Of a DNA stretch of 64,000 nucleotides, positions 1 through 64,000 are shown piece by piece. The translations under genes and the position numbers were made by a program. Position 1 is the first letter of the stretch; every line of letters begins with the position of its first letter. The notes beneath the pieces were generated by a model. That model worked only from the letters and a program-made list of their open reading frames with translations, made no database searches and had not been told where the DNA came from. The DNA is taken from NCBI RefSeq assembly GCF_002117005.1, contig NZ_CP021023.1:1178001-1242000 (forward strand). Direction: 5' to 3'. The DNA is from Sedimentisphaera salicampi. Its GTDB lineage: Bacteria; Planctomycetota; Phycisphaerae; Sedimentisphaerales; Sedimentisphaeraceae.

Positions 1-741
1 CTGGATGATAACGGAAGAAAAACAGTTTGCATCTCCTCGCAGGCCGGCTGCAGAATGGGCTGCGGATTCTGCGCTACAGCAGGAATAGGCTTTATAAGGA
101 ATCTGTCTTCAGGGGAAATAGCTGAGCAGGTTTACGCCGCAAAAAGAAGCGCTGAGAAAATCAGCAATGTGGTATTTATGGGTATGGGCGAGCCGTTCGA
201 TAATTACGAAAATGCAGTGAACGCCGCCATAATTCTCAACGACAGCAAAGGGCTTGGCCTCGGAGCAAGGCATATAACATTAAGCACCTGCGGGCTAATC
301 GACAGAATCGAAGATTTTACCCAATTGGACAAACAGTTCAGACTCGCTGTAAGCATACATGCAGGATATGAGGAAACAAGAAACAAGCTGATGCCAATAA
401 ACAAATCCAACCCGCTTGCCAAACTCTTTGCTGCTGTAGAAAACTACTGCCGGAAAACAGGGCGAAGGGTAACGCTTGAATACTGCCTCATCGACGGCAT
501 AAACGACAGCAGAGAGGAAGCAGTTAAATTTGCCCAATCAGCCCAGCGGCTCAAATGCAACGTAAATCTCATAGAATTCAATCCCGCTGGAAGCCTGAGG
601 TTCTCAGCACCGAAAAAGGGAAAAACAAACGCATTTGCAGATATCCTTCGCGAGAACGGCATTGAAACCCATATTCGTTACCGCAGAGGCAGGAATATCA
701 AGGCCGCCTGCGGACAGCTCGGCGCAGAATGGGAAAAATAG
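1..741 (+). CDS. rlmN: RlmN-type 23S rRNA/tRNA adenine-C2 methyltransferase (5' end missing)
   Basis: Radical SAM enzyme that methylates C2 of an adenine in 23S rRNA (A2503) and often tRNA. The frame is open from base 1, so the N-terminal third lies outside the window. Visible from the start are the QAGC segment and the radical-SAM cysteine motif CRMGCGFC (CxxxCxxC, bases 52-75), then VVFMGMGEP, STCGL, and the late ACGQL segment whose Cys corresponds to the methyl-carrying cysteine of the family. An ATG at base 55 lies inside the cluster motif and is not the start. The gene is followed by a 100-base gap before the PstS gene. Family assignment is firm; RlmN rather than the Cfr subgroup is inferred from family frequency. 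Confidence 0.9.
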   Translation: MDDNGRKTVCISSQAGCRMGCGFCATAGIGFIRNLSSGEIAEQVYAAKRSAEKISNVVFMGMGEPFDNYENAVNAAIILNDSKGLGLGARHITLSTCGLIDRIEDFTQLDKQFRLAVSIHAGYEETRNKLMPINKSNPLAKLFAAVENYCRKTGRRVTLEYCLIDGINDSREEAVKFAQSAQRLKCNVNLIEFNPAGSLRFSAPKKGKTNAFADILRENGIETHIRYRRGRNIKAACGQLGAEWEK

Positions 742-850
742 ACTGCTAAAATAATTCTAATATCTTGCTAACATTTCTCTAACAATATTTGAAATAATCT
801 CAAACAAAGTAATTTTTTAAGCAGCAAACAAGAAACAAGAAAGGATATTT

Positions 851-1666
851 ATGAAAAAAACAGCATTACTCACTGCACTGCTGGCTTGCGCTGCAGTTTT
901 GCCGGCTAAAACCCTCCACATTGACGGATCAACTACCGTAGGCCCTATCGGGGATGCATTTGCAGAATTTTTCCAAACCGTACTTCATCCTGAGATGAAA
1001 ATCACTGTTAAAAAAACAGGCTCGGGCGACGGGGCCGCTTCTCTTTCAGAGAACCGCTGCGATATCGCAATGACAAGCCGGTTTTTGAAAGAAAAAGAAT
1101 TCAAGAAATCTATATCTAACGATGTCTACCCGGTTGCTCACGTAATAGCTATGGATGGAGTGTGCGTTGTAGTGCACCCTTCAAATCCCGTAAGCAAGCT
1201 CAGCAGCGAAAAGATAAGGGATATATATACTGGCAAAATAAAAAACTGGAGCCAGCTTGGCGGCCCGGACAGAGAAATTATCGCTATAAGCCGAGACACC
1301 TCTTCAGGCACTTACGAAACCTTCGACGGTATGGTAATGGAAGGCGAGAAGATGGCTGCCTCAGTAGAATATGTTAATTCAAATCCTCAGGCTCACGCAA
1401 GGGTTAAAACCACTCCAGGGGCAGTAGGCTATGTAGGCCTTGGGTTCGTTGATAAATACGTTCGTTCAGTGGATGTTGACGGGATAGAGCCCACAAGAAG
1501 GACAATCTCCAAAGGTATTTACCCGATCAGCAGGGCGCTGTTTTTCTTTACAAATAAGTACCCCCAGCCGGGGAGCCTTGTACATGAATTCTGCACATTC
1601 TACCTCACAGAGGACGGGCAGGAAATAATCGAATCAAAGGGTTTTGTACCCGTTACAGATTACTAA
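851..1666 (+). CDS. PstS-family phosphate ABC transporter substrate-binding protein
   Basis: Periplasmic phosphate-binding protein, 271 residues. It has a Sec signal peptide (MKKTALLTALLACAAVLPAKT), the ligand loop DGSTTVGPI near residue 26, TGSGDGAASL near residue 56, an NPVSKLSSEKIRDIYTGKIKNW segment split over residues 116-137, and RDTSSGTYETF near residue 151, all typical of PBP-like-2 PstS proteins. The start is set by AAAGGA six bases upstream of the ATG. No pstC, pstA or pstB follows, so it is an orphan here. A strong terminator lies 15 bases after the stop. Confidence 0.88.
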   Translation: MKKTALLTALLACAAVLPAKTLHIDGSTTVGPIGDAFAEFFQTVLHPEMKITVKKTGSGDGAASLSENRCDIAMTSRFLKEKEFKKSISNDVYPVAHVIAMDGVCVVVHPSNPVSKLSSEKIRDIYTGKIKNWSQLGGPDREIIAISRDTSSGTYETFDGMVMEGEKMAASVEYVNSNPQAHARVKTTPGAVGYVGLGFVDKYVRSVDVDGIEPTRRTISKGIYPISRALFFFTNKYPQPGSLVHEFCTFYLTEDGQEIIESKGFVPVTDY

Positions 1667-1681
1667 AATAAAGCTTCTGAC

Positions 1682-1708
1682 AAGGGGGCAGAGAAGCCCC
1701 CTTTTTTT
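1682..1708 (+). terminator. Rho-independent terminator after the PstS gene
   Basis: Eight-base-pair stem AAGGGGGC/GCCCCCTT with a six-base loop, followed directly by a run of T. It lies 15 bases past the pstS-like stop codon. Confidence 0.85.
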
Positions 1709-1773
1709 ATGCGCCGATATTTCATCCATGCAAGGCGGTTGTAAGATTGTAAATGCAAAGTATAATATCGGTT

Positions 1774-2502
1774 ATGTTTACTGAAGGTTATATACATTCT
1801 ATACAGTCTATGGGTACACTCGACGGGCCGGGTACGAGATGCGTGGTATTTCTTCAGGGCTGCAGCAAACGCTGCATCTACTGCCACAATCCCGATTCAT
1901 GGAAAATGAATGCAGGGGAAAAGACCAAAAGCTCTGAGATAATCAAGCTCGTAGAGAGATACCGCCCCTACTACGGCGAGAAAGGCGGGATCACTCTGTC
2001 CGGAGGTGAACCTCTGCTTCAGCCCCAATTCGCTGCTGAAATCTTCGAGATGTGCAGGGAAAGAGGGATTCACACAGCTTTAGATACGGCAGGTGCGAGG
2101 CCGGACGAGAAGACAGAAAAAGTGCTCAGTTTCACCGACCTTGTTCTGCTGGATATAAAGCACTGCAGAGACGAAAAATTCAGGGAAATAACAGGCGAAG
2201 GGCCTGAAGAGATGTTTGAATTCCTTGACTACATCACAAAAGCCGGCATAGAGATGTGGGTAAGGCAGGTGATTGTCCCTGAAATCAACGATTCGCAGGA
2301 AGATATGAAACAGCTTGCCGACCTTTTAGAGGGCAGAGATAATCTGAAAAAGCTGGAACTGCTGCCTTATCACAGTATGGGCAGAGAAAAATGGGAAAAA
2401 TTAGGCTTAGACTACCCGCTTGAAAACACAAAACCGCTTGAAAAATCTGAGATTGCAGGTTTAATTGATTTTCTGCGCGGCAAAAACCTGCCGGCCTGCT
2501 GA
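1774..2502 (+). CDS. pflA: Pyruvate formate-lyase activating enzyme-like radical SAM protein
   Basis: Glycyl-radical-enzyme activase that would generate the glycyl radical on pyruvate formate-lyase or a relative. It shows IHSIQSMGTLDGPGTR at the N-terminus, the cluster motif CSKRCIYC (CxxxCxxC) and YCHNPDSW directly after, then the SGGEPLLQ SAM-binding motif. The length (242 residues) fits short-form PflA without the extra ferredoxin insert. I start at the ATG at 1774 because the protein then begins as family members do; an in-frame ATG at 1753 adds seven residues and neither has a clear ribosome-binding site. No formate-lyase gene is in the window. Confidence 0.85.
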   Translation: MFTEGYIHSIQSMGTLDGPGTRCVVFLQGCSKRCIYCHNPDSWKMNAGEKTKSSEIIKLVERYRPYYGEKGGITLSGGEPLLQPQFAAEIFEMCRERGIHTALDTAGARPDEKTEKVLSFTDLVLLDIKHCRDEKFREITGEGPEEMFEFLDYITKAGIEMWVRQVIVPEINDSQEDMKQLADLLEGRDNLKKLELLPYHSMGREKWEKLGLDYPLENTKPLEKSEIAGLIDFLRGKNLPAC

Positions 2503-2612
2503 TAAAGAGAGAAGCTGTGAACTGTAAAAATCAAAAAAATCTTGGAACGCAGGAAAAATGAAACTATACTGTAGCTGCGTTTGGACACTGCTTGTAAAGG
2601 TAATAAATTAGT

Positions 2613-5600
2613 ATGCCGCAATTGTTTTGGCATAAAAACTTAGAATTCTTCTTTGATTTCGGGAATCTGCCCAGGCATTCCTTTGGCGTATTGGGGCTGT
2701 CTTTCGAAAGAGATGCTCTATTGGTTTTTGCCGTTGCGGCGGTTATGCTTATTGCCGGGTTTCTGGCTGCCCTTTTTTTCTTTAGGCTGAAGAAAAACAA
2801 CGAACACCATACATATTCAGAAGCCGTGAAAAAGGGCGATAATATTTTTATTCTTTGGCGTCCAGTCCGCAATAACCTTGGGATAATAGAAGATTTCGAA
2901 ATTTCAGAGCTCAACAATTTTACCAGCAAGCTTTTGGCCGGCAAAGAGAATGCCCCCCAGATTGCTCTAAGAGAGCACAACGAGCTGCGTGAATTGATTT
3001 TTGAAAGTTTAGTGGAGACAGTTGAAAACAAACGTGAATTCAAGAGCTCTTACAGACTTGAAAATTTGAATAAATTCCTGAGCCTCTGCACCTTCAGAAC
3101 GCAGGAGGGCAATGCTGTGAGCATCGGTTCAGACCAGACCGAAGCGTTTAACGCAAAACGGGAAAAGCTGAAAGACGTAAAGCAGATTGAGTTTATATGC
3201 CAGCTCTCTCAGATGCTTGCCGCTGCAGGCACAGAAAACTACCGAGATGTTATCAGCGAGGTGCTCAGAAAGGTAACTGAATACGCCGGCTTCGAGAGAG
3301 GAATGCTTTTCCTCTTGGATAAATCCGGAGAGAGCTTCAGCGCCGAATACCAGTGGGCAGTACCAAAGGGGGAAGTTGAGCTTGATGATTTCAGGAACGT
3401 GCCGACAGAAAGCATCCCGATGTTTGCGGAGGTTTTGAAGGAAAAGGGCTCTATATTCATACGTTCACTGGATGATATTTCCGAAGAATCAGTAGGCGAG
3501 AGAACTTTCCTCAAGAAAAAGCTCGCTGAATCATCGTTGTTTACAGGCGTCTTCGAAAACAAAGAACTCGCCGGCTTTATTACTCTGGACAGTATAAACT
3601 ACCCGCCCCAGTTCAATGAAAATCTGCTTCGCGTTCTCAGGGTTACCGGCGAGGTGCTTAACAACACAGTAAAACGAATCAGCGCCACTTTCAGGCAGTT
3701 CTCTGAGGAAAACCGCTTTAAGAAGCTCTTCCAGAATATGCCCTCGGGCTTCGCCCTATACCGGGCAGAATACAATGATGGAGAATTTGAAGACTTTTAC
3801 CTTACCGAATCCAACCAGCAGTTTGACAACTTGTGCAGCAGGGCTGTTTACAAAGACAGCAGGATTGGACTTCTCTGCCCCGAAGAACGGGACTGGCTTG
3901 ATAATTACAGAAAAGCTGCGGAAGAAGGCTCAAAGATATTTTTTGAGGCATTTTCCGAAACCTCAAACAGATATTTTGAGATAATAGCCGCAAGCCCAGA
4001 AGAGGGCTTCCTTGCAACGATTGTATCGGACAGGACTGAAAAGATACGTTCTAAAAATGAGCTTGAAACGAGAATAGAATTCGAGGAATCCCTCTCCGAT
4101 TCGCTTGAAAATATCGCAAAGCTCAACAACGACAACATCGAATATATGCTCAAGGATCTCTTCCGATCGTTATGCTCCTATTCCGGAGCAGACCGCTGCA
4201 TACTTGAATACAGAAACACCGGCGAGCTCTTCTCAGACCTGTACAGCTATGAACACGTGCACAATCAGCTTACTCTCAGCTCGACAAACTTCGTGGAAAT
4301 GCCGGAAAGCCTTACCGCCAAGTTTGAAGATAACATTATCAATCTGCAGAATGCCTCTCTAAACAATCAGGAACGAGAATACCTGAGCAAATTCTGCGAG
4401 ACAAATACTGAAAACTCATTATGTTTCCGCAGCCTTATAGGCTCGAGCCTCTGCACGATAGTTCTTTCCAAAAATGACAGCTCGCTTTGGGGAGAAAACT
4501 GCGAGAGGATGATGAAGATATGTTCCGAGCCTCTCGTAAATGCATTGGTGAGGATTTATGCTGAAGACAGCATCAAGCAAAATGAAGAATTTTTCCGTGA
4601 GATCTTTGAGCAGGCCCCTGCGGGAATCTTAATGCTGAATTATGACAGGGAAATCCTTTCTGCAAACAGAAACTGCCTGTCGATTCTGGAAATCGAGAGC
4701 GAAGAAGAAATCAAGGGCACTTTTTTTGAAAAGTATATCACCATTCCCGAGGGCAAGCTGGAGGATATAAGAAACCATAAAGAAACCGAATTCCTCACGA
4801 AAATACAACCCGAAGAGGAAGATGCTGATGAATCAGAAGAACTCGTAAAAACTCTCAAGATAAGGGTTACTCCGCAAAAAAATGCCTCAGAAAGTGTTTT
4901 AAAACGGGCATATATCGTTATAATAGATGACATAACGGAATCTATTAAGGATCGGGAAAGGATTGAGCAGGCTAATATCGAATTGCGTCAGTCAAATGAA
5001 GATCTGAAGCAGTTTGCGTATGTAACCTCGCACGACCTTCAGGAGCCTGTGAGAACGATCACCTGCTACCTCGACCTGTTAGACTCCGAACTGGAAGAGA
5101 AAAACGTAAACGGTGAAGCGAAAGAATACTTGAAATACGCAAGAAACGGCAGCCTCAAGATTTACAGCGTGATAAATGATCTCTTGCAGTTTTCAAAGGC
5201 CGGCTTCAAAGAACTCAAGCTTGAGCAGGCTGATTTGGGCGAGCTTGCTGAAGAGGCAGCAGGAGACCTTAAGGGTCTTATCGATGAAACCGAAGCAGAA
5301 ATCAGCATTGGCGAACTGCCAACATTGAGATGCGACAAAGTGCAGATATACAGGGTGTTTATGAACCTGATAAGCAATGCTGTGCGGTTTAACAAAAAGG
5401 GCGAGAAGCCGAAGGTGGAAATTTATGCCGAATGTATTGATGGAATATGGCGGATTTGCGTTAAGGATAACGGCATAGGCATAGAGGAAAGTATGCGTAA
5501 AGAGATCTTTACTATTTTCAAAAGACTGCACGAGAAACCCGACGCCCGCGGAACGGGTGTGGGGCTGGCTATCTGCAAAAAAATAATTGAAAGACATCAG

Positions 5601-5666
5601 GGCGCTGTCTGGGTTGAATCTGAATTAGGCAAGGGGTCAACGTTTTGTTTTACTTTCCCAAGCTGA
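2613..5666 (+). CDS. Sensor histidine kinase with TM segment, GAF and PAS domains
   Basis: 1017 residues. One membrane segment near residues 35-57, then a long sensory region that reads as GAF-like (about 190-350), PAS-like (about 370-480), a second GAF-like (about 490-650) and a second PAS-like block (about 660-775). The kinase module has the phosphoacceptor in SHDLQEPVR (His807), N-box NLISNAV (about 918), G1 DNGIGIEES (about 952) and G2 GTGVGLAIC. This is the phytochrome-like HisKA subgroup. No receiver domain is present and no response regulator is nearby, so the partner is unknown. It directly precedes a second kinase with a near-identical catalytic core, which suggests duplication. Confidence 0.85.
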   Translation: MPQLFWHKNLEFFFDFGNLPRHSFGVLGLSFERDALLVFAVAAVMLIAGFLAALFFFRLKKNNEHHTYSEAVKKGDNIFILWRPVRNNLGIIEDFEISELNNFTSKLLAGKENAPQIALREHNELRELIFESLVETVENKREFKSSYRLENLNKFLSLCTFRTQEGNAVSIGSDQTEAFNAKREKLKDVKQIEFICQLSQMLAAAGTENYRDVISEVLRKVTEYAGFERGMLFLLDKSGESFSAEYQWAVPKGEVELDDFRNVPTESIPMFAEVLKEKGSIFIRSLDDISEESVGERTFLKKKLAESSLFTGVFENKELAGFITLDSINYPPQFNENLLRVLRVTGEVLNNTVKRISATFRQFSEENRFKKLFQNMPSGFALYRAEYNDGEFEDFYLTESNQQFDNLCSRAVYKDSRIGLLCPEERDWLDNYRKAAEEGSKIFFEAFSETSNRYFEIIAASPEEGFLATIVSDRTEKIRSKNELETRIEFEESLSDSLENIAKLNNDNIEYMLKDLFRSLCSYSGADRCILEYRNTGELFSDLYSYEHVHNQLTLSSTNFVEMPESLTAKFEDNIINLQNASLNNQEREYLSKFCETNTENSLCFRSLIGSSLCTIVLSKNDSSLWGENCERMMKICSEPLVNALVRIYAEDSIKQNEEFFREIFEQAPAGILMLNYDREILSANRNCLSILEIESEEEIKGTFFEKYITIPEGKLEDIRNHKETEFLTKIQPEEEDADESEELVKTLKIRVTPQKNASESVLKRAYIVIIDDITESIKDRERIEQANIELRQSNEDLKQFAYVTSHDLQEPVRTITCYLDLLDSELEEKNVNGEAKEYLKYARNGSLKIYSVINDLLQFSKAGFKELKLEQADLGELAEEAAGDLKGLIDETEAEISIGELPTLRCDKVQIYRVFMNLISNAVRFNKKGEKPKVEIYAECIDGIWRICVKDNGIGIEESMRKEIFTIFKRLHEKPDARGTGVGLAICKKIIERHQGAVWVESELGKGSTFCFTFPS

Positions 5667-5668
5667 AA

Positions 5669-7846
5669 ATGACAGCAAAATTCTTAATTCTGATTACTGT
5701 ATTGCTTTCTGCTTCAGTGCTGCAGGCAGATAATGTTTTGGTGATACAGTCTTATTCCCCGGATTACGAGTGGACAAAGCAAATTCAGCAGGGTATCACC
5801 GAAGAAATCAGAAAATCCTGCCCTGAAACACACATTTATTCTGAATATATTGATGCCAAAAGAGTTAGTTCAGAGAAATATTTCTCTGAGTTCTTCGAAA
5901 TGCTCAATACAAAGTATCAGTATGTTAGCGATATAGACCTGATCATAACCTGCGATAATGCAGCCTACGCGCTTCTGAAAAAGAACGACGAGACATTCTA
6001 CCCTGCCACAGGCCTTATAGCCTGCGGAATAAACTGGAATCAAACCAATCTGCTGGAAAACTGGAACAGACCCGTCAGGGTGTTTACAGAGCATCCTATG
6101 GTGATCGAAACTGTTGAGGTAGTACAGGAGCTCTTCCCAAAACGAAAGCTTGCCTTCTTATGCGAAGACAACACCATTTCCGGAAGGGTGTCAATTGAGC
6201 TGTTTGAAAAGCACAGGGCAGAATTCCCAAAAGATTTGGAAATAAAATACTTTACCAACGGGACGCTCAAGCAGATCAGCGAAAAACTCAAGAAAAACAG
6301 AGATGAGTATGCAATACTTCTGATGAACTATCAGAGGGATGATGAAGGGATTTACTACCAGACAGAAAAAGTAGTAGAGATTATCTCAAGGCTCAATATT
6401 CCTGCATTCGTTTTGAACTACACATATATGGGCGGAGCAATCATCGGCGGCTATCCCACCGAGCCGTTTCAGGAAGGGGCTATAGCGGGAAAATTCGCAG
6501 GGAGAGTGCTGAACGGGAAGGCTGCCCTTGCCGGACAGTCGGTTGTTGACAGCCCACATAACAAACTCCATATAAACCTTGACAACCTCCAGAAATTCGG
6601 GAAAGACTGCGACGCAATAAAACACCGCGACCCTGTGGTCTCAAAGAAACCGCTTACAGCAGAAAGCCTGATAAATATTATAGGCTGGTATTCACTTGTT
6701 ACACTGCTTCTTGTTGTTATTATAGCAATCCTTGTGATCAACTTTACGAAAAGACGCAAAGCCGAAAAAAAACTTCATTCAGCAAACAGATACCTTGATA
6801 CCCTTGTTAGAAATGTTCCCGGCGCAATAATTCGCTGCGACAAAGAGTTTAAGTGCATTGACTACAATGAATACGCAGCCGAGCTGCTGGGTTTCGGAAA
6901 AAAAGAAAAGCTTAACGGCAAACACTTCTGCGAGGTTACAGCCGCTATAAACTTAACAGATGCCTTTGATTCGATTAAAAAAGCAATCGATTCTGGCAAG
7001 GAATTCCGTGAGATATTCCAGTTTCCCGGAAGCAGCAGATACTACGATATCAGGGTAACTCAGCTCAGCAGCGAAGAAAGCTCGGAAACTGAAATTCTAT
7101 GCTTTATATACGACATCTCACGGGAAGTTAAAATGCGTCTTGAAATCGAGGAGAAAAAGCAGGAGCTTGAAAGGTCAAACAGCGACCTCGAACAATTCGC
7201 CTACATAGCATCTCACGATTTGCAGGAGCCGGTGCGTATGGTTACCTGCTATTTAGACCTGCTCGAATCTGAGCTGGATTCTTCCAGTCAGGAAATCTGG
7301 AAATACATCAAATATGCAAAGGACGGTTCCGAGAGGATAAACTCCCTGATAAAAGATCTTCTGAGCTATTCACGCGCAGGCTCTAATGAATACGAATTCA
7401 AGGCTTGGAATCTCACTGAAATAGTGGAGGAATCAAGAAACAGCCTCAACCCGAGAATAGATGAGCTGGAGGCAAAAGTAGATATCGAAGAGCTGCCCAT
7501 GATCCGCTGCGACAGAACGCAGATGTACAGGCTCTTCACTAATCTTCTCAGCAACGCACTGAAGTATCACAGAAAGGATGTCTCGCCGGTGGTGATTATA
7601 AGCTCGGAAATGAAAGACACCTACTGGCAGATCAACGTGGCAGATAACGGCCTCGGGATTAGCGAGGAGTACAGGGATAAAATTTTCGAAATATTTAAAC
7701 GCCTCAACTCCCGCTCTGAATACGAGGGTACAGGTATCGGGCTGGCTATATGCAAGAAGATTGTGCAGAAACACGGCGGGAGCATCTGGGTGGAATCCAA
7801 CAGCGAAGGCGGTTCTACATTCTGCTTTACCGTGCCGATAATTTAA
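5669..7846 (+). CDS. Sensor histidine kinase with periplasmic ABC-substrate-binding-like domain
   Basis: About 725 residues. Signal peptide (MTAKFLILITVLLSASVLQA), a periplasmic module of about 300 residues resembling ABC substrate-binding proteins (VLVIQSYSPDYEWTKQ at its start), a membrane helix near residue 345, a PAS-like domain and a HisKA/HATPase core with SHDLQEPVR, NLLSNAL, DNGLGISEE and GTGIGLAIC. An extracytoplasmic ligand is implied. The ATG at 5669 gives a clean signal peptide and follows the upstream kinase stop by two bases. An in-frame TTG at 5645 has AAGGGG eight bases upstream and is a real alternative that would overlap the upstream gene by 22 bases. The two kinases are very likely co-transcribed. 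Confidence 0.85.
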   Translation: MTAKFLILITVLLSASVLQADNVLVIQSYSPDYEWTKQIQQGITEEIRKSCPETHIYSEYIDAKRVSSEKYFSEFFEMLNTKYQYVSDIDLIITCDNAAYALLKKNDETFYPATGLIACGINWNQTNLLENWNRPVRVFTEHPMVIETVEVVQELFPKRKLAFLCEDNTISGRVSIELFEKHRAEFPKDLEIKYFTNGTLKQISEKLKKNRDEYAILLMNYQRDDEGIYYQTEKVVEIISRLNIPAFVLNYTYMGGAIIGGYPTEPFQEGAIAGKFAGRVLNGKAALAGQSVVDSPHNKLHINLDNLQKFGKDCDAIKHRDPVVSKKPLTAESLINIIGWYSLVTLLLVVIIAILVINFTKRRKAEKKLHSANRYLDTLVRNVPGAIIRCDKEFKCIDYNEYAAELLGFGKKEKLNGKHFCEVTAAINLTDAFDSIKKAIDSGKEFREIFQFPGSSRYYDIRVTQLSSEESSETEILCFIYDISREVKMRLEIEEKKQELERSNSDLEQFAYIASHDLQEPVRMVTCYLDLLESELDSSSQEIWKYIKYAKDGSERINSLIKDLLSYSRAGSNEYEFKAWNLTEIVEESRNSLNPRIDELEAKVDIEELPMIRCDRTQMYRLFTNLLSNALKYHRKDVSPVVIISSEMKDTYWQINVADNGLGISEEYRDKIFEIFKRLNSRSEYEGTGIGLAICKKIVQKHGGSIWVESNSEGGSTFCFTVPII

Positions 7847-7858
7847 ACCTGTGTTTTT

Positions 7859-10174
7859 ATGTCCGAGAACAACACACTTTTTGATTTCTCAGAGCAGAGC
7901 CGGCAAGAAGCGCTTGCCGCTGAGGTAGTGTTTGATCACAATCTCGACCGCTCCTTCAGCTATATCGTTCCTGAGGAGCTTGGGGCAATTCAGCCCGGTC
8001 AGCGAGTAAGTGCCCCCTTCGGAAAAGGCAATAAAAAACTCACAGGCTTCTGCATCAGCACAGAAAAAACTTCAAACACGAAGGGGCTAAAAAGGCTCAG
8101 CAAAATAATCGACAGCTCCCCCCTGCTTGCTCACCCGCTTATAGAACTCGCACAGTGGCTTAGCTTATACTACGTGTGCCCTTTGGGGCAGGTGCTCTCA
8201 GCAATGCTGCCGGCAGGTGTTAAGAAGGGGCTGGGCTTCGTTCAAAAACGCTTTATAAAGCTAAACTGCGATAATATTCACGAAGCCGAAGAAATCCAAA
8301 AAAAACTGAAAGAAGGGTCTAAGCAGAAACGTTTAGTAACGATTTTGACAATTAACAACGCCTTTATTTCCGGCGGCGGAATAGAAAGTTCAGAGCTGAT
8401 AAAGGAGGCAGAAACAACCTCGCAAACTCTGAAAAAGCTCTTAGATGCAGGGGCAGCGGTATGCGAGAGGAAGGCAGTTTTGAAAGGCTCTCACGAGCTG
8501 GCTGCTGTGGAAGAGCCGGATATCACGCTCAACAGCTCGCAGGAAGAATCGATCGGTCAGATCAATCAAAAGATTGATCAATCTGCCTTCGGAGTGTTTG
8601 TGCTTCACGGAGTAACAGGCAGCGGGAAAACTGAGGTTTACATCAGGGCTCTTGCAAAAGCAGCGGAAAAGGGCAAGAAGGGAATTATCCTCCTGCCTGA
8701 AATCGCCCTAACAAGCCAGACTATTCTGAGATTCAAGAAGAGGTTCAAGCGGCTCGCTGTCCTGCATTCAGGGCTCACCGAGGCTCAGAGGGCAAGTCAG
8801 TGGCACAAGATAAAGCTTGGCAAAGCGGATGTTGTTATCGGGGCGAGGTCTGCTGTTTTTGCGCCCTGTGATAAGCTCGGAGTGATTATAGTTGACGAGG
8901 AGCACGAATCTTCGTACAAGCAGGACACCGCCCCGCGGTACAATGCACGTGATACTGCGATAAAGCGGGCACAGATAGAAAATGCAGCCTGCATACTCGG
9001 CTCTGCTACGCCCTCGTTTGAATCGTACTTCAACTGCAAAGCCAAAAAGCATTTCAAACTTCTCAAACTCCCGGAGAGGGTTGAGAAAAGGCCTATGCCG
9101 CAGATGCAGGAAGTTGATATGTCCGGCAGGCGAGCTTTTATGTCTGAGTTTATGATTGGCGAGAAGCTCAAAGAGGATATTGAAAATTCCCTGTCCTCGG
9201 GCGAGCAGGCAATTCTGCTCTTAAACCGCAGGGGATACAGCAATTTCATATACTGCCCTGAATGCGCACACACAATCCACTGCAGAAACTGCGATGCAAG
9301 CCTGAAATTTCACCTGTCAGATATGCTCAATGAGAACAGCTCTGAAAAACTCTACAACACCAGCGGTCTTGCATTATGTCATTACTGCGGCAGCAGAACA
9401 CTCGTACCGAAGAACTGCCCTGTTTGCGGCAGGCAGCTGACAATGCGCGGCTCGGGCTCGCAAAAGCTTGAGATGGAGCTGAATGAAAAATTCCCAAAAG
9501 CCAAAATTGCAAGAATAGATACCGATTCTATGAAAGGCAAAGACTACAGAGAACTTATTGAGGCATTTTCCAAACACGAGTACGACATCCTCGCAGGCAC
9601 ACAGATGTTAGCCAAGGGGCTGCACTTTCCAAACGTTACGCTTGTGGGTATTGTAAACGCAGACACTTCGGCAAACTCATCGGATTTCCGCTCCGCCGAG
9701 AAAACCTTCCAGCTTATAAGTCAGGTAGCAGGCAGAACAGGAAGAGGCAGCAAGCCCGGGAAGGTAATCATCCAAACCACTGCACCGGACAGCCCGGCAG
9801 TGAAATTCGCAAAAATGCACGATTACGAAGGCTTTTACAAAAATCAGACCCCTATGAGGGATATGCTCGGTCTGCCTCCTTTCAGAAAACAGGCCCTCGT
9901 GCAGATTCGAAACGAAAAAAAGACAAGAGCGGAGGAAGATGCCGCAAAGGCCTGCGAGACGCTCAGCTCGCTTATCAAAACTGCTCAGCTCGACATAAGG
10001 CTCAAAGGCCCTTTCGAGCCCCCAATAGGCAGAATCGGCCGAGAATTCAGGGTAAACATACTGCTTAACGCAGCAAACCCCGCTGTTATGATGAGCTTTT
10101 TGAGCAAAGCCAGATTTTCAGAGCTCAGCAGGCTTAGCTCTAAACTTTTTTTCGACATAGACCCGCTTTTCTGA
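7859..10174 (+). CDS. priA: Primosomal protein N' (replication restart helicase PriA)
   Basis: 3'-5' DNA helicase that reloads the replisome at stalled forks. 771 residues: an N-terminal 3'-DNA-binding region (AEVVFDHNLDRSFSY, PFGKG), Walker A GVTGSGKTEVY at about residue 251, DEEH box at about 346, GSATPSFES, the zinc region with eight cysteines in CPEC-CRNC-CHYC-CPVC order, and the late helicase motifs LNRRGYS, GTQMLAKG and QVAGRTGRG. It starts 12 bases after the kinase stop, so it may share that transcript, although no functional link is evident. Confidence 0.95.
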   Translation: MSENNTLFDFSEQSRQEALAAEVVFDHNLDRSFSYIVPEELGAIQPGQRVSAPFGKGNKKLTGFCISTEKTSNTKGLKRLSKIIDSSPLLAHPLIELAQWLSLYYVCPLGQVLSAMLPAGVKKGLGFVQKRFIKLNCDNIHEAEEIQKKLKEGSKQKRLVTILTINNAFISGGGIESSELIKEAETTSQTLKKLLDAGAAVCERKAVLKGSHELAAVEEPDITLNSSQEESIGQINQKIDQSAFGVFVLHGVTGSGKTEVYIRALAKAAEKGKKGIILLPEIALTSQTILRFKKRFKRLAVLHSGLTEAQRASQWHKIKLGKADVVIGARSAVFAPCDKLGVIIVDEEHESSYKQDTAPRYNARDTAIKRAQIENAACILGSATPSFESYFNCKAKKHFKLLKLPERVEKRPMPQMQEVDMSGRRAFMSEFMIGEKLKEDIENSLSSGEQAILLLNRRGYSNFIYCPECAHTIHCRNCDASLKFHLSDMLNENSSEKLYNTSGLALCHYCGSRTLVPKNCPVCGRQLTMRGSGSQKLEMELNEKFPKAKIARIDTDSMKGKDYRELIEAFSKHEYDILAGTQMLAKGLHFPNVTLVGIVNADTSANSSDFRSAEKTFQLISQVAGRTGRGSKPGKVIIQTTAPDSPAVKFAKMHDYEGFYKNQTPMRDMLGLPPFRKQALVQIRNEKKTRAEEDAAKACETLSSLIKTAQLDIRLKGPFEPPIGRIGREFRVNILLNAANPAVMMSFLSKARFSELSRLSSKLFFDIDPLF

Positions 10175-10259
10175 AATTTTTTTTCACAAAGTAACATATT
10201 CACTCATATAAGGGTAAAGCCGTTACAAGAGGTTAATTAAAGCAATTTGGGAGCTTTTT

Positions 10260-12647
10260 ATGATTGCAATGTTCAGTTTTCGCAAAGTTATGTGTATCCT
10301 TATCACTTTAGCAGCCGGCATCTCAGCAAATGCCCTGCAAGCCTCCACCTTTTTCAAATCCAACGATTTGATCATTCCCAACCAAATCCAGACCACCGGA
10401 GAGCTTACTGCCGCAGTAAACTGCGGAAATTCCGCTAATCCAGTAACAATAGCTGGAATCAGCTTCTCCACCGATACGGGAAATATCACATCAGGCGGGG
10501 GAGATTTCGAAAACGCAACCAAATACACAGCGAGCCTTTCAGATCCTTCCGATCCGAATGGGTTGAATTTTGTTTCTACCGGGATTAAATCCGGCTGGAA
10601 CGGATTCATCGAAATTGCCCTCAGCGAATTAGAGCCCGGAGAAACCTACAGGCTTCAGGCGATAACAGGGCCTTCATGGAGCTGGTGCGGACAGGAGCTG
10701 ATATTACCAGTAGATGAAGACAGCAGCGGACAGCTCGACAGCACATTTCTCAACGGCAGTACCGGAGCAACCGCTGACTTGCTCGGCGGAATATGGCGGT
10801 GTAGAAATGAGAGCGAAACAATACGCATTAATTTTAGCGACCACGACGGCTCGACCGGGCAGCTTCTCGGCTACGTTCTGCATAAGCTAACCAACAATGG
10901 TTCAGGGCTGGCTCTCAAGATATACTCAGAGCCAGGGCTTTACGGCGACTCCTGCGAAATCGACACATTTGACATTTACAGCGGGTCAGATATACCCGCA
11001 GGTATGGATAATCAAGCAGCCTCAATACTCCTGAAGAAGGGGCATCAGGCAGTGCTTGGCGTAAACGAGGACGGAACCGGCGGAAGCCGATGCTATACGG
11101 CCTACGCCACAGACCTGATTGTTAATCTGCCCGCAGAGCTTGCGGGGGATGTTTCTTTTGTGCGTGTGCTGGAAGTGAATTACCTCGGGAAAAAAGGTGT
11201 ATGCACAGGGCGTGATTCACCAGTAAACCAGCAGTGGTTCTACAACTGGGGCTCTGGGAGCAGCTCCTCGCCAGAGTATGAATTCGTTCCGATGAGCTGG
11301 GGGAAAAACGGGGCGGATGAGATGTCTGATATTGACTATTACGCTTCTAAGCCTTACGTAACCCACCTTCTCGGCTTCAACGAGGTTGACAACTGCGAAG
11401 GTCAATCCGGGCAGTGGTACAATATGTGCGACCAGACCGTATCAATTCAGTATTTCAGCAACCTCCAGATGGCAGGACTGAGGCTCGGGTCTCCCGCGTG
11501 CAGGGAGAATGCTGTTTTTACTTGGCTGCCTTACTTTGCCGATTTGGCAGAGCAGCAGGATATCAGGATGGATTTTATCGGCGTACACTGGTACGACTGG
11601 GGCAGCAATCCTTCGGTAAACACAAATCCAGATCCCGCAAATGTTTTCCGCAGGTTCAAGCATTACCTAAACCGCGTGCATAAGCTTTATAAAAAGCCGA
11701 TATGGATAACTGAATTCAACGCCAACAAATTCAGAGAGAGGCCGATTCAGGATGGATTCCTGCAGCTTGCACTGCCCTACCTCGAAAAACTCGGCTACAT
11801 TGAAAGGTATTCGTATTTCGAGCCTAACGGCGGATTCGGCACGTTTGTAGAAGACGGCGAGCTCACATCCACAGGCCTTATCTACCGCAACCAGCCTACA
11901 AGGCCAAATCAGGCAAACAACAGCCTGCCTCTGGGATGGGATAATCGCGATATAGGCTCGCCGGCAGAGAGCGGGGTATGCTATTATTCAGAAGGCATTT
12001 ACACCGTTTGCGGGGGCGGAGATGATATATGGGGCAGCTCAGACAACTTCCATTACGCATCCTTTGATGCCGAGGGAGACGGATTCATCACCGCCAAGGT
12101 TGAAAGTATGGTAAATACGAGCGACTGGGCGAAGGCAGGCGTGATGGTGAGGCAGGGCCTGACCAGCGATTCCAAACACGCTATGATGGCATGCACTGCC
12201 GGGCAGGGAGCGAGCTTCCAGTATCGAGAGCAGCAGGCCGGCGAGAGCGACAGCGTAAAGGATGCTTCCGCCAGCTCCACAGGCTGGCTTCGGATAGAGA
12301 AAGATGGGAATGTATTAACCGGCTGGTACTCCTCCGATGGTTCAGACTGGCGGGTTGTAGGCTCGAAAACTATCGATATCGCCGGCGGGTTCAAGGTTGG
12401 CCTCTGCGCAACAGCTCACGATGACAGCAAGCTCACAGACGTAATCTTCTCGAATGTACACAGCAATTGGGATAAATCAGTTTGCGATATAGACAGCGAT
12501 CTGGAGATAAGTCTTGCAGATTTATCGCTGTTCAGCTCAGAATGGCTCGCAAGCTCAAGCAGCGAGAGAAAAACGAGATGCGATTTTAACACCGACAGCT
12601 CAATAGATATGCTGGATTTGTCTGTCTTCGCTGAGAACTGGAAATAA
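10260..12647 (+). CDS. Secreted GH128-like glycoside hydrolase with dockerin-like tail
   Basis: 795 residues. Signal peptide at residues 1-27; a beta-rich N-terminal domain (about 30-215) with GPSWSWCG at 137 that recurs in the secreted protein at 39448-41373; a TIM-barrel-like catalytic region (about 330-560) of the Asl1/Glyco_hydro_cc type, where GFNEVD (Glu375) and WITEFN (Glu485) are the likely acid/base and nucleophile; a DUF1349-like beta-sandwich (about 565-735, DWAKAGVMVRQG); and two dockerin-like EF-hand repeats (DIDSDLEISLADL and DFNTDSSIDMLDL, each ending in W). GH128 enzymes act on beta-1,3-glucans; the substrate here is inferred only. A GGGAG ribosome-binding site lies upstream of the ATG. 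Confidence 0.75.
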   Translation: MIAMFSFRKVMCILITLAAGISANALQASTFFKSNDLIIPNQIQTTGELTAAVNCGNSANPVTIAGISFSTDTGNITSGGGDFENATKYTASLSDPSDPNGLNFVSTGIKSGWNGFIEIALSELEPGETYRLQAITGPSWSWCGQELILPVDEDSSGQLDSTFLNGSTGATADLLGGIWRCRNESETIRINFSDHDGSTGQLLGYVLHKLTNNGSGLALKIYSEPGLYGDSCEIDTFDIYSGSDIPAGMDNQAASILLKKGHQAVLGVNEDGTGGSRCYTAYATDLIVNLPAELAGDVSFVRVLEVNYLGKKGVCTGRDSPVNQQWFYNWGSGSSSSPEYEFVPMSWGKNGADEMSDIDYYASKPYVTHLLGFNEVDNCEGQSGQWYNMCDQTVSIQYFSNLQMAGLRLGSPACRENAVFTWLPYFADLAEQQDIRMDFIGVHWYDWGSNPSVNTNPDPANVFRRFKHYLNRVHKLYKKPIWITEFNANKFRERPIQDGFLQLALPYLEKLGYIERYSYFEPNGGFGTFVEDGELTSTGLIYRNQPTRPNQANNSLPLGWDNRDIGSPAESGVCYYSEGIYTVCGGGDDIWGSSDNFHYASFDAEGDGFITAKVESMVNTSDWAKAGVMVRQGLTSDSKHAMMACTAGQGASFQYREQQAGESDSVKDASASSTGWLRIEKDGNVLTGWYSSDGSDWRVVGSKTIDIAGGFKVGLCATAHDDSKLTDVIFSNVHSNWDKSVCDIDSDLEISLADLSLFSSEWLASSSSERKTRCDFNTDSSIDMLDLSVFAENWK

Positions 12648-12653
12648 TAAAAC

Positions 12654-12737
12654 TTTAACCCCGATTACAAAGCAGAATCAAAGAAAAAATTTTTATTTTT
12701 CACGATTTTGAACGCTATGTGAGAAATCGGGGTTAAA
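12654..12737. repeat. 13-bp perfect inverted repeat between convergent genes
   Basis: TTTAACCCCGATT at 12654-12666 is the exact reverse complement of 12725-12737, with a 58-base A/T-rich spacer. It sits between the convergent GH128-like gene and dinG, so it may act as a bidirectional terminator or be a small element remnant. Confidence 0.5.
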
Positions 12738-12849
12738 TTCACTGTGTTGAGTTTTTAAGCAGTGTCCCAAATTGTGTTTATGCTGTTTTTCAGCATTTAT
12801 GTTTTTGTTTTGCCCGAAAGAGCCGGTGATGATTAAATGTTTTTCGGGG

Positions 12850-14895
12850 TTAATGCTCGTTTGTCTTATTGATATTCAGCGGGTGGAGCTCGCCCTGTGA
12901 TTTTGCGAACATACTGCATTCGGGAAGCACTTCGAGGAATTTTCTGCCGTAGAATTTCTTCATCACTCTGCTGTCTAATATCACAACAGTTCCCGAATCG
13001 GTCTTTCTTCGTATCAGCCTTCCGAAGCCCTGTTTGAAGCGTATGATCGCTGAGGGGAGCTGAAAGCTTATAAACGGATTCTCGCCGTTTGCTTTGATCT
13101 GTTCGATTTTTCCCTGCGTGAGAGGATGGTTGGGCACGGCAAATGGAAGCCGCATTATCGCAACGCACTTCAGAGCATCGCCGGGCAGGTCAACCCCCTG
13201 CCAGAAGCTTTCAGTGCCGAGGAGTATCCCGCTGTCGCTGTTTTTGAATCTTTCCACAAGCCTCGTGCGAGAGATCCCCTTTTGCTGCATAAAGATTTCT
13301 TTCCCGTTTTCGAATGCCCAGTATTCAAGCTCTTCGGCAAAATTTTTCAGCATATAGTAGCTGGTGAAGAGTATGAGCGTTCCGCCGCCGGCGTCTGCTA
13401 TCCAGCCTTTAAGGACCTGGGCCGCTGAGGATAGAAAATCAGGGCTTGAGGGTTCGGGCAGGTCTGCCTCCGCTACTACCTTCACGTTTTTCTTGTAGTC
13501 GAAGAAGCTCCCGAGCATAAGCGAATCGTATTCTTCAAGCCCCACGTTGCCTGCGAAAAACGAAAATCCCTTCTTCCCGGATGAACAGCTTAGCGTTGCG
13601 CTGGTAAGAGCTACAGACTCGAATTTATCAAACAAACACTCCTTGAGGTCTTTGCCTGCGTTTATCGGGGCGCTTCTGAGGTTGTATCTTGGAAACTGCT
13701 TCTTTCCGCCCTTTTCAATCCAGTAAACATGGCGATTTTCATCTTCAGAGGCCTTTGGCTGCTGGACAAATGAGCTTACATCGCTCTCAAATCCGCTGAG
13801 CCTTTCAACGGCTCTTCTGAGCTCCTCGGCCGAGTCGGATTTCTTTTCCTCCTCGCTGAATCCGGCTCTCAGATTCGAAAGAGAGAGCCTCAGCTCTTTG
13901 AGCTCGCCTGAGAGGTTGTCGGTTAAATCTTCACGGCCGCATTTGCCGTTGTTTTCCCGGCAGGTATGTTCGTAGTAAGATTCCACCTGCTTAAAGAAAA
14001 CATCGCAGGCCTTTCTCGCATTATTGAGTTTCGTTTTGAGCTGTTCATCCTCGAATTTCGCCAGAAGCCCTTTGCGTTTCTTGCTGTCATACAGGCCGCG
14101 GAGAGTGAAATCTACGGCGTTGTTTGATATGTTGATTCCGAAGTGATCTTCCGCTGCTTTCTGAAGGTTGTGCGCCTCGTCTATCACTGCCGCCTCGTAA
14201 GCAGGAAGAATATTTGCTCCTCTGCTTCTGAGCATAAGATCGCTGAGCAGCAGAGAATGATTCAAAACAATCAGCTCGCACTGATCCAGCTCTTTCCTTG
14301 CATTTGAGTAGAAGCAGTCTTTGCGGTGCGGGCATTTCCTGCCTCGGCAGTTGCCGTGTTCACTTTTTACCGCATCCCAAACAGATGGGGACGGATTAAA
14401 GGGGATTGTGCTGAGCGAGCCGTCTTTCGTGTTCTCTGCCCACTCCTTCAGCTCTGCAAGCTCGCCGGGAGGGGCATCAAAAAGTGTTTTCTTGTTTTCA
14501 AGGGCAAACTGAAGCCTTCGCTTGCAGATATAGTTGTTTCTACCCTTCGCAATGCCTGCCTTGAATTCAAAATCCACTGCCCTTGCTGTAAACGGTATGT
14601 CCTGATTTATGAGCTGTTCCTGGAGGTTTATGGTGTATGTACTGATAACCACCTTCACCCCGTTTTTCACCGCATACTTCACCGCCGGCACGATATATGC
14701 GAGGCTCTTGCCCGTGCCTGTACCCGCTTCAACAACCGTATGCCTTCCCTGCTCGAAGCACTGCTCAATCTTGAGAGCCATCTCCTTCTGCCCGGGACGC
14801 TGCTCATAGCCGGGCAGCAGGCGGGCTATACTTCCGCTTTCGCTGAAAAAGGATTCAAGGTTTAGATCAGGCTCTGTTTCAAAAGGAACTTTCAA
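12850..14895 (-). CDS. dinG: DinG/YoaA-family ATP-dependent DNA helicase
   Basis: XPD-like superfamily-2 5'-3' helicase of 681 residues that resolves unusual DNA structures during repair. Walker A EAGTGTGKS at 57-65, DEAH box at 239-242, and the four FeS-cluster cysteines Cys124, Cys183, Cys188 and Cys194 are all present, so the redox cluster is intact. The C-terminal helicase motifs GTESFWQGVD and QGFGRLIRR are clear. No N-terminal exonuclease domain is present. The gene lies downstream of comM on the same strand, but a terminator separates the two. Confidence 0.92.
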   Translation of the reverse strand: MKVPFETEPDLNLESFFSESGSIARLLPGYEQRPGQKEMALKIEQCFEQGRHTVVEAGTGTGKSLAYIVPAVKYAVKNGVKVVISTYTINLQEQLINQDIPFTARAVDFEFKAGIAKGRNNYICKRRLQFALENKKTLFDAPPGELAELKEWAENTKDGSLSTIPFNPSPSVWDAVKSEHGNCRGRKCPHRKDCFYSNARKELDQCELIVLNHSLLLSDLMLRSRGANILPAYEAAVIDEAHNLQKAAEDHFGINISNNAVDFTLRGLYDSKKRKGLLAKFEDEQLKTKLNNARKACDVFFKQVESYYEHTCRENNGKCGREDLTDNLSGELKELRLSLSNLRAGFSEEEKKSDSAEELRRAVERLSGFESDVSSFVQQPKASEDENRHVYWIEKGGKKQFPRYNLRSAPINAGKDLKECLFDKFESVALTSATLSCSSGKKGFSFFAGNVGLEEYDSLMLGSFFDYKKNVKVVAEADLPEPSSPDFLSSAAQVLKGWIADAGGGTLILFTSYYMLKNFAEELEYWAFENGKEIFMQQKGISRTRLVERFKNSDSGILLGTESFWQGVDLPGDALKCVAIMRLPFAVPNHPLTQGKIEQIKANGENPFISFQLPSAIIRFKQGFGRLIRRKTDSGTVVILDSRVMKKFYGRKFLEVLPECSMFAKSQGELHPLNINKTNEH

Positions 14896-14924
14896 TTATT
14901 TCACCAACTTTGCGCAAGAAAAAA

Positions 14925-14951
14925 GGCTGGATTCAGAAGAAACCAGCCTTC
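14925..14951 (-). terminator. Terminator between comM and dinG
   Basis: On the minus strand, AAGGCTGG/CCAGCCTT stem with a 12-base loop followed by a run of T. It would end the comM transcript before dinG. Confidence 0.75.
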
Positions 14952-15207
14952 GTCGAGACAATTCAAAAATAAGATAAAAATACTAGAAATATAATACTGT
15001 CTCAACTGCTAAAACTTTATTTTATATTGGAAAAAAGAATTATACGCATCACTGCGTAAACCCAAACTTTATAGCACTGTTAATGAACTATCAAATCGAC
15101 TGTTATATTAGCATTTCTCAGGGGGGATGTCAAAGGAAAAAAATAATTTTTTTAAAATTTTTTATATAACGGATTTCATCGCGGAAAAATGGGGGTATTT
15201 TCACGAA
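14952..15207. other. Gene-free A/T-rich stretch (comM 3' side)
   Basis: Together with the terminator this makes a 312-base gap between dinG and comM. It is A/T-rich with poly-A and poly-T tracts. I see no convincing ORF, RNA or repeat. Confidence 0.4.
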
Positions 15208-16734
15208 TCAGAACATCTTATCGAGCCTTCTGTAGCTCACCGCCTCCCCGATATGTTCGGGCCTTATCGCCTCGCTTCCGGCAAGGTCTGCGATAGTTCT
15301 GGCAAGCTTGCAGATCTTATCGTGAGCCCTTGCGCTTAGCGAGAGATCGTTCATAGCGCTTTTGAGCATAAGTTCGGATTTCGGCTCAAGCTCGCAGAAA
15401 ACTTCAATCTCCCTGTGAGACATCCCTGCATTAACCCGCCTGGAATCACCCTTGAAGCGATTTCTCTGCACGTTCCTCGCCTGATTAACCTGACCTCTCA
15501 TACTTGCGGAGCTCTGCCCCTTGGCTTTATTACGCAGGGCTCGATAATCCACCGCCGGCACTTCAATCTGTATATCGATCCTGTCCAGAAGAGGCCCGGA
15601 GAGCTTGGAGAGATACTTCTCAATCTGGGCGGGTGTGCAGCGGCATTCCTTCTGCGTGGAGCCGTAGTAGCCGCAGGGGCACGGATTGGCAGAGGCTATA
15701 AGCATAAAATCTGCAGGAAATGTAACCGTGGCCTGCGCTCGGGCTATCGTAACCTGACTGTCCTCCAGAGGCTGGCGAATCGTTTCAAGCACATTTCGAG
15801 AGAATTCTGGAAACTCATCGAGAAACAGGATTCCGTGATGAGCGAGGCTCAGCTCGCCCGGCCTTGGATGGGCAGACCCGCCGATAAGGGCAGGTGCGCT
15901 TGCAGAATGGTGCGGACTGCGGAAAGGCCTCGTTGCAATCAGGGCCTGCTCCCTCTCGAGAAGCCCGACAGAGGAATATATCCTCGTGGTTTCGAGCGAT
16001 TCCTCCAGCGAAAGCTCCGGGAGGATGCTCGCAACGCGTTTGCTCAGCATAGTTTTCCCAGAACCCGGAGGCCCCATCATCATAACATTATGCCCGCCTG
16101 CAGCGGCTATTGTAAGGGCACGCTTAACCGTTTCCTGCCCCTTCACATCTTCGAAATCTATATCGTATTTGCGTTTTATCTCAAAGAGCTTGTCGATATC
16201 TGTATAGGTGGGCTCTATTGGCAGATTCCCCGAAAGAAAACCCACTGCCTCTGTCAGCGAGCCTACGCCGAAGATATCTATCCCCTGCACTACCGCTGCT
16301 TCAGGGGCATTCTCTATCGGCACTATCATCCTCTCAAAGCCGGCGGCCTTTGCGCTCATTGCCATGCTCAAAACGCCGTTTACCGGCCGGACTCTCCCGT
16401 CGAGGGCCAGTTCGCCTACCATTATCTCATTTTTCAGCCCTTCAAGCTGCACAGCCCCGCTTGCGCTGAGAATCCCAACTCCAATTGAAAGATCAAATGC
16501 AGGGCCTTCCTTCTTGAGGTCTGCCGGAGCAAGATTAACTGTAATCTGCTCGAAAGGATACTTGAAACCGCTGTTGATTAAAGCGCTTCTAACCCTCTCA
16601 CAGCTCTCCTTGATAGCTGCATCCGGAAGCCCTACAATAAGAAGGCGTGTATCATCTCCGCTTATGTGCACCTCCACCTCGCAGATATGCCCTTCAATCC
16701 CCGATAGTGTAAGGCTGTTCAGTCTGGCAAGCAT
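15208..16734 (-). CDS. comM: ComM/YifB-family Mg-chelatase-like AAA+ ATPase
   Basis: 508 residues. N-terminal Lon-protease-like domain (VGLPDAAIKESCERVRSAL at 34-52, DGRVRPVNG near 112), AAA+ core with Walker A GPPGSGKT at 221-228, and the C-terminal cysteine segment CPCGYYGS...CRC followed by SGPLLDRIDI. In transformable bacteria ComM is a hexameric branch-migration helicase that promotes integration of transforming DNA; YifB homologues also occur in non-transformable species. The start at 16734 is fixed by AGGAGG six bases upstream and by the family N-terminus. The longer open frame to 16863 is not supported. Confidence 0.92.
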   Translation of the reverse strand: MLARLNSLTLSGIEGHICEVEVHISGDDTRLLIVGLPDAAIKESCERVRSALINSGFKYPFEQITVNLAPADLKKEGPAFDLSIGVGILSASGAVQLEGLKNEIMVGELALDGRVRPVNGVLSMAMSAKAAGFERMIVPIENAPEAAVVQGIDIFGVGSLTEAVGFLSGNLPIEPTYTDIDKLFEIKRKYDIDFEDVKGQETVKRALTIAAAGGHNVMMMGPPGSGKTMLSKRVASILPELSLEESLETTRIYSSVGLLEREQALIATRPFRSPHHSASAPALIGGSAHPRPGELSLAHHGILFLDEFPEFSRNVLETIRQPLEDSQVTIARAQATVTFPADFMLIASANPCPCGYYGSTQKECRCTPAQIEKYLSKLSGPLLDRIDIQIEVPAVDYRALRNKAKGQSSASMRGQVNQARNVQRNRFKGDSRRVNAGMSHREIEVFCELEPKSELMLKSAMNDLSLSARAHDKICKLARTIADLAGSEAIRPEHIGEAVSYRRLDKMF

Positions 16735-17416
16735 ATAGCCTCCTGTCCGAATTAAATGAACATTTTGAAGTGATTCTATTCGTAAACAACCTAAATTACA
16801 ACCTTTTTTCAAAAAAGCGAAGAAGTGTGCGTAAATTTTTATAGGTAAAATGCAAATCATCATCCTGCAATGCTTTGCAGAATTTATTGCTGTCTATTTA
16901 CTGAGCCAGTCCGCCGAAGGCGGAGCGGAACAAGCGGATAGATTCGTAGATTGTGGCCTGTGGCGAGCTGCAAGTCCGCCTGCGGCGGATGGCAGAGTTG
17001 CTCGTTGCAAAATCAATAGTGAAAAATTAGTGGAGATTAGTGGCAGAAGAAAATCTGTGTAACTCCGTATCGCTGAGTCTTGTCTGTGATGAACGTCTGC
17101 TGTCCACTTATTTTCCGCCTTCGGCGGACAGGCTCTCCGCCTGCGGCGGGTCTTCATGCGTGGCTCGGTTTAAATATTAGTTTCGTGAAGTCGCTGCGTA
17201 ATACTAACGACAATCAGAGCCGTGCGTGGAGTCCGCCGAAGGCGGACGGAGCAAGCGGATAGATTCGGTTTTAAAAAGCTTTGCCAAAAAATATTGTCGC
17301 ACACGCGAAGAAAACCCGATGTGCGGACGAGCAGATTCTGCCATACAGAAACCCTTCAAGAACCTCGTTAGCTTAGTGGTAAAAACAAAAAAAAGCGGAT
17401 TATCATACTGTAACCG
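16735..17416. other. Repeat-rich intergenic locus A
   Basis: 682 bases without a credible gene. It contains four G/C-rich palindrome units of the form TCCGCC-NN-GGCGGA (near 16910, 16974, 17114 and 17231), two copies of GCGGATAGATTCG, and an A/T-rich TTAGTGGAGATTAGTGG stretch. Segments 16957-17044 and 17113-17150 recur inverted at 50037-50115 and 49841-49880. Short ORFs crossing it are artefacts of the repeats. Confidence 0.7.
16910..17265. repeat. REP-like palindromic repeat cluster, copy A
   Basis: Palindromes at 16910-16924, 16974-16989, 17114-17127 with 17135-17149, and 17231-17245. The first and last are each followed by an A/C-rich link and GCGGATAGATTCG, giving a head-to-head-like arrangement of units. 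The whole locus shares two blocks with 49841-50115 in reverse orientation. Confidence 0.75.
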
Positions 17417-17419
17417 CTA
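17389..17419 (-). terminator. Terminator of the cupin-nikR operon
   Basis: On the minus strand, AGCGG...CCGCT stem followed by eight T, starting at the nikR stop codon. Confidence 0.65.
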
Positions 17420-17830
17420 AACTGCATCTTCTTCAGGCATCAAAGTGAATTTACTGAGCTTAACGCCCTTCTGAGCGGCGAGCTGTTCTGAAAGCAGCTT
17501 GATGTTTTCCGCTTCCCCCTTTGTTATAATCACTTCCATACAGCTTGAATGGCTCAGGTGCACGTGTGTAGAAGCGATCACTTCCATTATGTGATGGTGC
17601 TGGAGGTCGGTAAGTTTCTGGGCGAGGGCTGATTTGTGGTGGTCGTAGATCAGGGTTATGCAGCCAACAGCTCTTTTATCGGGCTTGGTGAGCTTTTCTT
17701 CTGCGAGTTTCTGCCTTATTAAATCCCGTACCGCTTCAGACCTGTTCTTCGCTCCGGAAGCCTTTATTAAGCTGTCAAACTCATTCAAAAGCGACTCTTC
17801 TATAGAAACGCCTATCCTCTCAATATCCAT
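17417..17830 (-). CDS. nikR: NikR-type nickel-responsive ribbon-helix-helix regulator
   Basis: 137 residues. N-terminal ribbon-helix-helix (IGVSIEESLLNEFDSLI, about 6-22, then NRSEAVRDLIR) and a C-terminal ACT-like metal-sensing domain. The high-affinity Ni site is intact: His78, His89, His91 and Cys97 match E. coli His76, His87, His89 and Cys95. NikR represses or activates nickel and urease/hydrogenase genes in its Ni-bound form. It follows the cupin gene by nine bases, so the two form an operon, divergent from a secreted protein-pseudopilin-metal ABC transporter operon. I could not find the classic GTATGA-N16-TCATAC operator in the divergent gap. Confidence 0.88.
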   Translation of the reverse strand: MDIERIGVSIEESLLNEFDSLIKASGAKNRSEAVRDLIRQKLAEEKLTKPDKRAVGCITLIYDHHKSALAQKLTDLQHHHIMEVIASTHVHLSHSSCMEVIITKGEAENIKLLSEQLAAQKGVKLSKFTLMPEEDAV

Positions 17831-17839
17831 TTTACCCTC

Positions 17840-18172
17840 TCATCCCTGCTCAACAGGGGCAACGCAGAATATATAAACAAGCGGTTTTTCGCCGGTGTTT
17901 TTTATATCGTGAAGCGTATGAGGCGGTATATAACAAACTTTCCCTTCTCCCACTTCATAAGGCTTTTTATCCTCGCCGATAAGGGCATGCCCACAGCCTT
18001 CAAGGAAAACGAGCGTTTCTTCATGGGCTTTAGTGGAGTGCTCCCCGCAGCTTTCTCCCCCCTCCAGGCGAACCCTGCCCGAGCGCATGCCGTATGTTTG
18101 TGGAACGCCTTCGAGAATCGGCTGATATTTTCCGTCTTGAAGGAGATCGGTAACCTTAGTATTAGAAGCCAT
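17840..18172 (-). CDS. Small cupin-domain protein
   Basis: 110 residues forming one cupin barrel: GEHSTKAHEETLVFLEG (motif 1 with His, His, Glu) and PPHTLHDIKNTG (motif 2 with His) give the usual 3-His/1-Glu metal site. Such single-domain cupins bind a metal and a small ligand; the specific role is unknown. It is the first gene of an operon with nikR, which suggests a connection with metal handling. A promoter must lie in the 120-base gap to the divergent gene. Confidence 0.8.
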   Translation of the reverse strand: MASNTKVTDLLQDGKYQPILEGVPQTYGMRSGRVRLEGGESCGEHSTKAHEETLVFLEGCGHALIGEDKKPYEVGEGKVCYIPPHTLHDIKNTGEKPLVYIFCVAPVEQG

Positions 18173-18292
18173 TATTTTTTCCTTTAGTTTTTTCTTGAAT
18201 ATGAAATTTTATAGTTTAGAGTATCTGTTGCTACGATTTTGAATTTTTTATGCGCTTTGTCAAAAGAAAATAATATTTTTTGGGAGAAACTT

Positions 18293-19312
18293 ATGCTCAA
18301 GTCAACGCTAATTTGTGTTTCACTTCTCACCTGCTCGGCAATTTTTGCAGCAGGCACCTCACCTCAGCTTGTAACTCACGAGCAGCTTCAGGCAGTTCAC
18401 TCAGACGGAACGAGCTCTTTTGATGATTCCGGGCCTCTGACGGTTTCGGTGGAGGGGATTCTGCTGAACAGCCCTGAAGAGTATTTAACCCCAGACCCTA
18501 ATTCCACAGAGCAGCCATGGTTTATGGGCGGTCAGTGGCAGATATACGTTCAGGGAGAAGGCTCAGACCATGCGGGTACGGCCTGCTGGATGGGGCAGAA
18601 CTACGGCAACGGCCCTGGCGATGAGAACTACAAAAATCAGCAGTGGCTCGATGAATTAGCAAGGCTGAACAGGGACCCGCAGACAGGCCATATCTTCCGC
18701 CCGGGAGACAGGGTGCGCGTAACCGGAACCTACCTCTTCTATGCGGGCAAGCTCAATATAAACGAAAACCACGAGATCAGCGAGGCGTTCGATTTCACGG
18801 TAGAGCTCTTGGAGCCGGCTGCCGGCCTGCCTCAGCCTGAGGAGATTCAGCTCAGCGACGTGAAGAATCCCGATAATACAGATCTTTTCGACGAAACACG
18901 CAATACAGGCGGGGAATATTATCAGTCGAGGCTGGTTAAGCTGGAAGATGTGGAAATCACAAATCCGGAAAACTGGGCACCAGGGGCTGAGCTTACCGCC
19001 TCAAACGGAAACGGCCTTACTCTTCCAGTAAAGCTGGGGCTCGGAAAAGGCTTCGAAAACTACTCCTGCCCTGAGGGGCAGATCGATATCGTGGGAGTGT
19101 TCGATCAGGAAGCCCCGGGATACCCCCCAGATTCTACAAAAGGCTACAGGCTGGTCGTCCTAGACCACCACGGCAGCAGCGAGGTTTTAGGCAGCTTAGA
19201 TACGAACAGAGGCAATAAGCCAGCAGATATCAACGGCGATTTTATCGTTGATATAGAAGATTTTGCAGAGCTGAGCCTGCACTGGCTCGAAACAGCTTCG
19301 GGGCTTTATTAG
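18293..19312 (+). CDS. Secreted protein of unknown function with dockerin-like tail
   Basis: 339 residues starting at the ATG at 18293, which has GGGAGA upstream; the earlier TTG at 18239 is not needed. Signal peptide MLKSTLICVSLLTCSAIFAA, then two beta-rich stretches (VSVEGILLN; RVRVTGTYLFYAGKLN) that look OB-fold-like, which is a weak guess. The C-terminus ADINGDFIVDIEDFAELSLHWLE is a half-dockerin EF-hand with the terminal Trp seen in other secreted proteins of this window. It heads the pseudopilin/metal transporter operon, 40 bases upstream of the pseudopilin. Confidence 0.7.
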   Translation: MLKSTLICVSLLTCSAIFAAGTSPQLVTHEQLQAVHSDGTSSFDDSGPLTVSVEGILLNSPEEYLTPDPNSTEQPWFMGGQWQIYVQGEGSDHAGTACWMGQNYGNGPGDENYKNQQWLDELARLNRDPQTGHIFRPGDRVRVTGTYLFYAGKLNINENHEISEAFDFTVELLEPAAGLPQPEEIQLSDVKNPDNTDLFDETRNTGGEYYQSRLVKLEDVEITNPENWAPGAELTASNGNGLTLPVKLGLGKGFENYSCPEGQIDIVGVFDQEAPGYPPDSTKGYRLVVLDHHGSSEVLGSLDTNRGNKPADINGDFIVDIEDFAELSLHWLETASGLY

Positions 19313-19352
19313 ACTCTTTGAAGATTAAGCAGTTAAATCAAAAGAAGATGAA

Positions 19353-20030
19353 ATGATAAATAAAAAGCCTTCAAAAGCTTTTACAATGATAGAGCTTCTG
19401 GTGGTGATATCGATTATCGCCCTTCTGATATCGATATTGCTTCCGGCTCTTTCTCTTGTTCGCGAGAAGGCTTCAGTTGCGAGGGTGAATGCTGAGCTCA
19501 GGCAGATTGGAATCTGCATTGAGATGTACACCGAAGATAACGGCGGCAAACACCCTCCAACCAGAGAGGACTGCTCCGTTCGCTGGCACGACCACCAGCT
19601 CCCTCCCGAACTGGTGGAAGGGGGATATTTATCTCCGCCGGAAGAGAAGAGCGGGATGTCCGCGGGGATAGAAGACCCGTACAACAAAGGAAATACATAC
19701 AAATACAGAGCAGTTGGGGAGCTATATCAGAACGGCCGGTATATGGAAGATTTGAAGAAATCTTACCTTTACGTGCCGAAGGGATTCCCTGCTGAAAATC
19801 CGAGAAGCAGACCAGAGAGCGACATAAAATACACAAACCCGAATGTATCCCCTGTTACGTGGGTGCTCTACAGTCAGGGGCCGGAGTTTGATCAGTGGCA
19901 GATGATAAAGGAAAAAAACGGCCCAGTGCCGAGGCGAGTATGGTACGACAGCAAAGAGAGAAAAGGTGTGATAGTTCGAATGAAACTAAGAGGCAAGCCG
20001 TATGACCATATCGGCACATTCAAAGATTAG
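19353..20030 (+). CDS. Type II secretion/type IV pilin-like pseudopilin
   Basis: 225 residues with a prepilin leader and cleavage site: SKA^FTMIELLVVISIIALL, Glu at +5, then a hydrophobic helix of about 20 residues. The C-terminal globular part (RQIGICIEMYTEDNGGKHPP) is of the kind abundant in Planctomycetes/Lentisphaerae, where many copies exist without pili genes nearby. Its 3' end overlaps the next gene, the metal-binding lipoprotein, by 29 bases in another frame, so translation is probably coupled. The position inside a metal-uptake operon is unusual. Confidence 0.82.
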   Translation: MINKKPSKAFTMIELLVVISIIALLISILLPALSLVREKASVARVNAELRQIGICIEMYTEDNGGKHPPTREDCSVRWHDHQLPPELVEGGYLSPPEEKSGMSAGIEDPYNKGNTYKYRAVGELYQNGRYMEDLKKSYLYVPKGFPAENPRSRPESDIKYTNPNVSPVTWVLYSQGPEFDQWQMIKEKNGPVPRRVWYDSKERKGVIVRMKLRGKPYDHIGTFKD

Positions 20031-20862
20031 GTTAACTGCCGTATTGCTTGCTGCGGCGGCGATACTTTCCGCTCTGCTTTCCGGCTGCGGCAGCAAAGAG
20101 CAGCAGAAGGAAAAGCGCGCAGCAAAATACGCCTCAGCGAATTCATATCTATCTTCGGCTCTCTCGCATATTACTGGAGAACCTGAGGGAATAGTTAATC
20201 TCGTCCCGCCGGGTATGTGTCCCGGGCATTTCGATATCTCACCTTCGCAGGTGAAAGAGCTTTTCAACTGCAGAATCCTTTTCCTCTTTGATTTTCAGGG
20301 GAATATAGAGGATTCTGTTCAAAGGATTTCCCAAAGAGGGCTCAAGCTCAAGAAACTTAAAGCTCAGGGCGGTATGTGCCTGCCGAAGACTTACGAAAAC
20401 ATAATATCCCAGCTCTGCAGGCTGCTTGCAGAAGACAGCCCGGAAACAGCAGAAATGTATAAACTGCGGAAAACAAAGATTTCAGAGCAAATCGAGAAGT
20501 TCTCCGCTGATACACTTAACAGCTTCAAAGAGGCAGGGCTTCAAGGCAAAAGGGTAATATGCTCTGAGCATCAGGAAGCCTTCTGCAAATGGCTCGGGCT
20601 GGATGTTATCGCATCATTTTCAGGCCGCGATACAGTAACTCCGGCTCAGATTAACGAATGTCTCAAATCAGCAGAAGGCAGGCAGATCGATTTTGTAATT
20701 GCAAACAGACAGGAAGGCACAAAGCTTGCCGAGGCAATAGCAGAGAGAGTGGGGGCAAGAACGGCAGTTTTCAGCAATTTCCCCTCGCCTGATGCAGGCG
20801 GGCTCTCATACTTTGCAATGGTTGAGAATAATATTCGCTCTATTACGGAGGCCGGGAAGTAG
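20002..20862 (+). CDS. Metal ABC transporter substrate-binding lipoprotein (ZnuA/TroA family)
   Basis: 286 residues. Lipoprotein signal with lipobox LLSGC (lipidated Cys29). It carries the family metal ligands in altered context: PPGMCPGHFDISPSQV (His at about 76), then SEHQEAFCKWLGL (His at about 190) and a late Asp/Glu region. The His-rich loop common in zinc-specific ZnuA is missing. Ligand could be Zn, Mn or, given nikR next door, Ni; the sequence alone does not decide. First of three transporter genes (binding protein, ATPase, permease). Confidence 0.78.
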   Translation: MTISAHSKIRLTAVLLAAAAILSALLSGCGSKEQQKEKRAAKYASANSYLSSALSHITGEPEGIVNLVPPGMCPGHFDISPSQVKELFNCRILFLFDFQGNIEDSVQRISQRGLKLKKLKAQGGMCLPKTYENIISQLCRLLAEDSPETAEMYKLRKTKISEQIEKFSADTLNSFKEAGLQGKRVICSEHQEAFCKWLGLDVIASFSGRDTVTPAQINECLKSAEGRQIDFVIANRQEGTKLAEAIAERVGARTAVFSNFPSPDAGGLSYFAMVENNIRSITEAGK

Positions 20863-20864
20863 TT

Positions 20865-21668
20865 TTGGGGGCTGGGCTGAAAATCCGCAATCTCAGCATA
20901 AGAGCTTCGGGACGCGAGATTATCAAAGATATAAATCTCAGCATCTTTCCCGGGGAGTATGTGAACATTATCGGGGCTAACGGAGCAGGCAAAACCACCC
21001 TTCTCAAGGCCGCTGCGGGGCTTAAAAGGCCGACATCCGGCGAAATTATCTTCAATGACAGATCAATTTACAAACTCGGCTGGTGGAGAAAAACAAATCT
21101 CCAAAAACAAATCGGCTATATACCTCAGTCCGCTGAATACAATTCAGAGCTTCCCTTCACGGCAGGCGAGGTGGCGGCGATGGGCAGAGTGAGCGCCAGA
21201 CGGCTATTTGAAAGGCTCACCAGCGAAGACGCTGCCTGCGTGGATGAATGGTTAGAAAAACTGCATATCAAAGAACTAAAAAACCAGCCTTTCAGCAGCC
21301 TTTCGGGCGGCGAGAAGCAGAAGGTGCTTATAGCAAGAGCTCTCACCCAGAACCCCTCTCTTTTGATACTCGATGAGCCCTCTGCTAATCTGGATTTCTA
21401 TTGGAAAAAAGAAATCTCAAGGCTCGTGAAAGATCTGCAGAAGGAGCTTGGGATTACCGTGGTTATGGTGTCTCACGAGATCTCAGCAATCCCTCAGGAC
21501 AGCGATAAAACAATTCTGATAAGAGATGGGGCTCTTGCAGAGCAGGGCTCTTCTGAGAAGGTGCTCGCATCAGAGGAGTTCGAGAAGGTTTACGGCCGCA
21601 GGCTGAGGCTCTCAAACTCCCAAACTGAAGGATTCTTCGAGATTCCAGGCTTCAAGGCGGAGGACTGA
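20865..21668 (+). CDS. Metal ABC transporter ATP-binding protein (ZnuC/TroB family)
   Basis: About 267 residues. Walker A GANGAGKTT near residue 37, ABC signature LSGGEKQKV, Walker B LLILDEPSANLD and switch His in MVSHE. The likely start is a TTG at 20865, two bases after the upstream stop, with GGAGG and GGGAAG just upstream; no ATG is available at the N-terminus. It energises the permease encoded next. Confidence 0.88.
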   Translation: MGAGLKIRNLSIRASGREIIKDINLSIFPGEYVNIIGANGAGKTTLLKAAAGLKRPTSGEIIFNDRSIYKLGWWRKTNLQKQIGYIPQSAEYNSELPFTAGEVAAMGRVSARRLFERLTSEDAACVDEWLEKLHIKELKNQPFSSLSGGEKQKVLIARALTQNPSLLILDEPSANLDFYWKKEISRLVKDLQKELGITVVMVSHEISAIPQDSDKTILIRDGALAEQGSSEKVLASEEFEKVYGRRLRLSNSQTEGFFEIPGFKAED

Positions 21669-21670
21669 TT

Positions 21671-22486
21671 TTGGATTCATTCTTCTATTTGGTGATATTT
21701 GCAGGAGCGGTTGCAGGAGCGAGCACGGGCTTTCTCGGGGTGTATATCGTTGGTATGCGTATGCCGTTTATAGGAACGTGCATCTCGCACGCAGCCATGG
21801 CAGGCACAATCTTTGCCCTAATCTTCCAAATCAGTCCTGCTATAGGGGCGATTGCGTTTTCCCTGCTTGCATCAACTTCCATGGCAGCAATTCCGCCGGA
21901 GCGGTCCAGGCTCGATACCAACGTGGGCCTTGCGATACTCTTCTCATTCCTTCTCGGTCTCACGTTTCTCGGAGTAGGGCTTATGGAAAACAGCCGTTCA
22001 GAGATGCTGGGGCTTCTCTGGGGGAGCCTGCTTTTCGTACAGAAAGATTCCGTTGCAGCTATATGCGCAGCAGCCGTGCTGATTGTGATATTTGCGTTTC
22101 TTTTCGGCAAAGAAATGAAGGTTCTGCTTTTCAGCCGCTCGATCGCAGCGGCCACAGGCATCCACGAACGCCTTGTTTACTGCATATTCCTCGCCCTCTG
22201 CGGGATTACGATTTCCGTGAACCTGCAAATCGTGGGCGGGCTTATGGTTTTCAGCCTCATCACAAACCCCGCTGCTGCTGCGTATCAGGTTTGCAGCAAA
22301 CACAAAACCGTAATAATAGCAGCAAGCGGATTTGGTATGCTTTCAACCGTTTTGGGATTTTTAGTTTCATACTGGTTCGACCTGCCCTCCGGTGCGTGCA
22401 TTGTGCTTCTGAGCACGGCTGTTTTTGCAGGTGCTGCAGGCTGGAGAAGGATAGCCGAATCGGGCAGTTTCCTAAAAGCCGGATAA
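21671..22486 (+). CDS. Metal ABC transporter permease (ZnuB/TroC family)
   Basis: 271 residues with about eight hydrophobic helices and the ABC-3 family features (GMRMPFIGTCISHAAMAG near the N-terminus, SLITNPAAAAY late). The start is a TTG at 21671, preceded by GGAGG and two bases after the ATPase stop. It completes a three-gene transporter and is the last plus-strand gene before the convergent FecR gene. Confidence 0.88.
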   Translation: MDSFFYLVIFAGAVAGASTGFLGVYIVGMRMPFIGTCISHAAMAGTIFALIFQISPAIGAIAFSLLASTSMAAIPPERSRLDTNVGLAILFSFLLGLTFLGVGLMENSRSEMLGLLWGSLLFVQKDSVAAICAAAVLIVIFAFLFGKEMKVLLFSRSIAAATGIHERLVYCIFLALCGITISVNLQIVGGLMVFSLITNPAAAAYQVCSKHKTVIIAASGFGMLSTVLGFLVSYWFDLPSGACIVLLSTAVFAGAAGWRRIAESGSFLKAG

Positions 22487-22649
22487 TACGCTCATCTCGA
22501 ATCGCCCAAAAAAGCAGGAATATTCAGTCCGCAGAGTTCACATATTGTTCAGAATTTTGCGGCAAGCGGCAATTGATTTTTGGCCAGCTTTGGGTTTGTG
22601 CTTGATAGTCCGTGTTTATCTTTCCCCTGCGAAAAGGCCTGCACTTTCT

Positions 22650-22681
22650 AACCGCATTTCCAATCTTTAGGTTTTGCGGTT
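22650..22681. terminator. Possible hairpin between convergent znuB-like and FecR genes
   Basis: AACCGCA at 22650-22656 pairs with TGCGGTT at 22675-22681 around an 18-base loop, followed by TTTATC. It is a weak terminator candidate for the plus strand. Confidence 0.35.
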
Positions 22682-22696
22682 TATCTACCTTCCCAT

Positions 22697-24397
22697 CTAT
22701 TGAGGTGTTTCCAGTGTGATTCTCGGATCGCCCATGAGGCACCAATCGTAAGCCTGATCGCCTTCAGCATCGGTAATCATAAAGGTTATGAACCTTGTAT
22801 CTTCAACAGGCAGCGACACATCAACCGCTCCATCAGCAACAGTTGTGTTCTCCCGCGAATAACGAACCTCTCCGTCAAACAGCAGATACCAGCTCAATTT
22901 CACTTTCGCCCTTTCGAGAGTATTTTCAGGTATTCCGATTCGAGCCTCAAATTTATCCAGAGGTGCGAAATCCACATACTCCCGCATCTGTTCCAAATCA
23001 AAGGTGATCCCTGAGTTTGTGTGCATATAGACAGCGGGATGTTCTTCAGTGCCGTACTGAACATCGCCGAGGTTTAGCGGATAACACGCCAAATGAGGGC
23101 CGTATGGTTTTACCTTATACTGCCCGCGGTATTTAGGCCTTTCGCTTATGCTCGGGCCGTTGGCTGCTATGGTGAAGAAAATAGAGTTGGTCTCACTGTC
23201 CCAGCTGAATTTATGCCCTTCAGAATTTATCACCGCAGATTTGCCTGAGGGGACAAAAACCCCGTCTATAAACGGATTATCCGGCACTTTGTTGTAGCCG
23301 CTTTCGCCTTTTCTTAAACCTGAAACGCCTTCGTAGCTGGTTTCATAACTGCCGGTGTTAGGCAGATATCCGGAGCCTATTTTTCCGGTGCCGAAGCCGG
23401 TTCCGCCGCCTGTTATATCTGCGAGGTCTATAAATCCTTCACCTCGCCACATTATCCCATTTTCTTCAGTTATGTGTCGTATGAAGCTGAAAGGCTTAAG
23501 GTCTGTAAGCGATACTTTCCCATCTGAATCGGAAACATTTATTGCAGTTCCCCCTGTAACATCCATACTCACGCGGTCAAAGCCGTTCAGCGCGGCTACT
23601 GTGGTCTTGCCGTCGAAAACATGGAGCTCGGTATCTCCGTTGAGCATGGAATGGATGCCGAATTCTGTGCCGAGATCTACCACGTTGGTATTTCCCGATT
23701 TCACTGCAAACCCTATAGCTTTCTGAGGCACAGTGGCATAGAGCATACCATAGTCGAGGTCGATCCTGTCTTCTGAAACAATCTTGTATTTTGCAGGAGC
23801 CTCTATCGTGATAATCGCCCCGTTATCGAAAAGCATCTCAAGACAGCCCTCATCAAGCACTGTAGATTCTCTGGAGATAAATATATTCTGTCCGGAGGCA
23901 ATCTCTTTGCCTGAATTAGAACGTACATCCAGCGCATCGCTTATTTTGCCCACAGAAGTAGGGTTGAAATTTGCCTGAAAGATCTGAGGGATTGTAATTA
24001 TTGCTATAAGAGCAGCCACGCAGGCCGCAAAAAGATAAATCTTATACTTTGGAAACCTCTTTACATTTTTACTTTCAGCCTCTATTATGCAGTTTTCTGA
24101 GGAGGGGCATTGTTTGCCTTTTTTGCCCAGTGACGGGGCGTTTCGCTCCTCTTTGAGAAGCTCTTCAAACATCTGCTCTGTTATATTCAAACTGCTGCGT
24201 TCTACATCCATCAGCTCGGAAACACCGCTTGTGCGGAACCTGCTGTAGAGGTTCACAAAATCAATATATATCCCCCTCGCCTGCGCATCAGATTCGAGAA
24301 TGTCAGCGAGCTGCTGCTGCATCTTCTCGGTTGCTGAGCCGTCCAGATTGGCCAGTATCAGAGCGTATAGATTTATGTTTTGCCCGTTAGAGTTCAT
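22697..24397 (-). CDS. FecR-domain anti-sigma-like membrane protein (pair 1)
   Basis: About 566 residues: cytoplasmic N-terminus, one membrane helix (LFAACVAALIAIITIPQIF), a periplasmic FecR domain (GAIITIEAPAKY ... VVDLGTEFGIHS) and a C-terminal beta-sandwich of about 250 residues that resembles NPCBM/LamG-like binding modules. FecR-type proteins hold or activate an ECF sigma factor in response to a surface signal. Starting at the ATG at 24397 (GGCAGGA upstream) the gene overlaps the sigma gene by 11 bases, so the two are translationally coupled. No TonB receptor is nearby. Confidence 0.82.
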   Translation of the reverse strand: MNSNGQNINLYALILANLDGSATEKMQQQLADILESDAQARGIYIDFVNLYSRFRTSGVSELMDVERSSLNITEQMFEELLKEERNAPSLGKKGKQCPSSENCIIEAESKNVKRFPKYKIYLFAACVAALIAIITIPQIFQANFNPTSVGKISDALDVRSNSGKEIASGQNIFISRESTVLDEGCLEMLFDNGAIITIEAPAKYKIVSEDRIDLDYGMLYATVPQKAIGFAVKSGNTNVVDLGTEFGIHSMLNGDTELHVFDGKTTVAALNGFDRVSMDVTGGTAINVSDSDGKVSLTDLKPFSFIRHITEENGIMWRGEGFIDLADITGGGTGFGTGKIGSGYLPNTGSYETSYEGVSGLRKGESGYNKVPDNPFIDGVFVPSGKSAVINSEGHKFSWDSETNSIFFTIAANGPSISERPKYRGQYKVKPYGPHLACYPLNLGDVQYGTEEHPAVYMHTNSGITFDLEQMREYVDFAPLDKFEARIGIPENTLERAKVKLSWYLLFDGEVRYSRENTTVADGAVDVSLPVEDTRFITFMITDAEGDQAYDWCLMGDPRITLETPQ

Positions 24398-24929
24398 TCT
24401 GTCCTGCCATTTTCCTGCGAACACAATTCATTAAAAGCTTATGTATCCTTGCAAGGGCGTAATGGGTTGCCCTTGTAGATTTGGAGATCTTGGCTCCAAT
24501 GCTTTTTAACGTGAGGTTGTCTTCATACCTCAATCGAATTATGTCTTTATCCAGAGTTTTTAATTCTTTTAAGCATACCTCAAGCAGTTCTGTCCGCTCA
24601 TCAACAGGCTCTGCATTGCAGTAGTCCTGTTCGAGAAGCTCTAAAAGATTGCTGCTGAACTTTACTTTTCTGTTCTTGTTTTTCTTGTAGAAACTGAGCA
24701 CCTGATACTTTGCGATAGTCATTGCCCAGCTGCTGAAGTTCATTGTTTCCTTGTAATTAGGAAACTTCTTCCACATTACGGTAGTTACTTCCTGCATGAT
24801 ATCATCAGCATCGTTGCTGTTTGATACCATGGAAAGTATAAAAGCATACACACGTTTCTCGTGCTTCATAAGCAGCCTCAAGAAGCGGTTGGTATCTTCA
24901 CTGCGTTTGTCTTCATTAAACTTTTCCAT
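24387..24929 (-). CDS. ECF-type sigma-70 factor (pair 1)
   Basis: 180 residues with region 2 (NSNDADDIMQEVTTVMWKK; FSSWAMTIAKYQVLSFYKK) and region 4 (LDKDIIRLRYEDNLTLKSIGAKIS) in the order of the planctomycete/verrucomicrobial ECF family. It is paired with the FecR gene and probably autoregulated. The 190-base gap upstream is shared with the divergent paaK-type gene. Confidence 0.88.
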   Translation of the reverse strand: MEKFNEDKRSEDTNRFLRLLMKHEKRVYAFILSMVSNSNDADDIMQEVTTVMWKKFPNYKETMNFSSWAMTIAKYQVLSFYKKNKNRKVKFSSNLLELLEQDYCNAEPVDERTELLEVCLKELKTLDKDIIRLRYEDNLTLKSIGAKISKSTRATHYALARIHKLLMNCVRRKMAGQNEL

Positions 24930-25039
24930 TTCTCTGTATGCCTTTATCCGTTAGGGGCATTATTTTACAAAAAATATTTTGGATTTAACAATTTTTTTCT
25001 TTTTCTTGAGTTTTATCCCTCAATAACAATACCCTTTTC

Positions 25040-25068
25040 TTGATAAATACATTTCAGTTTATTATAAT
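25040..25068 (+). promoter_or_regulatory. Housekeeping promoter of the CoA-ligase gene
   Basis: TTGATA at 25040-25045 and TATAAT at 25063-25068 with an exact 17-base spacer, 52 bases before the ATG of the CoA ligase gene. Confidence 0.75.
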
Positions 25069-25119
25069 CTCTGAAGTTGGAGCATTGAAAATGATAATAT
25101 TATTAGTCTCGGTGCGGAA

Positions 25120-26424
25120 ATGATTTGGAACAAAGAAATCGAGCAGATGCCTCTGAATAAGCTTAAAGAGGTGCAGTCTGCCAGGCTTTCAAGGCTGGTA
25201 AAATATGTTTACCAGAATTCGGATTTTTACAGGGCGAAGCTGGATAAAGATGGCCTAAACCCCTCACACATCAACGGGCTTGAAGATATCGAAAAGCTCC
25301 CATTCACAAACAAAACAGACCTTCGAGACAGCTATCCCTTCGGCCTTTTCTCAACAGATGTAAAAAGGCTCTCAGAGGTGCATGTTTCCAGCGGTACGAC
25401 AGGAAACCCTACGGTTGTGGGCTACACAAAGGAAGACCTGCAGCTCTGGGCTACTGTAGTGGCGAGGTGTCTTTGCCTTGCCGGCGCAGAGCAGGGCGAT
25501 ATGCTTCAGGTGGCCTACGGATACGGGCTGTTCACAGGCGGGCTCGGCCTTCATTACGGCGGAATCGAGATGGGGCTTACAGTGATCCCCGCTTCCAGCG
25601 GCAACACCCAGCGGCAGCTCAAGATGATGCAGGACTTCAAGCCCCGAATCCTCGCCTGCACACCCAGCTATGCTTTGTATATGGCAGATGAGGCGCGAAA
25701 GTCCGGCCTGGATCCGGCAGAGAGCAGCTGGGAAATAGGCATCTTCGGGGCAGAGCCCTGGAGCGATTCTATGAGAGATGAAATCGAAGAATCTCTCGGC
25801 CTTTTAGCAACCGATATTTACGGGCTCAGCGAGATAATCGGACCGGGCGTATGCCAGGAATGCACATATAAAGACGGCCTGCATATATTCAGCGATGTAT
25901 TCTATCCTGAGATTATAGACCCTGCCACAGGAAAACAGCTCCCGCCCGGAGAAGACGGCGAGCTTGTAATCACAACTCTCACTAAGGTGGGGATCCCGCT
26001 TATCAGATACCGCACGAGGGATATAGTGAGTATGGATGTCTCGCCATGCAGGTGCGGACGCACCAGCCCCAGACTCAGCAAGATCAAGGGCAGAACTGAT
26101 GATATGATGATTATCAGAGGGATTAATGTATTCCCGTCTCAGATTGAAGATGTTCTGCTAAGCATAAGAGGCACTCAGCCTCATTATCAGATAATCGTTG
26201 ACCGTGCTTCTAACGGGATGGATACGATAGAGCTTCAGGTTGAGGTGGAGCAGCAGATGTTCTCCGATGAGATCAAGCAGCTCGAGGCCCTTGAGAGACA
26301 GATTAAAGAGAAGATGGATTCGGTGCTCTCGCTGGGAGTGAATGTAAGGCTCGTAGAGCCCGGTACAGTGGCAAGGAGCGAGGGAAAGGCTAAGCGAGTT
26401 ATCGATAAAAGAGGCCAGAGATAA
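25120..26424 (+). CDS. paaK: Phenylacetate-CoA ligase-like adenylate-forming enzyme
   Basis: 434 residues, the usual PaaK length. AMP-binding motif SSGTTGNPTVVGYT near residue 90, GAEPWSD near 209, YGLSEIIGPG near 232, and the C-terminal hinge RTDDMMIIRGINVFPSQIE near 328 are clear. It activates phenylacetate or another aryl acid with ATP and CoA. In many anaerobes this gene sits beside an ACT protein and indolepyruvate ferredoxin oxidoreductase, acting in aromatic amino-acid metabolism; the ACT gene follows here, the oxidoreductase does not. Confidence 0.88.
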   Translation: MIWNKEIEQMPLNKLKEVQSARLSRLVKYVYQNSDFYRAKLDKDGLNPSHINGLEDIEKLPFTNKTDLRDSYPFGLFSTDVKRLSEVHVSSGTTGNPTVVGYTKEDLQLWATVVARCLCLAGAEQGDMLQVAYGYGLFTGGLGLHYGGIEMGLTVIPASSGNTQRQLKMMQDFKPRILACTPSYALYMADEARKSGLDPAESSWEIGIFGAEPWSDSMRDEIEESLGLLATDIYGLSEIIGPGVCQECTYKDGLHIFSDVFYPEIIDPATGKQLPPGEDGELVITTLTKVGIPLIRYRTRDIVSMDVSPCRCGRTSPRLSKIKGRTDDMMIIRGINVFPSQIEDVLLSIRGTQPHYQIIVDRASNGMDTIELQVEVEQQMFSDEIKQLEALERQIKEKMDSVLSLGVNVRLVEPGTVARSEGKAKRVIDKRGQR

Positions 26425-26448
26425 TCCCGCAATTTTGTGAGGTGAATA

Positions 26449-26874
26449 ATGAAGATTACTCAGATTTCAGTTTTTCTTGAGAACAGAGCAGGAAGGCTCT
26501 CTGAGGTGTGCCGGCTTTTCGGCGAAAACAATATAGACATCAGGGCGCTGAATATTGCAGAAACCGAATCTTTCGGCGTAATGCGGGTGATTGTGAACAA
26601 GCCCGAGAAGGCAATCGAAGTTCTGCAAAGCAGCAACGTAACTGCAAACATAACCGACGTGGTGGCAGTGGAGATTCAGGACCGCCCGGGCGGGCTTGCT
26701 GAAGTGCTCGATACGATTACCGACAACGGGCTCAACGTAGAGTATATGTACGGCTTTATGGAAAGGCAGCAGGGCAAGGCGATTATGGTTTTCCGATTCG
26801 AAAAACCCGAAGAGGCAGCCAAGGTTCTCAGCGATAAAGGGCTGAACGTCTTAAGCAGTGATGTAATTCTTTAG
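26449..26874 (+). CDS. Tandem ACT-domain protein
   Basis: 141 residues made of two ACT repeats (ITQISVFLENRAGRLSEVCR at 3-22; VEIQDRPGGLAEVLDTI at about 75-91), each with the Gly turn used for amino-acid binding. It starts 24 bases after the CoA ligase with GAGGTGA as ribosome-binding site, so it is co-transcribed. It probably senses an aromatic or branched-chain amino acid; no catalytic domain is attached. Confidence 0.85.
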   Translation: MKITQISVFLENRAGRLSEVCRLFGENNIDIRALNIAETESFGVMRVIVNKPEKAIEVLQSSNVTANITDVVAVEIQDRPGGLAEVLDTITDNGLNVEYMYGFMERQQGKAIMVFRFEKPEEAAKVLSDKGLNVLSSDVIL

Positions 26875-26969
26875 TAAGCCCTGCCTCAAAGCAGCTTTTG
26901 CCCGAAGGCGAACAATATCGCCTCTAAACCACTACTAATAATTGATTTTGATTCAGTTAGGATTTATTT

Positions 26970-27731
26970 ATGCGCAGAATTTTTATAACTCTCGTTCTGA
27001 TCTCTTCAGCACTGCTTGCAGGCGGCGAGAAGGTTGACAAACTTATATCAAAGCTCGAGAAGCGTGCTGATTCTATCAGCTCATTTAGAAGCGATATAAA
27101 ATACACCATAAAAGAAGATAACGGGATTTTCAAGACTCAAACAGAGTATTCAGGCAGATTTTCCTTCTACAGAAACACTAAAGACGGGGAAAAAAGAGAA
27201 AAGGCGGCCGTAGTTTTCCTTACAAAGAAAAAAGATGACGGCAAGGCAAAGAAGGAAAAAAAGAGATACGTTTTCAACGGCGTATGGCTTGTGAAATTCG
27301 ATTATCCCCTCAAGCAGGTCTCCAGATTGCAGCTTGCACCTGAAAACGAGCCTATGGACACCTTAGACCTCCTGGCAGAGGATTTTCCGTTAGTGGGCTT
27401 CGGGAGCAGGGAGAAGCTCAAAAAAGACTATCAGATTAAACTGATTGAGGAGAATGATAAAAAATTCACCCTCAGCCTCAAGCCCAATAAAAAGAGCGAC
27501 AAGAAAAAAGAGCTCATTATTGAGATTGATAAGGAATTGCTTGTTCCCCAGAAGATAACCGCAAGGCTCAAAGATGAGAGCGAAACAATGCACATCAGCT
27601 TCAGCAGCGTAAAAATAGATGGAAAAATCGAAAAGAAGGATTTTTCCGTTGAAACTCCTCAAGGTTTTTCAGAGAATATAAAGAGATTAGAAAAAACCGG
27701 AACTAAATCAAAGGAAGAAAAAAATGGCTAA
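26970..27731 (+). CDS. LolA-like outer-membrane lipoprotein-sorting protein
   Basis: 253 residues with signal peptide MRRIFITLVLISSALLAGG and a long beta-sheet fold starting with RADSISSFRSDIKYTIKEDNG, split across strands typical of LolA/LolB-like carriers. It is rich in Lys. LolA ferries lipoproteins from inner to outer membrane; whether this paralogue does so is inferred from fold similarity only. It overlaps the flavodoxin gene by eight bases. Confidence 0.65.
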   Translation: MRRIFITLVLISSALLAGGEKVDKLISKLEKRADSISSFRSDIKYTIKEDNGIFKTQTEYSGRFSFYRNTKDGEKREKAAVVFLTKKKDDGKAKKEKKRYVFNGVWLVKFDYPLKQVSRLQLAPENEPMDTLDLLAEDFPLVGFGSREKLKKDYQIKLIEENDKKFTLSLKPNKKSDKKKELIIEIDKELLVPQKITARLKDESETMHISFSSVKIDGKIEKKDFSVETPQGFSENIKRLEKTGTKSKEEKNG

Positions 27732-28200
27732 AGCACTTGTAATATACTACTCACGCAGCGGAAATACCAAGCTTATGGCTGAGATGATCTCTGAAGCGAT
27801 GAATGAGGGAAACCTCGACACTGAATGCAAGGCTGTTGCAGATGTAACAGTGGAGGAGATGGCAGAGGCTGATGCTCTTGTGCTCGGTTCGCCAACCTAC
27901 TACGGCCAGATGGCAGGCGAGATGAAAAAACTGCTGGATGAGACTGTGAAAAGGCACGGACGCTTCGACGGGAAAGTAGGCGGGGCGTTTACGAGTGCCG
28001 TGAATGTTGGCGGAGGAAACGAAACCACGCTTATGGGAATCCTGAGCTGTCTTCTGGTGCATGGATTTGTGATACAGGGCGACCCTCAGGGCGACCATTA
28101 CGGGCCTGTCTCACTTTCCAAACCAAACGAAAGAGCCCAGAAGCAGTGCAAAAGATTCGGAAAGAGAATCGCTCAGCTCACCCTCAAACTCGCAGAATAA
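27724..28200 (+). CDS. Flavodoxin-family FMN protein (WrbA-like)
   Basis: 158 residues. FMN phosphate loop YYSRSGNTKLMAEMI at about 8-22, then SPTYYGQMAGEMKKLLDET at about 60 and a TSAVNVGGGNETTL loop, all as in WrbA/NAD(P)H:quinone oxidoreductase-like flavodoxins. It is shorter than full WrbA (about 200 residues). The ribosome-binding site AAAGGAAG lies inside the end of the upstream gene. It probably carries out two-electron quinone or redox chemistry in the cytoplasm. Confidence 0.85.
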   Translation: MAKALVIYYSRSGNTKLMAEMISEAMNEGNLDTECKAVADVTVEEMAEADALVLGSPTYYGQMAGEMKKLLDETVKRHGRFDGKVGGAFTSAVNVGGGNETTLMGILSCLLVHGFVIQGDPQGDHYGPVSLSKPNERAQKQCKRFGKRIAQLTLKLAE

Positions 28201-28223
28201 AGTTCCAAGCCTCTAATGGACTC

Positions 28224-28345
28224 AGGGGGGCGAGCCAATTGGGAGTTCAAAGCCATATCGCTGGACTCTCGTGTAGAGTGCAGCAGTAATCAGTTTTCCG
28301 CTGATTCGCTGCCCCTTCGGCAGATTTATTGCGAGGCCCCTTTAG
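28224..28345 (+). ncRNA. Candidate structured RNA or leader: three hairpins inside a closing stem
   Basis: In the 290-base gap before the FHA gene, three perfect hairpins follow each other: ACTCT/AGAGT at 28265-28279, AATCAG/CTGATT at 28288-28306 and CTGCC/GGCAG at 28309-28323. AGGGG at 28224-28228 can pair with CCCCT at 28337-28341 to close a multibranch loop. It lies upstream of the FHA gene promoter, so it is more likely the 3' end of the flavodoxin transcript or a separate RNA. Strand is uncertain. No known RNA family was recognised. Confidence 0.35.
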
Positions 28346-28424
28346 CAGAGCTTAAAATGTTAATCCGCTGCCGCTCTTGTTTTGCAGCCTCCCCGTTCAT
28401 TTAGCATTTTGAAATCATTTTTTC

Positions 28425-28453
28425 TTGACTTCACCGGTGTAATTTGAGATAAT
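28425..28453 (+). promoter_or_regulatory. Promoter of the FHA-domain gene
   Basis: TTGACT at 28425-28430 and GATAAT at 28448-28453 with a 17-base spacer, 38 bases before the start codon. Confidence 0.65.
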
Positions 28454-28490
28454 TTAATCGCAATAGAAAAAACCGCAGAGGGAGGCGTTT

Positions 28491-29396
28491 ATGAATTTGA
28501 CTGTTCTCAAAGACGGCGAGAGTGTTAATGAGCTTCGTTTCGACAGCGGCCCGATCAGGGTTGGCAGGGAGATTGGTTCTGAAGTTTTTCTTCCGGATTC
28601 ATCTGTATCCAGAAAGCACGCTGTTATCTACAACGACGACGACAACAACTGGGTAATCGAAGACCAGCACTCCTCTAACGGCACAAAAATCAACGGCAAA
28701 GAGATCTGGAAGGCTATCCTCAAGCCAGGGGATGTTATCAACATATCCTGCTTTGAACTCAGGCCTCGGATTCATAAGGACAAAGAGCGTCCGAGAGCTG
28801 CCCACCTTGAAGACACGGTCGTTGAGGGGCTGGATGTTTCAGACAGCGTTGAGATCAAGAGCAGGGATATAATCACGCGTAATATGCGTTCTGATGACAA
28901 CCCCATGCTCCGCCTTAGCAACGAGAGATTCCGCAAGATCCGCGAGCACCTTGCAGATGTGCTTATGATAGACGAAACACCAAAACTGCTCGAATACTGG
29001 GTAAGAACGGTAATAAAAGACCTCCACGCATGCCATTGCTGGGCGGGAGTGCTCAACTCTGAAGCCACGAGCGTTCTCGAATCTTACGGGAGAAACAGAG
29101 ACAGCACAAAAGTTACCTTCGACGACATTAAACTGAACAACCATATCATATACTCAATCAAACAGATGGAGCACGTGCTTGTGCCGAGGATGCTTCGGGC
29201 AAATCAGAAATTCAATCTCCGCTCTGCACTGATTGTCTCGTTCGTACTTGAAGACAACACGCGGTTTGCAGCCTATGTTGACAACACCTGCGAACAGGAA
29301 CATTACGCTATCACCGACCTCGATTATCTGGTGATATTCGGCGAGACAGTAGCAGCCAAGATTGATGCTGTAATAAAGAAATCCGCTGAGCAGTAA
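28491..29396 (+). CDS. FHA-domain protein
   Basis: 301 residues. N-terminal forkhead-associated domain (about 1-90) with the phosphothreonine-binding motifs GREIGSEVFLPD, SVSRKHA and SSNGTKING. The rest (about 130-300) is predicted globular, possibly GAF-like, but I do not recognise it with certainty. FHA proteins bind phosphorylated partners of Ser/Thr kinases. A strong GAGGGAGG ribosome-binding site precedes the ATG. No kinase gene is adjacent. Confidence 0.85.
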   Translation: MNLTVLKDGESVNELRFDSGPIRVGREIGSEVFLPDSSVSRKHAVIYNDDDNNWVIEDQHSSNGTKINGKEIWKAILKPGDVINISCFELRPRIHKDKERPRAAHLEDTVVEGLDVSDSVEIKSRDIITRNMRSDDNPMLRLSNERFRKIREHLADVLMIDETPKLLEYWVRTVIKDLHACHCWAGVLNSEATSVLESYGRNRDSTKVTFDDIKLNNHIIYSIKQMEHVLVPRMLRANQKFNLRSALIVSFVLEDNTRFAAYVDNTCEQEHYAITDLDYLVIFGETVAAKIDAVIKKSAEQ

Positions 29397-29439
29397 GGCC
29401 TGATTTTTAATTCTTTTTGAAATTTTTTCACAATTATTC

Positions 29440-29467
29440 TTGATATAAACAGCTGAAACATTAAAAT
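29440..29467 (+). promoter_or_regulatory. Promoter of tRNA-Leu
   Basis: TTGATA at 29440-29445 and TAAAAT at 29462-29467 with a 16-base spacer, ending 14 bases before the mature tRNA. Confidence 0.65.
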
Positions 29468-29481
29468 CCCCTTTCTCTTTT

Positions 29482-30869
<1,388 letters not shown>

Positions 30870-30870
<1 letters not shown>

Positions 30871-31064
30871 TATTTCCCTCGCTTTTGGAGTTCATATCCG
30901 AAATATTCGAGAAGGTCTTCAGCGTTCTTTAGAGATATGCAGGGCTGTTCTGAATGGTAAACCTTCCAGAGTATCTGTTCCGATATTCCGCTTTCCTTCC
31001 AGATCGCATATCGGGTTTTCTCTGATTTCAAAAGCTCTTTTCTGATTGTTTTGTAAATATCCAT
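30870..31064 (-). CDS. Small helix-turn-helix regulator of the element
   Basis: 64 residues from the ATG at 31064 (an earlier in-frame ATG at 31103 would add 13). The sequence TRYAIWKESGISEQILWKVY reads as an XRE-like helix-turn-helix, followed by SLKNAEDLLEYFGYEL, the third and fourth helices of that fold. It overlaps the integrase start by one base, so it probably controls or is co-expressed with the integrase. Cro/CI-like role is inferred. Confidence 0.75.
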
Positions 31065-31458
31065 AATCACAGTGTACTCTCTTTCAATAAAGTATTCAAG
31101 CATTATTTCAAAAATTTATCTTTCCCGAATAACCCGCAGGCCTCCGCCGTTAAACAATGCACCGGCTTTTATTATTATAGATTATTTTTATCCTTTGAAA
31201 TTTTTCTGCGCAAAAATATGTTTTCCTTCTGTTTTCCTCCTCTTTTGGCTTATCTCTAAGCGTATATTGATTGAGAGGGTGGCTAATACTTAGAATACTG
31301 TTATATACAACAGAGCCCCCAACTTTCAAAAAATCCGTTTTAGAAGCTCTCAGGGGCATAACCTCTGTTGTCCAAAGTTTACAGCGCTGCCTGATTCCGG
31401 CATAACCTCTGTTGTCCGTAACAGAGGGGCTCTGTTGTCAACAACACCTGCAACTAAA
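31065..31458. other. Intergenic region of the element with iteron-like repeats
   Basis: About 390 bases between the HTH and winged-helix genes, A/T-rich in its first half (31080-31260) and carrying the CTCTGTTGTC repeat cluster in its second half. No credible ORF. It is the best place in the element for a replication origin or control region. Confidence 0.5.
31307..31440. repeat. Iteron-like repeat cluster (CTCTGTTGT)
   Basis: CATAACCTCTGTTGTCC occurs at 31357-31373 and 31401-31417 (44 bases apart). CTCTGTTGTC recurs at 31430-31439, and its reverse complement ACAACAGAG at 31307-31315. AACAGAG/CTCTGTT at 31420-31436 forms a perfect seven-base-pair hairpin. The cluster lies at the 3' end of the winged-helix gene. 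Confidence 0.65.
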
Positions 31459-31911
31459 TCAAATTTTGCAGTTTCGGCCAAACTTATTGCCCTTTTTGAA
31501 ACCGTGGGGCTGCTTCGGGGGAGGCTTCGCCGGCTCGAATTCACTTGTTCCATACTTCCGCCAACGCTCTGAAATCCAAAAGCTATTACAATTGCCTTCA
31601 AGTCCTCCACCCCTCTCGATGTTTATAAATCCAAGCTCTTCGAGATGGTCAATTGCATTTTTGAATCTTCGCTCGCCGTATCCGAATTTTTCCTTCGCCT
31701 TTTTGTACGGAAACACTATCTGCCCGTTGTTTGCGATACTCCACTGCACGTGTTTGCCATTTGAGTTTCTGTTCTTTACCATTCGGCGGCTTGCGTATAG
31801 CTCCATTAAAACAACGTGAGCTGTCGCCGTCTTAATATCCCTGAAGGCCTTGCTTGAAATAAGGCCTGCTGGAAGTACAATGTTTAGCTTTTTAGTCTTG
31901 CTCTTGCACAT
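31459..31911 (-). CDS. Winged-helix protein, possible replication initiator of the element
   Basis: 150 residues. The middle part (FPYKKAKEKFGYGERRFKNA followed by IDHLEELGFINIERGGG) has the helix-turn-helix-wing layout of phage and plasmid replication initiators and replisome organisers. The C-terminal 40 residues are rich in Pro, Lys and Gly and look flexible. It ends 19 bases from an iteron-like cluster, which supports a Rep-like role; a transcriptional regulator is the alternative. It overlaps the upstream Cys-rich gene by 20 bases and is the last gene of a four-gene overlapping operon. Confidence 0.7.
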   Translation of the reverse strand: MCKSKTKKLNIVLPAGLISSKAFRDIKTATAHVVLMELYASRRMVKNRNSNGKHVQWSIANNGQIVFPYKKAKEKFGYGERRFKNAIDHLEELGFINIERGGGLEGNCNSFWISERWRKYGTSEFEPAKPPPKQPHGFKKGNKFGRNCKI

Positions 31912-32140
31912 TTCCGCTCAAGTCCTCCTCTGGAGAGTTTTGGCGTTCTCTAAGGGCTTCGGCGGCAGGGCTCAAGGGGTACAGGGGGCAGCTGGTATTT
32001 TCGCATTTGCGAGCCTCTGAGGCCTTCCAGCCGAAGCAATGAATGCAATGGCATTTTATAGCCTGCTTTGCCGAAAGTTTTCCCGCAATCGCTCTCTCAT
32101 ACATTTTGCGATATCGTTTGGGAATATCTTCAGTTTTCAT
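31892..32140 (-). CDS. Small Cys-rich zinc-finger-like protein
   Basis: 82 residues. A cluster of two Cys pairs with His, CHCIHCFGW followed by CENTSCPLYPLSP, is a typical small phage/element protein motif (Cys-x2-Cys, later Cys-x4-5-Cys-Pro-Leu). It probably binds zinc and nucleic acid. Its start overlaps the stop of the next upstream gene by four bases (ATGA). Confidence 0.7.
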   Translation of the reverse strand: MKTEDIPKRYRKMYERAIAGKLSAKQAIKCHCIHCFGWKASEARKCENTSCPLYPLSPAAEALRERQNSPEEDLSGNVQEQD

Positions 32141-32328
32141 TTCTTACACCTCAAAATAAAAGCTTCAAGGTCTTTAATGTCGAAGCGAACGGCTCGCCGC
32201 AATTTCACTTGTGGAAGCTGGCCTGATTTTTTCAGGCTTGCGATTGTCCTCGGGGAAACCGAAAGGAATCCAGCAGCCTCTTTAACAGTGAGCAGCCTGC
32301 GGCTTTGAGCTTTTTCTTTAGCTTGCAT
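32137..32328 (-). CDS. Excisionase/AlpA-like HTH protein 1
   Basis: 63 residues. LLTVKEAAGFLSVSPRTIAS, then LKKSGQLPQVKLRRAVRFD and IKDLEAF, is a MerR-type winged helix of the excisionase (Xis/AlpA) family. A role in excision or element gene control is inferred. It overlaps both neighbours, so it belongs to one operon with them. Confidence 0.82.
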   Translation of the reverse strand: MQAKEKAQSRRLLTVKEAAGFLSVSPRTIASLKKSGQLPQVKLRRAVRFDIKDLEAFILRCKK

Positions 32329-32512
32329 TATCCACCTCCTGTATCGCTGCTTTTACATCTTTGATATAAAAGGCAGGTATGCAACGAGTTTCGCCGATAA
32401 CAGTGGTTTTAGAGGGGTCAAGCCGTCCTGAAAGATAACAATCCTCAATACGCTGAGAATCAACATCGAGGATTTCCGCCAATTCGTGAATTGTAAAAAA
32501 GTTTTTTAGCAT
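32318..32512 (-). CDS. Excisionase-like HTH protein 2
   Basis: 64 residues with FFTIHELAEILDVDSQRIED and a following basic strand, giving a divergent version of the same excisionase-type fold as the gene downstream, which it overlaps by 11 bases. It is probably the first gene of the four-gene operon. Two different small HTH proteins in tandem suggest one acts as excisionase and one as a regulator. Confidence 0.65.
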   Translation of the reverse strand: MLKNFFTIHELAEILDVDSQRIEDCYLSGRLDPSKTTVIGETRCIPAFYIKDVKAAIQEVDNAS

Positions 32513-32660
32513 TTTAGCTCCCGTAAAAAATTTTTAATTCCGGCAGCAACTGCTGCTGCCTTTGTAATGGGGAGCTGTTCTAATGAAATGCGGCAAAATG
32601 CGGTTTTGCAATAACTTAGCGATTTTTTTTATTCTAATCTATTCTAAGAATAAGAAGGAA

Positions 32661-33839
32661 TCAATCAGAGGGGTACATATTGAAATCAGGCTCTTTCTTT
32701 TGCTCTTCGTAAATCCCAAGTATCTCTTCTCTGTTCTCAAGATTTTTTAGAGCTTCCTGCCCGCTGCCTGTGTGATTATTCACTTGCTCGGAGGGGGCAA
32801 CGCTGCCCGTATATTCTCCCCGCCCCTTCTGCCGTTCTTTGCAAATCTTCCCTTCTGCCAAGAATGTTTTATATGCCTTGCTTGAATAAACGGCTTTTCG
32901 CGCAGATTTAAAATCTCTATATCCAAGCTTAGGCTCGATATGCGCTGCTATTTCCTTAGGAATAACCGGCAATCCAGTTTCTTCAAAACGCTGTATTACA
33001 AATTTCCTGATTGCCTTCTCGGCTTCCTTTTTAGCAGGGTTCTTTTTCTCTCGCTCCGGCTTGCCGGCCTGCTGTTCCTGAGAGAGTTTGCCGGCCTGCT
33101 CAATAGCTTCGTAAATATCCGTCCAAGAGTATTCGCTTAGCTCTTCCCCGTGAAATTCTTTCCGCAGAAAACGGCGGATATTTGAGAGCTGCCCGCTCCC
33201 AACAACAGAGATGATCGTGTTCTTTTGTTCAGGCGTGAGAGGCTCTCTCGGTGATATGTGGATATTTAGTTTCCTGCCTCCGGATAAAGCGCTCTCAAGG
33301 GGCTCGAAGCCGTTCTCTGTCAAACGGTCGAAATCCTTCTTTTTGATAATATAAATATAGGTCAAATCCTCGTTTGCTTGAGCAGCAAGCGGATATACAG
33401 GGGATATGTAAACGGGTTCTCGTATTGCTTGAAAGAGCGGAAAGCTTTCTAAAGATTCGATGGTATCTGCTAAGTCGCAAATCCTTGCAAATAAGGGCGG
33501 AGATGGAAATCTTGCTTCTTTTATCTCGCTTGCAATTTTCTGAGCTTGAATAAAACTACACCTCGATTTTACAGGTATGCCTTCGCCGGTACGGAAAAAA
33601 ACTCGCTCGGCAGCGGCTTTTGTAAATCTTATAAATTCAGGGCTCGGGGCTGAAGTTTCGTTTTCGATATTGTTAAAGAAGGCCTGCGGAGATGTCCATT
33701 CGTGAGCGTCTGCAAAGTCTAAATATAAGGCTTCAAGCTCCGCTCTAAGCTCTTCGATTTCGCCGGAAGTATCTACCTCGCATAGATGTTTTAAGAGATT
33801 CCATAAGCCTGCCAACTGTTTATAAATTGCGTCCTGCAT
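32661..33839 (-). CDS. Element protein of unknown function (392 residues)
   Basis: The longest gene of the element after the integrase. Helical N-terminus (about 1-60) rich in Glu and Leu; a middle part with DLTYIYIIKKKDFDRLTENG; a Lys/Glu-rich linker (KPEREKKNPAKKEAEKAIRK near 270) and a basic segment GYRDFKSARKAVYSSKAYK near 320 that could bind DNA. I recognise no primase, helicase or nuclease motif. Stand-alone gene with 148 bases before the next operon. Confidence 0.6.
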   Translation of the reverse strand: MQDAIYKQLAGLWNLLKHLCEVDTSGEIEELRAELEALYLDFADAHEWTSPQAFFNNIENETSAPSPEFIRFTKAAAERVFFRTGEGIPVKSRCSFIQAQKIASEIKEARFPSPPLFARICDLADTIESLESFPLFQAIREPVYISPVYPLAAQANEDLTYIYIIKKKDFDRLTENGFEPLESALSGGRKLNIHISPREPLTPEQKNTIISVVGSGQLSNIRRFLRKEFHGEELSEYSWTDIYEAIEQAGKLSQEQQAGKPEREKKNPAKKEAEKAIRKFVIQRFEETGLPVIPKEIAAHIEPKLGYRDFKSARKAVYSSKAYKTFLAEGKICKERQKGRGEYTGSVAPSEQVNNHTGSGQEALKNLENREEILGIYEEQKKEPDFNMYPSD

Positions 33840-34013
33840 ATTTGCCGTCTTTCTGCCGCCTTAATAAGTAATGGTGAGCTTCGCAAGACGGCAAGCAAAG
33901 CCCACCTGAGCGGGTAATTAGTCCGCTCGTTTAAGATTATACTGTTTCCGGAAAACATTTCAAAAGAGCCGGCCTTTTGGCGATAATCAGCGGTTTTATA
34001 AGAAGCTTTGAAC

Positions 34014-34110
34014 CATCCCGCAGGATTAGGGGATTTAGGGGAACGTCTTCAAGGTATATCCTGCAGAATGGGGGAAATGGGGGAACGTCTTAAAGGTATA
34101 TCCCGCAGAA
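34014..34110. repeat. 43-bp tandem repeat, about two and a half copies
   Basis: GGGAACGTCTT followed by AAGGTATATCC and GCAGAA recurs at 34038-34067 and 34081-34110 with a 43-base period and few differences; a partial copy precedes it. It codes the repeated SAGYTFKTFPHFPH tail of the 91-residue ORF. Confidence 0.75.
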
Positions 34111-34310
34111 ACTCGAATTATTTTCGGCCTTAAATCGCCCGTTTCTGACTGCTGCTCCAGCCGGTTAAAACCGGCCTGACAATACCGTAAACGCTTTTTG
34201 GTGATTGAATAACCAACTTTCACCCTACCTCCCATTTTTGCCAAAAAAATTGCTTGCTTAGGGCTGTGGTCTTCAGGCCTTCGGTCTGTAACAATTTGAT
34301 ATCCCCCCAT
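34035..34310 (-). CDS. Possible small element protein with repeated C-terminus
   Basis: 91 residues, starting three bases after the upstream stop with GGTGGTGAG as a weak ribosome-binding site. The N-terminal part (QIVTDRRPEDHSPKQAIFLAK) has no recognised relatives; the C-terminus is two copies of SAGYTxKTFP produced by the 43-base repeat. Could be a real gene with an eroded end or a chance frame. Confidence 0.4.
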   Translation of the reverse strand: MGGYQIVTDRRPEDHSPKQAIFLAKMGGRVKVGYSITKKRLRYCQAGFNRLEQQSETGDLRPKIIRVSAGYTFKTFPHFPHSAGYTLKTFP

Positions 34311-34313
34311 AGC

Positions 34314-34661
34314 TCACCACCGAATAAGACAGCTCTGCTCTACCTTGAAACAATATCCGCTGCCCGGATTCTCTCGGCGGTATCGTTTCCATAAATGCTG
34401 GAGATGTTCGTTCGAAATTCCTTTAGCTTGAAAGCTTCGAACCACATCGCCTCTGCTCGCTCTCTCGTAGTCTCTGCGAAGCTTGTGGCTCTCTATAACC
34501 TGCTCAAAGCGTTCATAAACCGAATCATCTTCAGCAGCTCGTTTCAAATCTTCGCTAAGCTCTTCCGCTGAAATAAAGCTCTTCGATAATTCTTCCGCTG
34601 AAATAAAGCTCTTCGAAAGCTCTTCCTCTGTGGGCGAGTTCATAAAAATATCATCCATCAT
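34314..34661 (-). CDS. Small element protein with EELSKSFISA repeats
   Basis: 115 residues. Two exact copies of EELSKSFISA (30-base DNA repeats at 34557-34586 and 34587-34616, with a third partial copy) near the N-terminus, followed by a charged helical region (VYERFEQVIESHKLRRDYER) and a C-terminus with FQAKGISNEHLQHLWKRYRR. Clear GAGG ribosome-binding site. Function unknown. Confidence 0.6.
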   Translation of the reverse strand: MMDDIFMNSPTEEELSKSFISAEELSKSFISAEELSEDLKRAAEDDSVYERFEQVIESHKLRRDYERASRGDVVRSFQAKGISNEHLQHLWKRYRRENPGSGYCFKVEQSCLIRW

Positions 34662-34674
34662 TCAGCCTCGTAAA

Positions 34675-34785
34675 TTAAAATATCATTTCAGCTAAAGTTA
34701 TCAGTCCGCCGGCTGCAAAAAAATAAATCACAAGAACCGTCCAGCCGCCTGCGATTAGGAAAACTGCTCTCAATAAATCCATCAT
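34675..34785 (-). CDS. 36-residue single-span membrane peptide
   Basis: Short ORF beginning MMDLLRAVFLIAGGWTVLVI and ending LAEMIF, with a single hydrophobic span of about 24 residues. It has TTTACGAGG eight bases upstream, the same leader that precedes the next gene (34314-34661) 13 bases downstream. Holin-like or toxin-like small membrane proteins are possible, but nothing beyond one membrane span can be shown. Confidence 0.5.
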   Translation of the reverse strand: MMDLLRAVFLIAGGWTVLVIYFFAAGGLITLAEMIF

Positions 34786-34812
34786 TTTTTACCTCGTAAA
34801 TAGTTTATAATA

Positions 34813-35037
34813 TTATCCTTTATCCTGAGCGGTGCTGCTCAAGCTTCCGATTATCAAATCGAAAATCTGCTGTTTGATACCTTCCGGAACGGCAGGCCAT
34901 AGCTTCACAATCTGCTGCAAATCTTTTGAAAGTTCGGAAAAGTGCACCGGATTATGCACCGCCTCAAAATCGCTGATTTCATAAATGCTTTTATTCTGGT
35001 GGGTTAAAGAAACCGGTTCGACTCCAGTCCTGGGCAT
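34813..35037 (-). pseudogene. Stranded 3' end of the integrase gene (C-terminal tail)
   Basis: 74-codon frame whose first eight codons (MPRTGVEP) are the att core and whose last 66 are the tail the integrase would have in the circular element (KDLQQIVKLWPAVPEGIKQQ near its end, LSSTAQDKG at the end). The frame is the same as that of the integrase through the core. No ribosome-binding site precedes the ATG in the chromosome. It is therefore a displaced gene end, not a separate gene. Confidence 0.75.
34943..34961. promoter_or_regulatory. Two TGCACCG repeats, 12-bp period (candidate arm sites, right)
   Basis: TGCACCG at 34943 and 34955, 54 bases inside attR, with the same 12-base spacing and the same orientation as the three copies near attL. 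Eighteen bases (GCACCGGATTATGCACCG) are identical between the two sides. Confidence 0.5.
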
Positions 35038-35039
35038 TT
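35015..35039. repeat. attR core (copy of tRNA-Leu 3' end)
   Basis: Exact 25-base match to 29546-29570. The sequence to its left differs from the tRNA (AACC in place of GCT), which marks the right end of the element. Confidence 0.92.
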
Positions 35040-35462
35040 TTTATGCGCTGCGAGAAGCAGCAGATGAGTTTGCAGGGAAGCAGGATCAGCTTTTGGCAAT
35101 GCTCCCCCCTTGATTACGCTGTTTTTATGTAAAAAATTCAGTATCGCATCTGCAAAAACCGGACGAAGCTTATCAGCCCCCTCCCGCAGCTCACAATTGA
35201 TATCCCCTTCCCGCTTGTATATGTACTAAGCTAAAATCATCAGCAGAGTTAGTGTTTAGCGAATCTTAGGGACATTCAGCTTAAGAAAATATCAGTTTAT
35301 AAAGGCCTTGCCCAGAAATGCCGCACACATTCAACCGGCATAAATTAAACAAAACTTGATACCCGAATATTTTATCTTACAATTTACAGCCGGAATAAAA
35401 TCGGCTCAGGCTCGTTTCAACGTGCAGCGGCCGAATAAGCATTATAACAAAAGCGAGTAATT
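35040..35462. other. Gap between attR and gatB
   Basis: 423 bases of chromosomal sequence that lay directly behind tRNA-Leu before integration. It holds a GCTGC/GCAGC hairpin at 35046-35060 and the gatB promoter near 35360. I see no ORF. Confidence 0.5.
35356..35383 (+). promoter_or_regulatory. Promoter of gatB
   Basis: TTGATA at 35356-35361 and TACAAT at 35378-35383 with a 16-base spacer, 80 bases upstream of the start codon. Confidence 0.6.
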
Positions 35463-36926
35463 ATGAGCGGCATAAAATACAAAACGATAGTCGGCCTTGA
35501 GATACACGTTCAGCTCAAGACCAAAACAAAGATGTTCTGCAGCTGCCCGACCGGTTTCGGGGGCGAAGCCAACACCAGAGTATGTCCGGTATGCCTCGGT
35601 ATGCCCGGCACGCTTCCGGTAATGAACAGGCAGGCCTACGAATATTCCGTGCTTGCGGGGCTTGCTCTGGGCTGCGATATCCCCCGATATACGAAGTGGG
35701 ACAGGAAGAATTATTTCTACCCGGACCTTCCCAAGGGCTATCAGATAAGTCAGTACGACCTTCCTATGAGCGAGAACGGGACGATTGAAATCCCCGCAGA
35801 CGAGGGGGGCACAAAAAACGTACGGATTATCCGGGCGCATCTGGAAGAAGATGCTGGAAAAAACAGCCATGAAGCCGCCGACTATTCGCAGGTGGACCTC
35901 AACCGCGCCGGGACGCCTCTTCTGGAAATCGTAACCGAACCGGATATGAACAGCGGCGCAGAAGTTCGGCATATGGCCACAGAGCTGCAGAGGATTGTTC
36001 AGTACCTCGGCGTATCCGAGGGAAGTATGCAGAAGGGGCATATGCGTTTTGAGCCGAATATCAATCTTCAGATTGAAAAAGACGGCAAGCAGTACCGCAC
36101 AGCTATCGTTGAAGTGAAAAACCTCAACAGCTTCAAGGCCCTCGAAAAGAGCGTGGACTACGAGACAAAACGCCAGCTCAATGAGTTTATGGAAAATGGC
36201 AGCGTATGGGAGAATACCCCCAAATCCACAAGAGGCTGGGATGCGGACAGAGAAATAACGCTTCACCAGAGAAACAAGGAACTTGCAAACGACTACCGCT
36301 ATTTTCCCGATCCGGATTTAGTGCCTGTGGAGCTGGATGAACCGTGGTTTGAACAGATAAAATCCAGGCTTCCGGAGCTGCCGATAGAAAAGGAAAAGCG
36401 GTTCATAAGCGAGCTTGGGCTCAGCGAATACGATTCATCTGTGCTCACAGCCCAGCGAGAGATGGCAGAATACTTTGAGAACGCAATAAACAGCGGCGGC
36501 TCAGCCAAACGGGTATGCAATCTGCTCACTCAGCACGGTCTCAAGCGGGCGAAAGAGGCCGATAAGTGCTTCGTTGAATTTAGCATACCCGCAGAGAAGA
36601 TTGCAGAGCTTGCGAGGATGATGGATGATTCCACGGTAGGCTCTTCGGCAGGCGAGAAGATTCTCGATGCGATGATTGATTCGGGAGGCGAACCGATGGA
36701 GCTTGCAGAAAAGATGAATCTTATTCAAAAGAGCGATGCCGGTGAGCTTGAAGGGATAGTCAAAGAGGTATTTGAGGAGAATCCCAAGGCCGTGGAAGAT
36801 GCCAAATACGGCAAAAAGCCAAAGAAATCACGCGGCTTCCTTATGGGGCAGGTGATGAAAAAATCGAAGGGGCAGGCGAATCCGAAGGTGGCAAACGAGA
36901 TTATAGCCAAACTTCTTGACGGATAA
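35463..36926 (+). CDS. gatB: Aspartyl/glutamyl-tRNA(Asn/Gln) amidotransferase subunit B
   Basis: 487 residues. The GatB/E core starts with GLEIHVQLKTKTKMFCSC and continues CPVCLGMPGTLPVMN (the Cys zinc ligands), RKNYFYPDLPKGYQISQYD, RAHLEEDAGK and DLNRAGTPLLEIVTEPD; the C-terminal YqeY-like domain ends FLMGQVMKKSKGQANP. It binds misacylated Glu-tRNA(Gln) or Asp-tRNA(Asn) and, with GatA and GatC, amidates it. No gatA or gatC is in the window. Confidence 0.97.
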   Translation: MSGIKYKTIVGLEIHVQLKTKTKMFCSCPTGFGGEANTRVCPVCLGMPGTLPVMNRQAYEYSVLAGLALGCDIPRYTKWDRKNYFYPDLPKGYQISQYDLPMSENGTIEIPADEGGTKNVRIIRAHLEEDAGKNSHEAADYSQVDLNRAGTPLLEIVTEPDMNSGAEVRHMATELQRIVQYLGVSEGSMQKGHMRFEPNINLQIEKDGKQYRTAIVEVKNLNSFKALEKSVDYETKRQLNEFMENGSVWENTPKSTRGWDADREITLHQRNKELANDYRYFPDPDLVPVELDEPWFEQIKSRLPELPIEKEKRFISELGLSEYDSSVLTAQREMAEYFENAINSGGSAKRVCNLLTQHGLKRAKEADKCFVEFSIPAEKIAELARMMDDSTVGSSAGEKILDAMIDSGGEPMELAEKMNLIQKSDAGELEGIVKEVFEENPKAVEDAKYGKKPKKSRGFLMGQVMKKSKGQANPKVANEIIAKLLDG

Positions 36927-36957
36927 AAACCTGCTTGCAGTTTTGATAGTAATAAAG

Positions 36958-36987
36958 CCTCCCCAATTATCTGGGGAGGTTTTGTTT
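36958..36987 (+). terminator. Terminator of gatB
   Basis: CCTCCCC/GGGGAGG stem, eight-base loop, then TTTTGTTT, 31 bases after the stop. Confidence 0.85.
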
Positions 36988-37081
36988 GGCATGCTGCAAG
37001 GTCTCCCCTGTCCGCCTTGTCCTCTATGTCCTAATCATAAAAACTCACACCACCAAGTTAATGAACATTCAGGGCAAACCC

Positions 37082-37115
37082 AAAAAAAGGCGGAAGAGAT
37101 ATACCCTTCCGCCTT
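37082..37115 (-). terminator. Terminator of the sigma-FecR-secreted protein operon
   Basis: On the minus strand, AAGGCGGAAG/CTTCCGCCTT stem with a nine-base loop followed by a run of T, 33 bases after the stop of the last gene. Confidence 0.85.
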
Positions 37116-37147
37116 CAATTCGGAGACTTTTAATTTAGTGAAACTTA

Positions 37148-39397
37148 TCAGCTTTGCGGATAGATGTTGTTTTCCATCCACTCAACCATAAGCAGTCTGA
37201 GGTCATAGATATCCTGCTTGCAGTCAGGAACTCCTTCAGGTCCGGTAATATCGAATTCCGGCCTGTCGAGACATTCTACCACATTTGCATCAGGATCGTA
37301 GTTTGTAAGGTCTATAACTTCTTCGTTGCTGAGAACATAGTTGAAGAGCTTAACCTCGTCGATATCGCCTGTAAATAAATTATTCCGACCCCTGTTTGAG
37401 CCAACGCTTATACTGCCGAAATTATTAGCGACAGATCCAGAACGTCCTTCGTAAACGCCGTTTACGTAGAAGTCTGTGCCTGCACCGTCGCAGCACATCA
37501 CAATATGGATCCACTCATCAGGATATACATCGGCTAGAACTAAGCTTCCGCCAGCTCCGTTGTATTCCCATGTTCCACCATCGCATTCAAGCTGGAAGTC
37601 GTCTGAGCTGCTGTCGTTGCTAAAGAAACCTGTCCAGCCAGGCTGATCAACTTCGGATGTCTTGGCCCAGATGGAAACTGAGAAGTTCTGGAAAGTCTGC
37701 TCTGAGGCAAACTGATTATCGAGGTAGTTTGAGCCGTTGAAGTGGAGGGCGTTGTTGCCGGCGAACCTTTCAAAAGAATTCGGGTCTCCGCCTTCAGCAG
37801 CGAGAGGATAGCTGCCTGTTTCATCAGTGCCGTCTGCCTCGAGTTTGTAATGAGCGAGCAGTTCTTTCATATCGAGCTCAGAATTGCCGCTGGCCTTAGA
37901 AGAGTGAACTGCATCGGTAATCACGCAGTAATACTCGGCTTCATCCGCTGTTGAGAAATCCAGCACAGATAGCTGATAGGTCTGCGTGCCAGCGTAGTCC
38001 GCTCCGTCTGTGAGGGCAATATCTGAAACACCGTCAACATACTTGAACCACTGATAGCTTGCGCCGTCGAGCTCTGTAGTTTCGATTATTCCGGTTTCGC
38101 CTTCGGCCACACTAGTGTAGCCCTGAGTATCGATGTTTACTGTGAGCGAGGCGTTATTCGTCTGGGCTGGAGGTTCTGCCAAGCCAGTGAGAACGCAGTA
38201 GTACTGAGCCTCATCGGAGTATATAACGTCTGAGATCGTAAGCTCGGAGGTGTCAGTGCCGGAGAACCTTGCCCCGTCAACGAGCATCTGGTCTTCACCT
38301 TCCTCAATGTACTTATACCACTGGTATCCGGTAGTATTATCGCCCGCCACAGAGAAAGTTGCCGTTTCATACGGATTAACCGTTGTATTATCCGGCTGGT
38401 CAGTTATTACGGGTGAAAGAGGGGTTGTGGTGAATGTCCAGACATCACCCTTTATAACATCGCCGCCAGTGAGCACCTGATCAACTCGCCAGAAGTATCT
38501 GGTGTCGTTATCAAAGCTGGAGGCAGGTGTAAGGGATTCGTTGCCGTCGGTGTAAGCAACGTTCTCCATTGTTCCTTCAAGGTCGATAATATTCGGCTCG
38601 TTTGTGGTGCTCAGAGAAGCATCAACGTAGTAAACATTGTAAGATTCAACATTATCCTCAGTGCTTATCCAGTGCAGCTCTGTATCGGTAGGTACAAGAT
38701 CAGCATCCCTTGCAGGAGATACGATTCCTGCAACATTCTGATCGATTCTTCTGATTTGATAGCCAATCAGATGCCCTCTATCCTGATCGTGGCTTCTACC
38801 CAAATGCCCGCTGAATTGGAAAGAGATTTCCGCATATCCGTCGGAGTTGGTATCATCAGCTGCTTCTGTTGTCCAAACAAAGCCCTGCTCGGCAAGGTAA
38901 GTCTGGCCGCCGTTAGAATGCTCTCTCTTCTGATACTGATCTCCTGTAGAAGGAAGAGTAATAGTGAGGCCTGTTTTACAATCCCAGCTCCAGTGATACA
39001 TATAGTACACTTCAAGCCTGTATTGTGCGCCGATTTCCAGGCCGTCTATGTCTTCTGAAGCAAATCTGAAGTCTTTCCAGCCTTGATAACCGGACTTTGC
39101 AACATTGAGTGCGTATCCAGTCTGCGCAGGGTTAGGGTTGGGAAGCGAATAATCAATCGGCTCAACCAACGTTACATTCTCGTCATTCACTGTAAAGGGA
39201 ACGCCGCTTATATATCCCATCTGAGGTATTTCTGCGCCTTCATTGAGAACACCCATATTATGGGCTCTTTCAAATGCACCTTCAGTCGAAACAAGAGTGG
39301 ATAGATCAGCGTTTTTAGTTGCATCAAAAGTTCCCGTAGCCGCAAAAGCGGGCAGAGCCAGCATTAGAGCCATCATTAAAATTATATATCTTTTCAT
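37148..39397 (-). CDS. Secreted Ig-like/LamG protein with half-dockerin tail (749 residues)
   Basis: Signal peptide MKRYIILMMALMLALPAFA; an N-terminal beta-domain (about 45-230) with YMYHWSWDCKTGLTITLP, distantly matching the SWSWCG domain of the next gene; an FN3-like block (about 230-325); two Ig-like repeats, both with YQWYKY and EAQYYCV/EAEYYCV; a LamG/concanavalin-like domain (about 510-690); and a C-terminal tail with DIYDLRLLMVEWM. It probably binds polysaccharide at the cell surface. AGGAGA precedes the ATG. Last gene of the operon headed by the sigma factor. Confidence 0.8.
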   Translation of the reverse strand: MKRYIILMMALMLALPAFAATGTFDATKNADLSTLVSTEGAFERAHNMGVLNEGAEIPQMGYISGVPFTVNDENVTLVEPIDYSLPNPNPAQTGYALNVAKSGYQGWKDFRFASEDIDGLEIGAQYRLEVYYMYHWSWDCKTGLTITLPSTGDQYQKREHSNGGQTYLAEQGFVWTTEAADDTNSDGYAEISFQFSGHLGRSHDQDRGHLIGYQIRRIDQNVAGIVSPARDADLVPTDTELHWISTEDNVESYNVYYVDASLSTTNEPNIIDLEGTMENVAYTDGNESLTPASSFDNDTRYFWRVDQVLTGGDVIKGDVWTFTTTPLSPVITDQPDNTTVNPYETATFSVAGDNTTGYQWYKYIEEGEDQMLVDGARFSGTDTSELTISDVIYSDEAQYYCVLTGLAEPPAQTNNASLTVNIDTQGYTSVAEGETGIIETTELDGASYQWFKYVDGVSDIALTDGADYAGTQTYQLSVLDFSTADEAEYYCVITDAVHSSKASGNSELDMKELLAHYKLEADGTDETGSYPLAAEGGDPNSFERFAGNNALHFNGSNYLDNQFASEQTFQNFSVSIWAKTSEVDQPGWTGFFSNDSSSDDFQLECDGGTWEYNGAGGSLVLADVYPDEWIHIVMCCDGAGTDFYVNGVYEGRSGSVANNFGSISVGSNRGRNNLFTGDIDEVKLFNYVLSNEEVIDLTNYDPDANVVECLDRPEFDITGPEGVPDCKQDIYDLRLLMVEWMENNIYPQS

Positions 39398-39447
39398 TAG
39401 ATTCTCCTGATATTTAAATTACATTTCTAACTTATACTGCTCAAACA

Positions 39448-41373
39448 TTACTCGCTGCACGCAGATGCAGGGTACAGTCCGCAGTTGTTCCATTCCAGAG
39501 CATACTGAACAAAATCAACGAGGGTGATCTTGCAGTCGCCGTTTACGTCGTACTGAATTGGATACAGGCAGGTCGTTCCGCCGGCAACATCAATATACTC
39601 CTGAGCAATTTCTTCGTCGCTTAGGGCATAGTTGTAGATCTTCACTTCATCAGCAAGGCCGATAAAGGTATTGCTCTCGGCGCGGTTGTGAAGGATCTGA
39701 ATCTTTTCAAAATCGCCTTCGAAATTCTCATTTTCGTTGTTGAGCGTTCCGTTACCGAATACCCTTGAAAACTCTCCGTCGTAAACGAGTGCTACATGGA
39801 ACCATTCTGAAATCTCTTCCACGCCTGCAACATCGCCGTTATAGTATCCAAGCTGGAAATCGCCGTTGTTTATAACGGCATCGTAATCGCCAATCGCCTC
39901 AGCATCTGCTGCCTTTGCCCACATCATCACTGTATATTGATCCAGAGTTTCAGTTGGGTCGAAGTAGTACGTGGCGTTATCGCCTTCCAGAGTAGTTTCC
40001 AGAGCAGATCCGCCCCCGAGGCCTGTGCCGAATTGATATGTCGGCTGGCTTGCAGTAAGGTCGTAGCCGCTTAGCGAGCTGTCTGTAAGATCGCCTTCGA
40101 ACTGATAGTATGCCCAGAGGCGTTCCGTCCAAACCTTTGCGTTGTTTGTCTGGGCGTCCGGCCCGTTTCCGCTGATAACGCAGTAATAATCGCCTTCATC
40201 AGCAAGCTGGGTATCAAGGATTGTGAGAGTATCAGTGGTTGTGCCTGCGTAGTCTGCTCCGTCTGACAGGGCAGTATCTGAAACGCCGTCAACATACTTG
40301 TACCACTGGAAGCTGGTTACGTCTTTGTGCTCGAATGTTATAGCGGTATCATCTCCCGGGGCAGTATAGTATCTCGGCTCGGGCTGCATTGTAACAGTAG
40401 GAGCGCCTGATTTGGTTGTAAATTTCCACCAAGGGCCTGTGATTGTTTCAGGATCGCCTGCGGCAGAGCCGTTCACGGATTCATCAACCCTCCAGTAGTA
40501 GTCGGTATTTAGGGAAAGGCCAGAGGGGCTATAGGTTGTAAATGTTCCGCCTGAATCGGCAACTGTAGTGGGTGTAAGCCCGCCTGCAGGCATATTAGGC
40601 TCTGTATGAACATAGACAAAGTGGTCTGTGATATCGGTTCTCGGCAGGCTTGTTTCCTGGTCAAGAGCCTTGCTCCAGCTTAACGTAAGATCAGTTTCCT
40701 GATTTGCTGCGCCATTTTCCGGAGCGGGATTATGAGCTGTTGAGGTTTCAGGAACCATCTTATGCAGAACAAACCCCATCACAAAACCCTGAGAGCCGTC
40801 GCCGTCGTTAAAATCGATTTCAACAGTCTCTTCTGCAGCCTGAGCTGTCCAAGTTCCTCGGATGATATCTGCCGTAGCTCCGGTGGCACCATCATTACCC
40901 CCTGAGTCCAGAAACGAGTTTCCGTCTTCGTCAACAGGGAGGATAAGGTCATATCCGCACCAGCTCCAGCTCGGGCCTACCAGAACCTGAATCCGATAAT
41001 CAGAGCCCGCCTCGAGATCTTCAAGTGTGATAGTTACAGATCCGTTCCAGCCGGATTGCAGTCCTGAACTGATAACGTTCTTAACTACATCGTTGGCTTC
41101 GGCGTCGTAGCTGTTGTCATACTTTGCCCCGTCCACAGGATCATCAAACCAGACGCCGTTCTGGGTTGTATTGGTGTAGTATGCAGCCCATGGGAAATCA
41201 CCACCCATTCCTGCCAGCGTTTTGGTCGGATTGCCCAGATTTTCAGCCTGCACCAAAATCCCGTCGGTAAACACCTCATCTGGGAAATCCAGATTCCCGT
41301 CAGAGCTGAATGTGGAGCATAGCCCCGTCGTTGCTGCAAAGCCAAGCAGCGTTAAAATTAATAGCTTTTTCAT
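39448..41373 (-). CDS. Secreted Ig-like/LamG protein with dockerin-like tail (641 residues)
   Basis: Signal peptide MKKLLILTLLGFAATTGLCS; an N-terminal domain with GPSWSWCG at 133, LPVDED and TGATAD, almost identical in these motifs to the GH128-like protein at 10260; FN3-like region (ETDLTLSWSKAL, YYWRVDESV); one Ig-like repeat (FQWYKYVDGVSD, YYCVISG); LamG domain; and tail DVNGDCKITLVDFVQYALEW. Strong AAGGAGAC ribosome-binding site. Shares overall design with the gene downstream, suggesting duplication. Confidence 0.82.
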   Translation of the reverse strand: MKKLLILTLLGFAATTGLCSTFSSDGNLDFPDEVFTDGILVQAENLGNPTKTLAGMGGDFPWAAYYTNTTQNGVWFDDPVDGAKYDNSYDAEANDVVKNVISSGLQSGWNGSVTITLEDLEAGSDYRIQVLVGPSWSWCGYDLILPVDEDGNSFLDSGGNDGATGATADIIRGTWTAQAAEETVEIDFNDGDGSQGFVMGFVLHKMVPETSTAHNPAPENGAANQETDLTLSWSKALDQETSLPRTDITDHFVYVHTEPNMPAGGLTPTTVADSGGTFTTYSPSGLSLNTDYYWRVDESVNGSAAGDPETITGPWWKFTTKSGAPTVTMQPEPRYYTAPGDDTAITFEHKDVTSFQWYKYVDGVSDTALSDGADYAGTTTDTLTILDTQLADEGDYYCVISGNGPDAQTNNAKVWTERLWAYYQFEGDLTDSSLSGYDLTASQPTYQFGTGLGGGSALETTLEGDNATYYFDPTETLDQYTVMMWAKAADAEAIGDYDAVINNGDFQLGYYNGDVAGVEEISEWFHVALVYDGEFSRVFGNGTLNNENENFEGDFEKIQILHNRAESNTFIGLADEVKIYNYALSDEEIAQEYIDVAGGTTCLYPIQYDVNGDCKITLVDFVQYALEWNNCGLYPASACSE

Positions 41374-41439
41374 TTAGGTCTCCTTAAAATAAGAACATTA
41401 AAATTATTAAACGACTAAAAGAAACAGCGCATCTTTGCG

Positions 41440-43080
41440 CTATTCGAACTTCAATTCAATTTCAGGATTCATAAACACTCCGTTATCCCCGCCGTTGGAA
41501 TTTCCGCCGTCGCAGAGGGCAAGGGTTAGGTATCTGGCGTCTTCAGGGATAGTTATATCCAGTTCAAACTGCTTGTCTTCGGGGACAATCTCCATCTTAG
41601 AAAATGCCGGCTCTCCGTCGAAGAGAACAAACACATCAAGCTTTGATTCGTGGGCTTCTGAGCCCGGTTTAATGTCAAATCCGCTTTTGAATCCGTCAAG
41701 CTTGAGAGGCCTCACCGTATTTCTTATCCTGCGAAGGTCTAGCGTAAATCCCAGATTGGCTGTAAACACAACCACCTCTTCATTCTCCACTGTAAAGAAA
41801 TTCTTGTTAAACTGTACAGGGAGGTTTGAGCCTTCTCTTCCCGCAGCTATGCCCCAAAATGAATCTCCCTGCGAGAGCCTCAGGGCTTTTGTTTTAAGGC
41901 CTTTGGAAGTTATCTTGATAGATTCGCTTTCGCCGTTTGATGAGAATATGCAGTCAACGTACTGGTTTTCTGGAAATTCTTTGAAAACCTGATAGGGCAT
42001 TCTCTGCACCTTGGAAACGTCCCCTGCCTCCATCTTCTGCTTCCACTCGTCTTTGAGGGGCAAGAGGCTGGATCTTTTTCCGGAACCAAAGCCGTCGCCT
42101 CCGCAAACTAAATCCGCAATCGATATACTCTGGCCTCTCCAAACCCCGAGACTGCCAATATTGATTTTTCTCGCAAATTTTGATGTATCCGGATCTGTGC
42201 TTGAGATTTCGCCCTTCTTATCAAGGCTTCTGGCGGCGGTACCGCTGATAGACTGCTGGATTTGACTGGAACTGACTTGAGCAGAGCCCTTTATCATCTG
42301 AACAGTTGTCTGTCCGTCTATGCCCGTTTCAACACCGAATTCAGTGCCGATGTCAACTACATCGCAGTTTTGAGTTTGAATCTTAAAACCGCTGGCCCTT
42401 TCAGGAACTTGAGCAAAAAACTTCCCGTAGCTGAGAAATGCGCTGTTTTTGCCTGTAAGGCGAACCTCAGCAGGCCCTTCTACAACAGCCCTCGTTCCGC
42501 TGATAAACTCAAACTCTGCAATCCCCTCGAAAATCCGCACATATCTGTCTGCATAGATCTCATTATTCTCGCCGATCTTGGTATCATCGCTGAAGTGAAC
42601 ATTATGGGTTTGCGTTAGCTTTCCTGCCTGAACTGGAATGAAATTCGCATATATCACAAGAAAGAGGATTGCCGCAACGCCGGATACCGCAAAGGCAAGG
42701 AGGCCCTTTGAATAACGCCTTTCTGTTTTATGAGGCTCAGGTTTTTTGAAGTTTATCTGACGAGAATTTTGCGATTTTTTCGGCAGTGGCGGCTGTTTTT
42801 CCTCGCTTCTGGCAATTTTATCCAGCTCGCTCTGCCCTGCTTTCTCTGTATGATTGTTTTCGCAGGCAAAGCCGGCAGTGTCCTCAAGGCCTTTAGCTAT
42901 CGCACTGCTGCATAAACAGTCGTGGATGTTTCTGTGCAGATATGCGGCTTTCGCAAAATAAACTGCATTCTCCCTGCTTTCTTCAATCCAATTTGAGAGC
43001 TCCTCAAGCTGCTGAACGGAAAGCTCTGAGCTGTTTATGAGATAAAGGGTGATGAGTTTTTCAATATTACTGCTGTCCAT
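41440..43080 (-). CDS. FecR-domain anti-sigma-like membrane protein (pair 2)
   Basis: 546 residues from the ATG at 43080, which overlaps the sigma stop by one base (TGATG). Cytoplasmic N-terminus with a Cys/His-rich patch, one membrane helix (GLLAFAVSGVAAILFLVIYA), FecR domain (GTRAVVEGPAEVRL, CDVVDIGTEFGVET) and a large C-terminal beta-sandwich like that of pair 1. It transmits a surface signal to the sigma factor. Sixty-six bases separate it from the secreted proteins downstream, its probable targets or partners. Confidence 0.85.
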   Translation of the reverse strand: MDSSNIEKLITLYLINSSELSVQQLEELSNWIEESRENAVYFAKAAYLHRNIHDCLCSSAIAKGLEDTAGFACENNHTEKAGQSELDKIARSEEKQPPLPKKSQNSRQINFKKPEPHKTERRYSKGLLAFAVSGVAAILFLVIYANFIPVQAGKLTQTHNVHFSDDTKIGENNEIYADRYVRIFEGIAEFEFISGTRAVVEGPAEVRLTGKNSAFLSYGKFFAQVPERASGFKIQTQNCDVVDIGTEFGVETGIDGQTTVQMIKGSAQVSSSQIQQSISGTAARSLDKKGEISSTDPDTSKFARKINIGSLGVWRGQSISIADLVCGGDGFGSGKRSSLLPLKDEWKQKMEAGDVSKVQRMPYQVFKEFPENQYVDCIFSSNGESESIKITSKGLKTKALRLSQGDSFWGIAAGREGSNLPVQFNKNFFTVENEEVVVFTANLGFTLDLRRIRNTVRPLKLDGFKSGFDIKPGSEAHESKLDVFVLFDGEPAFSKMEIVPEDKQFELDITIPEDARYLTLALCDGGNSNGGDNGVFMNPEIELKFE

Positions 43081-43658
43081 CACTTCATCCCCGAGGCCTT
43101 CATCACACAGTCTTTCAGAGCAAGCCTGATCCTGTGCATCAGAACGTAAATATTGTTTGTAGTCATCCCGAGCTTCTGGGCAATTCTTCCCGGCGCAAGG
43201 CCGCTGTAGTAATGCAGCTCTACGACCAGTTTCCATTTGCCCCTGAGTTTGGAAATGCATCTATTCAGCTCAGTCTTAAGAGAGGTTAAGTTCTCATTTT
43301 CCTGACAGTACACCTTCTCGAGCTGCTCTATCGCATCCTGCGAGAGGCATTTCTCCCTGCCCTTGCCTCTTTCGTAGTACCGAAGCACCTCATTCCTGGC
43401 AATACCAACTGCCCACGAAGTAAAAGAGCGGTTTCGGTCGTACTCGTCGAATTTGCTCACGAGGATAACAGCCACATTCTGAAGGATATCATCTGCATCC
43501 TGAAAATCAGGCACCAAAGTTGAAATAAATCCCGCTACAACGCTTTGGGCTCTGGTCCAGAGTACTGTAAGTTCTTCCTGGCTTTTTTGAGCCTTGTTTT
43601 TCATAACAAACCAAATAAATAAAAATTTGCTTTCACATAGTATTCCCTCCAATTGCAA
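43080..43658 (-). CDS. ECF-type sigma-70 factor (pair 2)
   Basis: 192 residues. Region 2 (DFQDADDILQNVAVILVSKF; RSFTSWAVGIARNEVLRYY) and region 4 (GKWKLVVELHYYSGLAPGRIAQKLG) as in pair 1. The start could be the ATG at 43658 or an internal one (MKNKAQKSQEELTVLW) 17 residues later, at 43604. It heads the operon sigma-FecR-two secreted proteins. Confidence 0.86.
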   Translation of the reverse strand: MQLEGILCESKFLFIWFVMKNKAQKSQEELTVLWTRAQSVVAGFISTLVPDFQDADDILQNVAVILVSKFDEYDRNRSFTSWAVGIARNEVLRYYERGKGREKCLSQDAIEQLEKVYCQENENLTSLKTELNRCISKLRGKWKLVVELHYYSGLAPGRIAQKLGMTTNNIYVLMHRIRLALKDCVMKASGMK

Positions 43659-43809
43659 ATTCCTTACAAAAAAAATTTAAGTTTAGAAAATTTTTCAAAT
43701 TTTATGTAATTTTTCTTGAATAATTTAATAAGGCTTGTTAATTTAAGCCATAAATGAATGAATGTCTATCTTATTCTTCAAGCAAATTAGTTGTGAAAGG
43801 TATTTGCAG

Positions 43810-44427
43810 ATGAAACGTTTTTTGGTTACTGCCGTTTTTGCTCTTGCTTGCATTCAGCAGGCCTACTCCGCAGGGATAATAATGAATATTTATCCTGAGG
43901 ACGGGGATGTTTTGGCAACGTTTAGCGGCAGTCTCGATCTTACGAGATTTTATGATTCCGGTTCTGTAGAGTATAGGCCAGGAGATGGATCTGGCGGTGA
44001 TTCGGCAGCGAATTTATACCCCAAAGAACCTTTTATTGTATTTGCAAGCAGCGAAAGCACAGGCGATTTAACTTTTATTACAGACTTTGACTCACAAGTA
44101 ACTGTTTTCGGTACAAGCGAATTGGTCTCTGCATCCAGCTTTTCTGGAAGTACTATGTTCTTATACGCCAGTGACACGAGTATTGAAACTCAACAACTTG
44201 GGTTTGATGACGCAGACATAGACGAAAACAATATAGTTCAAGTAAGCGGGACAGCAATATTTGAGAACAACACTATTTCCGGACTCGGGCTCAATCCGGG
44301 GACATACGAAATAAACGATTCTGATTTCGCAGAAGGCGAAAACTTCACGCTCACAATCACCCCCGAACCTGCAACTATCGCCCTTCTGGGGCTTGGCGGT
44401 GCGTTTATCAGAAAACGCAGGGCATAA
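43810..44427 (+). CDS. PEP-CTERM sorting-domain protein
   Basis: 205 residues from the ATG at 43810 (GAAAGG upstream). Signal peptide MKRFLVTAVFALACIQQAYS, a beta-rich body, and the C-terminal sorting signal TPEPATIALLGLGGAFIRKRRA: PEP motif, hydrophobic helix, then basic end. Exosortase cuts this signal and attaches the protein to the envelope or exopolysaccharide. No exosortase is in the window. Function of the body is unknown. Confidence 0.85.
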   Translation: MKRFLVTAVFALACIQQAYSAGIIMNIYPEDGDVLATFSGSLDLTRFYDSGSVEYRPGDGSGGDSAANLYPKEPFIVFASSESTGDLTFITDFDSQVTVFGTSELVSASSFSGSTMFLYASDTSIETQQLGFDDADIDENNIVQVSGTAIFENNTISGLGLNPGTYEINDSDFAEGENFTLTITPEPATIALLGLGGAFIRKRRA

Positions 44428-44445
44428 TACAGAGATTAGATTTAA

Positions 44446-44480
44446 GAAAAAGCCGCTGAATCGTTCAACAGCGGCTTTCT
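44446..44480. terminator. Bidirectional terminator between convergent genes
   Basis: AGCCGCTG at 44451-44458 pairs with CAGCGGCT at 44469-44476, with A on the left and TTCTTA on the right, so it can serve both the PEP-CTERM gene and the metF-type gene. Confidence 0.75.
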
Positions 44481-44504
44481 TATTTCAATTGTTTGCTTCA
44501 ATCG

Positions 44505-46334
44505 CTACTGAATTACAGAAATCGCAAGGTCCACTTTCCCGAACGGTGCGCTCACGGCAAGGCCTGCAATCTTATCGCGTATTGCCTCGATGGATTCTCT
44601 GGCTATATCGATTCCTGTCTTAGCGGCGTCTTCTTTGTTGTCCGCTTTGCCCATCCTGTCTATCAGCTCTTTGGGCACAACTATCCCGGGCACCTCATTT
44701 GCCATAAATTCAGCGTTCCGTTTGCTTGTAAACGGCCATATTCCTGCAATAACAGGGATCTCGTAGCCGCTTATGGCGTCTGTGAAGCGGAAAAACGTGT
44801 CCAAGTCGAATACGGGCTGGGTAACGCAGTATTCTGCCCCGGCTTCCACTTTCATTTTGTAACGTTCGATTTCTCTCTCGAAATCGTTCGCCCCGGGATT
44901 CACGCCCACGCCGATTGTCATTTTTGTGGCATCGGGCACCTCGCTGCCCGCTATATCCCTTGAGGAATTGAGCATTCTTGCCATCCTTGCCATGCCGATA
45001 GCATCCACATCAAACACGCCTGTTGCATCGGGATAATCGCCCACCTTCGGGGGGTCTCCGGTTACAAAGAGCATATCGTTTATGCCCATTGAGGCAGCAG
45101 CAAGCATATCAGACTGAAGCGAAATAATATTCTTATCCCTCGAACATACGTGGAGGATAGGCGATATGCCGGCCTGCTTTATTCTAACAGCAGTTGCAAG
45201 GGCAGACTGCCTGAATGATGCACGCGGACCATCGGGGATATTTATAGCATCCACCCCGGCAGACCTGCACTTTTCGGCCTTCTCCGCAGTGGACTCCAGC
45301 GAAATAGACCTGGGCGGAGTGATTTCCACTGTAGTTAGAAAATCATTATTCGCAAGCTTCCTGCCCACAAGGCTTCTCTCTTCGAGAGGAACAACGGGCT
45401 TTTCGAGCTTTTCATCCTGCCCGGATGCCTTAACGCTGTACACCCTTGCCTTCTGGTCTGCCTTTGAAACGCCCTTAACCGCCTTGGCAATCTCGCTTAT
45501 ATGCTCGGGAGTAGTTCCGCAGCAGCCGCCTATAATATCGGCGCCTTTCTCATACATCCGCTTGGAGTATTCCGCCATATATTCCGGCGTGCACATATAG
45601 ATGCTACGCCCGTCAACGTTCTGGGGAAGGCCTGCATTCGGCTGGATGCAGAATGGCTTGTCTGTAAGCTCTCTGGTTTCATCGAGCAGCTCAAGCATAT
45701 CCGAAGGCCCCATCCCGCAGTTGAAGCCGCAGGCGAATACGTTTTCCCTTTCCGCCACTCTTGCAAGAGCGGATTTAATTCGCTCTGCTCCGCGCTCACG
45801 CCAGTTCAAAGCCGGGCGGAGGGTAGCGATGATTTTTCTGTCTGTATTATCAGCAGCGGCATCCAGAGCAGCAAGCATAGCGTTTACATCTGCAAATGTT
45901 TCGAAAACCAGAAGATCCACGCCGGCCTTATCCAGCGCAGCTATCTGCTCTGCATACGCCCTTCGCACATCATCAAGGTAGTTATCGCTCTCTGCGGCAT
46001 CGCTTGCAGTGGAGGCCGAGCCCACAGAACCTGCCACAAGGGATTCGCCCGCACATTCACGCGCCAGCTCCGCTCCACGCATATTTATTTCTTCCACCTT
46101 GTCTGCAAGACCGAAACCTGCAAGCTTGATGCTGTTTGCCGCATAGGTGTTTGTTTCGAGGAAATCACATCCCGCTGCGGCATACTCAGTATGAATCTCT
46201 CTGATTAGATCCGGTTTTGTGAGGTTGAGTTCCTCAAAGCAGGCATTGATGAAAACGCCCTTTTGATACAGCATCGTACCAAAAGCACCGTCCCCAATTA
46301 CAACGCCCTTCTGTACTAAATTTTCAATTGGCAT
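44505..46334 (-). CDS. Homocysteine S-methyltransferase/methylenetetrahydrofolate reductase fusion
   Basis: 609 residues. N-terminal homocysteine-binding half (about 1-295) with zinc ligands Cys206 (GFNCGMGP), Cys271 and Cys272 (GGCCGTTPEHIS). C-terminal half (about 325-600) is MTHFR-like with TVEITPP, DAINIPDG, LFVTGDPP and CVTQPVFD. Bifunctional proteins of this type (YitJ in Bacillus) make 5-methyl-THF and help methylate homocysteine. It starts 11 bases after the pterin-binding gene stop, so the two are one operon; the cobalamin-binding part of a MetH system must be elsewhere. Confidence 0.93.
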   Translation of the reverse strand: MPIENLVQKGVVIGDGAFGTMLYQKGVFINACFEELNLTKPDLIREIHTEYAAAGCDFLETNTYAANSIKLAGFGLADKVEEINMRGAELARECAGESLVAGSVGSASTASDAAESDNYLDDVRRAYAEQIAALDKAGVDLLVFETFADVNAMLAALDAAADNTDRKIIATLRPALNWRERGAERIKSALARVAERENVFACGFNCGMGPSDMLELLDETRELTDKPFCIQPNAGLPQNVDGRSIYMCTPEYMAEYSKRMYEKGADIIGGCCGTTPEHISEIAKAVKGVSKADQKARVYSVKASGQDEKLEKPVVPLEERSLVGRKLANNDFLTTVEITPPRSISLESTAEKAEKCRSAGVDAINIPDGPRASFRQSALATAVRIKQAGISPILHVCSRDKNIISLQSDMLAAASMGINDMLFVTGDPPKVGDYPDATGVFDVDAIGMARMARMLNSSRDIAGSEVPDATKMTIGVGVNPGANDFEREIERYKMKVEAGAEYCVTQPVFDLDTFFRFTDAISGYEIPVIAGIWPFTSKRNAEFMANEVPGIVVPKELIDRMGKADNKEDAAKTGIDIARESIEAIRDKIAGLAVSAPFGKVDLAISVIQ

Positions 46335-46345
46335 AACAATCTCCT

Positions 46346-47278
46346 TTACCTGTTTTCAGTGCAGTAAGTGCTTATTGCTGTCATAGCATCGCCGAGTTTT
46401 TCGGGGCTGCCGTCCAGCGAAGCAAACTTTCTTACCATATCTGTTAGTTTTTCGTCCGGCTCGGTTTCTAAGAGCTTCCCGCAAACGTTCACAATTCCTG
46501 CGTCCAGGCCGTATTCCAGCGCAACTCCCAGATACGCAGCCGCTATGGCATTTTTCGAGCCCGGGATATCTCGGAAGCAGTTGCTTATACCAAGCGAGCA
46601 GCGAACGCCTTCAAACTTGGGATTGCTCTTAATTGCTTTGATCGTTTCAAATGCAAGCCAAGTTCTTCCCGGCTGCCCTGGGTTCATAGGCAAATCAATA
46701 GCCAGCGGGAAGGCGGATGTATCGAAGTACATCTCTTCGGGCTTGAAGCCGTATTCGATTGCCTTATCGAATATCATTTCCGCTGTGGAAACGCTCTTTT
46801 CAAGGTCTTCCTCAGCGCTGCTGCCCTGTTCAATCATAATAAGAGCAATAAAAACAAACGGCATCTTGCGGGAAAGCTCGAAGAGCCTGTCCATATTATG
46901 AGGCTTAACTGAATTCACCATAGGCCTTTCCGGCGCTCCGGCTTCCTGCCAAGCCTCAAGGCCGGCAATAATCAGCTCATCGTTGCTGCTGTCCACGCAT
47001 ACCGGCACTCCCCGCCCGTGTTCTGCAGTGAGCTGAACAAACTGACGCATCATTTCTTCTGCGCGGGCAGAATCCTCTGCATAGAAGTCGTCAACGTTTA
47101 CCTCTATGTAGTCTGCGCCGTTTTCCGCCTGCTGGCGAATCTTTTCGCAGATCTTTTCCACTGCTTCCTCGCTTCCAGAAGCATTTTCAAACACCACCTT
47201 CATCACCCTGTTCATTGAGGGGATAGAGGCGTGCACAGATTCTCCGATCTTTATAATGTCTTTAACTGAGTTCGTCAT
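46346..47278 (-). CDS. Pterin-binding methyltransferase (MetH pterin-domain-like)
   Basis: 310 residues with a TIM-barrel pterin-binding fold: GESVHASIPS near the N-terminus, ADYIEVNVDDF, VPVCVDSSNDELI, MVNSVKPHN, FDTSAFPLAID and SLGISNCFRDIP. It is the MetH middle module or an AcsE-like methyl-THF:corrinoid methyltransferase as a separate protein. Paired with the homocysteine methyltransferase-MTHFR fusion, it would hand the methyl group of methyl-THF to a corrinoid. Confidence 0.85.
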   Translation of the reverse strand: MTNSVKDIIKIGESVHASIPSMNRVMKVVFENASGSEEAVEKICEKIRQQAENGADYIEVNVDDFYAEDSARAEEMMRQFVQLTAEHGRGVPVCVDSSNDELIIAGLEAWQEAGAPERPMVNSVKPHNMDRLFELSRKMPFVFIALIMIEQGSSAEEDLEKSVSTAEMIFDKAIEYGFKPEEMYFDTSAFPLAIDLPMNPGQPGRTWLAFETIKAIKSNPKFEGVRCSLGISNCFRDIPGSKNAIAAAYLGVALEYGLDAGIVNVCGKLLETEPDEKLTDMVRKFASLDGSPEKLGDAMTAISTYCTENR

Positions 47279-47803
47279 AGGTATCTTACAACCCCTTTCT
47301 TAGCAAAATAATGCAAAAATAAAGTAAGATAAGACAAAGAAATAGCGAGGCAGTCTATAAACCTAAGGCAGGTATGTCAAGCCAGACTTTCATTTTATCC
47401 GCCTTTTTTTCTGCCGGATTCGATTTCGCCCCGTAAGATCGCAGCAGGTTTATGAAAATACCCTTAATAAGGCGTACAGGATTTTTAAACAACCCAAAAC
47501 CGTTTAAAATCAGCCTGCCGGCGAATAAACAAGGGTTTTACTGAAGGAGCAGAATAATTCAAGGAAAACATTTTTCATTTTAATGAAAATCGACCGAAGC
47601 CGCCAAGCAATACTACTTGTTTTTCTAAAAAATTTGATTTTTCTGTAAAATTTGAGCTGCTTAGTTAAACTCTATATCCCTTAACCAAAGAAAATTTTGA
47701 TTAAAAAATGATTGTTAAAGGAAAATGCGTAAAAAAATTGCGGTTTATGCAATATACTTGTAAGGGTTAATTATTTTTACAGTTATAATTTAAAGGTTTA
47801 GAT
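47279..47803. other. Divergent intergenic region before sulfatase 1
   Basis: 525 bases between two divergent transcripts. It is A/T-rich, with one perfect 18-base palindrome at 47572-47589 and no convincing ORF. I looked for a SAM or cobalamin riboswitch upstream of the methionine genes and did not see the conserved boxes. Confidence 0.45.
47572..47589. promoter_or_regulatory. Perfect 18-bp palindrome upstream of sulfatase 1
   Basis: TTTTCATT-TT-AATGAAAA, 215 bases before the sulfatase start. It is a possible operator; A/T-rich palindromes can also occur by chance. Confidence 0.3.
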
Positions 47804-49684
47804 ATGAACAGAAGGCATTTTGTGAAAAGCTGCGGACTTGGGGCATTCCTCGCAGCTTCAGGAGTAAATTTGTTTGCCGCTGAGCAGGAAAGACCAAACA
47901 TACTCTGGCTTACCAGCGAAGACAACAGCCCTTATCTGGGCTGCTACGGCGATGAAAACGCCAAAACGCCGAATCTCGACAAGCTCGGCTTCAACGGCGT
48001 TCGATTCAAAAACGCCTTCGCTAATGCGCCGGTATGCTCTGTGGCAAGATCGACGCTCATTACGGGTATGTACGCATCATCTCTCGGCCTGCAAAACCAC
48101 AGAAGCAGTGTAGAGATTCCCAAAGGCCTCAAAACCTATGGCGAGCTTCTCCAGCAGGCAGGGTACTACTGCACAAACAAGAAAAAGACTGACTACAATT
48201 TCCCATGGAACGATAGAGATATATGGGATGAATGCAGTTGGAACGCCCATTACAAAAATAGGCCTGCGGGCAATCCGTTTATGGCCGTTTTTAATACCAC
48301 AATCTCCCACGAAGGCCAGATAACAGACAGCAGGGTAAAGCAGAGAAGAGATAAGGGGCTAATACCGAAAACCCCGAGGCTGAGCCCATCTGAGGTAAAG
48401 CTCCCGCCCTACTACCCCGACACTAAAGAAATCAGATACAACGTTGCAGTTTACTACGACAATATGACGCTGATGGACAAGTGGATCGGTGATAAGCTTG
48501 AAGAGCTCAAAAAATCCGGCGAGGCTGAGAATACCATCATCTTCTACTATGGCGACCACGGCGGCGCTCTGCCTCGAGGCAAGCGAAACATCCACGACTC
48601 AGGGACGCGTGTGCCGTTTATTGTGTATTTTCCCGAAAAATGGAAGCATCTGGCTCCAGTAAAGCCCGGGCAGTGGTGCGAGGATGTGGTAACGTTTGCA
48701 GATTTCCCCGCTACAGTGCTGAGCCTTGCGGGCGTGAAGCCCCCTGAGAACTACGAAGGCAGGGCTTTCCTCGGCAAATATAAGCAGCCAAAACGCGAGT
48801 ATGCCTATCTTTACAGAAACCGTATGGATGAGCGATATGATGCAGTGCGTGCCGTGCGCACGGAAAAATGGCGCTATGTCCGCAATTACACTCCGCACCG
48901 TCCATGGGGGCAGCAGTACGGATATCCTTTCCGAGTTCAGAATATTATGGGGCTGTGGTATGAAGAATACAAACAGGGAAGGTGCAGCTGGGAGGAAGCT
49001 CGATACTGGCAGAAAAAGCCCGGAAAAGAGCTGTACTTCATACCGGACGACCCTCACGAAATGAACAATCTCGCTTACAGCGTGGAAAACGCCTCCAAAC
49101 AAAGGGAGCTTGAAGAAAAGCTTAAAAACGAGATTGTTAAGACCAGAGATGCAGGATTTATCCCCGAGGGTATGTTTGAGAAAATCGCAGAGAAATACGG
49201 AACGATTTATGATTTTGCGCAGTCTAAGGATTATCAGATTCAGCGTATTGCTGAGATAGCCAAAATCGCCTCAGACGGCGACCCCGAAAAGATGGCGGTT
49301 TTTGAGATGGCCGCAGGGGCTAAATGCCCGATAATCAGATACTGGGCGGCAACCGGCTATCTCATTCTCGGCAGGAAAGCACGACCCCATATACAGACAA
49401 TCCAGAAACTGCTGAAAGATGAAAAGCTTGATGTGCAGATTCCAGCAGCAGAAACCCTCCTGAGATTCGGGGTACACAGCCAAGCCGAGCAGGTGCTTAA
49501 AGATGCCTGCCATGCAGATAATTACTACCACCGCCTTGCAGCAGCCAACAGCGTGCAGATGCTTTTCCTCGAGGGATTTATGGATAAAGCTAAAACGATG
49601 AGCCTTATGCAGAATCTGCCGAAGAAAAAAGCCGGCGGGCCGGACTGGGTGAATAAAATCTACAGCCAGATAGAATCAGCCTGA
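47804..49684 (+). CDS. Tat-exported sulfatase 1 (CSVAR variant)
   Basis: 626 residues. Twin-Arg signal (MNRRHFVKSCGLGAFLAAS), alkaline-phosphatase-like sulfatase core: PNILWLTSEDNSPYLGCYGD, formylglycine site CSVARSTLITG with Cys78, YYGDHGG and FTNRx-like metal and sulfate ligands. The usual third residue Pro of the CxPxR motif is Val80. The last 130 residues form helical repeats (HEAT-like: KLDVQIPAAETLLRFG). Anaerobic sulfatase maturase would convert Cys78 to formylglycine. Substrate is unknown. AAAGG lies seven bases before the ATG. Confidence 0.9.
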   Translation: MNRRHFVKSCGLGAFLAASGVNLFAAEQERPNILWLTSEDNSPYLGCYGDENAKTPNLDKLGFNGVRFKNAFANAPVCSVARSTLITGMYASSLGLQNHRSSVEIPKGLKTYGELLQQAGYYCTNKKKTDYNFPWNDRDIWDECSWNAHYKNRPAGNPFMAVFNTTISHEGQITDSRVKQRRDKGLIPKTPRLSPSEVKLPPYYPDTKEIRYNVAVYYDNMTLMDKWIGDKLEELKKSGEAENTIIFYYGDHGGALPRGKRNIHDSGTRVPFIVYFPEKWKHLAPVKPGQWCEDVVTFADFPATVLSLAGVKPPENYEGRAFLGKYKQPKREYAYLYRNRMDERYDAVRAVRTEKWRYVRNYTPHRPWGQQYGYPFRVQNIMGLWYEEYKQGRCSWEEARYWQKKPGKELYFIPDDPHEMNNLAYSVENASKQRELEEKLKNEIVKTRDAGFIPEGMFEKIAEKYGTIYDFAQSKDYQIQRIAEIAKIASDGDPEKMAVFEMAAGAKCPIIRYWAATGYLILGRKARPHIQTIQKLLKDEKLDVQIPAAETLLRFGVHSQAEQVLKDACHADNYYHRLAAANSVQMLFLEGFMDKAKTMSLMQNLPKKKAGGPDWVNKIYSQIESA

Positions 49685-50123
49685 GAGGTCTAAAAATCTG
49701 GGGGCGAACAATCAGGTTCGCCTCCGAAGGCCGAATTAGGACGAATATGACAAGGACAAAAATAAGACGAAGCTGCAAGGCCGGCAAACCCCTCAAAAAA
49801 TAGTAACCTTTTAAATCCCTTCGCGGGCATCGTGCCCTCCCCCGCCGCAGGCGGAGAGCCTGTCCGCCGGAGGCGGAGAGGAAACGGAGGGGATATTTTT
49901 TTGACAGGATTTACATCCCCGAACCGCTTTGGCTACGGGGCAAGGATTTACAGGTTAAATATTTAATATAGGAAAAGGCGGAGAGAAAATTTTTCAGCCG
50001 CTAATCTACACTAATTTTTCACTAAGGATTTACTAACCACTAATCTCCGCTGATTTTTCACTAATGATTTTGCAACGAGCCATCCGCCGCAGGCGGACTT
50101 GCAGCTCGCCACAGGACGCAAAT
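49685..50123. other. Repeat-rich intergenic locus B
   Basis: 439 bases without a gene. It carries the inverted copy of locus A blocks (49841-49880 and 50037-50115) and two tandem CTAATCT...TTTTTCACTAA units at about 50001-50030 and 50040-50071 of which locus A has only one. Confidence 0.7.
49841..50115. repeat. REP-like palindromic repeat cluster, copy B
   Basis: CCCGCCGCAGGCGGAGAGCC and the following palindrome at 49862-49876 (TCCGCC-GGA-GGCGGA type) match 17113-17150 in reverse. The block at 50037-50115 with the palindrome ATCCGCC-GCA-GGCGGA near 50082 matches 16957-17044 in reverse, through TGCAACGAGC and AGCTCGCCACAGG. Confidence 0.75.
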
Positions 50124-50885
50124 CTATCCGCAGCCCATTATTTTATCATCGCACACGCTTTCATGAATCACCTCTCCTGAGGGTACAACGAGGAAATCTT
50201 CCCGATCCCAGCGGCCGTCGAACATCTTCTGCATCAGTTCACTGCTGCCCTCTATTTTTCGATACTCCCATCCGAGGTATTCAGCGCATTTTTTTGTGTA
50301 TTCCTCGAATTCGAGCGTTTCAAACTCCGGCCACTTCACGAAAAACGCCTTCGAATATTCCTGAATCCAGCTCTGCTCCATCTCCATTAGGTAATCGGCG
50401 TTGTCCTCGCCGTATTTCTCTGCATACTCCTGCCTCATCTTCTCGTGCTTATCCTGCCCGGGCATAAGGCAGGTTTCAATCCAGCCGGGTGAATACCAGA
50501 ATATCCCCTTCTCCGAATCGAAAAGCTGCTGGTAGCGGTGCCGGCTGCCCAGCAGTATTGCGGCGCAGTCGTGAGCACGCGTGATAACCAGCGGGACATC
50601 GGCCTTGATCCCCAGTACGCTGTTGCTGCAGAGGCCGTATCCCAGCAGGATCGCATCATACTCATTGCCCTCGCTGTCCTTAGTGCCTGCCAAGGCTTTG
50701 GCGAGGGTTTCGTTGAGCATTTCGGGGGTATCGTGGAGGCTTCTTCTCAGGAACTGGATATCCACAATGTTCCTGCTCCTCGCTGCGCAGAGATAAGCCT
50801 CGCGCCGAAGGGCCTCGCAGCATACCAGCTTAAATCTTTTCTGCCCTTCCAGCGGGCATTTATCTGGGAGTAATTCCGGCATCAT
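50124..50885 (-). CDS. DUF1638-family protein
   Basis: 253 residues. DUF1638 features: FKLVCCEALRREAYLCAARS near the start, DAILLGYGLCSNS, ITRAHDCAAILLGS and YSPGWIETCL. Several conserved Cys and His suggest a metal or corrinoid role; homologues often accompany methylamine or methanol corrinoid methyltransferases, but that is not visible here. Its ATG overlaps the trmB stop by one base, so it is in an operon with trmB. Confidence 0.82.
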   Translation of the reverse strand: MMPELLPDKCPLEGQKRFKLVCCEALRREAYLCAARSRNIVDIQFLRRSLHDTPEMLNETLAKALAGTKDSEGNEYDAILLGYGLCSNSVLGIKADVPLVITRAHDCAAILLGSRHRYQQLFDSEKGIFWYSPGWIETCLMPGQDKHEKMRQEYAEKYGEDNADYLMEMEQSWIQEYSKAFFVKWPEFETLEFEEYTKKCAEYLGWEYRKIEGSSELMQKMFDGRWDREDFLVVPSGEVIHESVCDDKIMGCG

Positions 50886-51517
50886 TATCCTTTCTTCCTA
50901 ACGGCAGCTGTTTTTGTGATTCTTCCTTCAGGAATATACTTACGCTCAAAATTTGTTCCTGTTTTCTCGCCTTCTTCGGCACCTGCGGGCTTTATAAATT
51001 CAATCTCTTCGAAATCATCCTTCCCGCTTTCAAAAAGCACCCTGCAAATCTGCTCATAATAATCATCGTGGTCTGTTGCAGCGTTTATTATCCCGCCGGG
51101 CTTTAGCGTTCTGATAAGCTCTGGGAGGTTCTTCTCGCTGATGAACCTGCGTTTATTGTGCTTTGCCTTGGGCCACGGATCGGGGAAGTATATATGGTAG
51201 CAGTCAACGCTTTGGTCTGCTATATGCCCGCGGATAAAGACAGCAGCATCGGTTCGAAGCATTCTAACGTTTGTCAGCCCCCATCTGCGCATCCGGTCTG
51301 CGGCGTAGCGGTAGTATTTCCTTGCCCATTCGATACCGATAAAATTCACCTCCGGTTCAGCGGATGCCTGATGAACGAGGAACGTGCCCTTCCCCGAGCC
51401 GATTTCAATATGCAGAGGTCCTGAGCTGGCGAAAACATCGCCGCTGAAATCTATGAAGCCCTCATAATCTTCCGGTTTTATGATAAAATTCTCGCTTAAC
51501 TGGCCTACTGTTCTCAT
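50885..51517 (-). CDS. trmB: tRNA (guanine-N7-)-methyltransferase
   Basis: 210 residues, SAM-dependent. LHIEIGSGKGTFLVHQA (SAM motif I, near 33), NFIGIEWARKYYRYAADR (motif II), YHIYFPDPWPKAKHNKRRF (the family catalytic segment) and TDHDDYYEQI are all clear. It makes m7G46 in tRNA variable loops. First gene of the trmB-DUF1638 operon. Confidence 0.95.
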   Translation of the reverse strand: MRTVGQLSENFIIKPEDYEGFIDFSGDVFASSGPLHIEIGSGKGTFLVHQASAEPEVNFIGIEWARKYYRYAADRMRRWGLTNVRMLRTDAAVFIRGHIADQSVDCYHIYFPDPWPKAKHNKRRFISEKNLPELIRTLKPGGIINAATDHDDYYEQICRVLFESGKDDFEEIEFIKPAGAEEGEKTGTNFERKYIPEGRITKTAAVRKKG

Positions 51518-51747
51518 TGATTTATCCTGTGATAATTAAAAGTTGAAATTGAAGCAGGGCAATTATATTGAACTTTACCGTTAAAACAAATCGAAGCAAA
51601 GCGGGAAAAATGTCCGTTTAAGCCTGCCTGATTACATTAACATAATAAATGCGCTGCTGCAGCAATTTTTCACGCTGCTGATTTGCCAGCTTATTGTAAA
51701 AATGTTATGATTATGATTTATTTGAAACAAATTTTAAGGAGATTATC

Positions 51748-53691
51748 GTGCAAAGTCGCAGAAGTTTTCTCAAAAACGCAGTTGGTTTAGGTGTCGCCGG
51801 ATTGGCGGGGAATGTTTTCTCTGCCCGCAGCGGGCAGGATATGCCGAATTTCCTCTGGCTGACTATAGAAGATACAAGCTACTATCAGTTCGGCTGCTAC
51901 GGCAACGAAACCGTTAAAACGCCAAATATAGACTCCCTTGCAGAGCGGGGGATCAAGTTTACCAATGCTTGGTCAACGGGGCCTCAGTGTTCCCCTGCAC
52001 GCTCGAGCCTTATCACCGGCTGCTACGCCACGAAATACGGCATGGATTTTCACCGGAGACGGTTCAAAACGCCGGACGACATCTTCTATCCCAACTATCT
52101 TCGCAAGATCGGCTATTACTGCACCAACAACAAAAAGACAGACTACAACACCAAACACAACCACTGGGAGATGTGGGATGAGTGCTGGAAGAAGGCCTCA
52201 TACGACAGCGGCAAAAGGCCCAAGGGCAAGCCGTTCTTCTCGATATTCAACGCATTTGCCACCCATATGGGGCGTGTTCGCTCGTTCACCCTTGAGGGAC
52301 GCAGAGATTTCTCTAAAGACGGGATTATGCCGCGCAAGCTCGATTTGCCCGAGCACGTTCCGGATATTGAGGAGACCCGCTCAGACTACGCCTTCCATCT
52401 TGAGGGGGTGCAGGATATTGATAAATGGGTTGGGATATTCCTCAAGCACCTCCGCGAGAAAGAGCTCGCTGATGATACGATTATCTTCTTCTACAGCGAC
52501 CACGGCGGCTGCCTGCCCCGCGGGAAGGGCTTTGTTTATGACACTGGCCTGCATATTCCGCTTATTATATATGTTCCGCCGAAGTGGAGGCATCTTGTGG
52601 AATTCGAGCCGGGCACGGTTTCAGACAGGCTTGTGGGATTCGTGGATTTCGCCCCGACAATATTCAGCATTATCGGCGAGAGAAAACCGAGCCATATGCA
52701 GGGCAAGGCGTTTATGGGCAAATATGCCGAGGAGCCAAGGGAGTATCAGTTTGGGTTCCGCTGCAATCAATCCAGCCACTACGACCCAGCAAGAACCGTT
52801 ACCGACGGTAAATACAAATACATCCGCAGCTATATCCCGCATAAGCCCCGCTGCCTGAGAAATTTCTATCAGTGGGGGATGCCGGCAAATCTTGGATGGG
52901 ATGATTACGTGCTCTCAGGCGGGAAGAACGACAAATGGCTCCAGCCATACAGGCCTGGCCCGCACGAGATGCTTTTCGATATCGAGAAAGACCCAAAAGA
53001 GCTCGACAACCTTGCAGAACAGAGCAAACACAGGCAAAAGCTTACCGAGCTTCGTAAGAAGGTTTCAGAACATATAAGAGAAACAGGTGATCTCGGCTTC
53101 TTCCCTGAAACCACTCGTGATAAGAGCATTGATTTATACAGTTGGGTTAGAAAAGCAGGATACCCCCTTGATGAGCTTCACAAGGCTGCAGAGCAGGCCA
53201 GCGAGGCGAAAACATACTATAAAACCAGCTTCTCTGAAAGGCTCAAAAGCAAATACCCGTCTATAAGGTTCTGGGGGGCTGTGGGCTTTGCTGAGATTGC
53301 ATCTAAGAACGAGCTCTCAGCGGAGATGTGCCCGAAGGAGCTTCAGAAGGCGATGGAGGATGATAATCAGCAGGTGGCTATGATGGCCGCTGAGGCCTGC
53401 TGCTACTACGGCAAATACGAAAAGGCGCTTGATAAACTGGTAAATGAGCTTGTGGAAAACGGTGATAATTACGCTTTTGCTTCTCTTGAAACGATGACCT
53501 GGCACGATAAAACAAAACAGAAACTGATGGAAAAGGCCGAACTGCTCGAGAAAAATAAAAGCAGCACCAAGGTTCGGGCTATTCTGATAAACCTGGGCAA
53601 GCTGCCGGTTTCGGAACTTTACAGCGAGGAACAGAAGCAAAAGGGCATTAAAGTGAATAAAGACCGCAGGGAGCTCAAGCCTACGCCGTAA
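51748..53691 (+). CDS. Tat-exported sulfatase 2
   Basis: 647 residues starting with GTG at 51748 (AAGGAG seven bases upstream). Twin-Arg signal MQSRRSFLKNAVGLGVAGLA, then PNFLWLTIEDTSYYQFGCYG, canonical formylglycine site CSPARSSLITG (Cys81), FYSDHGGCLPRGKG and a helical C-terminal extension (about 480-647) as in sulfatase 1. The two sulfatases are clearly related but differ in the active-site motif. It probably removes sulfate from polysaccharides. Confidence 0.92.
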   Translation: MQSRRSFLKNAVGLGVAGLAGNVFSARSGQDMPNFLWLTIEDTSYYQFGCYGNETVKTPNIDSLAERGIKFTNAWSTGPQCSPARSSLITGCYATKYGMDFHRRRFKTPDDIFYPNYLRKIGYYCTNNKKTDYNTKHNHWEMWDECWKKASYDSGKRPKGKPFFSIFNAFATHMGRVRSFTLEGRRDFSKDGIMPRKLDLPEHVPDIEETRSDYAFHLEGVQDIDKWVGIFLKHLREKELADDTIIFFYSDHGGCLPRGKGFVYDTGLHIPLIIYVPPKWRHLVEFEPGTVSDRLVGFVDFAPTIFSIIGERKPSHMQGKAFMGKYAEEPREYQFGFRCNQSSHYDPARTVTDGKYKYIRSYIPHKPRCLRNFYQWGMPANLGWDDYVLSGGKNDKWLQPYRPGPHEMLFDIEKDPKELDNLAEQSKHRQKLTELRKKVSEHIRETGDLGFFPETTRDKSIDLYSWVRKAGYPLDELHKAAEQASEAKTYYKTSFSERLKSKYPSIRFWGAVGFAEIASKNELSAEMCPKELQKAMEDDNQQVAMMAAEACCYYGKYEKALDKLVNELVENGDNYAFASLETMTWHDKTKQKLMEKAELLEKNKSSTKVRAILINLGKLPVSELYSEEQKQKGIKVNKDRRELKPTP

Positions 53692-53768
53692 TTTCAGAGA
53701 GAGTATTAGAACTTGACCGCCTCAGGCTCGTAGCGGATTGTGTGATATTCGCTCAAAACGGGGGAAAT

Positions 53769-54770
53769 ATGAAGATAGCATTATTCAGCAACAAAACCTA
53801 CACGCAGAATTTTATGCAGAAGCTCAACGAGAGCTACGGGCATAAGATTCAGTTTTTCGAGCAGCGTCTTAACCCTGAAACAGCCCATCTGGCAGAGGGC
53901 TTCGGGGCGGTATGTGCGTTCGTAAACGACGACCTCGGCGAAGAGACAATAGAGAAACTAGCTGAGGGGGGAGTGAAAACTGTCGCACTTCGCTGCGCAG
54001 GCTACAACAACGTGGACCTTTGCACGGCAAAAAAACACGATATCAAGGTTGTTCGCGTGCCGGCGTATTCACCGAATGCAGTGGCAGAGCATACAATCGC
54101 TATGATCCTCGCCCTGAACAGGAATCTCTGCCGGGCAAGGTCAAGGGTTCGAGAGGGCAATTTCGAGCTTCAAGGCTTGCTTGGATTCGATTTGAGCCAG
54201 TCTAAGGTGGGTATAATCGGAACAGGCAAGATAGGCGAGATTGTTCTTAAGATACTCAAGGGCTTTGAATGCGAGCTCTACGCATACGACCCGTATATCA
54301 ACGAGGAATGCGAGAAGATGGGGGTTAAGTATCTCCCGCTGGATGAGCTCCTGAAAACCTGCAACATCATCAGCCTTCACTGCCCTCTTGTTAAGCAGAC
54401 TCACCACATTATTGATGCAGACGCCATAAATCAGATGTGCGATAATGTGATGCTGATCAATACAAGCCGCGGGGCACTGATTGATACCAAGGCCGCCATT
54501 GAAGGGCTGAAAAGCGGGAAAATCGGATATCTCGGCCTTGATGTTTACGAAGAGGAAGAGGAGCTCTTCTTTGAAGACCTCTCAAACGAAATCATCACCG
54601 ATGACACCTTCGCAAGGCTGCTGATGTTCCCGAATGTGCTGGTAACAGGGCATCAGGCATTCTTCACGAAAAACGCCCTCGAACAGATCGCAGATACCAC
54701 ACTGAGCAACGTTGCGATGGTGGAACGGGGCGAGGAATGCCCGAACCAGATCTGCCCCAAGTGCGTATGA
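53769..54770 (+). CDS. D-2-hydroxyacid dehydrogenase (D-lactate dehydrogenase-like)
   Basis: 333 residues from the ATG at 53769 (GGGGGAAA just upstream); an earlier ATG at 53742 adds nine residues. Rossmann motif VGIIGTGKIGEIVLKIL, catalytic Arg in LRCAGYNNVDL, Glu in DVYEEEEELFFED, His in TGHQAFFTKNAL. This pattern (with RGALIDTKAAIEGLK) matches fermentative D-lactate dehydrogenase, which reduces pyruvate with NADH. It may instead act on another 2-ketoacid. Confidence 0.88.
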   Translation: MKIALFSNKTYTQNFMQKLNESYGHKIQFFEQRLNPETAHLAEGFGAVCAFVNDDLGEETIEKLAEGGVKTVALRCAGYNNVDLCTAKKHDIKVVRVPAYSPNAVAEHTIAMILALNRNLCRARSRVREGNFELQGLLGFDLSQSKVGIIGTGKIGEIVLKILKGFECELYAYDPYINEECEKMGVKYLPLDELLKTCNIISLHCPLVKQTHHIIDADAINQMCDNVMLINTSRGALIDTKAAIEGLKSGKIGYLGLDVYEEEEELFFEDLSNEIITDDTFARLLMFPNVLVTGHQAFFTKNALEQIADTTLSNVAMVERGEECPNQICPKCV

Positions 54771-54824
54771 ATTACAGGATAATGAATCTCCTACGTGCAT
54801 CAAACACGGCAATGTAACAACGGC

Positions 54825-54856
54825 AAGGGCTCCGGACGGATTCGGAGCCCTTTTTT
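54825..54856 (+). terminator. Terminator after the hydroxyacid dehydrogenase gene
   Basis: AAGGGCTCCG/CGGAGCCCTT stem with an eight-base loop followed by a run of T. Confidence 0.85.
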
Positions 54857-54879
54857 ATGCGCTTATCCAAATAAAATTT

Positions 54880-54906
54880 TTGATTTAGCTTTAGGGCTGT
54901 TATAAT
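54880..54906 (+). promoter_or_regulatory. Promoter of the aspartic-protease-like gene
   Basis: TTGATT at 54880-54885 and TATAAT at 54901-54906; the 15-base spacer is short. It lies 25 bases upstream of the ATG. Confidence 0.45.
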
Positions 54907-54930
54907 CATAAAAAACTCTGAGAGGAAATT

Positions 54931-56418
54931 ATGAAGAAAATATTTGTTTTGATTTTGGTTTTTGCGGCTCTCTTATCGGCCGGTAAAAACAGCGAGGGCT
55001 ATCTCCCGGGAGGCCTTGAGATAAAGGCTGTGCGATGGCTTTCCGAGAAACCCGAAATCTCCGCAATGAGCGAGGCCGAAGGAAATCCATACCTCATTGA
55101 TTCGCCTTCAGTAATCGGGTTTGTGCCTTATGCCGCCGTAACGCTTACCAATGAGAGGAAGCAGGATCTGGAGTATGAGGCCGTGAAGGAGCATTATGTA
55201 AGGGGAGGGCCGCTGATTTCAGATCCAAATCAAAATTATGAGGTGGGCGTGTTTGATACCGGCGCATCCTCGATGGTTTTCGGGTATGAAAAGCGAATGA
55301 ATCTCGGCCTCGACTACTACTATATGACCAGCAACTATATGACAATCGGCGGGATTGCCGGCTATGTTGACACCCTCGTTTCCAAGCCGATTGGCGTTTA
55401 TATCGCCGGCCTTGGCTCAATAGACGAACAAACCGGCGATTTATCGCTGGATGATATGGTGGGGCTTTCGAATTTTGCCGTTCTTGCCGGCGAGCCCCCC
55501 GCTCAGGACGAGCCTGACCTGCCCACCGTGATAGGCTGCCCGATGGCGGCAAGCTGGAGTGTTACGATAGATATGGACACTCAGATCTCGGTTGAAAAGA
55601 ATTCACGCAGCTATTCAGGGCCGAAGCTGGAGGTATTCGACTACTACGATTCCGAAATACCGGAATATCCAAACAGCATACCCCTTGAGCTCAGGCCGCT
55701 GGGCGCTGCGATGATCTCCTACACCCCAAGCCTTGACGGGCTCGGCGGGGATTTCAGCCCCTCTTCGCCTTCGGTTATCCAGGGCATGAGCTCTCAGAGC
55801 CTTATGTTTGTTTCTGCTGTTGATATGGAAAACAACGGCAACCTCGCCTATGACAAAGACAGATTTATGTTCGATACCGGAGCTCAGGCTACGATAGTTG
55901 GCAACAGGGTGGCAGCGAGGCTCGGGCTTGATCCGATGAATCCGGATTTCGAGCTGTACGCCTCCGGCGTTACCGGAGATGTGATAATGCTCCCGGGCTT
56001 TGTTATAGACAAGATAACGATTCCCGCTCTTGGGAACTGGCTCGAATTTAAAAACGTTCCTGTGGTAGTGCATGATGTGCCCTCACCCGAAGGTGGAACG
56101 CTGGACGGGATAATCGGGACGAATCTGTTCAACGATTTTAATTTAGTGTTAAACGGCGGGGGAATTGGCTTTCAGGACGACCCGTCCATCGATTTTATCC
56201 CGCGTGATGTACCGTTCGTGCCGGCCGATTTTGCCCCCGAAAACCCCGACGGAGCAGTTGATATGGCCGATTTCGATTTCTTCCGCAATTACTGGCTCAC
56301 CGAATACGGCCAGCCCGGCTATGTGCAGAAGGCTGATCTGGCTCCGTATCCCGTGCCTGATGATATCGTGAATATGCTCGATTTTGCGGAATTCGCCGCT
56401 GAATGGAAAGAGTTTTAA
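54931..56418 (+). CDS. Secreted two-lobed DTG aspartic-protease-like protein with dockerin-like tail
   Basis: 495 residues. Signal peptide MKKIFVLILVFAALLSAG. Two catalytic motifs: GVFDTGASSMVFG (Asp109) and FMFDTGAQATIVG (Asp315), each followed about 90 residues later by a hydrophobic-hydrophobic-Gly motif (VIGCPM; IIGTNLF), the layout of both lobes of pepsin-like or fused retropepsin-like enzymes. The last 70 residues hold two dockerin-like repeats (PDGAVDMADFDFFRNYWL; DIVNMLDFAEFAAEW). It is predicted to cut proteins outside the cell. AGAGGAAA precedes the ATG. Confidence 0.78.
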   Translation: MKKIFVLILVFAALLSAGKNSEGYLPGGLEIKAVRWLSEKPEISAMSEAEGNPYLIDSPSVIGFVPYAAVTLTNERKQDLEYEAVKEHYVRGGPLISDPNQNYEVGVFDTGASSMVFGYEKRMNLGLDYYYMTSNYMTIGGIAGYVDTLVSKPIGVYIAGLGSIDEQTGDLSLDDMVGLSNFAVLAGEPPAQDEPDLPTVIGCPMAASWSVTIDMDTQISVEKNSRSYSGPKLEVFDYYDSEIPEYPNSIPLELRPLGAAMISYTPSLDGLGGDFSPSSPSVIQGMSSQSLMFVSAVDMENNGNLAYDKDRFMFDTGAQATIVGNRVAARLGLDPMNPDFELYASGVTGDVIMLPGFVIDKITIPALGNWLEFKNVPVVVHDVPSPEGGTLDGIIGTNLFNDFNLVLNGGGIGFQDDPSIDFIPRDVPFVPADFAPENPDGAVDMADFDFFRNYWLTEYGQPGYVQKADLAPYPVPDDIVNMLDFAEFAAEWKEF

Positions 56419-56425
56419 TATTAAC

Positions 56426-56453
56426 TTGATTATAACAGACTCTTTGCTAAGAT
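56426..56453 (+). promoter_or_regulatory. Promoter of the small membrane protein gene
   Basis: TTGATT at 56426-56431 and TAAGAT at 56448-56453 with a 16-base spacer, 34 bases before the ATG. Confidence 0.45.
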
Positions 56454-56487
56454 TACCCGCAGTTTTCGGTCTAAACGTGAGGTTTCT

Positions 56488-56949
56488 ATGTCTCTTGAAA
56501 TAAAGTACAGTTCGTATCGTATTGGCAATTGGGGAATTGCTGCAATAGTTTTTCTGATTCTTACCGGCTGGTTCACCTACGACGGCCATATGAATCAGGG
56601 ATTCATTGATGATCATACAGTTGATGGAAAGCCCGATCATACGCTGATCTTTAATCAGCAGTTCTGGCTTTTCGGGCTGCCGGCAGCGATCGCCTCGGCA
56701 GCGGGCTATATGCTCTTCAGGAAAAAACGCATCTACGCCGATGATGAAAAAATCACCGTGGACAAAGACACACAGATCCCATTCGACCAGATTGAAGCGG
56801 TTGACTACACGAATTTTAAGTCTGACGGGAAATTCACTGTTGAATACACCAGCGAAGGGCAAACTAAAACCTTCACTTTCAGCAAAAAGGCTTGGGACGG
56901 GCTCGATAAACTCCTCGAGCTTGTGATAAGCAAAGTTGACAGCGAATAG
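56488..56949 (+). CDS. Small membrane protein, PH-like C-terminus
   Basis: 153 residues. Two membrane helices (GNWGIAAIVFLILTGWFTY at about 13-31; FWLFGLPAAIASAAGYMLF at about 59-77) with a soluble loop between, then a cytoplasmic beta-rich domain (about 82-153: ADDEKITVDKDTQIPFDQIE) that resembles bacterial PH-like domains. No function can be given. Confidence 0.7.
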   Translation: MSLEIKYSSYRIGNWGIAAIVFLILTGWFTYDGHMNQGFIDDHTVDGKPDHTLIFNQQFWLFGLPAAIASAAGYMLFRKKRIYADDEKITVDKDTQIPFDQIEAVDYTNFKSDGKFTVEYTSEGQTKTFTFSKKAWDGLDKLLELVISKVDSE

Positions 56950-56985
56950 CCGGCAGAATCTGAGCAGAGGATTTATCCTGCCGGC
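56949..56985. terminator. Hairpin between convergent genes
   Basis: Eight-base-pair perfect stem GCCGGCAG/CTGCCGGC with a 21-base loop. No T run follows, so it is a weak terminator on either strand. Confidence 0.45.
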
Positions 56986-57027
56986 CGAAACTGGCTGAAA
57001 CTGATTTTCCCTTCAAAGCCTTGAAGC

Positions 57028-59955
57028 CTAAAGGTCTTGCTTAAGCTCTATTACAGCCTTTGCAGAGAAGCTGCTCTTTGTTTTTATAAACTTTGCGTAG
57101 TTGCCCCATTGCAGGTCGGGGTAGTCCCAGATACTGTTTATGATAAGTGTATCTTTGCCGGCCTCTCTTTTGTATCGGCAGCCGAGATTCGCATCGCTCA
57201 ACACATCCAGCCGCCCGCCGCCTTCGTAAAAGACAGAATAGCGGTAGATATTTTCCTTTAGCCCGCGGGCGAGCCTGCTAAGCGGAAAACGCTTGTCGGT
57301 GCCGAAATAGAAGAAGTCCTGCGTATCATATACCCAGAGGTGTTCGGGCTTTTTCCTGTATTTCATCTCAGGGGCATAAGAAAGATCTGCTGAGCCCTTT
57401 TGAGGGGAAAGATCGTTTTCCGGATAAGCCGTGAAATAGCCTTCCCTGTCCCAGCTCACCTTTTCGGCATCCGCTGTGATGAATTTAAAGCCCGCTTCTT
57501 TTATGTGTTTGCCCTCAGGCAGACCTGTCGCTTTGCATTCAATCTCTGCAACGCCCGCTGCGTTAATCCGGAATTTGAATTCCGCTGAAATCTTCCCTGC
57601 GCTGCCCTTTATATCTGCCAGAAAAACGCCCTTCTTAACTGAACAGCTCGAAGACTCCACTTCCCATTTCTTGCCGGCAAGGGCTTTTATCGGGCTGTTC
57701 CATCCGAGTTTTTCAAAGATTTTGATATTCAGATGCGGCCCGGATTTTATAACCAGCTCGCCGCCAATTTTGAGGTCTTTTATCAGGCCGTCCTCTTTAT
57801 CTAAAACGAGCTCAAAGTTCTCGCCTCTGGCTCTCGTTTGCGAAGAGCTTCTCTGGAGAGTTATCTTGCCGTCTTCTTTTATTGCAGGGAGTTTACTGCC
57901 CTGTTCTCCGATTCGAATGTTGTATCTGTCGAGAAGCCTCCTGTCTTTGAAGAACTTGACTGAAAGCTCGGTTCCGCCCTGCCAGTTCAATGCAGGCAGA
58001 GACAGCAGGCCTTCTTCGCCGGCATCTATATCTGAAAATGCAAATCCTGATTTGCCCATATACTGCCATTCAGCAGCGACTTCGCTGAGGCTGGTATGGT
58101 TGAATCTGTTATGCACTTTCAGCTTGAGCTGTTCGCCCGAGGTAAATTCATCAACCTGCTTTTCGAGAATCTTCACAGGCGAGTATGCCTTCTTGGTTCT
58201 CCAAAATTCCGGCTTCTTCCTCCTCCAAGGATCCACTATCCCCCATCCGCCATAACCGATTGCTGGGCCGCGGGCCTCAGTGCTGCCGTTCTTGCCCTGA
58301 TTATCCCAGATCTCTCCCCTGCCGGGCAGGCCTTCAGGCAGGAAGAATGTTTCGTCTATCATCCCCCAGATCGCTCCGCCTGCACCGCTTCCTGATTTGA
58401 GCAGATTGGCATACATCTTATCAAGGCTTCTCTCCCAAAACGCCCTTATGTTCGGCTCTACCCTGAGGCTGTCGGTGCAGTAGCAGGCAACATGCGCCCA
58501 TTCATCATATATAACGGGCATCCCGCTGCGGTCGAAATCTTTGATTGGAAAGCCCTGCACTTTATCATTGCCGTGCCACTTTGGATAATGCAGGCTTAGG
58601 ATGTCGTACACCTTCTTTTTATCCGGCACGGTGTTTGGGAAGCTGAACATCACCGGCCTTGTTTTATCGTTGGCTTTGATCCAGTCGTAGGATTTCTGGA
58701 AATTCTTTCCGTAGGTGCTTTCATTGCCCACAGACCATATTATCACGCTCGGGTGATTGCGGTGGTTGTTTACCATTTCCCTCAGCTGAGATAGATAGCG
58801 GCTGGTAAATTTATCCTTATTCTGCGAGGTGCCTTTGTACTGGAAGCATATAGCCGATTCATCCTCCACATAAATCCCGTAACGATCGCAGTAGTCCAGG
58901 AATCTCTCTGTTGGGGGGTAATGAGATGTTCTGATGAAATTCATATTTGCCTGTTTTGCGAGCAGGGCATCGAGCTTGTCATATTTTGCGGTTGCGCATC
59001 TTCCAAGCTCGGGGTGCAGATCGTGCCGGTTGGCACCTCTAAGCCTTACCTCATCGCCATTTACATAAAGCTTCTCGCCTCTAACTTCCACTTCCCTGAA
59101 GCCCACTTTCTCCGGGCAGCGATATAAAACCCTGCCCCCTTCGACAATCTCTGCTGAGAGCGTGTAGAGGTATGGACTTTCGCTGTTCCATTTCCTTGGA
59201 GACTGGATATCCATCAATACAGTGCCCTGTTTTTGTGCCTCAGCGAGCTTCTCTTTTTTTATCACTTGGCCATGATCGTCTAAAAGCCTGAAGAGCACAT
59301 CAGAGGGCTCTGAGCGGGAAAGGCTGTAGTTTATTTTCAGCTGCGCGTCCTTATATTTTTCGTCCAGCTCTGTTTCGATATGCAGCTTTTCAAAATGCTG
59401 AACAGGCACAGCGCTGAGCTCAACATCTCTTAGAATACCGCCAATGTTATGCTTTGCATAATCGCTTGCTCCGGAGATATCATCGCTTCTGTCAACCACC
59501 TCCACTGCAAGCTCGGCTGTTTGTCCGGGCTCTGCAAGGTCTGTTATATCGCAGCTCCATTTGGTAAAGCCGCCAAAGTGTTCCCGCAAAAACTCACCAT
59601 TCACCCATACTCGTGCGTAGCTGTAAACCCCGTGGAAATCCAGCGAGATCTTTTTGCCGCTGAAATCTTCGGGCACTTCAAAGCTCTGCCTGTATGCAAA
59701 GGGGGTGTCTGCTTTTATCGGAAATCCCTGCATCTGACACTCTCCCGGAACTTTGATATCAGCCCAGTCTGAGGTGTCTAAGCCTTTCTGCCAGAATTTT
59801 TCGGGAGGGTCTATGGAAAATTTCCACACGCCGTTAAGCGATATTACAGGGTTGTCCACTCCCGCCACTGTAAGCTTCTGGTTCTCTTTGCCTGTCATAC
59901 ATCCGCTGAGAAAGACAGCCGAAAAAGCTAAAAAAACAAATCCCTTGAATTTCAT
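57028..59955 (-). CDS. GH2 beta-galactosidase-like lipoprotein
   Basis: 975 residues. Lipoprotein signal with lipobox FLSGC (Cys19). GH2 layout: sugar-binding jelly roll (about 35-190, WKFSIDPPEKFWQKGLD, VWVNGEF), Ig-like domain, TIM barrel (about 300-590) with acid/base Glu in IIWSVGNEST and nucleophile Glu in VIYDEWAHV, then C-terminal beta-domains. It belongs to the large GH2 group that acts on beta-galactosides or related glycosides. AAGGA precedes the ATG. Follows the UroD-family gene by 21 bases in one operon. Confidence 0.92.
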   Translation of the reverse strand: MKFKGFVFLAFSAVFLSGCMTGKENQKLTVAGVDNPVISLNGVWKFSIDPPEKFWQKGLDTSDWADIKVPGECQMQGFPIKADTPFAYRQSFEVPEDFSGKKISLDFHGVYSYARVWVNGEFLREHFGGFTKWSCDITDLAEPGQTAELAVEVVDRSDDISGASDYAKHNIGGILRDVELSAVPVQHFEKLHIETELDEKYKDAQLKINYSLSRSEPSDVLFRLLDDHGQVIKKEKLAEAQKQGTVLMDIQSPRKWNSESPYLYTLSAEIVEGGRVLYRCPEKVGFREVEVRGEKLYVNGDEVRLRGANRHDLHPELGRCATAKYDKLDALLAKQANMNFIRTSHYPPTERFLDYCDRYGIYVEDESAICFQYKGTSQNKDKFTSRYLSQLREMVNNHRNHPSVIIWSVGNESTYGKNFQKSYDWIKANDKTRPVMFSFPNTVPDKKKVYDILSLHYPKWHGNDKVQGFPIKDFDRSGMPVIYDEWAHVACYCTDSLRVEPNIRAFWERSLDKMYANLLKSGSGAGGAIWGMIDETFFLPEGLPGRGEIWDNQGKNGSTEARGPAIGYGGWGIVDPWRRKKPEFWRTKKAYSPVKILEKQVDEFTSGEQLKLKVHNRFNHTSLSEVAAEWQYMGKSGFAFSDIDAGEEGLLSLPALNWQGGTELSVKFFKDRRLLDRYNIRIGEQGSKLPAIKEDGKITLQRSSSQTRARGENFELVLDKEDGLIKDLKIGGELVIKSGPHLNIKIFEKLGWNSPIKALAGKKWEVESSSCSVKKGVFLADIKGSAGKISAEFKFRINAAGVAEIECKATGLPEGKHIKEAGFKFITADAEKVSWDREGYFTAYPENDLSPQKGSADLSYAPEMKYRKKPEHLWVYDTQDFFYFGTDKRFPLSRLARGLKENIYRYSVFYEGGGRLDVLSDANLGCRYKREAGKDTLIINSIWDYPDLQWGNYAKFIKTKSSFSAKAVIELKQDL

Positions 59956-59976
59956 TTTCGCAATCCTTAAAAATTC

Positions 59977-61065
59977 TTATTTGTATTCCCTGCAAGCCTC
60001 AACATAGGCTTCTATATTCTCCCAAGGCACCTCCGGCTCGATAACATGCGATGGGCAGCAAAACAGCCCGCCCTTCTGCCCTGCTATATCCAGATTCTTC
60101 TTCACCTGATCCTTAACCTCCTGCGGCGTTCCAAAAGGCATAAGCTGCTGAGTGCCTATAGTACCGTTGAAAGAGATCTTGTCGCCAAAATCTGCGTGAA
60201 CCTTTTCAAAATCCATACATTCAGGCTGCACGGGGTTTAAGATGTCTATCCCGGCCTCTATAAGTTCAGGGATCAGGCCTGTGGCTTTCCCGCAGGAATG
60301 ATAGCTTATGAGGATGTCGGGATTTACCGATTTGGCAGCATCAATCACCTTTTTCAAACGCGGCTGAAGCCACTCACGATACATCTCAGGAGACATAATC
60401 GTTGTATTCTGCATACCGATATCATCTCCGAGCCCGAGGATATCCGAATCCATTGCCGCAAACTTCTCCGCTCTGTAGCAGGCCTTTTCAGTGATGATAT
60501 CCAGAAGCCTCGAGGCTTTAGGGTCGCCCATAGTCATATCAAGCATCAGATTATCCATGCCCCGTATATACCATGCCGTTTCCCAGATCGTACACTCCAT
60601 CCACACAAAAACAGCGAGCCCCCTGCTTCTTATATTTCTGCAGGAATCCGCAAACTGCTCAAAGTCAACTCCTGTGAAATCCGGCCAGGGGTAATTCTCA
60701 ATCTGCTCAACAGAATCAAAATCCTGCATAGGGTGGTGCATCTGAGTCATATGCATTGAATTTGGGTTCTCCTCATGGGCAACTCCCCAGATATCGAAAT
60801 CTACGCGGTGGCTGAAGCCCTCGGGATAGAATTCATTCCAGTCAACGTTTCTCTCAGGCAGAAGGCCGTTATTTTCAAAAGCCCAACCAAAGCCCGGGTC
60901 CACAACGATTCGGTAAGGAAATTCGAAATAATCCTGATAGCTCTCGGCCTCAGGATGTTTCCTTTGAAACTCTTCAATCTTGCTCGGGCATAGATTAAAG
61001 CCTGCCGGGGCCTTCTCATAGCCCTCACGCCTGTATAAGCTGAGCATATTTTCGCGCATATCCAT
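59977..61065 (-). CDS. Uroporphyrinogen decarboxylase-family protein
   Basis: 362 residues in the UroD/MtaA/CmuA superfamily: DPGFGWAFENNGLLPERNVDW, WMECTIWETAWYIRGMDNL, GDDIGMQNTTIMSPEMYREW, YHSCGKATGLIPELIEAGID and NPVQPECMD. True HemE has different N-terminal Arg motifs (FMRQAGRY), which are missing, so haem synthesis is unlikely. Members in carbohydrate loci are common in Planctomycetes/Lentisphaerae and have unknown chemistry. First gene of the GH2 operon, divergent from the XylR-like regulator. Confidence 0.82.
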   Translation of the reverse strand: MDMRENMLSLYRREGYEKAPAGFNLCPSKIEEFQRKHPEAESYQDYFEFPYRIVVDPGFGWAFENNGLLPERNVDWNEFYPEGFSHRVDFDIWGVAHEENPNSMHMTQMHHPMQDFDSVEQIENYPWPDFTGVDFEQFADSCRNIRSRGLAVFVWMECTIWETAWYIRGMDNLMLDMTMGDPKASRLLDIITEKACYRAEKFAAMDSDILGLGDDIGMQNTTIMSPEMYREWLQPRLKKVIDAAKSVNPDILISYHSCGKATGLIPELIEAGIDILNPVQPECMDFEKVHADFGDKISFNGTIGTQQLMPFGTPQEVKDQVKKNLDIAGQKGGLFCCPSHVIEPEVPWENIEAYVEACREYK

Positions 61066-61118
61066 AATTAAAAGCTCTCCAGTTAATTGTAGTGCACGCT
61101 ATTATCTCATATCAAAAC

Positions 61119-61147
61119 TTGATTCCAAGCCCAAAATGCGGTAAAAT
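61119..61147 (+). promoter_or_regulatory. Promoter of the XylR/AraC-type regulator
   Basis: TTGATT at 61119-61124 and TAAAAT at 61142-61147 with a 17-base spacer. Transcription from it would start near 61154, downstream of the GTG at 61092, so the TTG at 61176 is the likely start codon. Confidence 0.7.
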
Positions 61148-61175
61148 ATCGCCAAATTGCGACAAGAGGTATGTT

Positions 61176-62330
61176 TTGAAAAAGATTCTGATTACAATAG
61201 ACACTTCAAGGGCCTCGGGCAGGAAATTTCTTGCAGGTGTTGAGAGATACTGCTCAAACTATTCAGACTGGCAGGTGCTTGTAAATCCGCCGGCATATAT
61301 CAATTCGCCCAAATCCGCATACAGCTCAGCAGTAGGGGTGAAGGATTTTGACGGCCTGCTTATCTATGATCCGTCCCGATTATCAGAATTTCTCGGTTCG
61401 AGAGTTCCCAAGGTAATACTGGACACGCAGATAGAATACGCAAAAGGAGAATCTACTATTGTGGTCAGCTCCTTCGAGGTTGGCCGGACTGCTGCTGATT
61501 ATTTTATCGGGAAAGGGTTTCAAAATTTCGCCTACTGCGGATTCTCCGAGCTGCCGTGGTCAGGGAAGCGTTTTGAAGGCTTCTGCAAAACCCTCGCCTC
61601 CAACGGAATTTCTGAAGATAAGATTGGATTAAAGGATTTTCAGCAGTGCCATTTTTTCCCCGAAGAGATAAGGCAGACAGCAGAATGGCTCAAGGGGCTG
61701 CCCAGGCCTCTTGGCATATTTACATGCAACGACGACAGGGCTGTTTACATCCTTGAGGCATGCAAGATTGCGGGGCTTGAAGTTCCGGAGGAGGCTGCTG
61801 TTTTGGGGGTAGATAATGATGAGCTTGTTTGCAGGCTCTCTTCGCCATCGCTTTCGAGCATTGAACTCAATTTCGAGAATGCCGGCTTCAAGGCTGCCGG
61901 ACACCTTGAGGAACTTACAGAAGGAAGATCCAAGACGAAGGTGATAGAGATAACGCCGGTTGAAATAATTGAGAGACAGTCAACAGATGTTTTCGCCATT
62001 AAAAATCCCTGCATCCAGAAGGCAATGATCTACATCAGGCAAAACTTCAAAAAAGCGATCACCGTTCAGGATGTTGCCGAGCAATGCTGCGTTTCAAGAA
62101 GAACGATTGAAAGGCTCTTTAGAAAACATTTGAATAAATCGGTTAAACACGAAATCAGGAAACTCAGAATCGAGCTGATAAAGAAAAAACTTCTCTACAC
62201 TGATTTGCCGGTATCTCGGATAGCGGAAGATTTAGAATTCTGCGAGCCGGACCATCTCTCGAGGTATTTCAAGAAGGCAGCAGGAGAAACCCCCGCAAAT
62301 TTCCGGAAAAACAACAAACAATTCAGCTGA
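61176..62330 (+). CDS. XylR-type AraC-family regulator with LacI-like sensor domain
   Basis: 384 residues from a TTG at 61176 with AAGAGGT upstream. N-terminal periplasmic-binding/LacI-like sugar-sensing domain (about 1-270: ILITIDTSRASGRKFLAGVE, IFTCNDDRAVYILEACKIAGL, EEAAVLGVDNDELVC) and C-terminal AraC-type double HTH (about 280-384: AITVQDVAEQCCVSRRTIER, SRIAEDLEFCEPDHLSRYFK). This is the architecture of E. coli XylR, a sugar-responsive activator. It diverges from the UroD-GH2 operon and probably activates it. Confidence 0.9.
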   Translation: MKKILITIDTSRASGRKFLAGVERYCSNYSDWQVLVNPPAYINSPKSAYSSAVGVKDFDGLLIYDPSRLSEFLGSRVPKVILDTQIEYAKGESTIVVSSFEVGRTAADYFIGKGFQNFAYCGFSELPWSGKRFEGFCKTLASNGISEDKIGLKDFQQCHFFPEEIRQTAEWLKGLPRPLGIFTCNDDRAVYILEACKIAGLEVPEEAAVLGVDNDELVCRLSSPSLSSIELNFENAGFKAAGHLEELTEGRSKTKVIEITPVEIIERQSTDVFAIKNPCIQKAMIYIRQNFKKAITVQDVAEQCCVSRRTIERLFRKHLNKSVKHEIRKLRIELIKKKLLYTDLPVSRIAEDLEFCEPDHLSRYFKKAAGETPANFRKNNKQFS

Positions 62331-62421
62331 AAATTTCAAATATAAAGATTTTGTTCTTGAAATCACAGCCTATTATTTGGTAGGATTGAGTAAAATATTA
62401 TTATTTGAAAGGTTTTTGGTT

Positions 62422-63348
62422 ATGAAAAAAATATTTTTTACAGCATTTCTTCTCATTGCGGCAACACCTTGTTTTTCAGAAATCGTTGGAGGTTCGGTAA
62501 CAGTGATAAGCCCCCCTCTTAATACCGGAGAGGATAATCATCAGATTGATGAGCTCCTTGGCTTCAATGAGCGGCAGAATGTTACTCTTCAAAGCGAACT
62601 GGCTCTGGATTACCCAAACGCCAACATTCCGGCAGGTGCAACTGTGAGCAGTCATTACATCATCTACGACCCTCAGGACCAGGCCAACATTACAGGCACC
62701 GTGGTAACAGATGAGCAGGTGGCCGGTTTGATCTATGAAACAGACAAACTCAACGCAAGCGACTTCCTCGGCCTTCCCGGAACAAACTACCTTAACCCGT
62801 CTATGCGCGGGCTTGAAAGCGGGGATTCGGCATCTATCGACGAGAACTATACCGTATCATTCGATCTTGGCGCAAGCACCCCTGGAGATTATGCAAGGAT
62901 TATCACTGCCTCCGAGCCGGCAGTTGTGGGGCCTCAGCTTCTGATGAGAAATCCGAAGGCAGCGGTAAACGATGTGCATACAAACGAAAACGGCGTGGGC
63001 TCTGTTCGTCTGCTGTTCAACGAGCCTATCCTCTTCGGGGCTAATGAAGCCTCTGTTACGAACGAAGACGGGCAGGTCGTTTCTTCGCAAACCACGGGCA
63101 GCGGAAGCAGGTTTATGGTAATCACTTTCTCCGATGTCCTTTTGGGCGATAAGTACACGATAACTGTTCCAGACAGCACAACAAGCAAGCAGACAGGCAA
63201 TGCGATAGATGGAGATAATGACGGTTCAGCAGGCGGAGATCTTGTGTTTACAATGGAGCACAGAAAGAGGCAGGATTTCAACAACGATAATGAAGTCGAA
63301 ATGAAGGACTTGGCGGAATTCGCCGAAGAATGGCTTTGGGCTGATTAG
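62422..63348 (+). CDS. Secreted protein of unknown function with half-dockerin tail
   Basis: 308 residues from the ATG at 62422 (GAAAGG upstream). Signal peptide MKKIFFTAFLLIAATPCFS; a beta-rich body with VTLQSELALDYPNANIPAG and, at 200-290, a Big/CopC-like beta-domain (SVRLLFNEPILFGANEAS, FSDVLLGDKYTITVPDS) found in many surface proteins. Tail DFNNDNEVEMKDLAEFAEEWL is one EF-hand with the terminal Trp. No enzymatic domain recognised. Confidence 0.72.
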   Translation: MKKIFFTAFLLIAATPCFSEIVGGSVTVISPPLNTGEDNHQIDELLGFNERQNVTLQSELALDYPNANIPAGATVSSHYIIYDPQDQANITGTVVTDEQVAGLIYETDKLNASDFLGLPGTNYLNPSMRGLESGDSASIDENYTVSFDLGASTPGDYARIITASEPAVVGPQLLMRNPKAAVNDVHTNENGVGSVRLLFNEPILFGANEASVTNEDGQVVSSQTTGSGSRFMVITFSDVLLGDKYTITVPDSTTSKQTGNAIDGDNDGSAGGDLVFTMEHRKRQDFNNDNEVEMKDLAEFAEEWLWAD

Positions 63349-63354
63349 ATTTGC

Positions 63355-64000
63355 TCAGTTGCTGCAGGCCTCTGAGGGAAGAAGGGAGCAGTCCAGCCAG
63401 CTGAGGCACAGGCTGGCATAGTCGTATAGATTTACGATACAATCCGGCTCCCCGTTGGGGCCGGACGTATCGAAAAGTAAAGAATCTGGATTGCATACGG
63501 GCTTGCCGCAGGACTGGTAGTATATGGTGGTTATGCTGTTTTGGTCTAACACATCATCATACACCCGCACATCATCAAGCCAGCCGTTAAAGCTTGAGGA
63601 TGCTCTCACAGAGCCCACTCCGAAATCTGCATCTGTTTTTACTCCGAGGGAGGTTTCAGAATAGCTTGTCTTGAGCCCTTCATCTTCGGTGATCATATAG
63701 ATTGAACCAACCGGATCAGCGGCTGTTGAATCAAGCGTAAACGCCACAAACACCCACTCACCCTCGGGCAGAGGCCCTGGCGCAAACACCTTAGCCCCGC
63801 TTGATTTTCCGAGATTGAGGAGAGATTCATCGGGCTTGATTGAAAGCCTGTAGAGCTCGCCGTCTGAATCCTTCTTGCCTGTAACCACCTGCCAGTTGCC
63901 TAAGTTTTCCTTCCACTTGAGCCACATAGTCATTGTCATTTTGCCGGTTGTCTCCAGCGGATTCCAAGGGCCTGCATAAGCGTATCCATCGTTTTTCTGG
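63355..64000 (-). CDS. Secreted LamG-domain protein with half-dockerin tail (5' end missing)
   Basis: The minus-strand frame is open to the window edge, so the N-terminus is missing; only the last 215 codons are seen. LamG features: MTMTMWLKWKENLG, GKKDSDGELYRLSI, WVFVAFTLDST, FNGWLDDVRVYDDVLDQNSI. The tail PDCIVNLYDYASLCLSWLDC matches the secreted proteins at 37148 and 39448. The ATG at 63939 is inside the LamG domain and is not the start. It ends six bases from the convergent gene end. Confidence 0.8.
   Translation of the reverse strand, partial: QKNDGYAYAGPWNPLETTGKMTMTMWLKWKENLGNWQVVTGKKDSDGELYRLSIKPDESLLNLGKSSGAKVFAPGPLPEGEWVFVAFTLDSTAADPVGSIYMITEDEGLKTSYSETSLGVKTDADFGVGSVRASSSFNGWLDDVRVYDDVLDQNSITTIYYQSCGKPVCNPDSLLFDTSGPNGEPDCIVNLYDYASLCLSWLDCSLLPSEACSN

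Follow-up and report, generated by a model that had tools for sequence, protein, structure and literature searches.

A repeat cluster beside a winged-helix gene as the probable replication origin of a small integrative element in Sedimentisphaera salicampi

Between a winged-helix gene and a small HTH gene in the genome of Sedimentisphaera salicampi lies a cluster of short direct and inverted repeats, and the question arises whether these are the iterons of a replication origin or whether they serve gene regulation or site-specific recombination instead. The 64,000 nucleotides analysed as a whole, hereafter the window, are contained in a 3.19-Mb single-contig genome. The preliminary description of the locus had taken the cluster for a plasmid-type origin from which the surrounding element replicates after excision, and the results presented below make it probable that an integrative element of 5.47 kb has these repeats as the iterons of its replication origin and a 150-aa winged-helix protein as its initiator.

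The mobile element is inserted in a tRNA-Leu gene and bounded by exact 25-bp att repeats (25/25). The features of the locus are, by position:

29481-29568: tRNA-Leu (gag) gene, after which the element starts
29546-29570: att site at the 3' end of the tRNA-Leu (gag) gene and within the integrase ORF, exact 25-bp repeat GGTTCGACTCCAGTCCTGGGCATTT
29509-30870, minus strand: tyrosine integrase (PF13102, PF00589; phrog_1, 9e-41)
30870-31103, minus strand: small HTH regulator (phrog_9425 repressor, 3e-4)
31071-31099, minus strand: possible promoter of the HTH and integrase genes, TTGAAT-17-TACACT (8/12 consensus bases, read from the sequence)
31277-31297, minus strand: conserved box TATTCTAAGTATTAGCCACCC adjoining the last repeat, putative opening or start site
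31298-31315, minus strand: iteron 4, in the opposite orientation (CTGTTATATACAACAGAG on the plus strand)
31355-31386, plus strand: iteron 3, including the 19-bp direct repeat at 31355-31373
31399-31427, plus strand: iteron 2, including the 19-bp direct repeat at 31399-31417 and a perfect 8-bp hairpin at 31406-31427
31430-31446, plus strand: iteron 1, CTCTGTTGTCAACAACA
31459-31911, minus strand: 150-aa winged-helix protein, predicted replication initiator and putative iteron binder (profiles, structure model, fold searches)
31892-32140, minus strand: 82-aa Cys-rich protein, often beside the initiator (in 4/7 relatives compared)
32137-32328, minus strand: excisionase-like HTH_17 protein (PF12728, 2e-11; phrog_66, 4e-11)
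32661-33839, minus strand: 392-aa element-specific cargo protein (best Pfam E 0.05)
34813-35037, minus strand: detached C-terminal tail of the integrase, back in frame in the circular form (junction reading, tail profile)
35015-35039: second att copy GGTTCGACTCCAGTCCTGGGCATTT, marking the other boundary of the element

On the minus strand, the gene order runs from small ORFs to the 392-aa ORF, two small HTH/excisionase-like genes, the Cys-rich 82-aa ORF and the winged-helix gene (31911-31459), followed by a 355-bp gap holding the repeats, the small HTH gene and finally the integrase gene, which as the last minus-strand gene of the element terminates inside the tRNA. The element is organised like a tRNA-integrated genomic island, with a tRNA gene and its displaced 3' fragment around an integrase. 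The congeneric genome G001 has an unoccupied tRNA-Leu gene, and the 9 bases 3' of it correspond to the sequence beyond the far end of the element. An empty site over long flanks was rejected for G001, as the genes flanking the element are about 190 kb apart there, so that only these 9 bases past att back the empty site. Elsewhere in the same genome as the window there is a degenerate relic of a sister element (L111, G000:C1:2856000-2866000, at about 4997-5296), consisting of a C-terminal integrase fragment with stops immediately after a tRNA-Glu(ctc) gene.

The C-terminus of the integrated integrase is encoded by the antisense strand of the tRNA, and the joined reading frame of the circular form is open. 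In a comparison of 26 loci, in which an att pair had to be at least 20 bp long and to start at the tRNA 3' end, six had a qualifying pair, and in all six elements (6/6; the window, G008 with L096 plus L009, L010, L013, L015 and L041) the att site lies within the integrase ORF. In the integrated form the last few residues of the protein stem from the antisense strand of the tRNA or tmRNA gene, and in the circle the protein has a conserved tail (..DLQQVIEAWPNLPEHIKAAIKALI..) there; integration thus swaps the C-terminus and excision restores the tail. Counting L094, where a 20-bp repeat lies 12 bases off the tRNA end and the joined reading yields no tail, the ratio becomes 6/7; the repeats in L083, L089 and L099 are 13-14 bp long, and 16 loci have no att candidate. 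A profile of the tail matches 16 of 39 loci, ten of them outside the six from which it was built.

With respect to the remaining gene content, the 82-aa protein displays the cysteine pattern C-x-C-x2-C ... C-x4-CPLY, and a 115-aa ORF contains a short in-frame duplication at 34560-34625 in which EELSKSFISA is repeated. Relatives of the small HTH regulator align from about residue 16, and the protein probably starts at 31064 (M14). The 392-aa protein has no match in PHROGs or PADLOC, and its sole match among the 159 genomes of the order that were searched is its own genome; having no relative in the 158 others, it was rejected as a candidate for the initiator of the family. Other elements carry restriction-modification cargo, namely a type IIG system in L010 (L010:10566-13499) and a DNA methylase in L015 (L015:12003-12854), and the 27-kb element of G008 contains type I restriction-like genes as judged by eye alone. 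The excisionase-like protein also matches a terminase small subunit weakly (1e-4), far behind its excisionase match; apart from this weak match no phage structural proteins were recognised among the element proteins scanned, and the ten proteins of the element that were scanned, two of these in PADLOC, gave no clear match to helper-phage packaging or interference genes. Neither a free circular form nor a plasmid or phage relative was found in the plasmids, phages or viral contigs searched, the first two by tblastn with three proteins in all, and the viral contigs with single proteins, two repeat/box strings and the close alignment A3. A single-protein scan of genome contigs found nothing, and comparison of alignment A3 with these contigs yielded four records, which are MAGs of Phycisphaerales, Sedimentisphaerales or Phycisphaerae and correspond by identity (100% in one case) to the four members of the alignment itself.

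The repeat cluster is built around CTCTGTTGT, which occurs five times in the 64 kb as compared to 0.29 copies expected, a number reached in none of 100 shuffles, and all five copies fall within the 5.47-kb element (31363, 31407 and 31430 on the plus strand, 31307 and 33202 on the minus strand). The existence of the cluster is therefore borne out, as are the third direct copy (31430) and the inverted one (31307) described earlier. The two long direct repeats GGCATAACCTCTGTTGTCC at 31355-31373 and 31399-31417 are indeed 44 bp apart; the length of 17 bases originally given for them has to be corrected to 19 bp, over which they are exact. The perfect 8-bp hairpin CCTCTGTT-N6-AACAGAGG at 31406-31427 was likewise found as described, and the idea of a transcription terminator at this hairpin was dropped after a terminator scan returned none. 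By contrast, the description of the cluster as A/T-rich did not hold, its GC content being 48.5% as against 47.5% in the window; it is the neighbouring stretch between the cluster and the HTH gene (31104-31290) that is low in GC (35.3%). Every copy in the cluster belongs to an imperfect dyad as one of its halves (CTGTTACG-GACAACAGAG, CTGTAAACTTTG-GACAACAGAG, CTGTTATA-TACAACAGAG and TGTTGTT-GACAACAGAG), so that on the gene strand the repeats appear as semi-palindromes in which ACAACAGAG is the strong half and its counterpart (CTGT or TGTTG) is looser. For the 300 bp preceding the box, the repeat score is above that of 100/100 dinucleotide shuffles and is equalled in 4/148 other 300-bp windows of the locus, and an 8-mer version of the score is matched by 0/200 shuffles and 6/219 other windows. 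The fifth exact copy of CTCTGTTGT (33202-33210, minus strand) sits in the 392-aa ORF and is possibly a distant binding site or a chance occurrence.

The gene next to the cluster had been called Rep-like, and both the profiles and the folds of its 150-aa product point to replication initiators as well. In PHROGs the window protein matches phrog_186 (5e-8) and phrog_270 (2e-5); phrog_186, a DnaD-like helicase loader, is matched by 16 of 21 members of the family, replication-initiation families by some and a transcription regulator family by two of the 21. In Pfam no family was found below E 0.08 for the window protein, and among the 21 members HTH_36 is matched by four and MarR or GntR models by up to three. 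The RepA_N family (PF06970) was absent for the window protein at E values up to 1 and for the 21 members at 0.01, and a PDB sequence search gave weak matches alone, mostly to regulators (best E 0.013). The structure model has a pLDDT of 78.5, with nothing helical or stranded predicted past residue 119 and a pLDDT of 50-55 from residue 131; as judged from this model, the C-terminal domain of the RepA_N type is absent, and there appears to be no second domain to recruit a helicase. Since PF06970 is unmatched and this second domain is absent, the putative initiator is not classed as RepA_N. The best viral fold matches include replisome organizers, a DnaD-domain protein and an O-like protein. In the PDB fold search, the CodY DNA-binding domain comes first by E-value (9e-3) and 4pt7 ('Structure of initiator') second; by Z, 4pql, 4pt7 and 5kbj occupy ranks 1-3 (Z 8.8-8.1), followed by other chains at Z 7-8.1, among them those of general transcription factors (8.1) and the RepA of pPS10 (7.3), and by many RepE54 entries near 6.9. 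One report identifies 4PT7 and 4PTA as initiators of the plasmid RepA type (PMC7145576). The fold is nearest, if weakly, to plasmid RepA N-terminal domains, the matches being suggestive and not conclusive; winged helices are common, and the scores are borderline.

The winged-helix protein or its alignment matches 6/59 genomes, 12/397 at the level of the class and 16/161 at that of the order, and with a stricter cut-off 2/392 genomes phylum-wide, the own genome being counted in each case. Reading 22 relatives together with the window gave a set of 23 members, mostly from Phycisphaerae. In all 22 relatives as well as in the window, the repeats lie in the final part of the winged-helix gene and/or just after it; the four clustered copies beside an initiator-like gene in the window thus have the same layout as in the 22 relatives. 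It had been suggested at the outset to look for relatives that possess the gene and lack the repeats, and there were none among the 22 read. Of the 21 members that were scored, 17, among them the window, have repeats that outscore all 100 shuffles, and the repeats are weaker but visible in L011, L039, L049 and L050, where 7, 4, 3 and 1 of 100 shuffles, respectively, score as high; several loci also hold other windows that are equally repetitive, e.g., 26/120 in L044. For L042 and L104 the repeats were read by eye, the score of L042 (5/100 shuffles as high) having been placed wrongly after the stop of the long ORF.

The sequence of the repeats varies among the elements. Besides CTCTGTTGT in the window, there are GCTATGTTAGC in L009 and L010, AACTTTAGAAACTAAAG-like repeats in L012-L015 and L045, AACTGTTG/AACAGTTA in L038, L039 and L046, with which L049 (AACAGCCGT) was grouped, CCGTGCGCAnnAATGCGCACGG-like repeats in L011, L040, L041, L047 and L048, to which L044 (CGTTTACAAACGCACGC) was added by eye, and TTACCGTACATGG-like repeats in L050, with which L051 (ATCATATATGATA) was grouped; L043, L042 and L104 each have other repeat sequences. 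When seven motif classes, assigned by eye, were placed on a tree of 21 proteins from which the columns of the repeat-containing C-terminal tail had been removed, six changes were needed, which is the minimum, in a test that is lenient because 6/18 inner branches are unresolved. The repeat sequence thus fits the protein tree in spite of its variation, and since the group of L012-L015 and L045 spans hosts of three families (f2, f4 and f7), the repeat type tracks the protein and not the host.

After the last repeat, the relatives share a box of approximately TTCTATAGATNNCCA, with variants that include TACGTA and CTTAAGAAT and in which CC is retained. The boxes of 21 members were chosen by eye. 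As a guard against bias from this choice and from that of the motif classes, every box was scored by a matrix built solely from the other motif classes, and two further members were kept out of the model altogether. With these matrices, the best match of the region was the box in 17/21, with p<0.05 in 11/21. The best match lay elsewhere in L038, L040, L046 and L049, the TACGTA boxes were missed as a group, and the box of the window is among the weaker ones (p=0.094). The strongest single result comes from L042 and L104 (L104 represents a different class of the phylum), because neither belonged to the training set and a rule learned on some members here predicted others. In L042, for which no box had been noticed by eye before the matrix scan, the best match of the locus is a box that lies within the long ORF and follows four GCGCACAnAAAAGTACGCG-like repeats, and in L104 it is a box 126 bp past the gene with AGTAACGT/ACGTTACT repeats before it.

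The box resembles a -10 element, and an HTH gene lies downstream of it in 14 of the 23 members. The repeats might therefore be operators of a winged-helix activator and the box the -10 of a promoter directed towards the HTH and integrase genes, in which case the system would control excision and not replication. The box often contains TATAGAT or TATAAT and sits close behind a repeat, MarR/GntR-type matches occur in a few members, the CodY domain comes first in the PDB, and the HTH gene of the window has no promoter match above chance: the candidate listed above is absent from the list of the scan, and as shuffles reach 9 of 12 in 74/100 cases for its 8/12, the HTH gene of the window cannot be credited with an established promoter. 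Against such an activator, in 9/23 members the box and the repeats are kept although no downstream HTH gene was found (over 2.5 kb in eight and 1.3 kb in L104), and 10 of the 14 members with HTH have a separate sigma-70-like match of 10-12 of 12 located 92-227 bp past the box. In a shuffle control on the best promoter matches of 12 of the 14, seven were equalled by at most 4/100 shuffles and three by 6-11/100, those of the window and L009 being at chance (74 and 78 of 100); a separate HTH promoter is thus well supported by sequence in some relatives alone, the window excluded. Moreover, the TACGTA variant and CTTAAGAAT with its retained CC would be odd for a -10, and the protein profiles indicate replication proteins, all of which makes control by an activator improbable. 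The simpler possibility that the HTH regulator itself uses the repeats as its operator, which is in keeping with their location between the winged-helix and HTH genes and with the repressor-like nature of the latter, had been put forward with the origin reading as a check on it. It is very improbable, as the repeats track the winged-helix gene, lie partly within its coding end and persist together with the box in the nine members just mentioned. The outcome of this check and of the search for relatives without repeats both favour an origin.

A replication origin might also be genuine by descent and the copy in the window a relic that has lost excision and replication, as the degenerate sister element at tRNA-Glu in the same genome and the weakness of the window box would suggest. 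Such decay is unlikely, if still the most credible of these alternatives, given that the att repeats are exact (25/25) and that both the core ORFs and the circular integrase frame are open. Finally, integrases of this type are able to recognise direct repeats in the vicinity of att, and the repeats could accordingly be arm-type integrase sites or some other recombination signal. Yet some 1.7 kb separate the cluster from the closer of the two att sites, and the location of the cluster follows the winged-helix gene and not att, which leaves this the least probable of the readings considered.

From the observed repeats with their dyads and kept position, the box, the fit of the repeat types, the att sites, the integrase, the excisionase-like gene and the profile and fold likeness, we infer for the preferred reading – a replication origin – binding, melting, recruitment of a host helicase and replication of a circle. 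The integrase and the excisionase would excise the element as a circle, and the winged-helix protein, whose gene immediately precedes the repeats with respect to transcription, would bind the semi-palindromic repeats through the strong half-site ACAACAGAG and help to open the adjacent box (31277-31297) and its A/T-rich flank, where the helicase and replisome of the host would be loaded so that the circle replicates. The initiator, repeats and box are kept while the large cargo gene was found in its own element alone. It is conceivable, at somewhat less than even confidence, that Phycisphaerae harbour minimal integrative replicons that form a family, in which a one-domain initiator and its iterons co-diversify into specificity groups and the tail of the integrase signals the state of the element, integrated or replicating as a free circle. 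If the origin reading is right, the replication module would comprise one 150-aa protein and about 180 bp, small enough to be tested in isolation, and the 23 pairs of protein and repeat would form a natural panel for studying joint changes of initiator and origin specificity; the module would also lend itself, as a candidate origin, to the construction of genetic tools for Planctomycetota, and the elements would make up a bacterial set whose integrases have their C-terminus rewritten on integration. No description of such elements in Planctomycetes was found in the open-licence literature searched.

Among known systems, phage replisome organizers, DnaD-like helicase loaders and lambda O-like proteins resemble the winged-helix part of the protein in profile and fold, and differ from it in having a recruiting C-terminal domain that is missing here. 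In lambda, the origin repeats are located in or beside the initiator gene, as are the repeats described here.

The integrase has counterparts in phage Mx8, which is a known bacterial precedent for an att site within the integrase gene (PMC6070905, PMC4383910), and in the archaeal 'suicidal' integrases of the SSV type, one review calling such integrases exclusively archaeal (PMC8371274). According to these papers, the att site lies within the integrase gene and integration alters the protein in both, as it does here (PMC6070905, PMC4383910, PMC8371274); unlike in either, the exchange in the present elements is limited to the region past the catalytic domain, and the tail is conserved among elements that target different tRNA or tmRNA genes.

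As regards replication, the RepA_N replicons (RepA of pSK41/pTZ2162) and the PLE of Vibrio cholerae share several features with the present element. The differences are that here PF06970 is not matched at the cut-offs used, the protein has 150 aa and essentially a single domain, the integrase is a tyrosine and not a serine integrase, a conserved box follows the repeats, and the hosts belong to Phycisphaerae and to a second class of the same phylum. Common to them are a winged-helix DNA-binding domain with DnaD-like resemblance, which in the present protein is a borderline one (PMC7145576, PMC8263062), semi-palindromic repeats, some of them around an A-tract (here clearest in L042), a DNA-binding domain and origin repeats that vary together, and an integrated element that is expected to replicate once excised. 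The PLE satellites are described as having a RepA_N initiator and semi-palindromic iterons, with the initiator domain and the origin covarying (PMC7145576, PMC8263062), and on that description they are the closest parallel for the mechanism proposed here.
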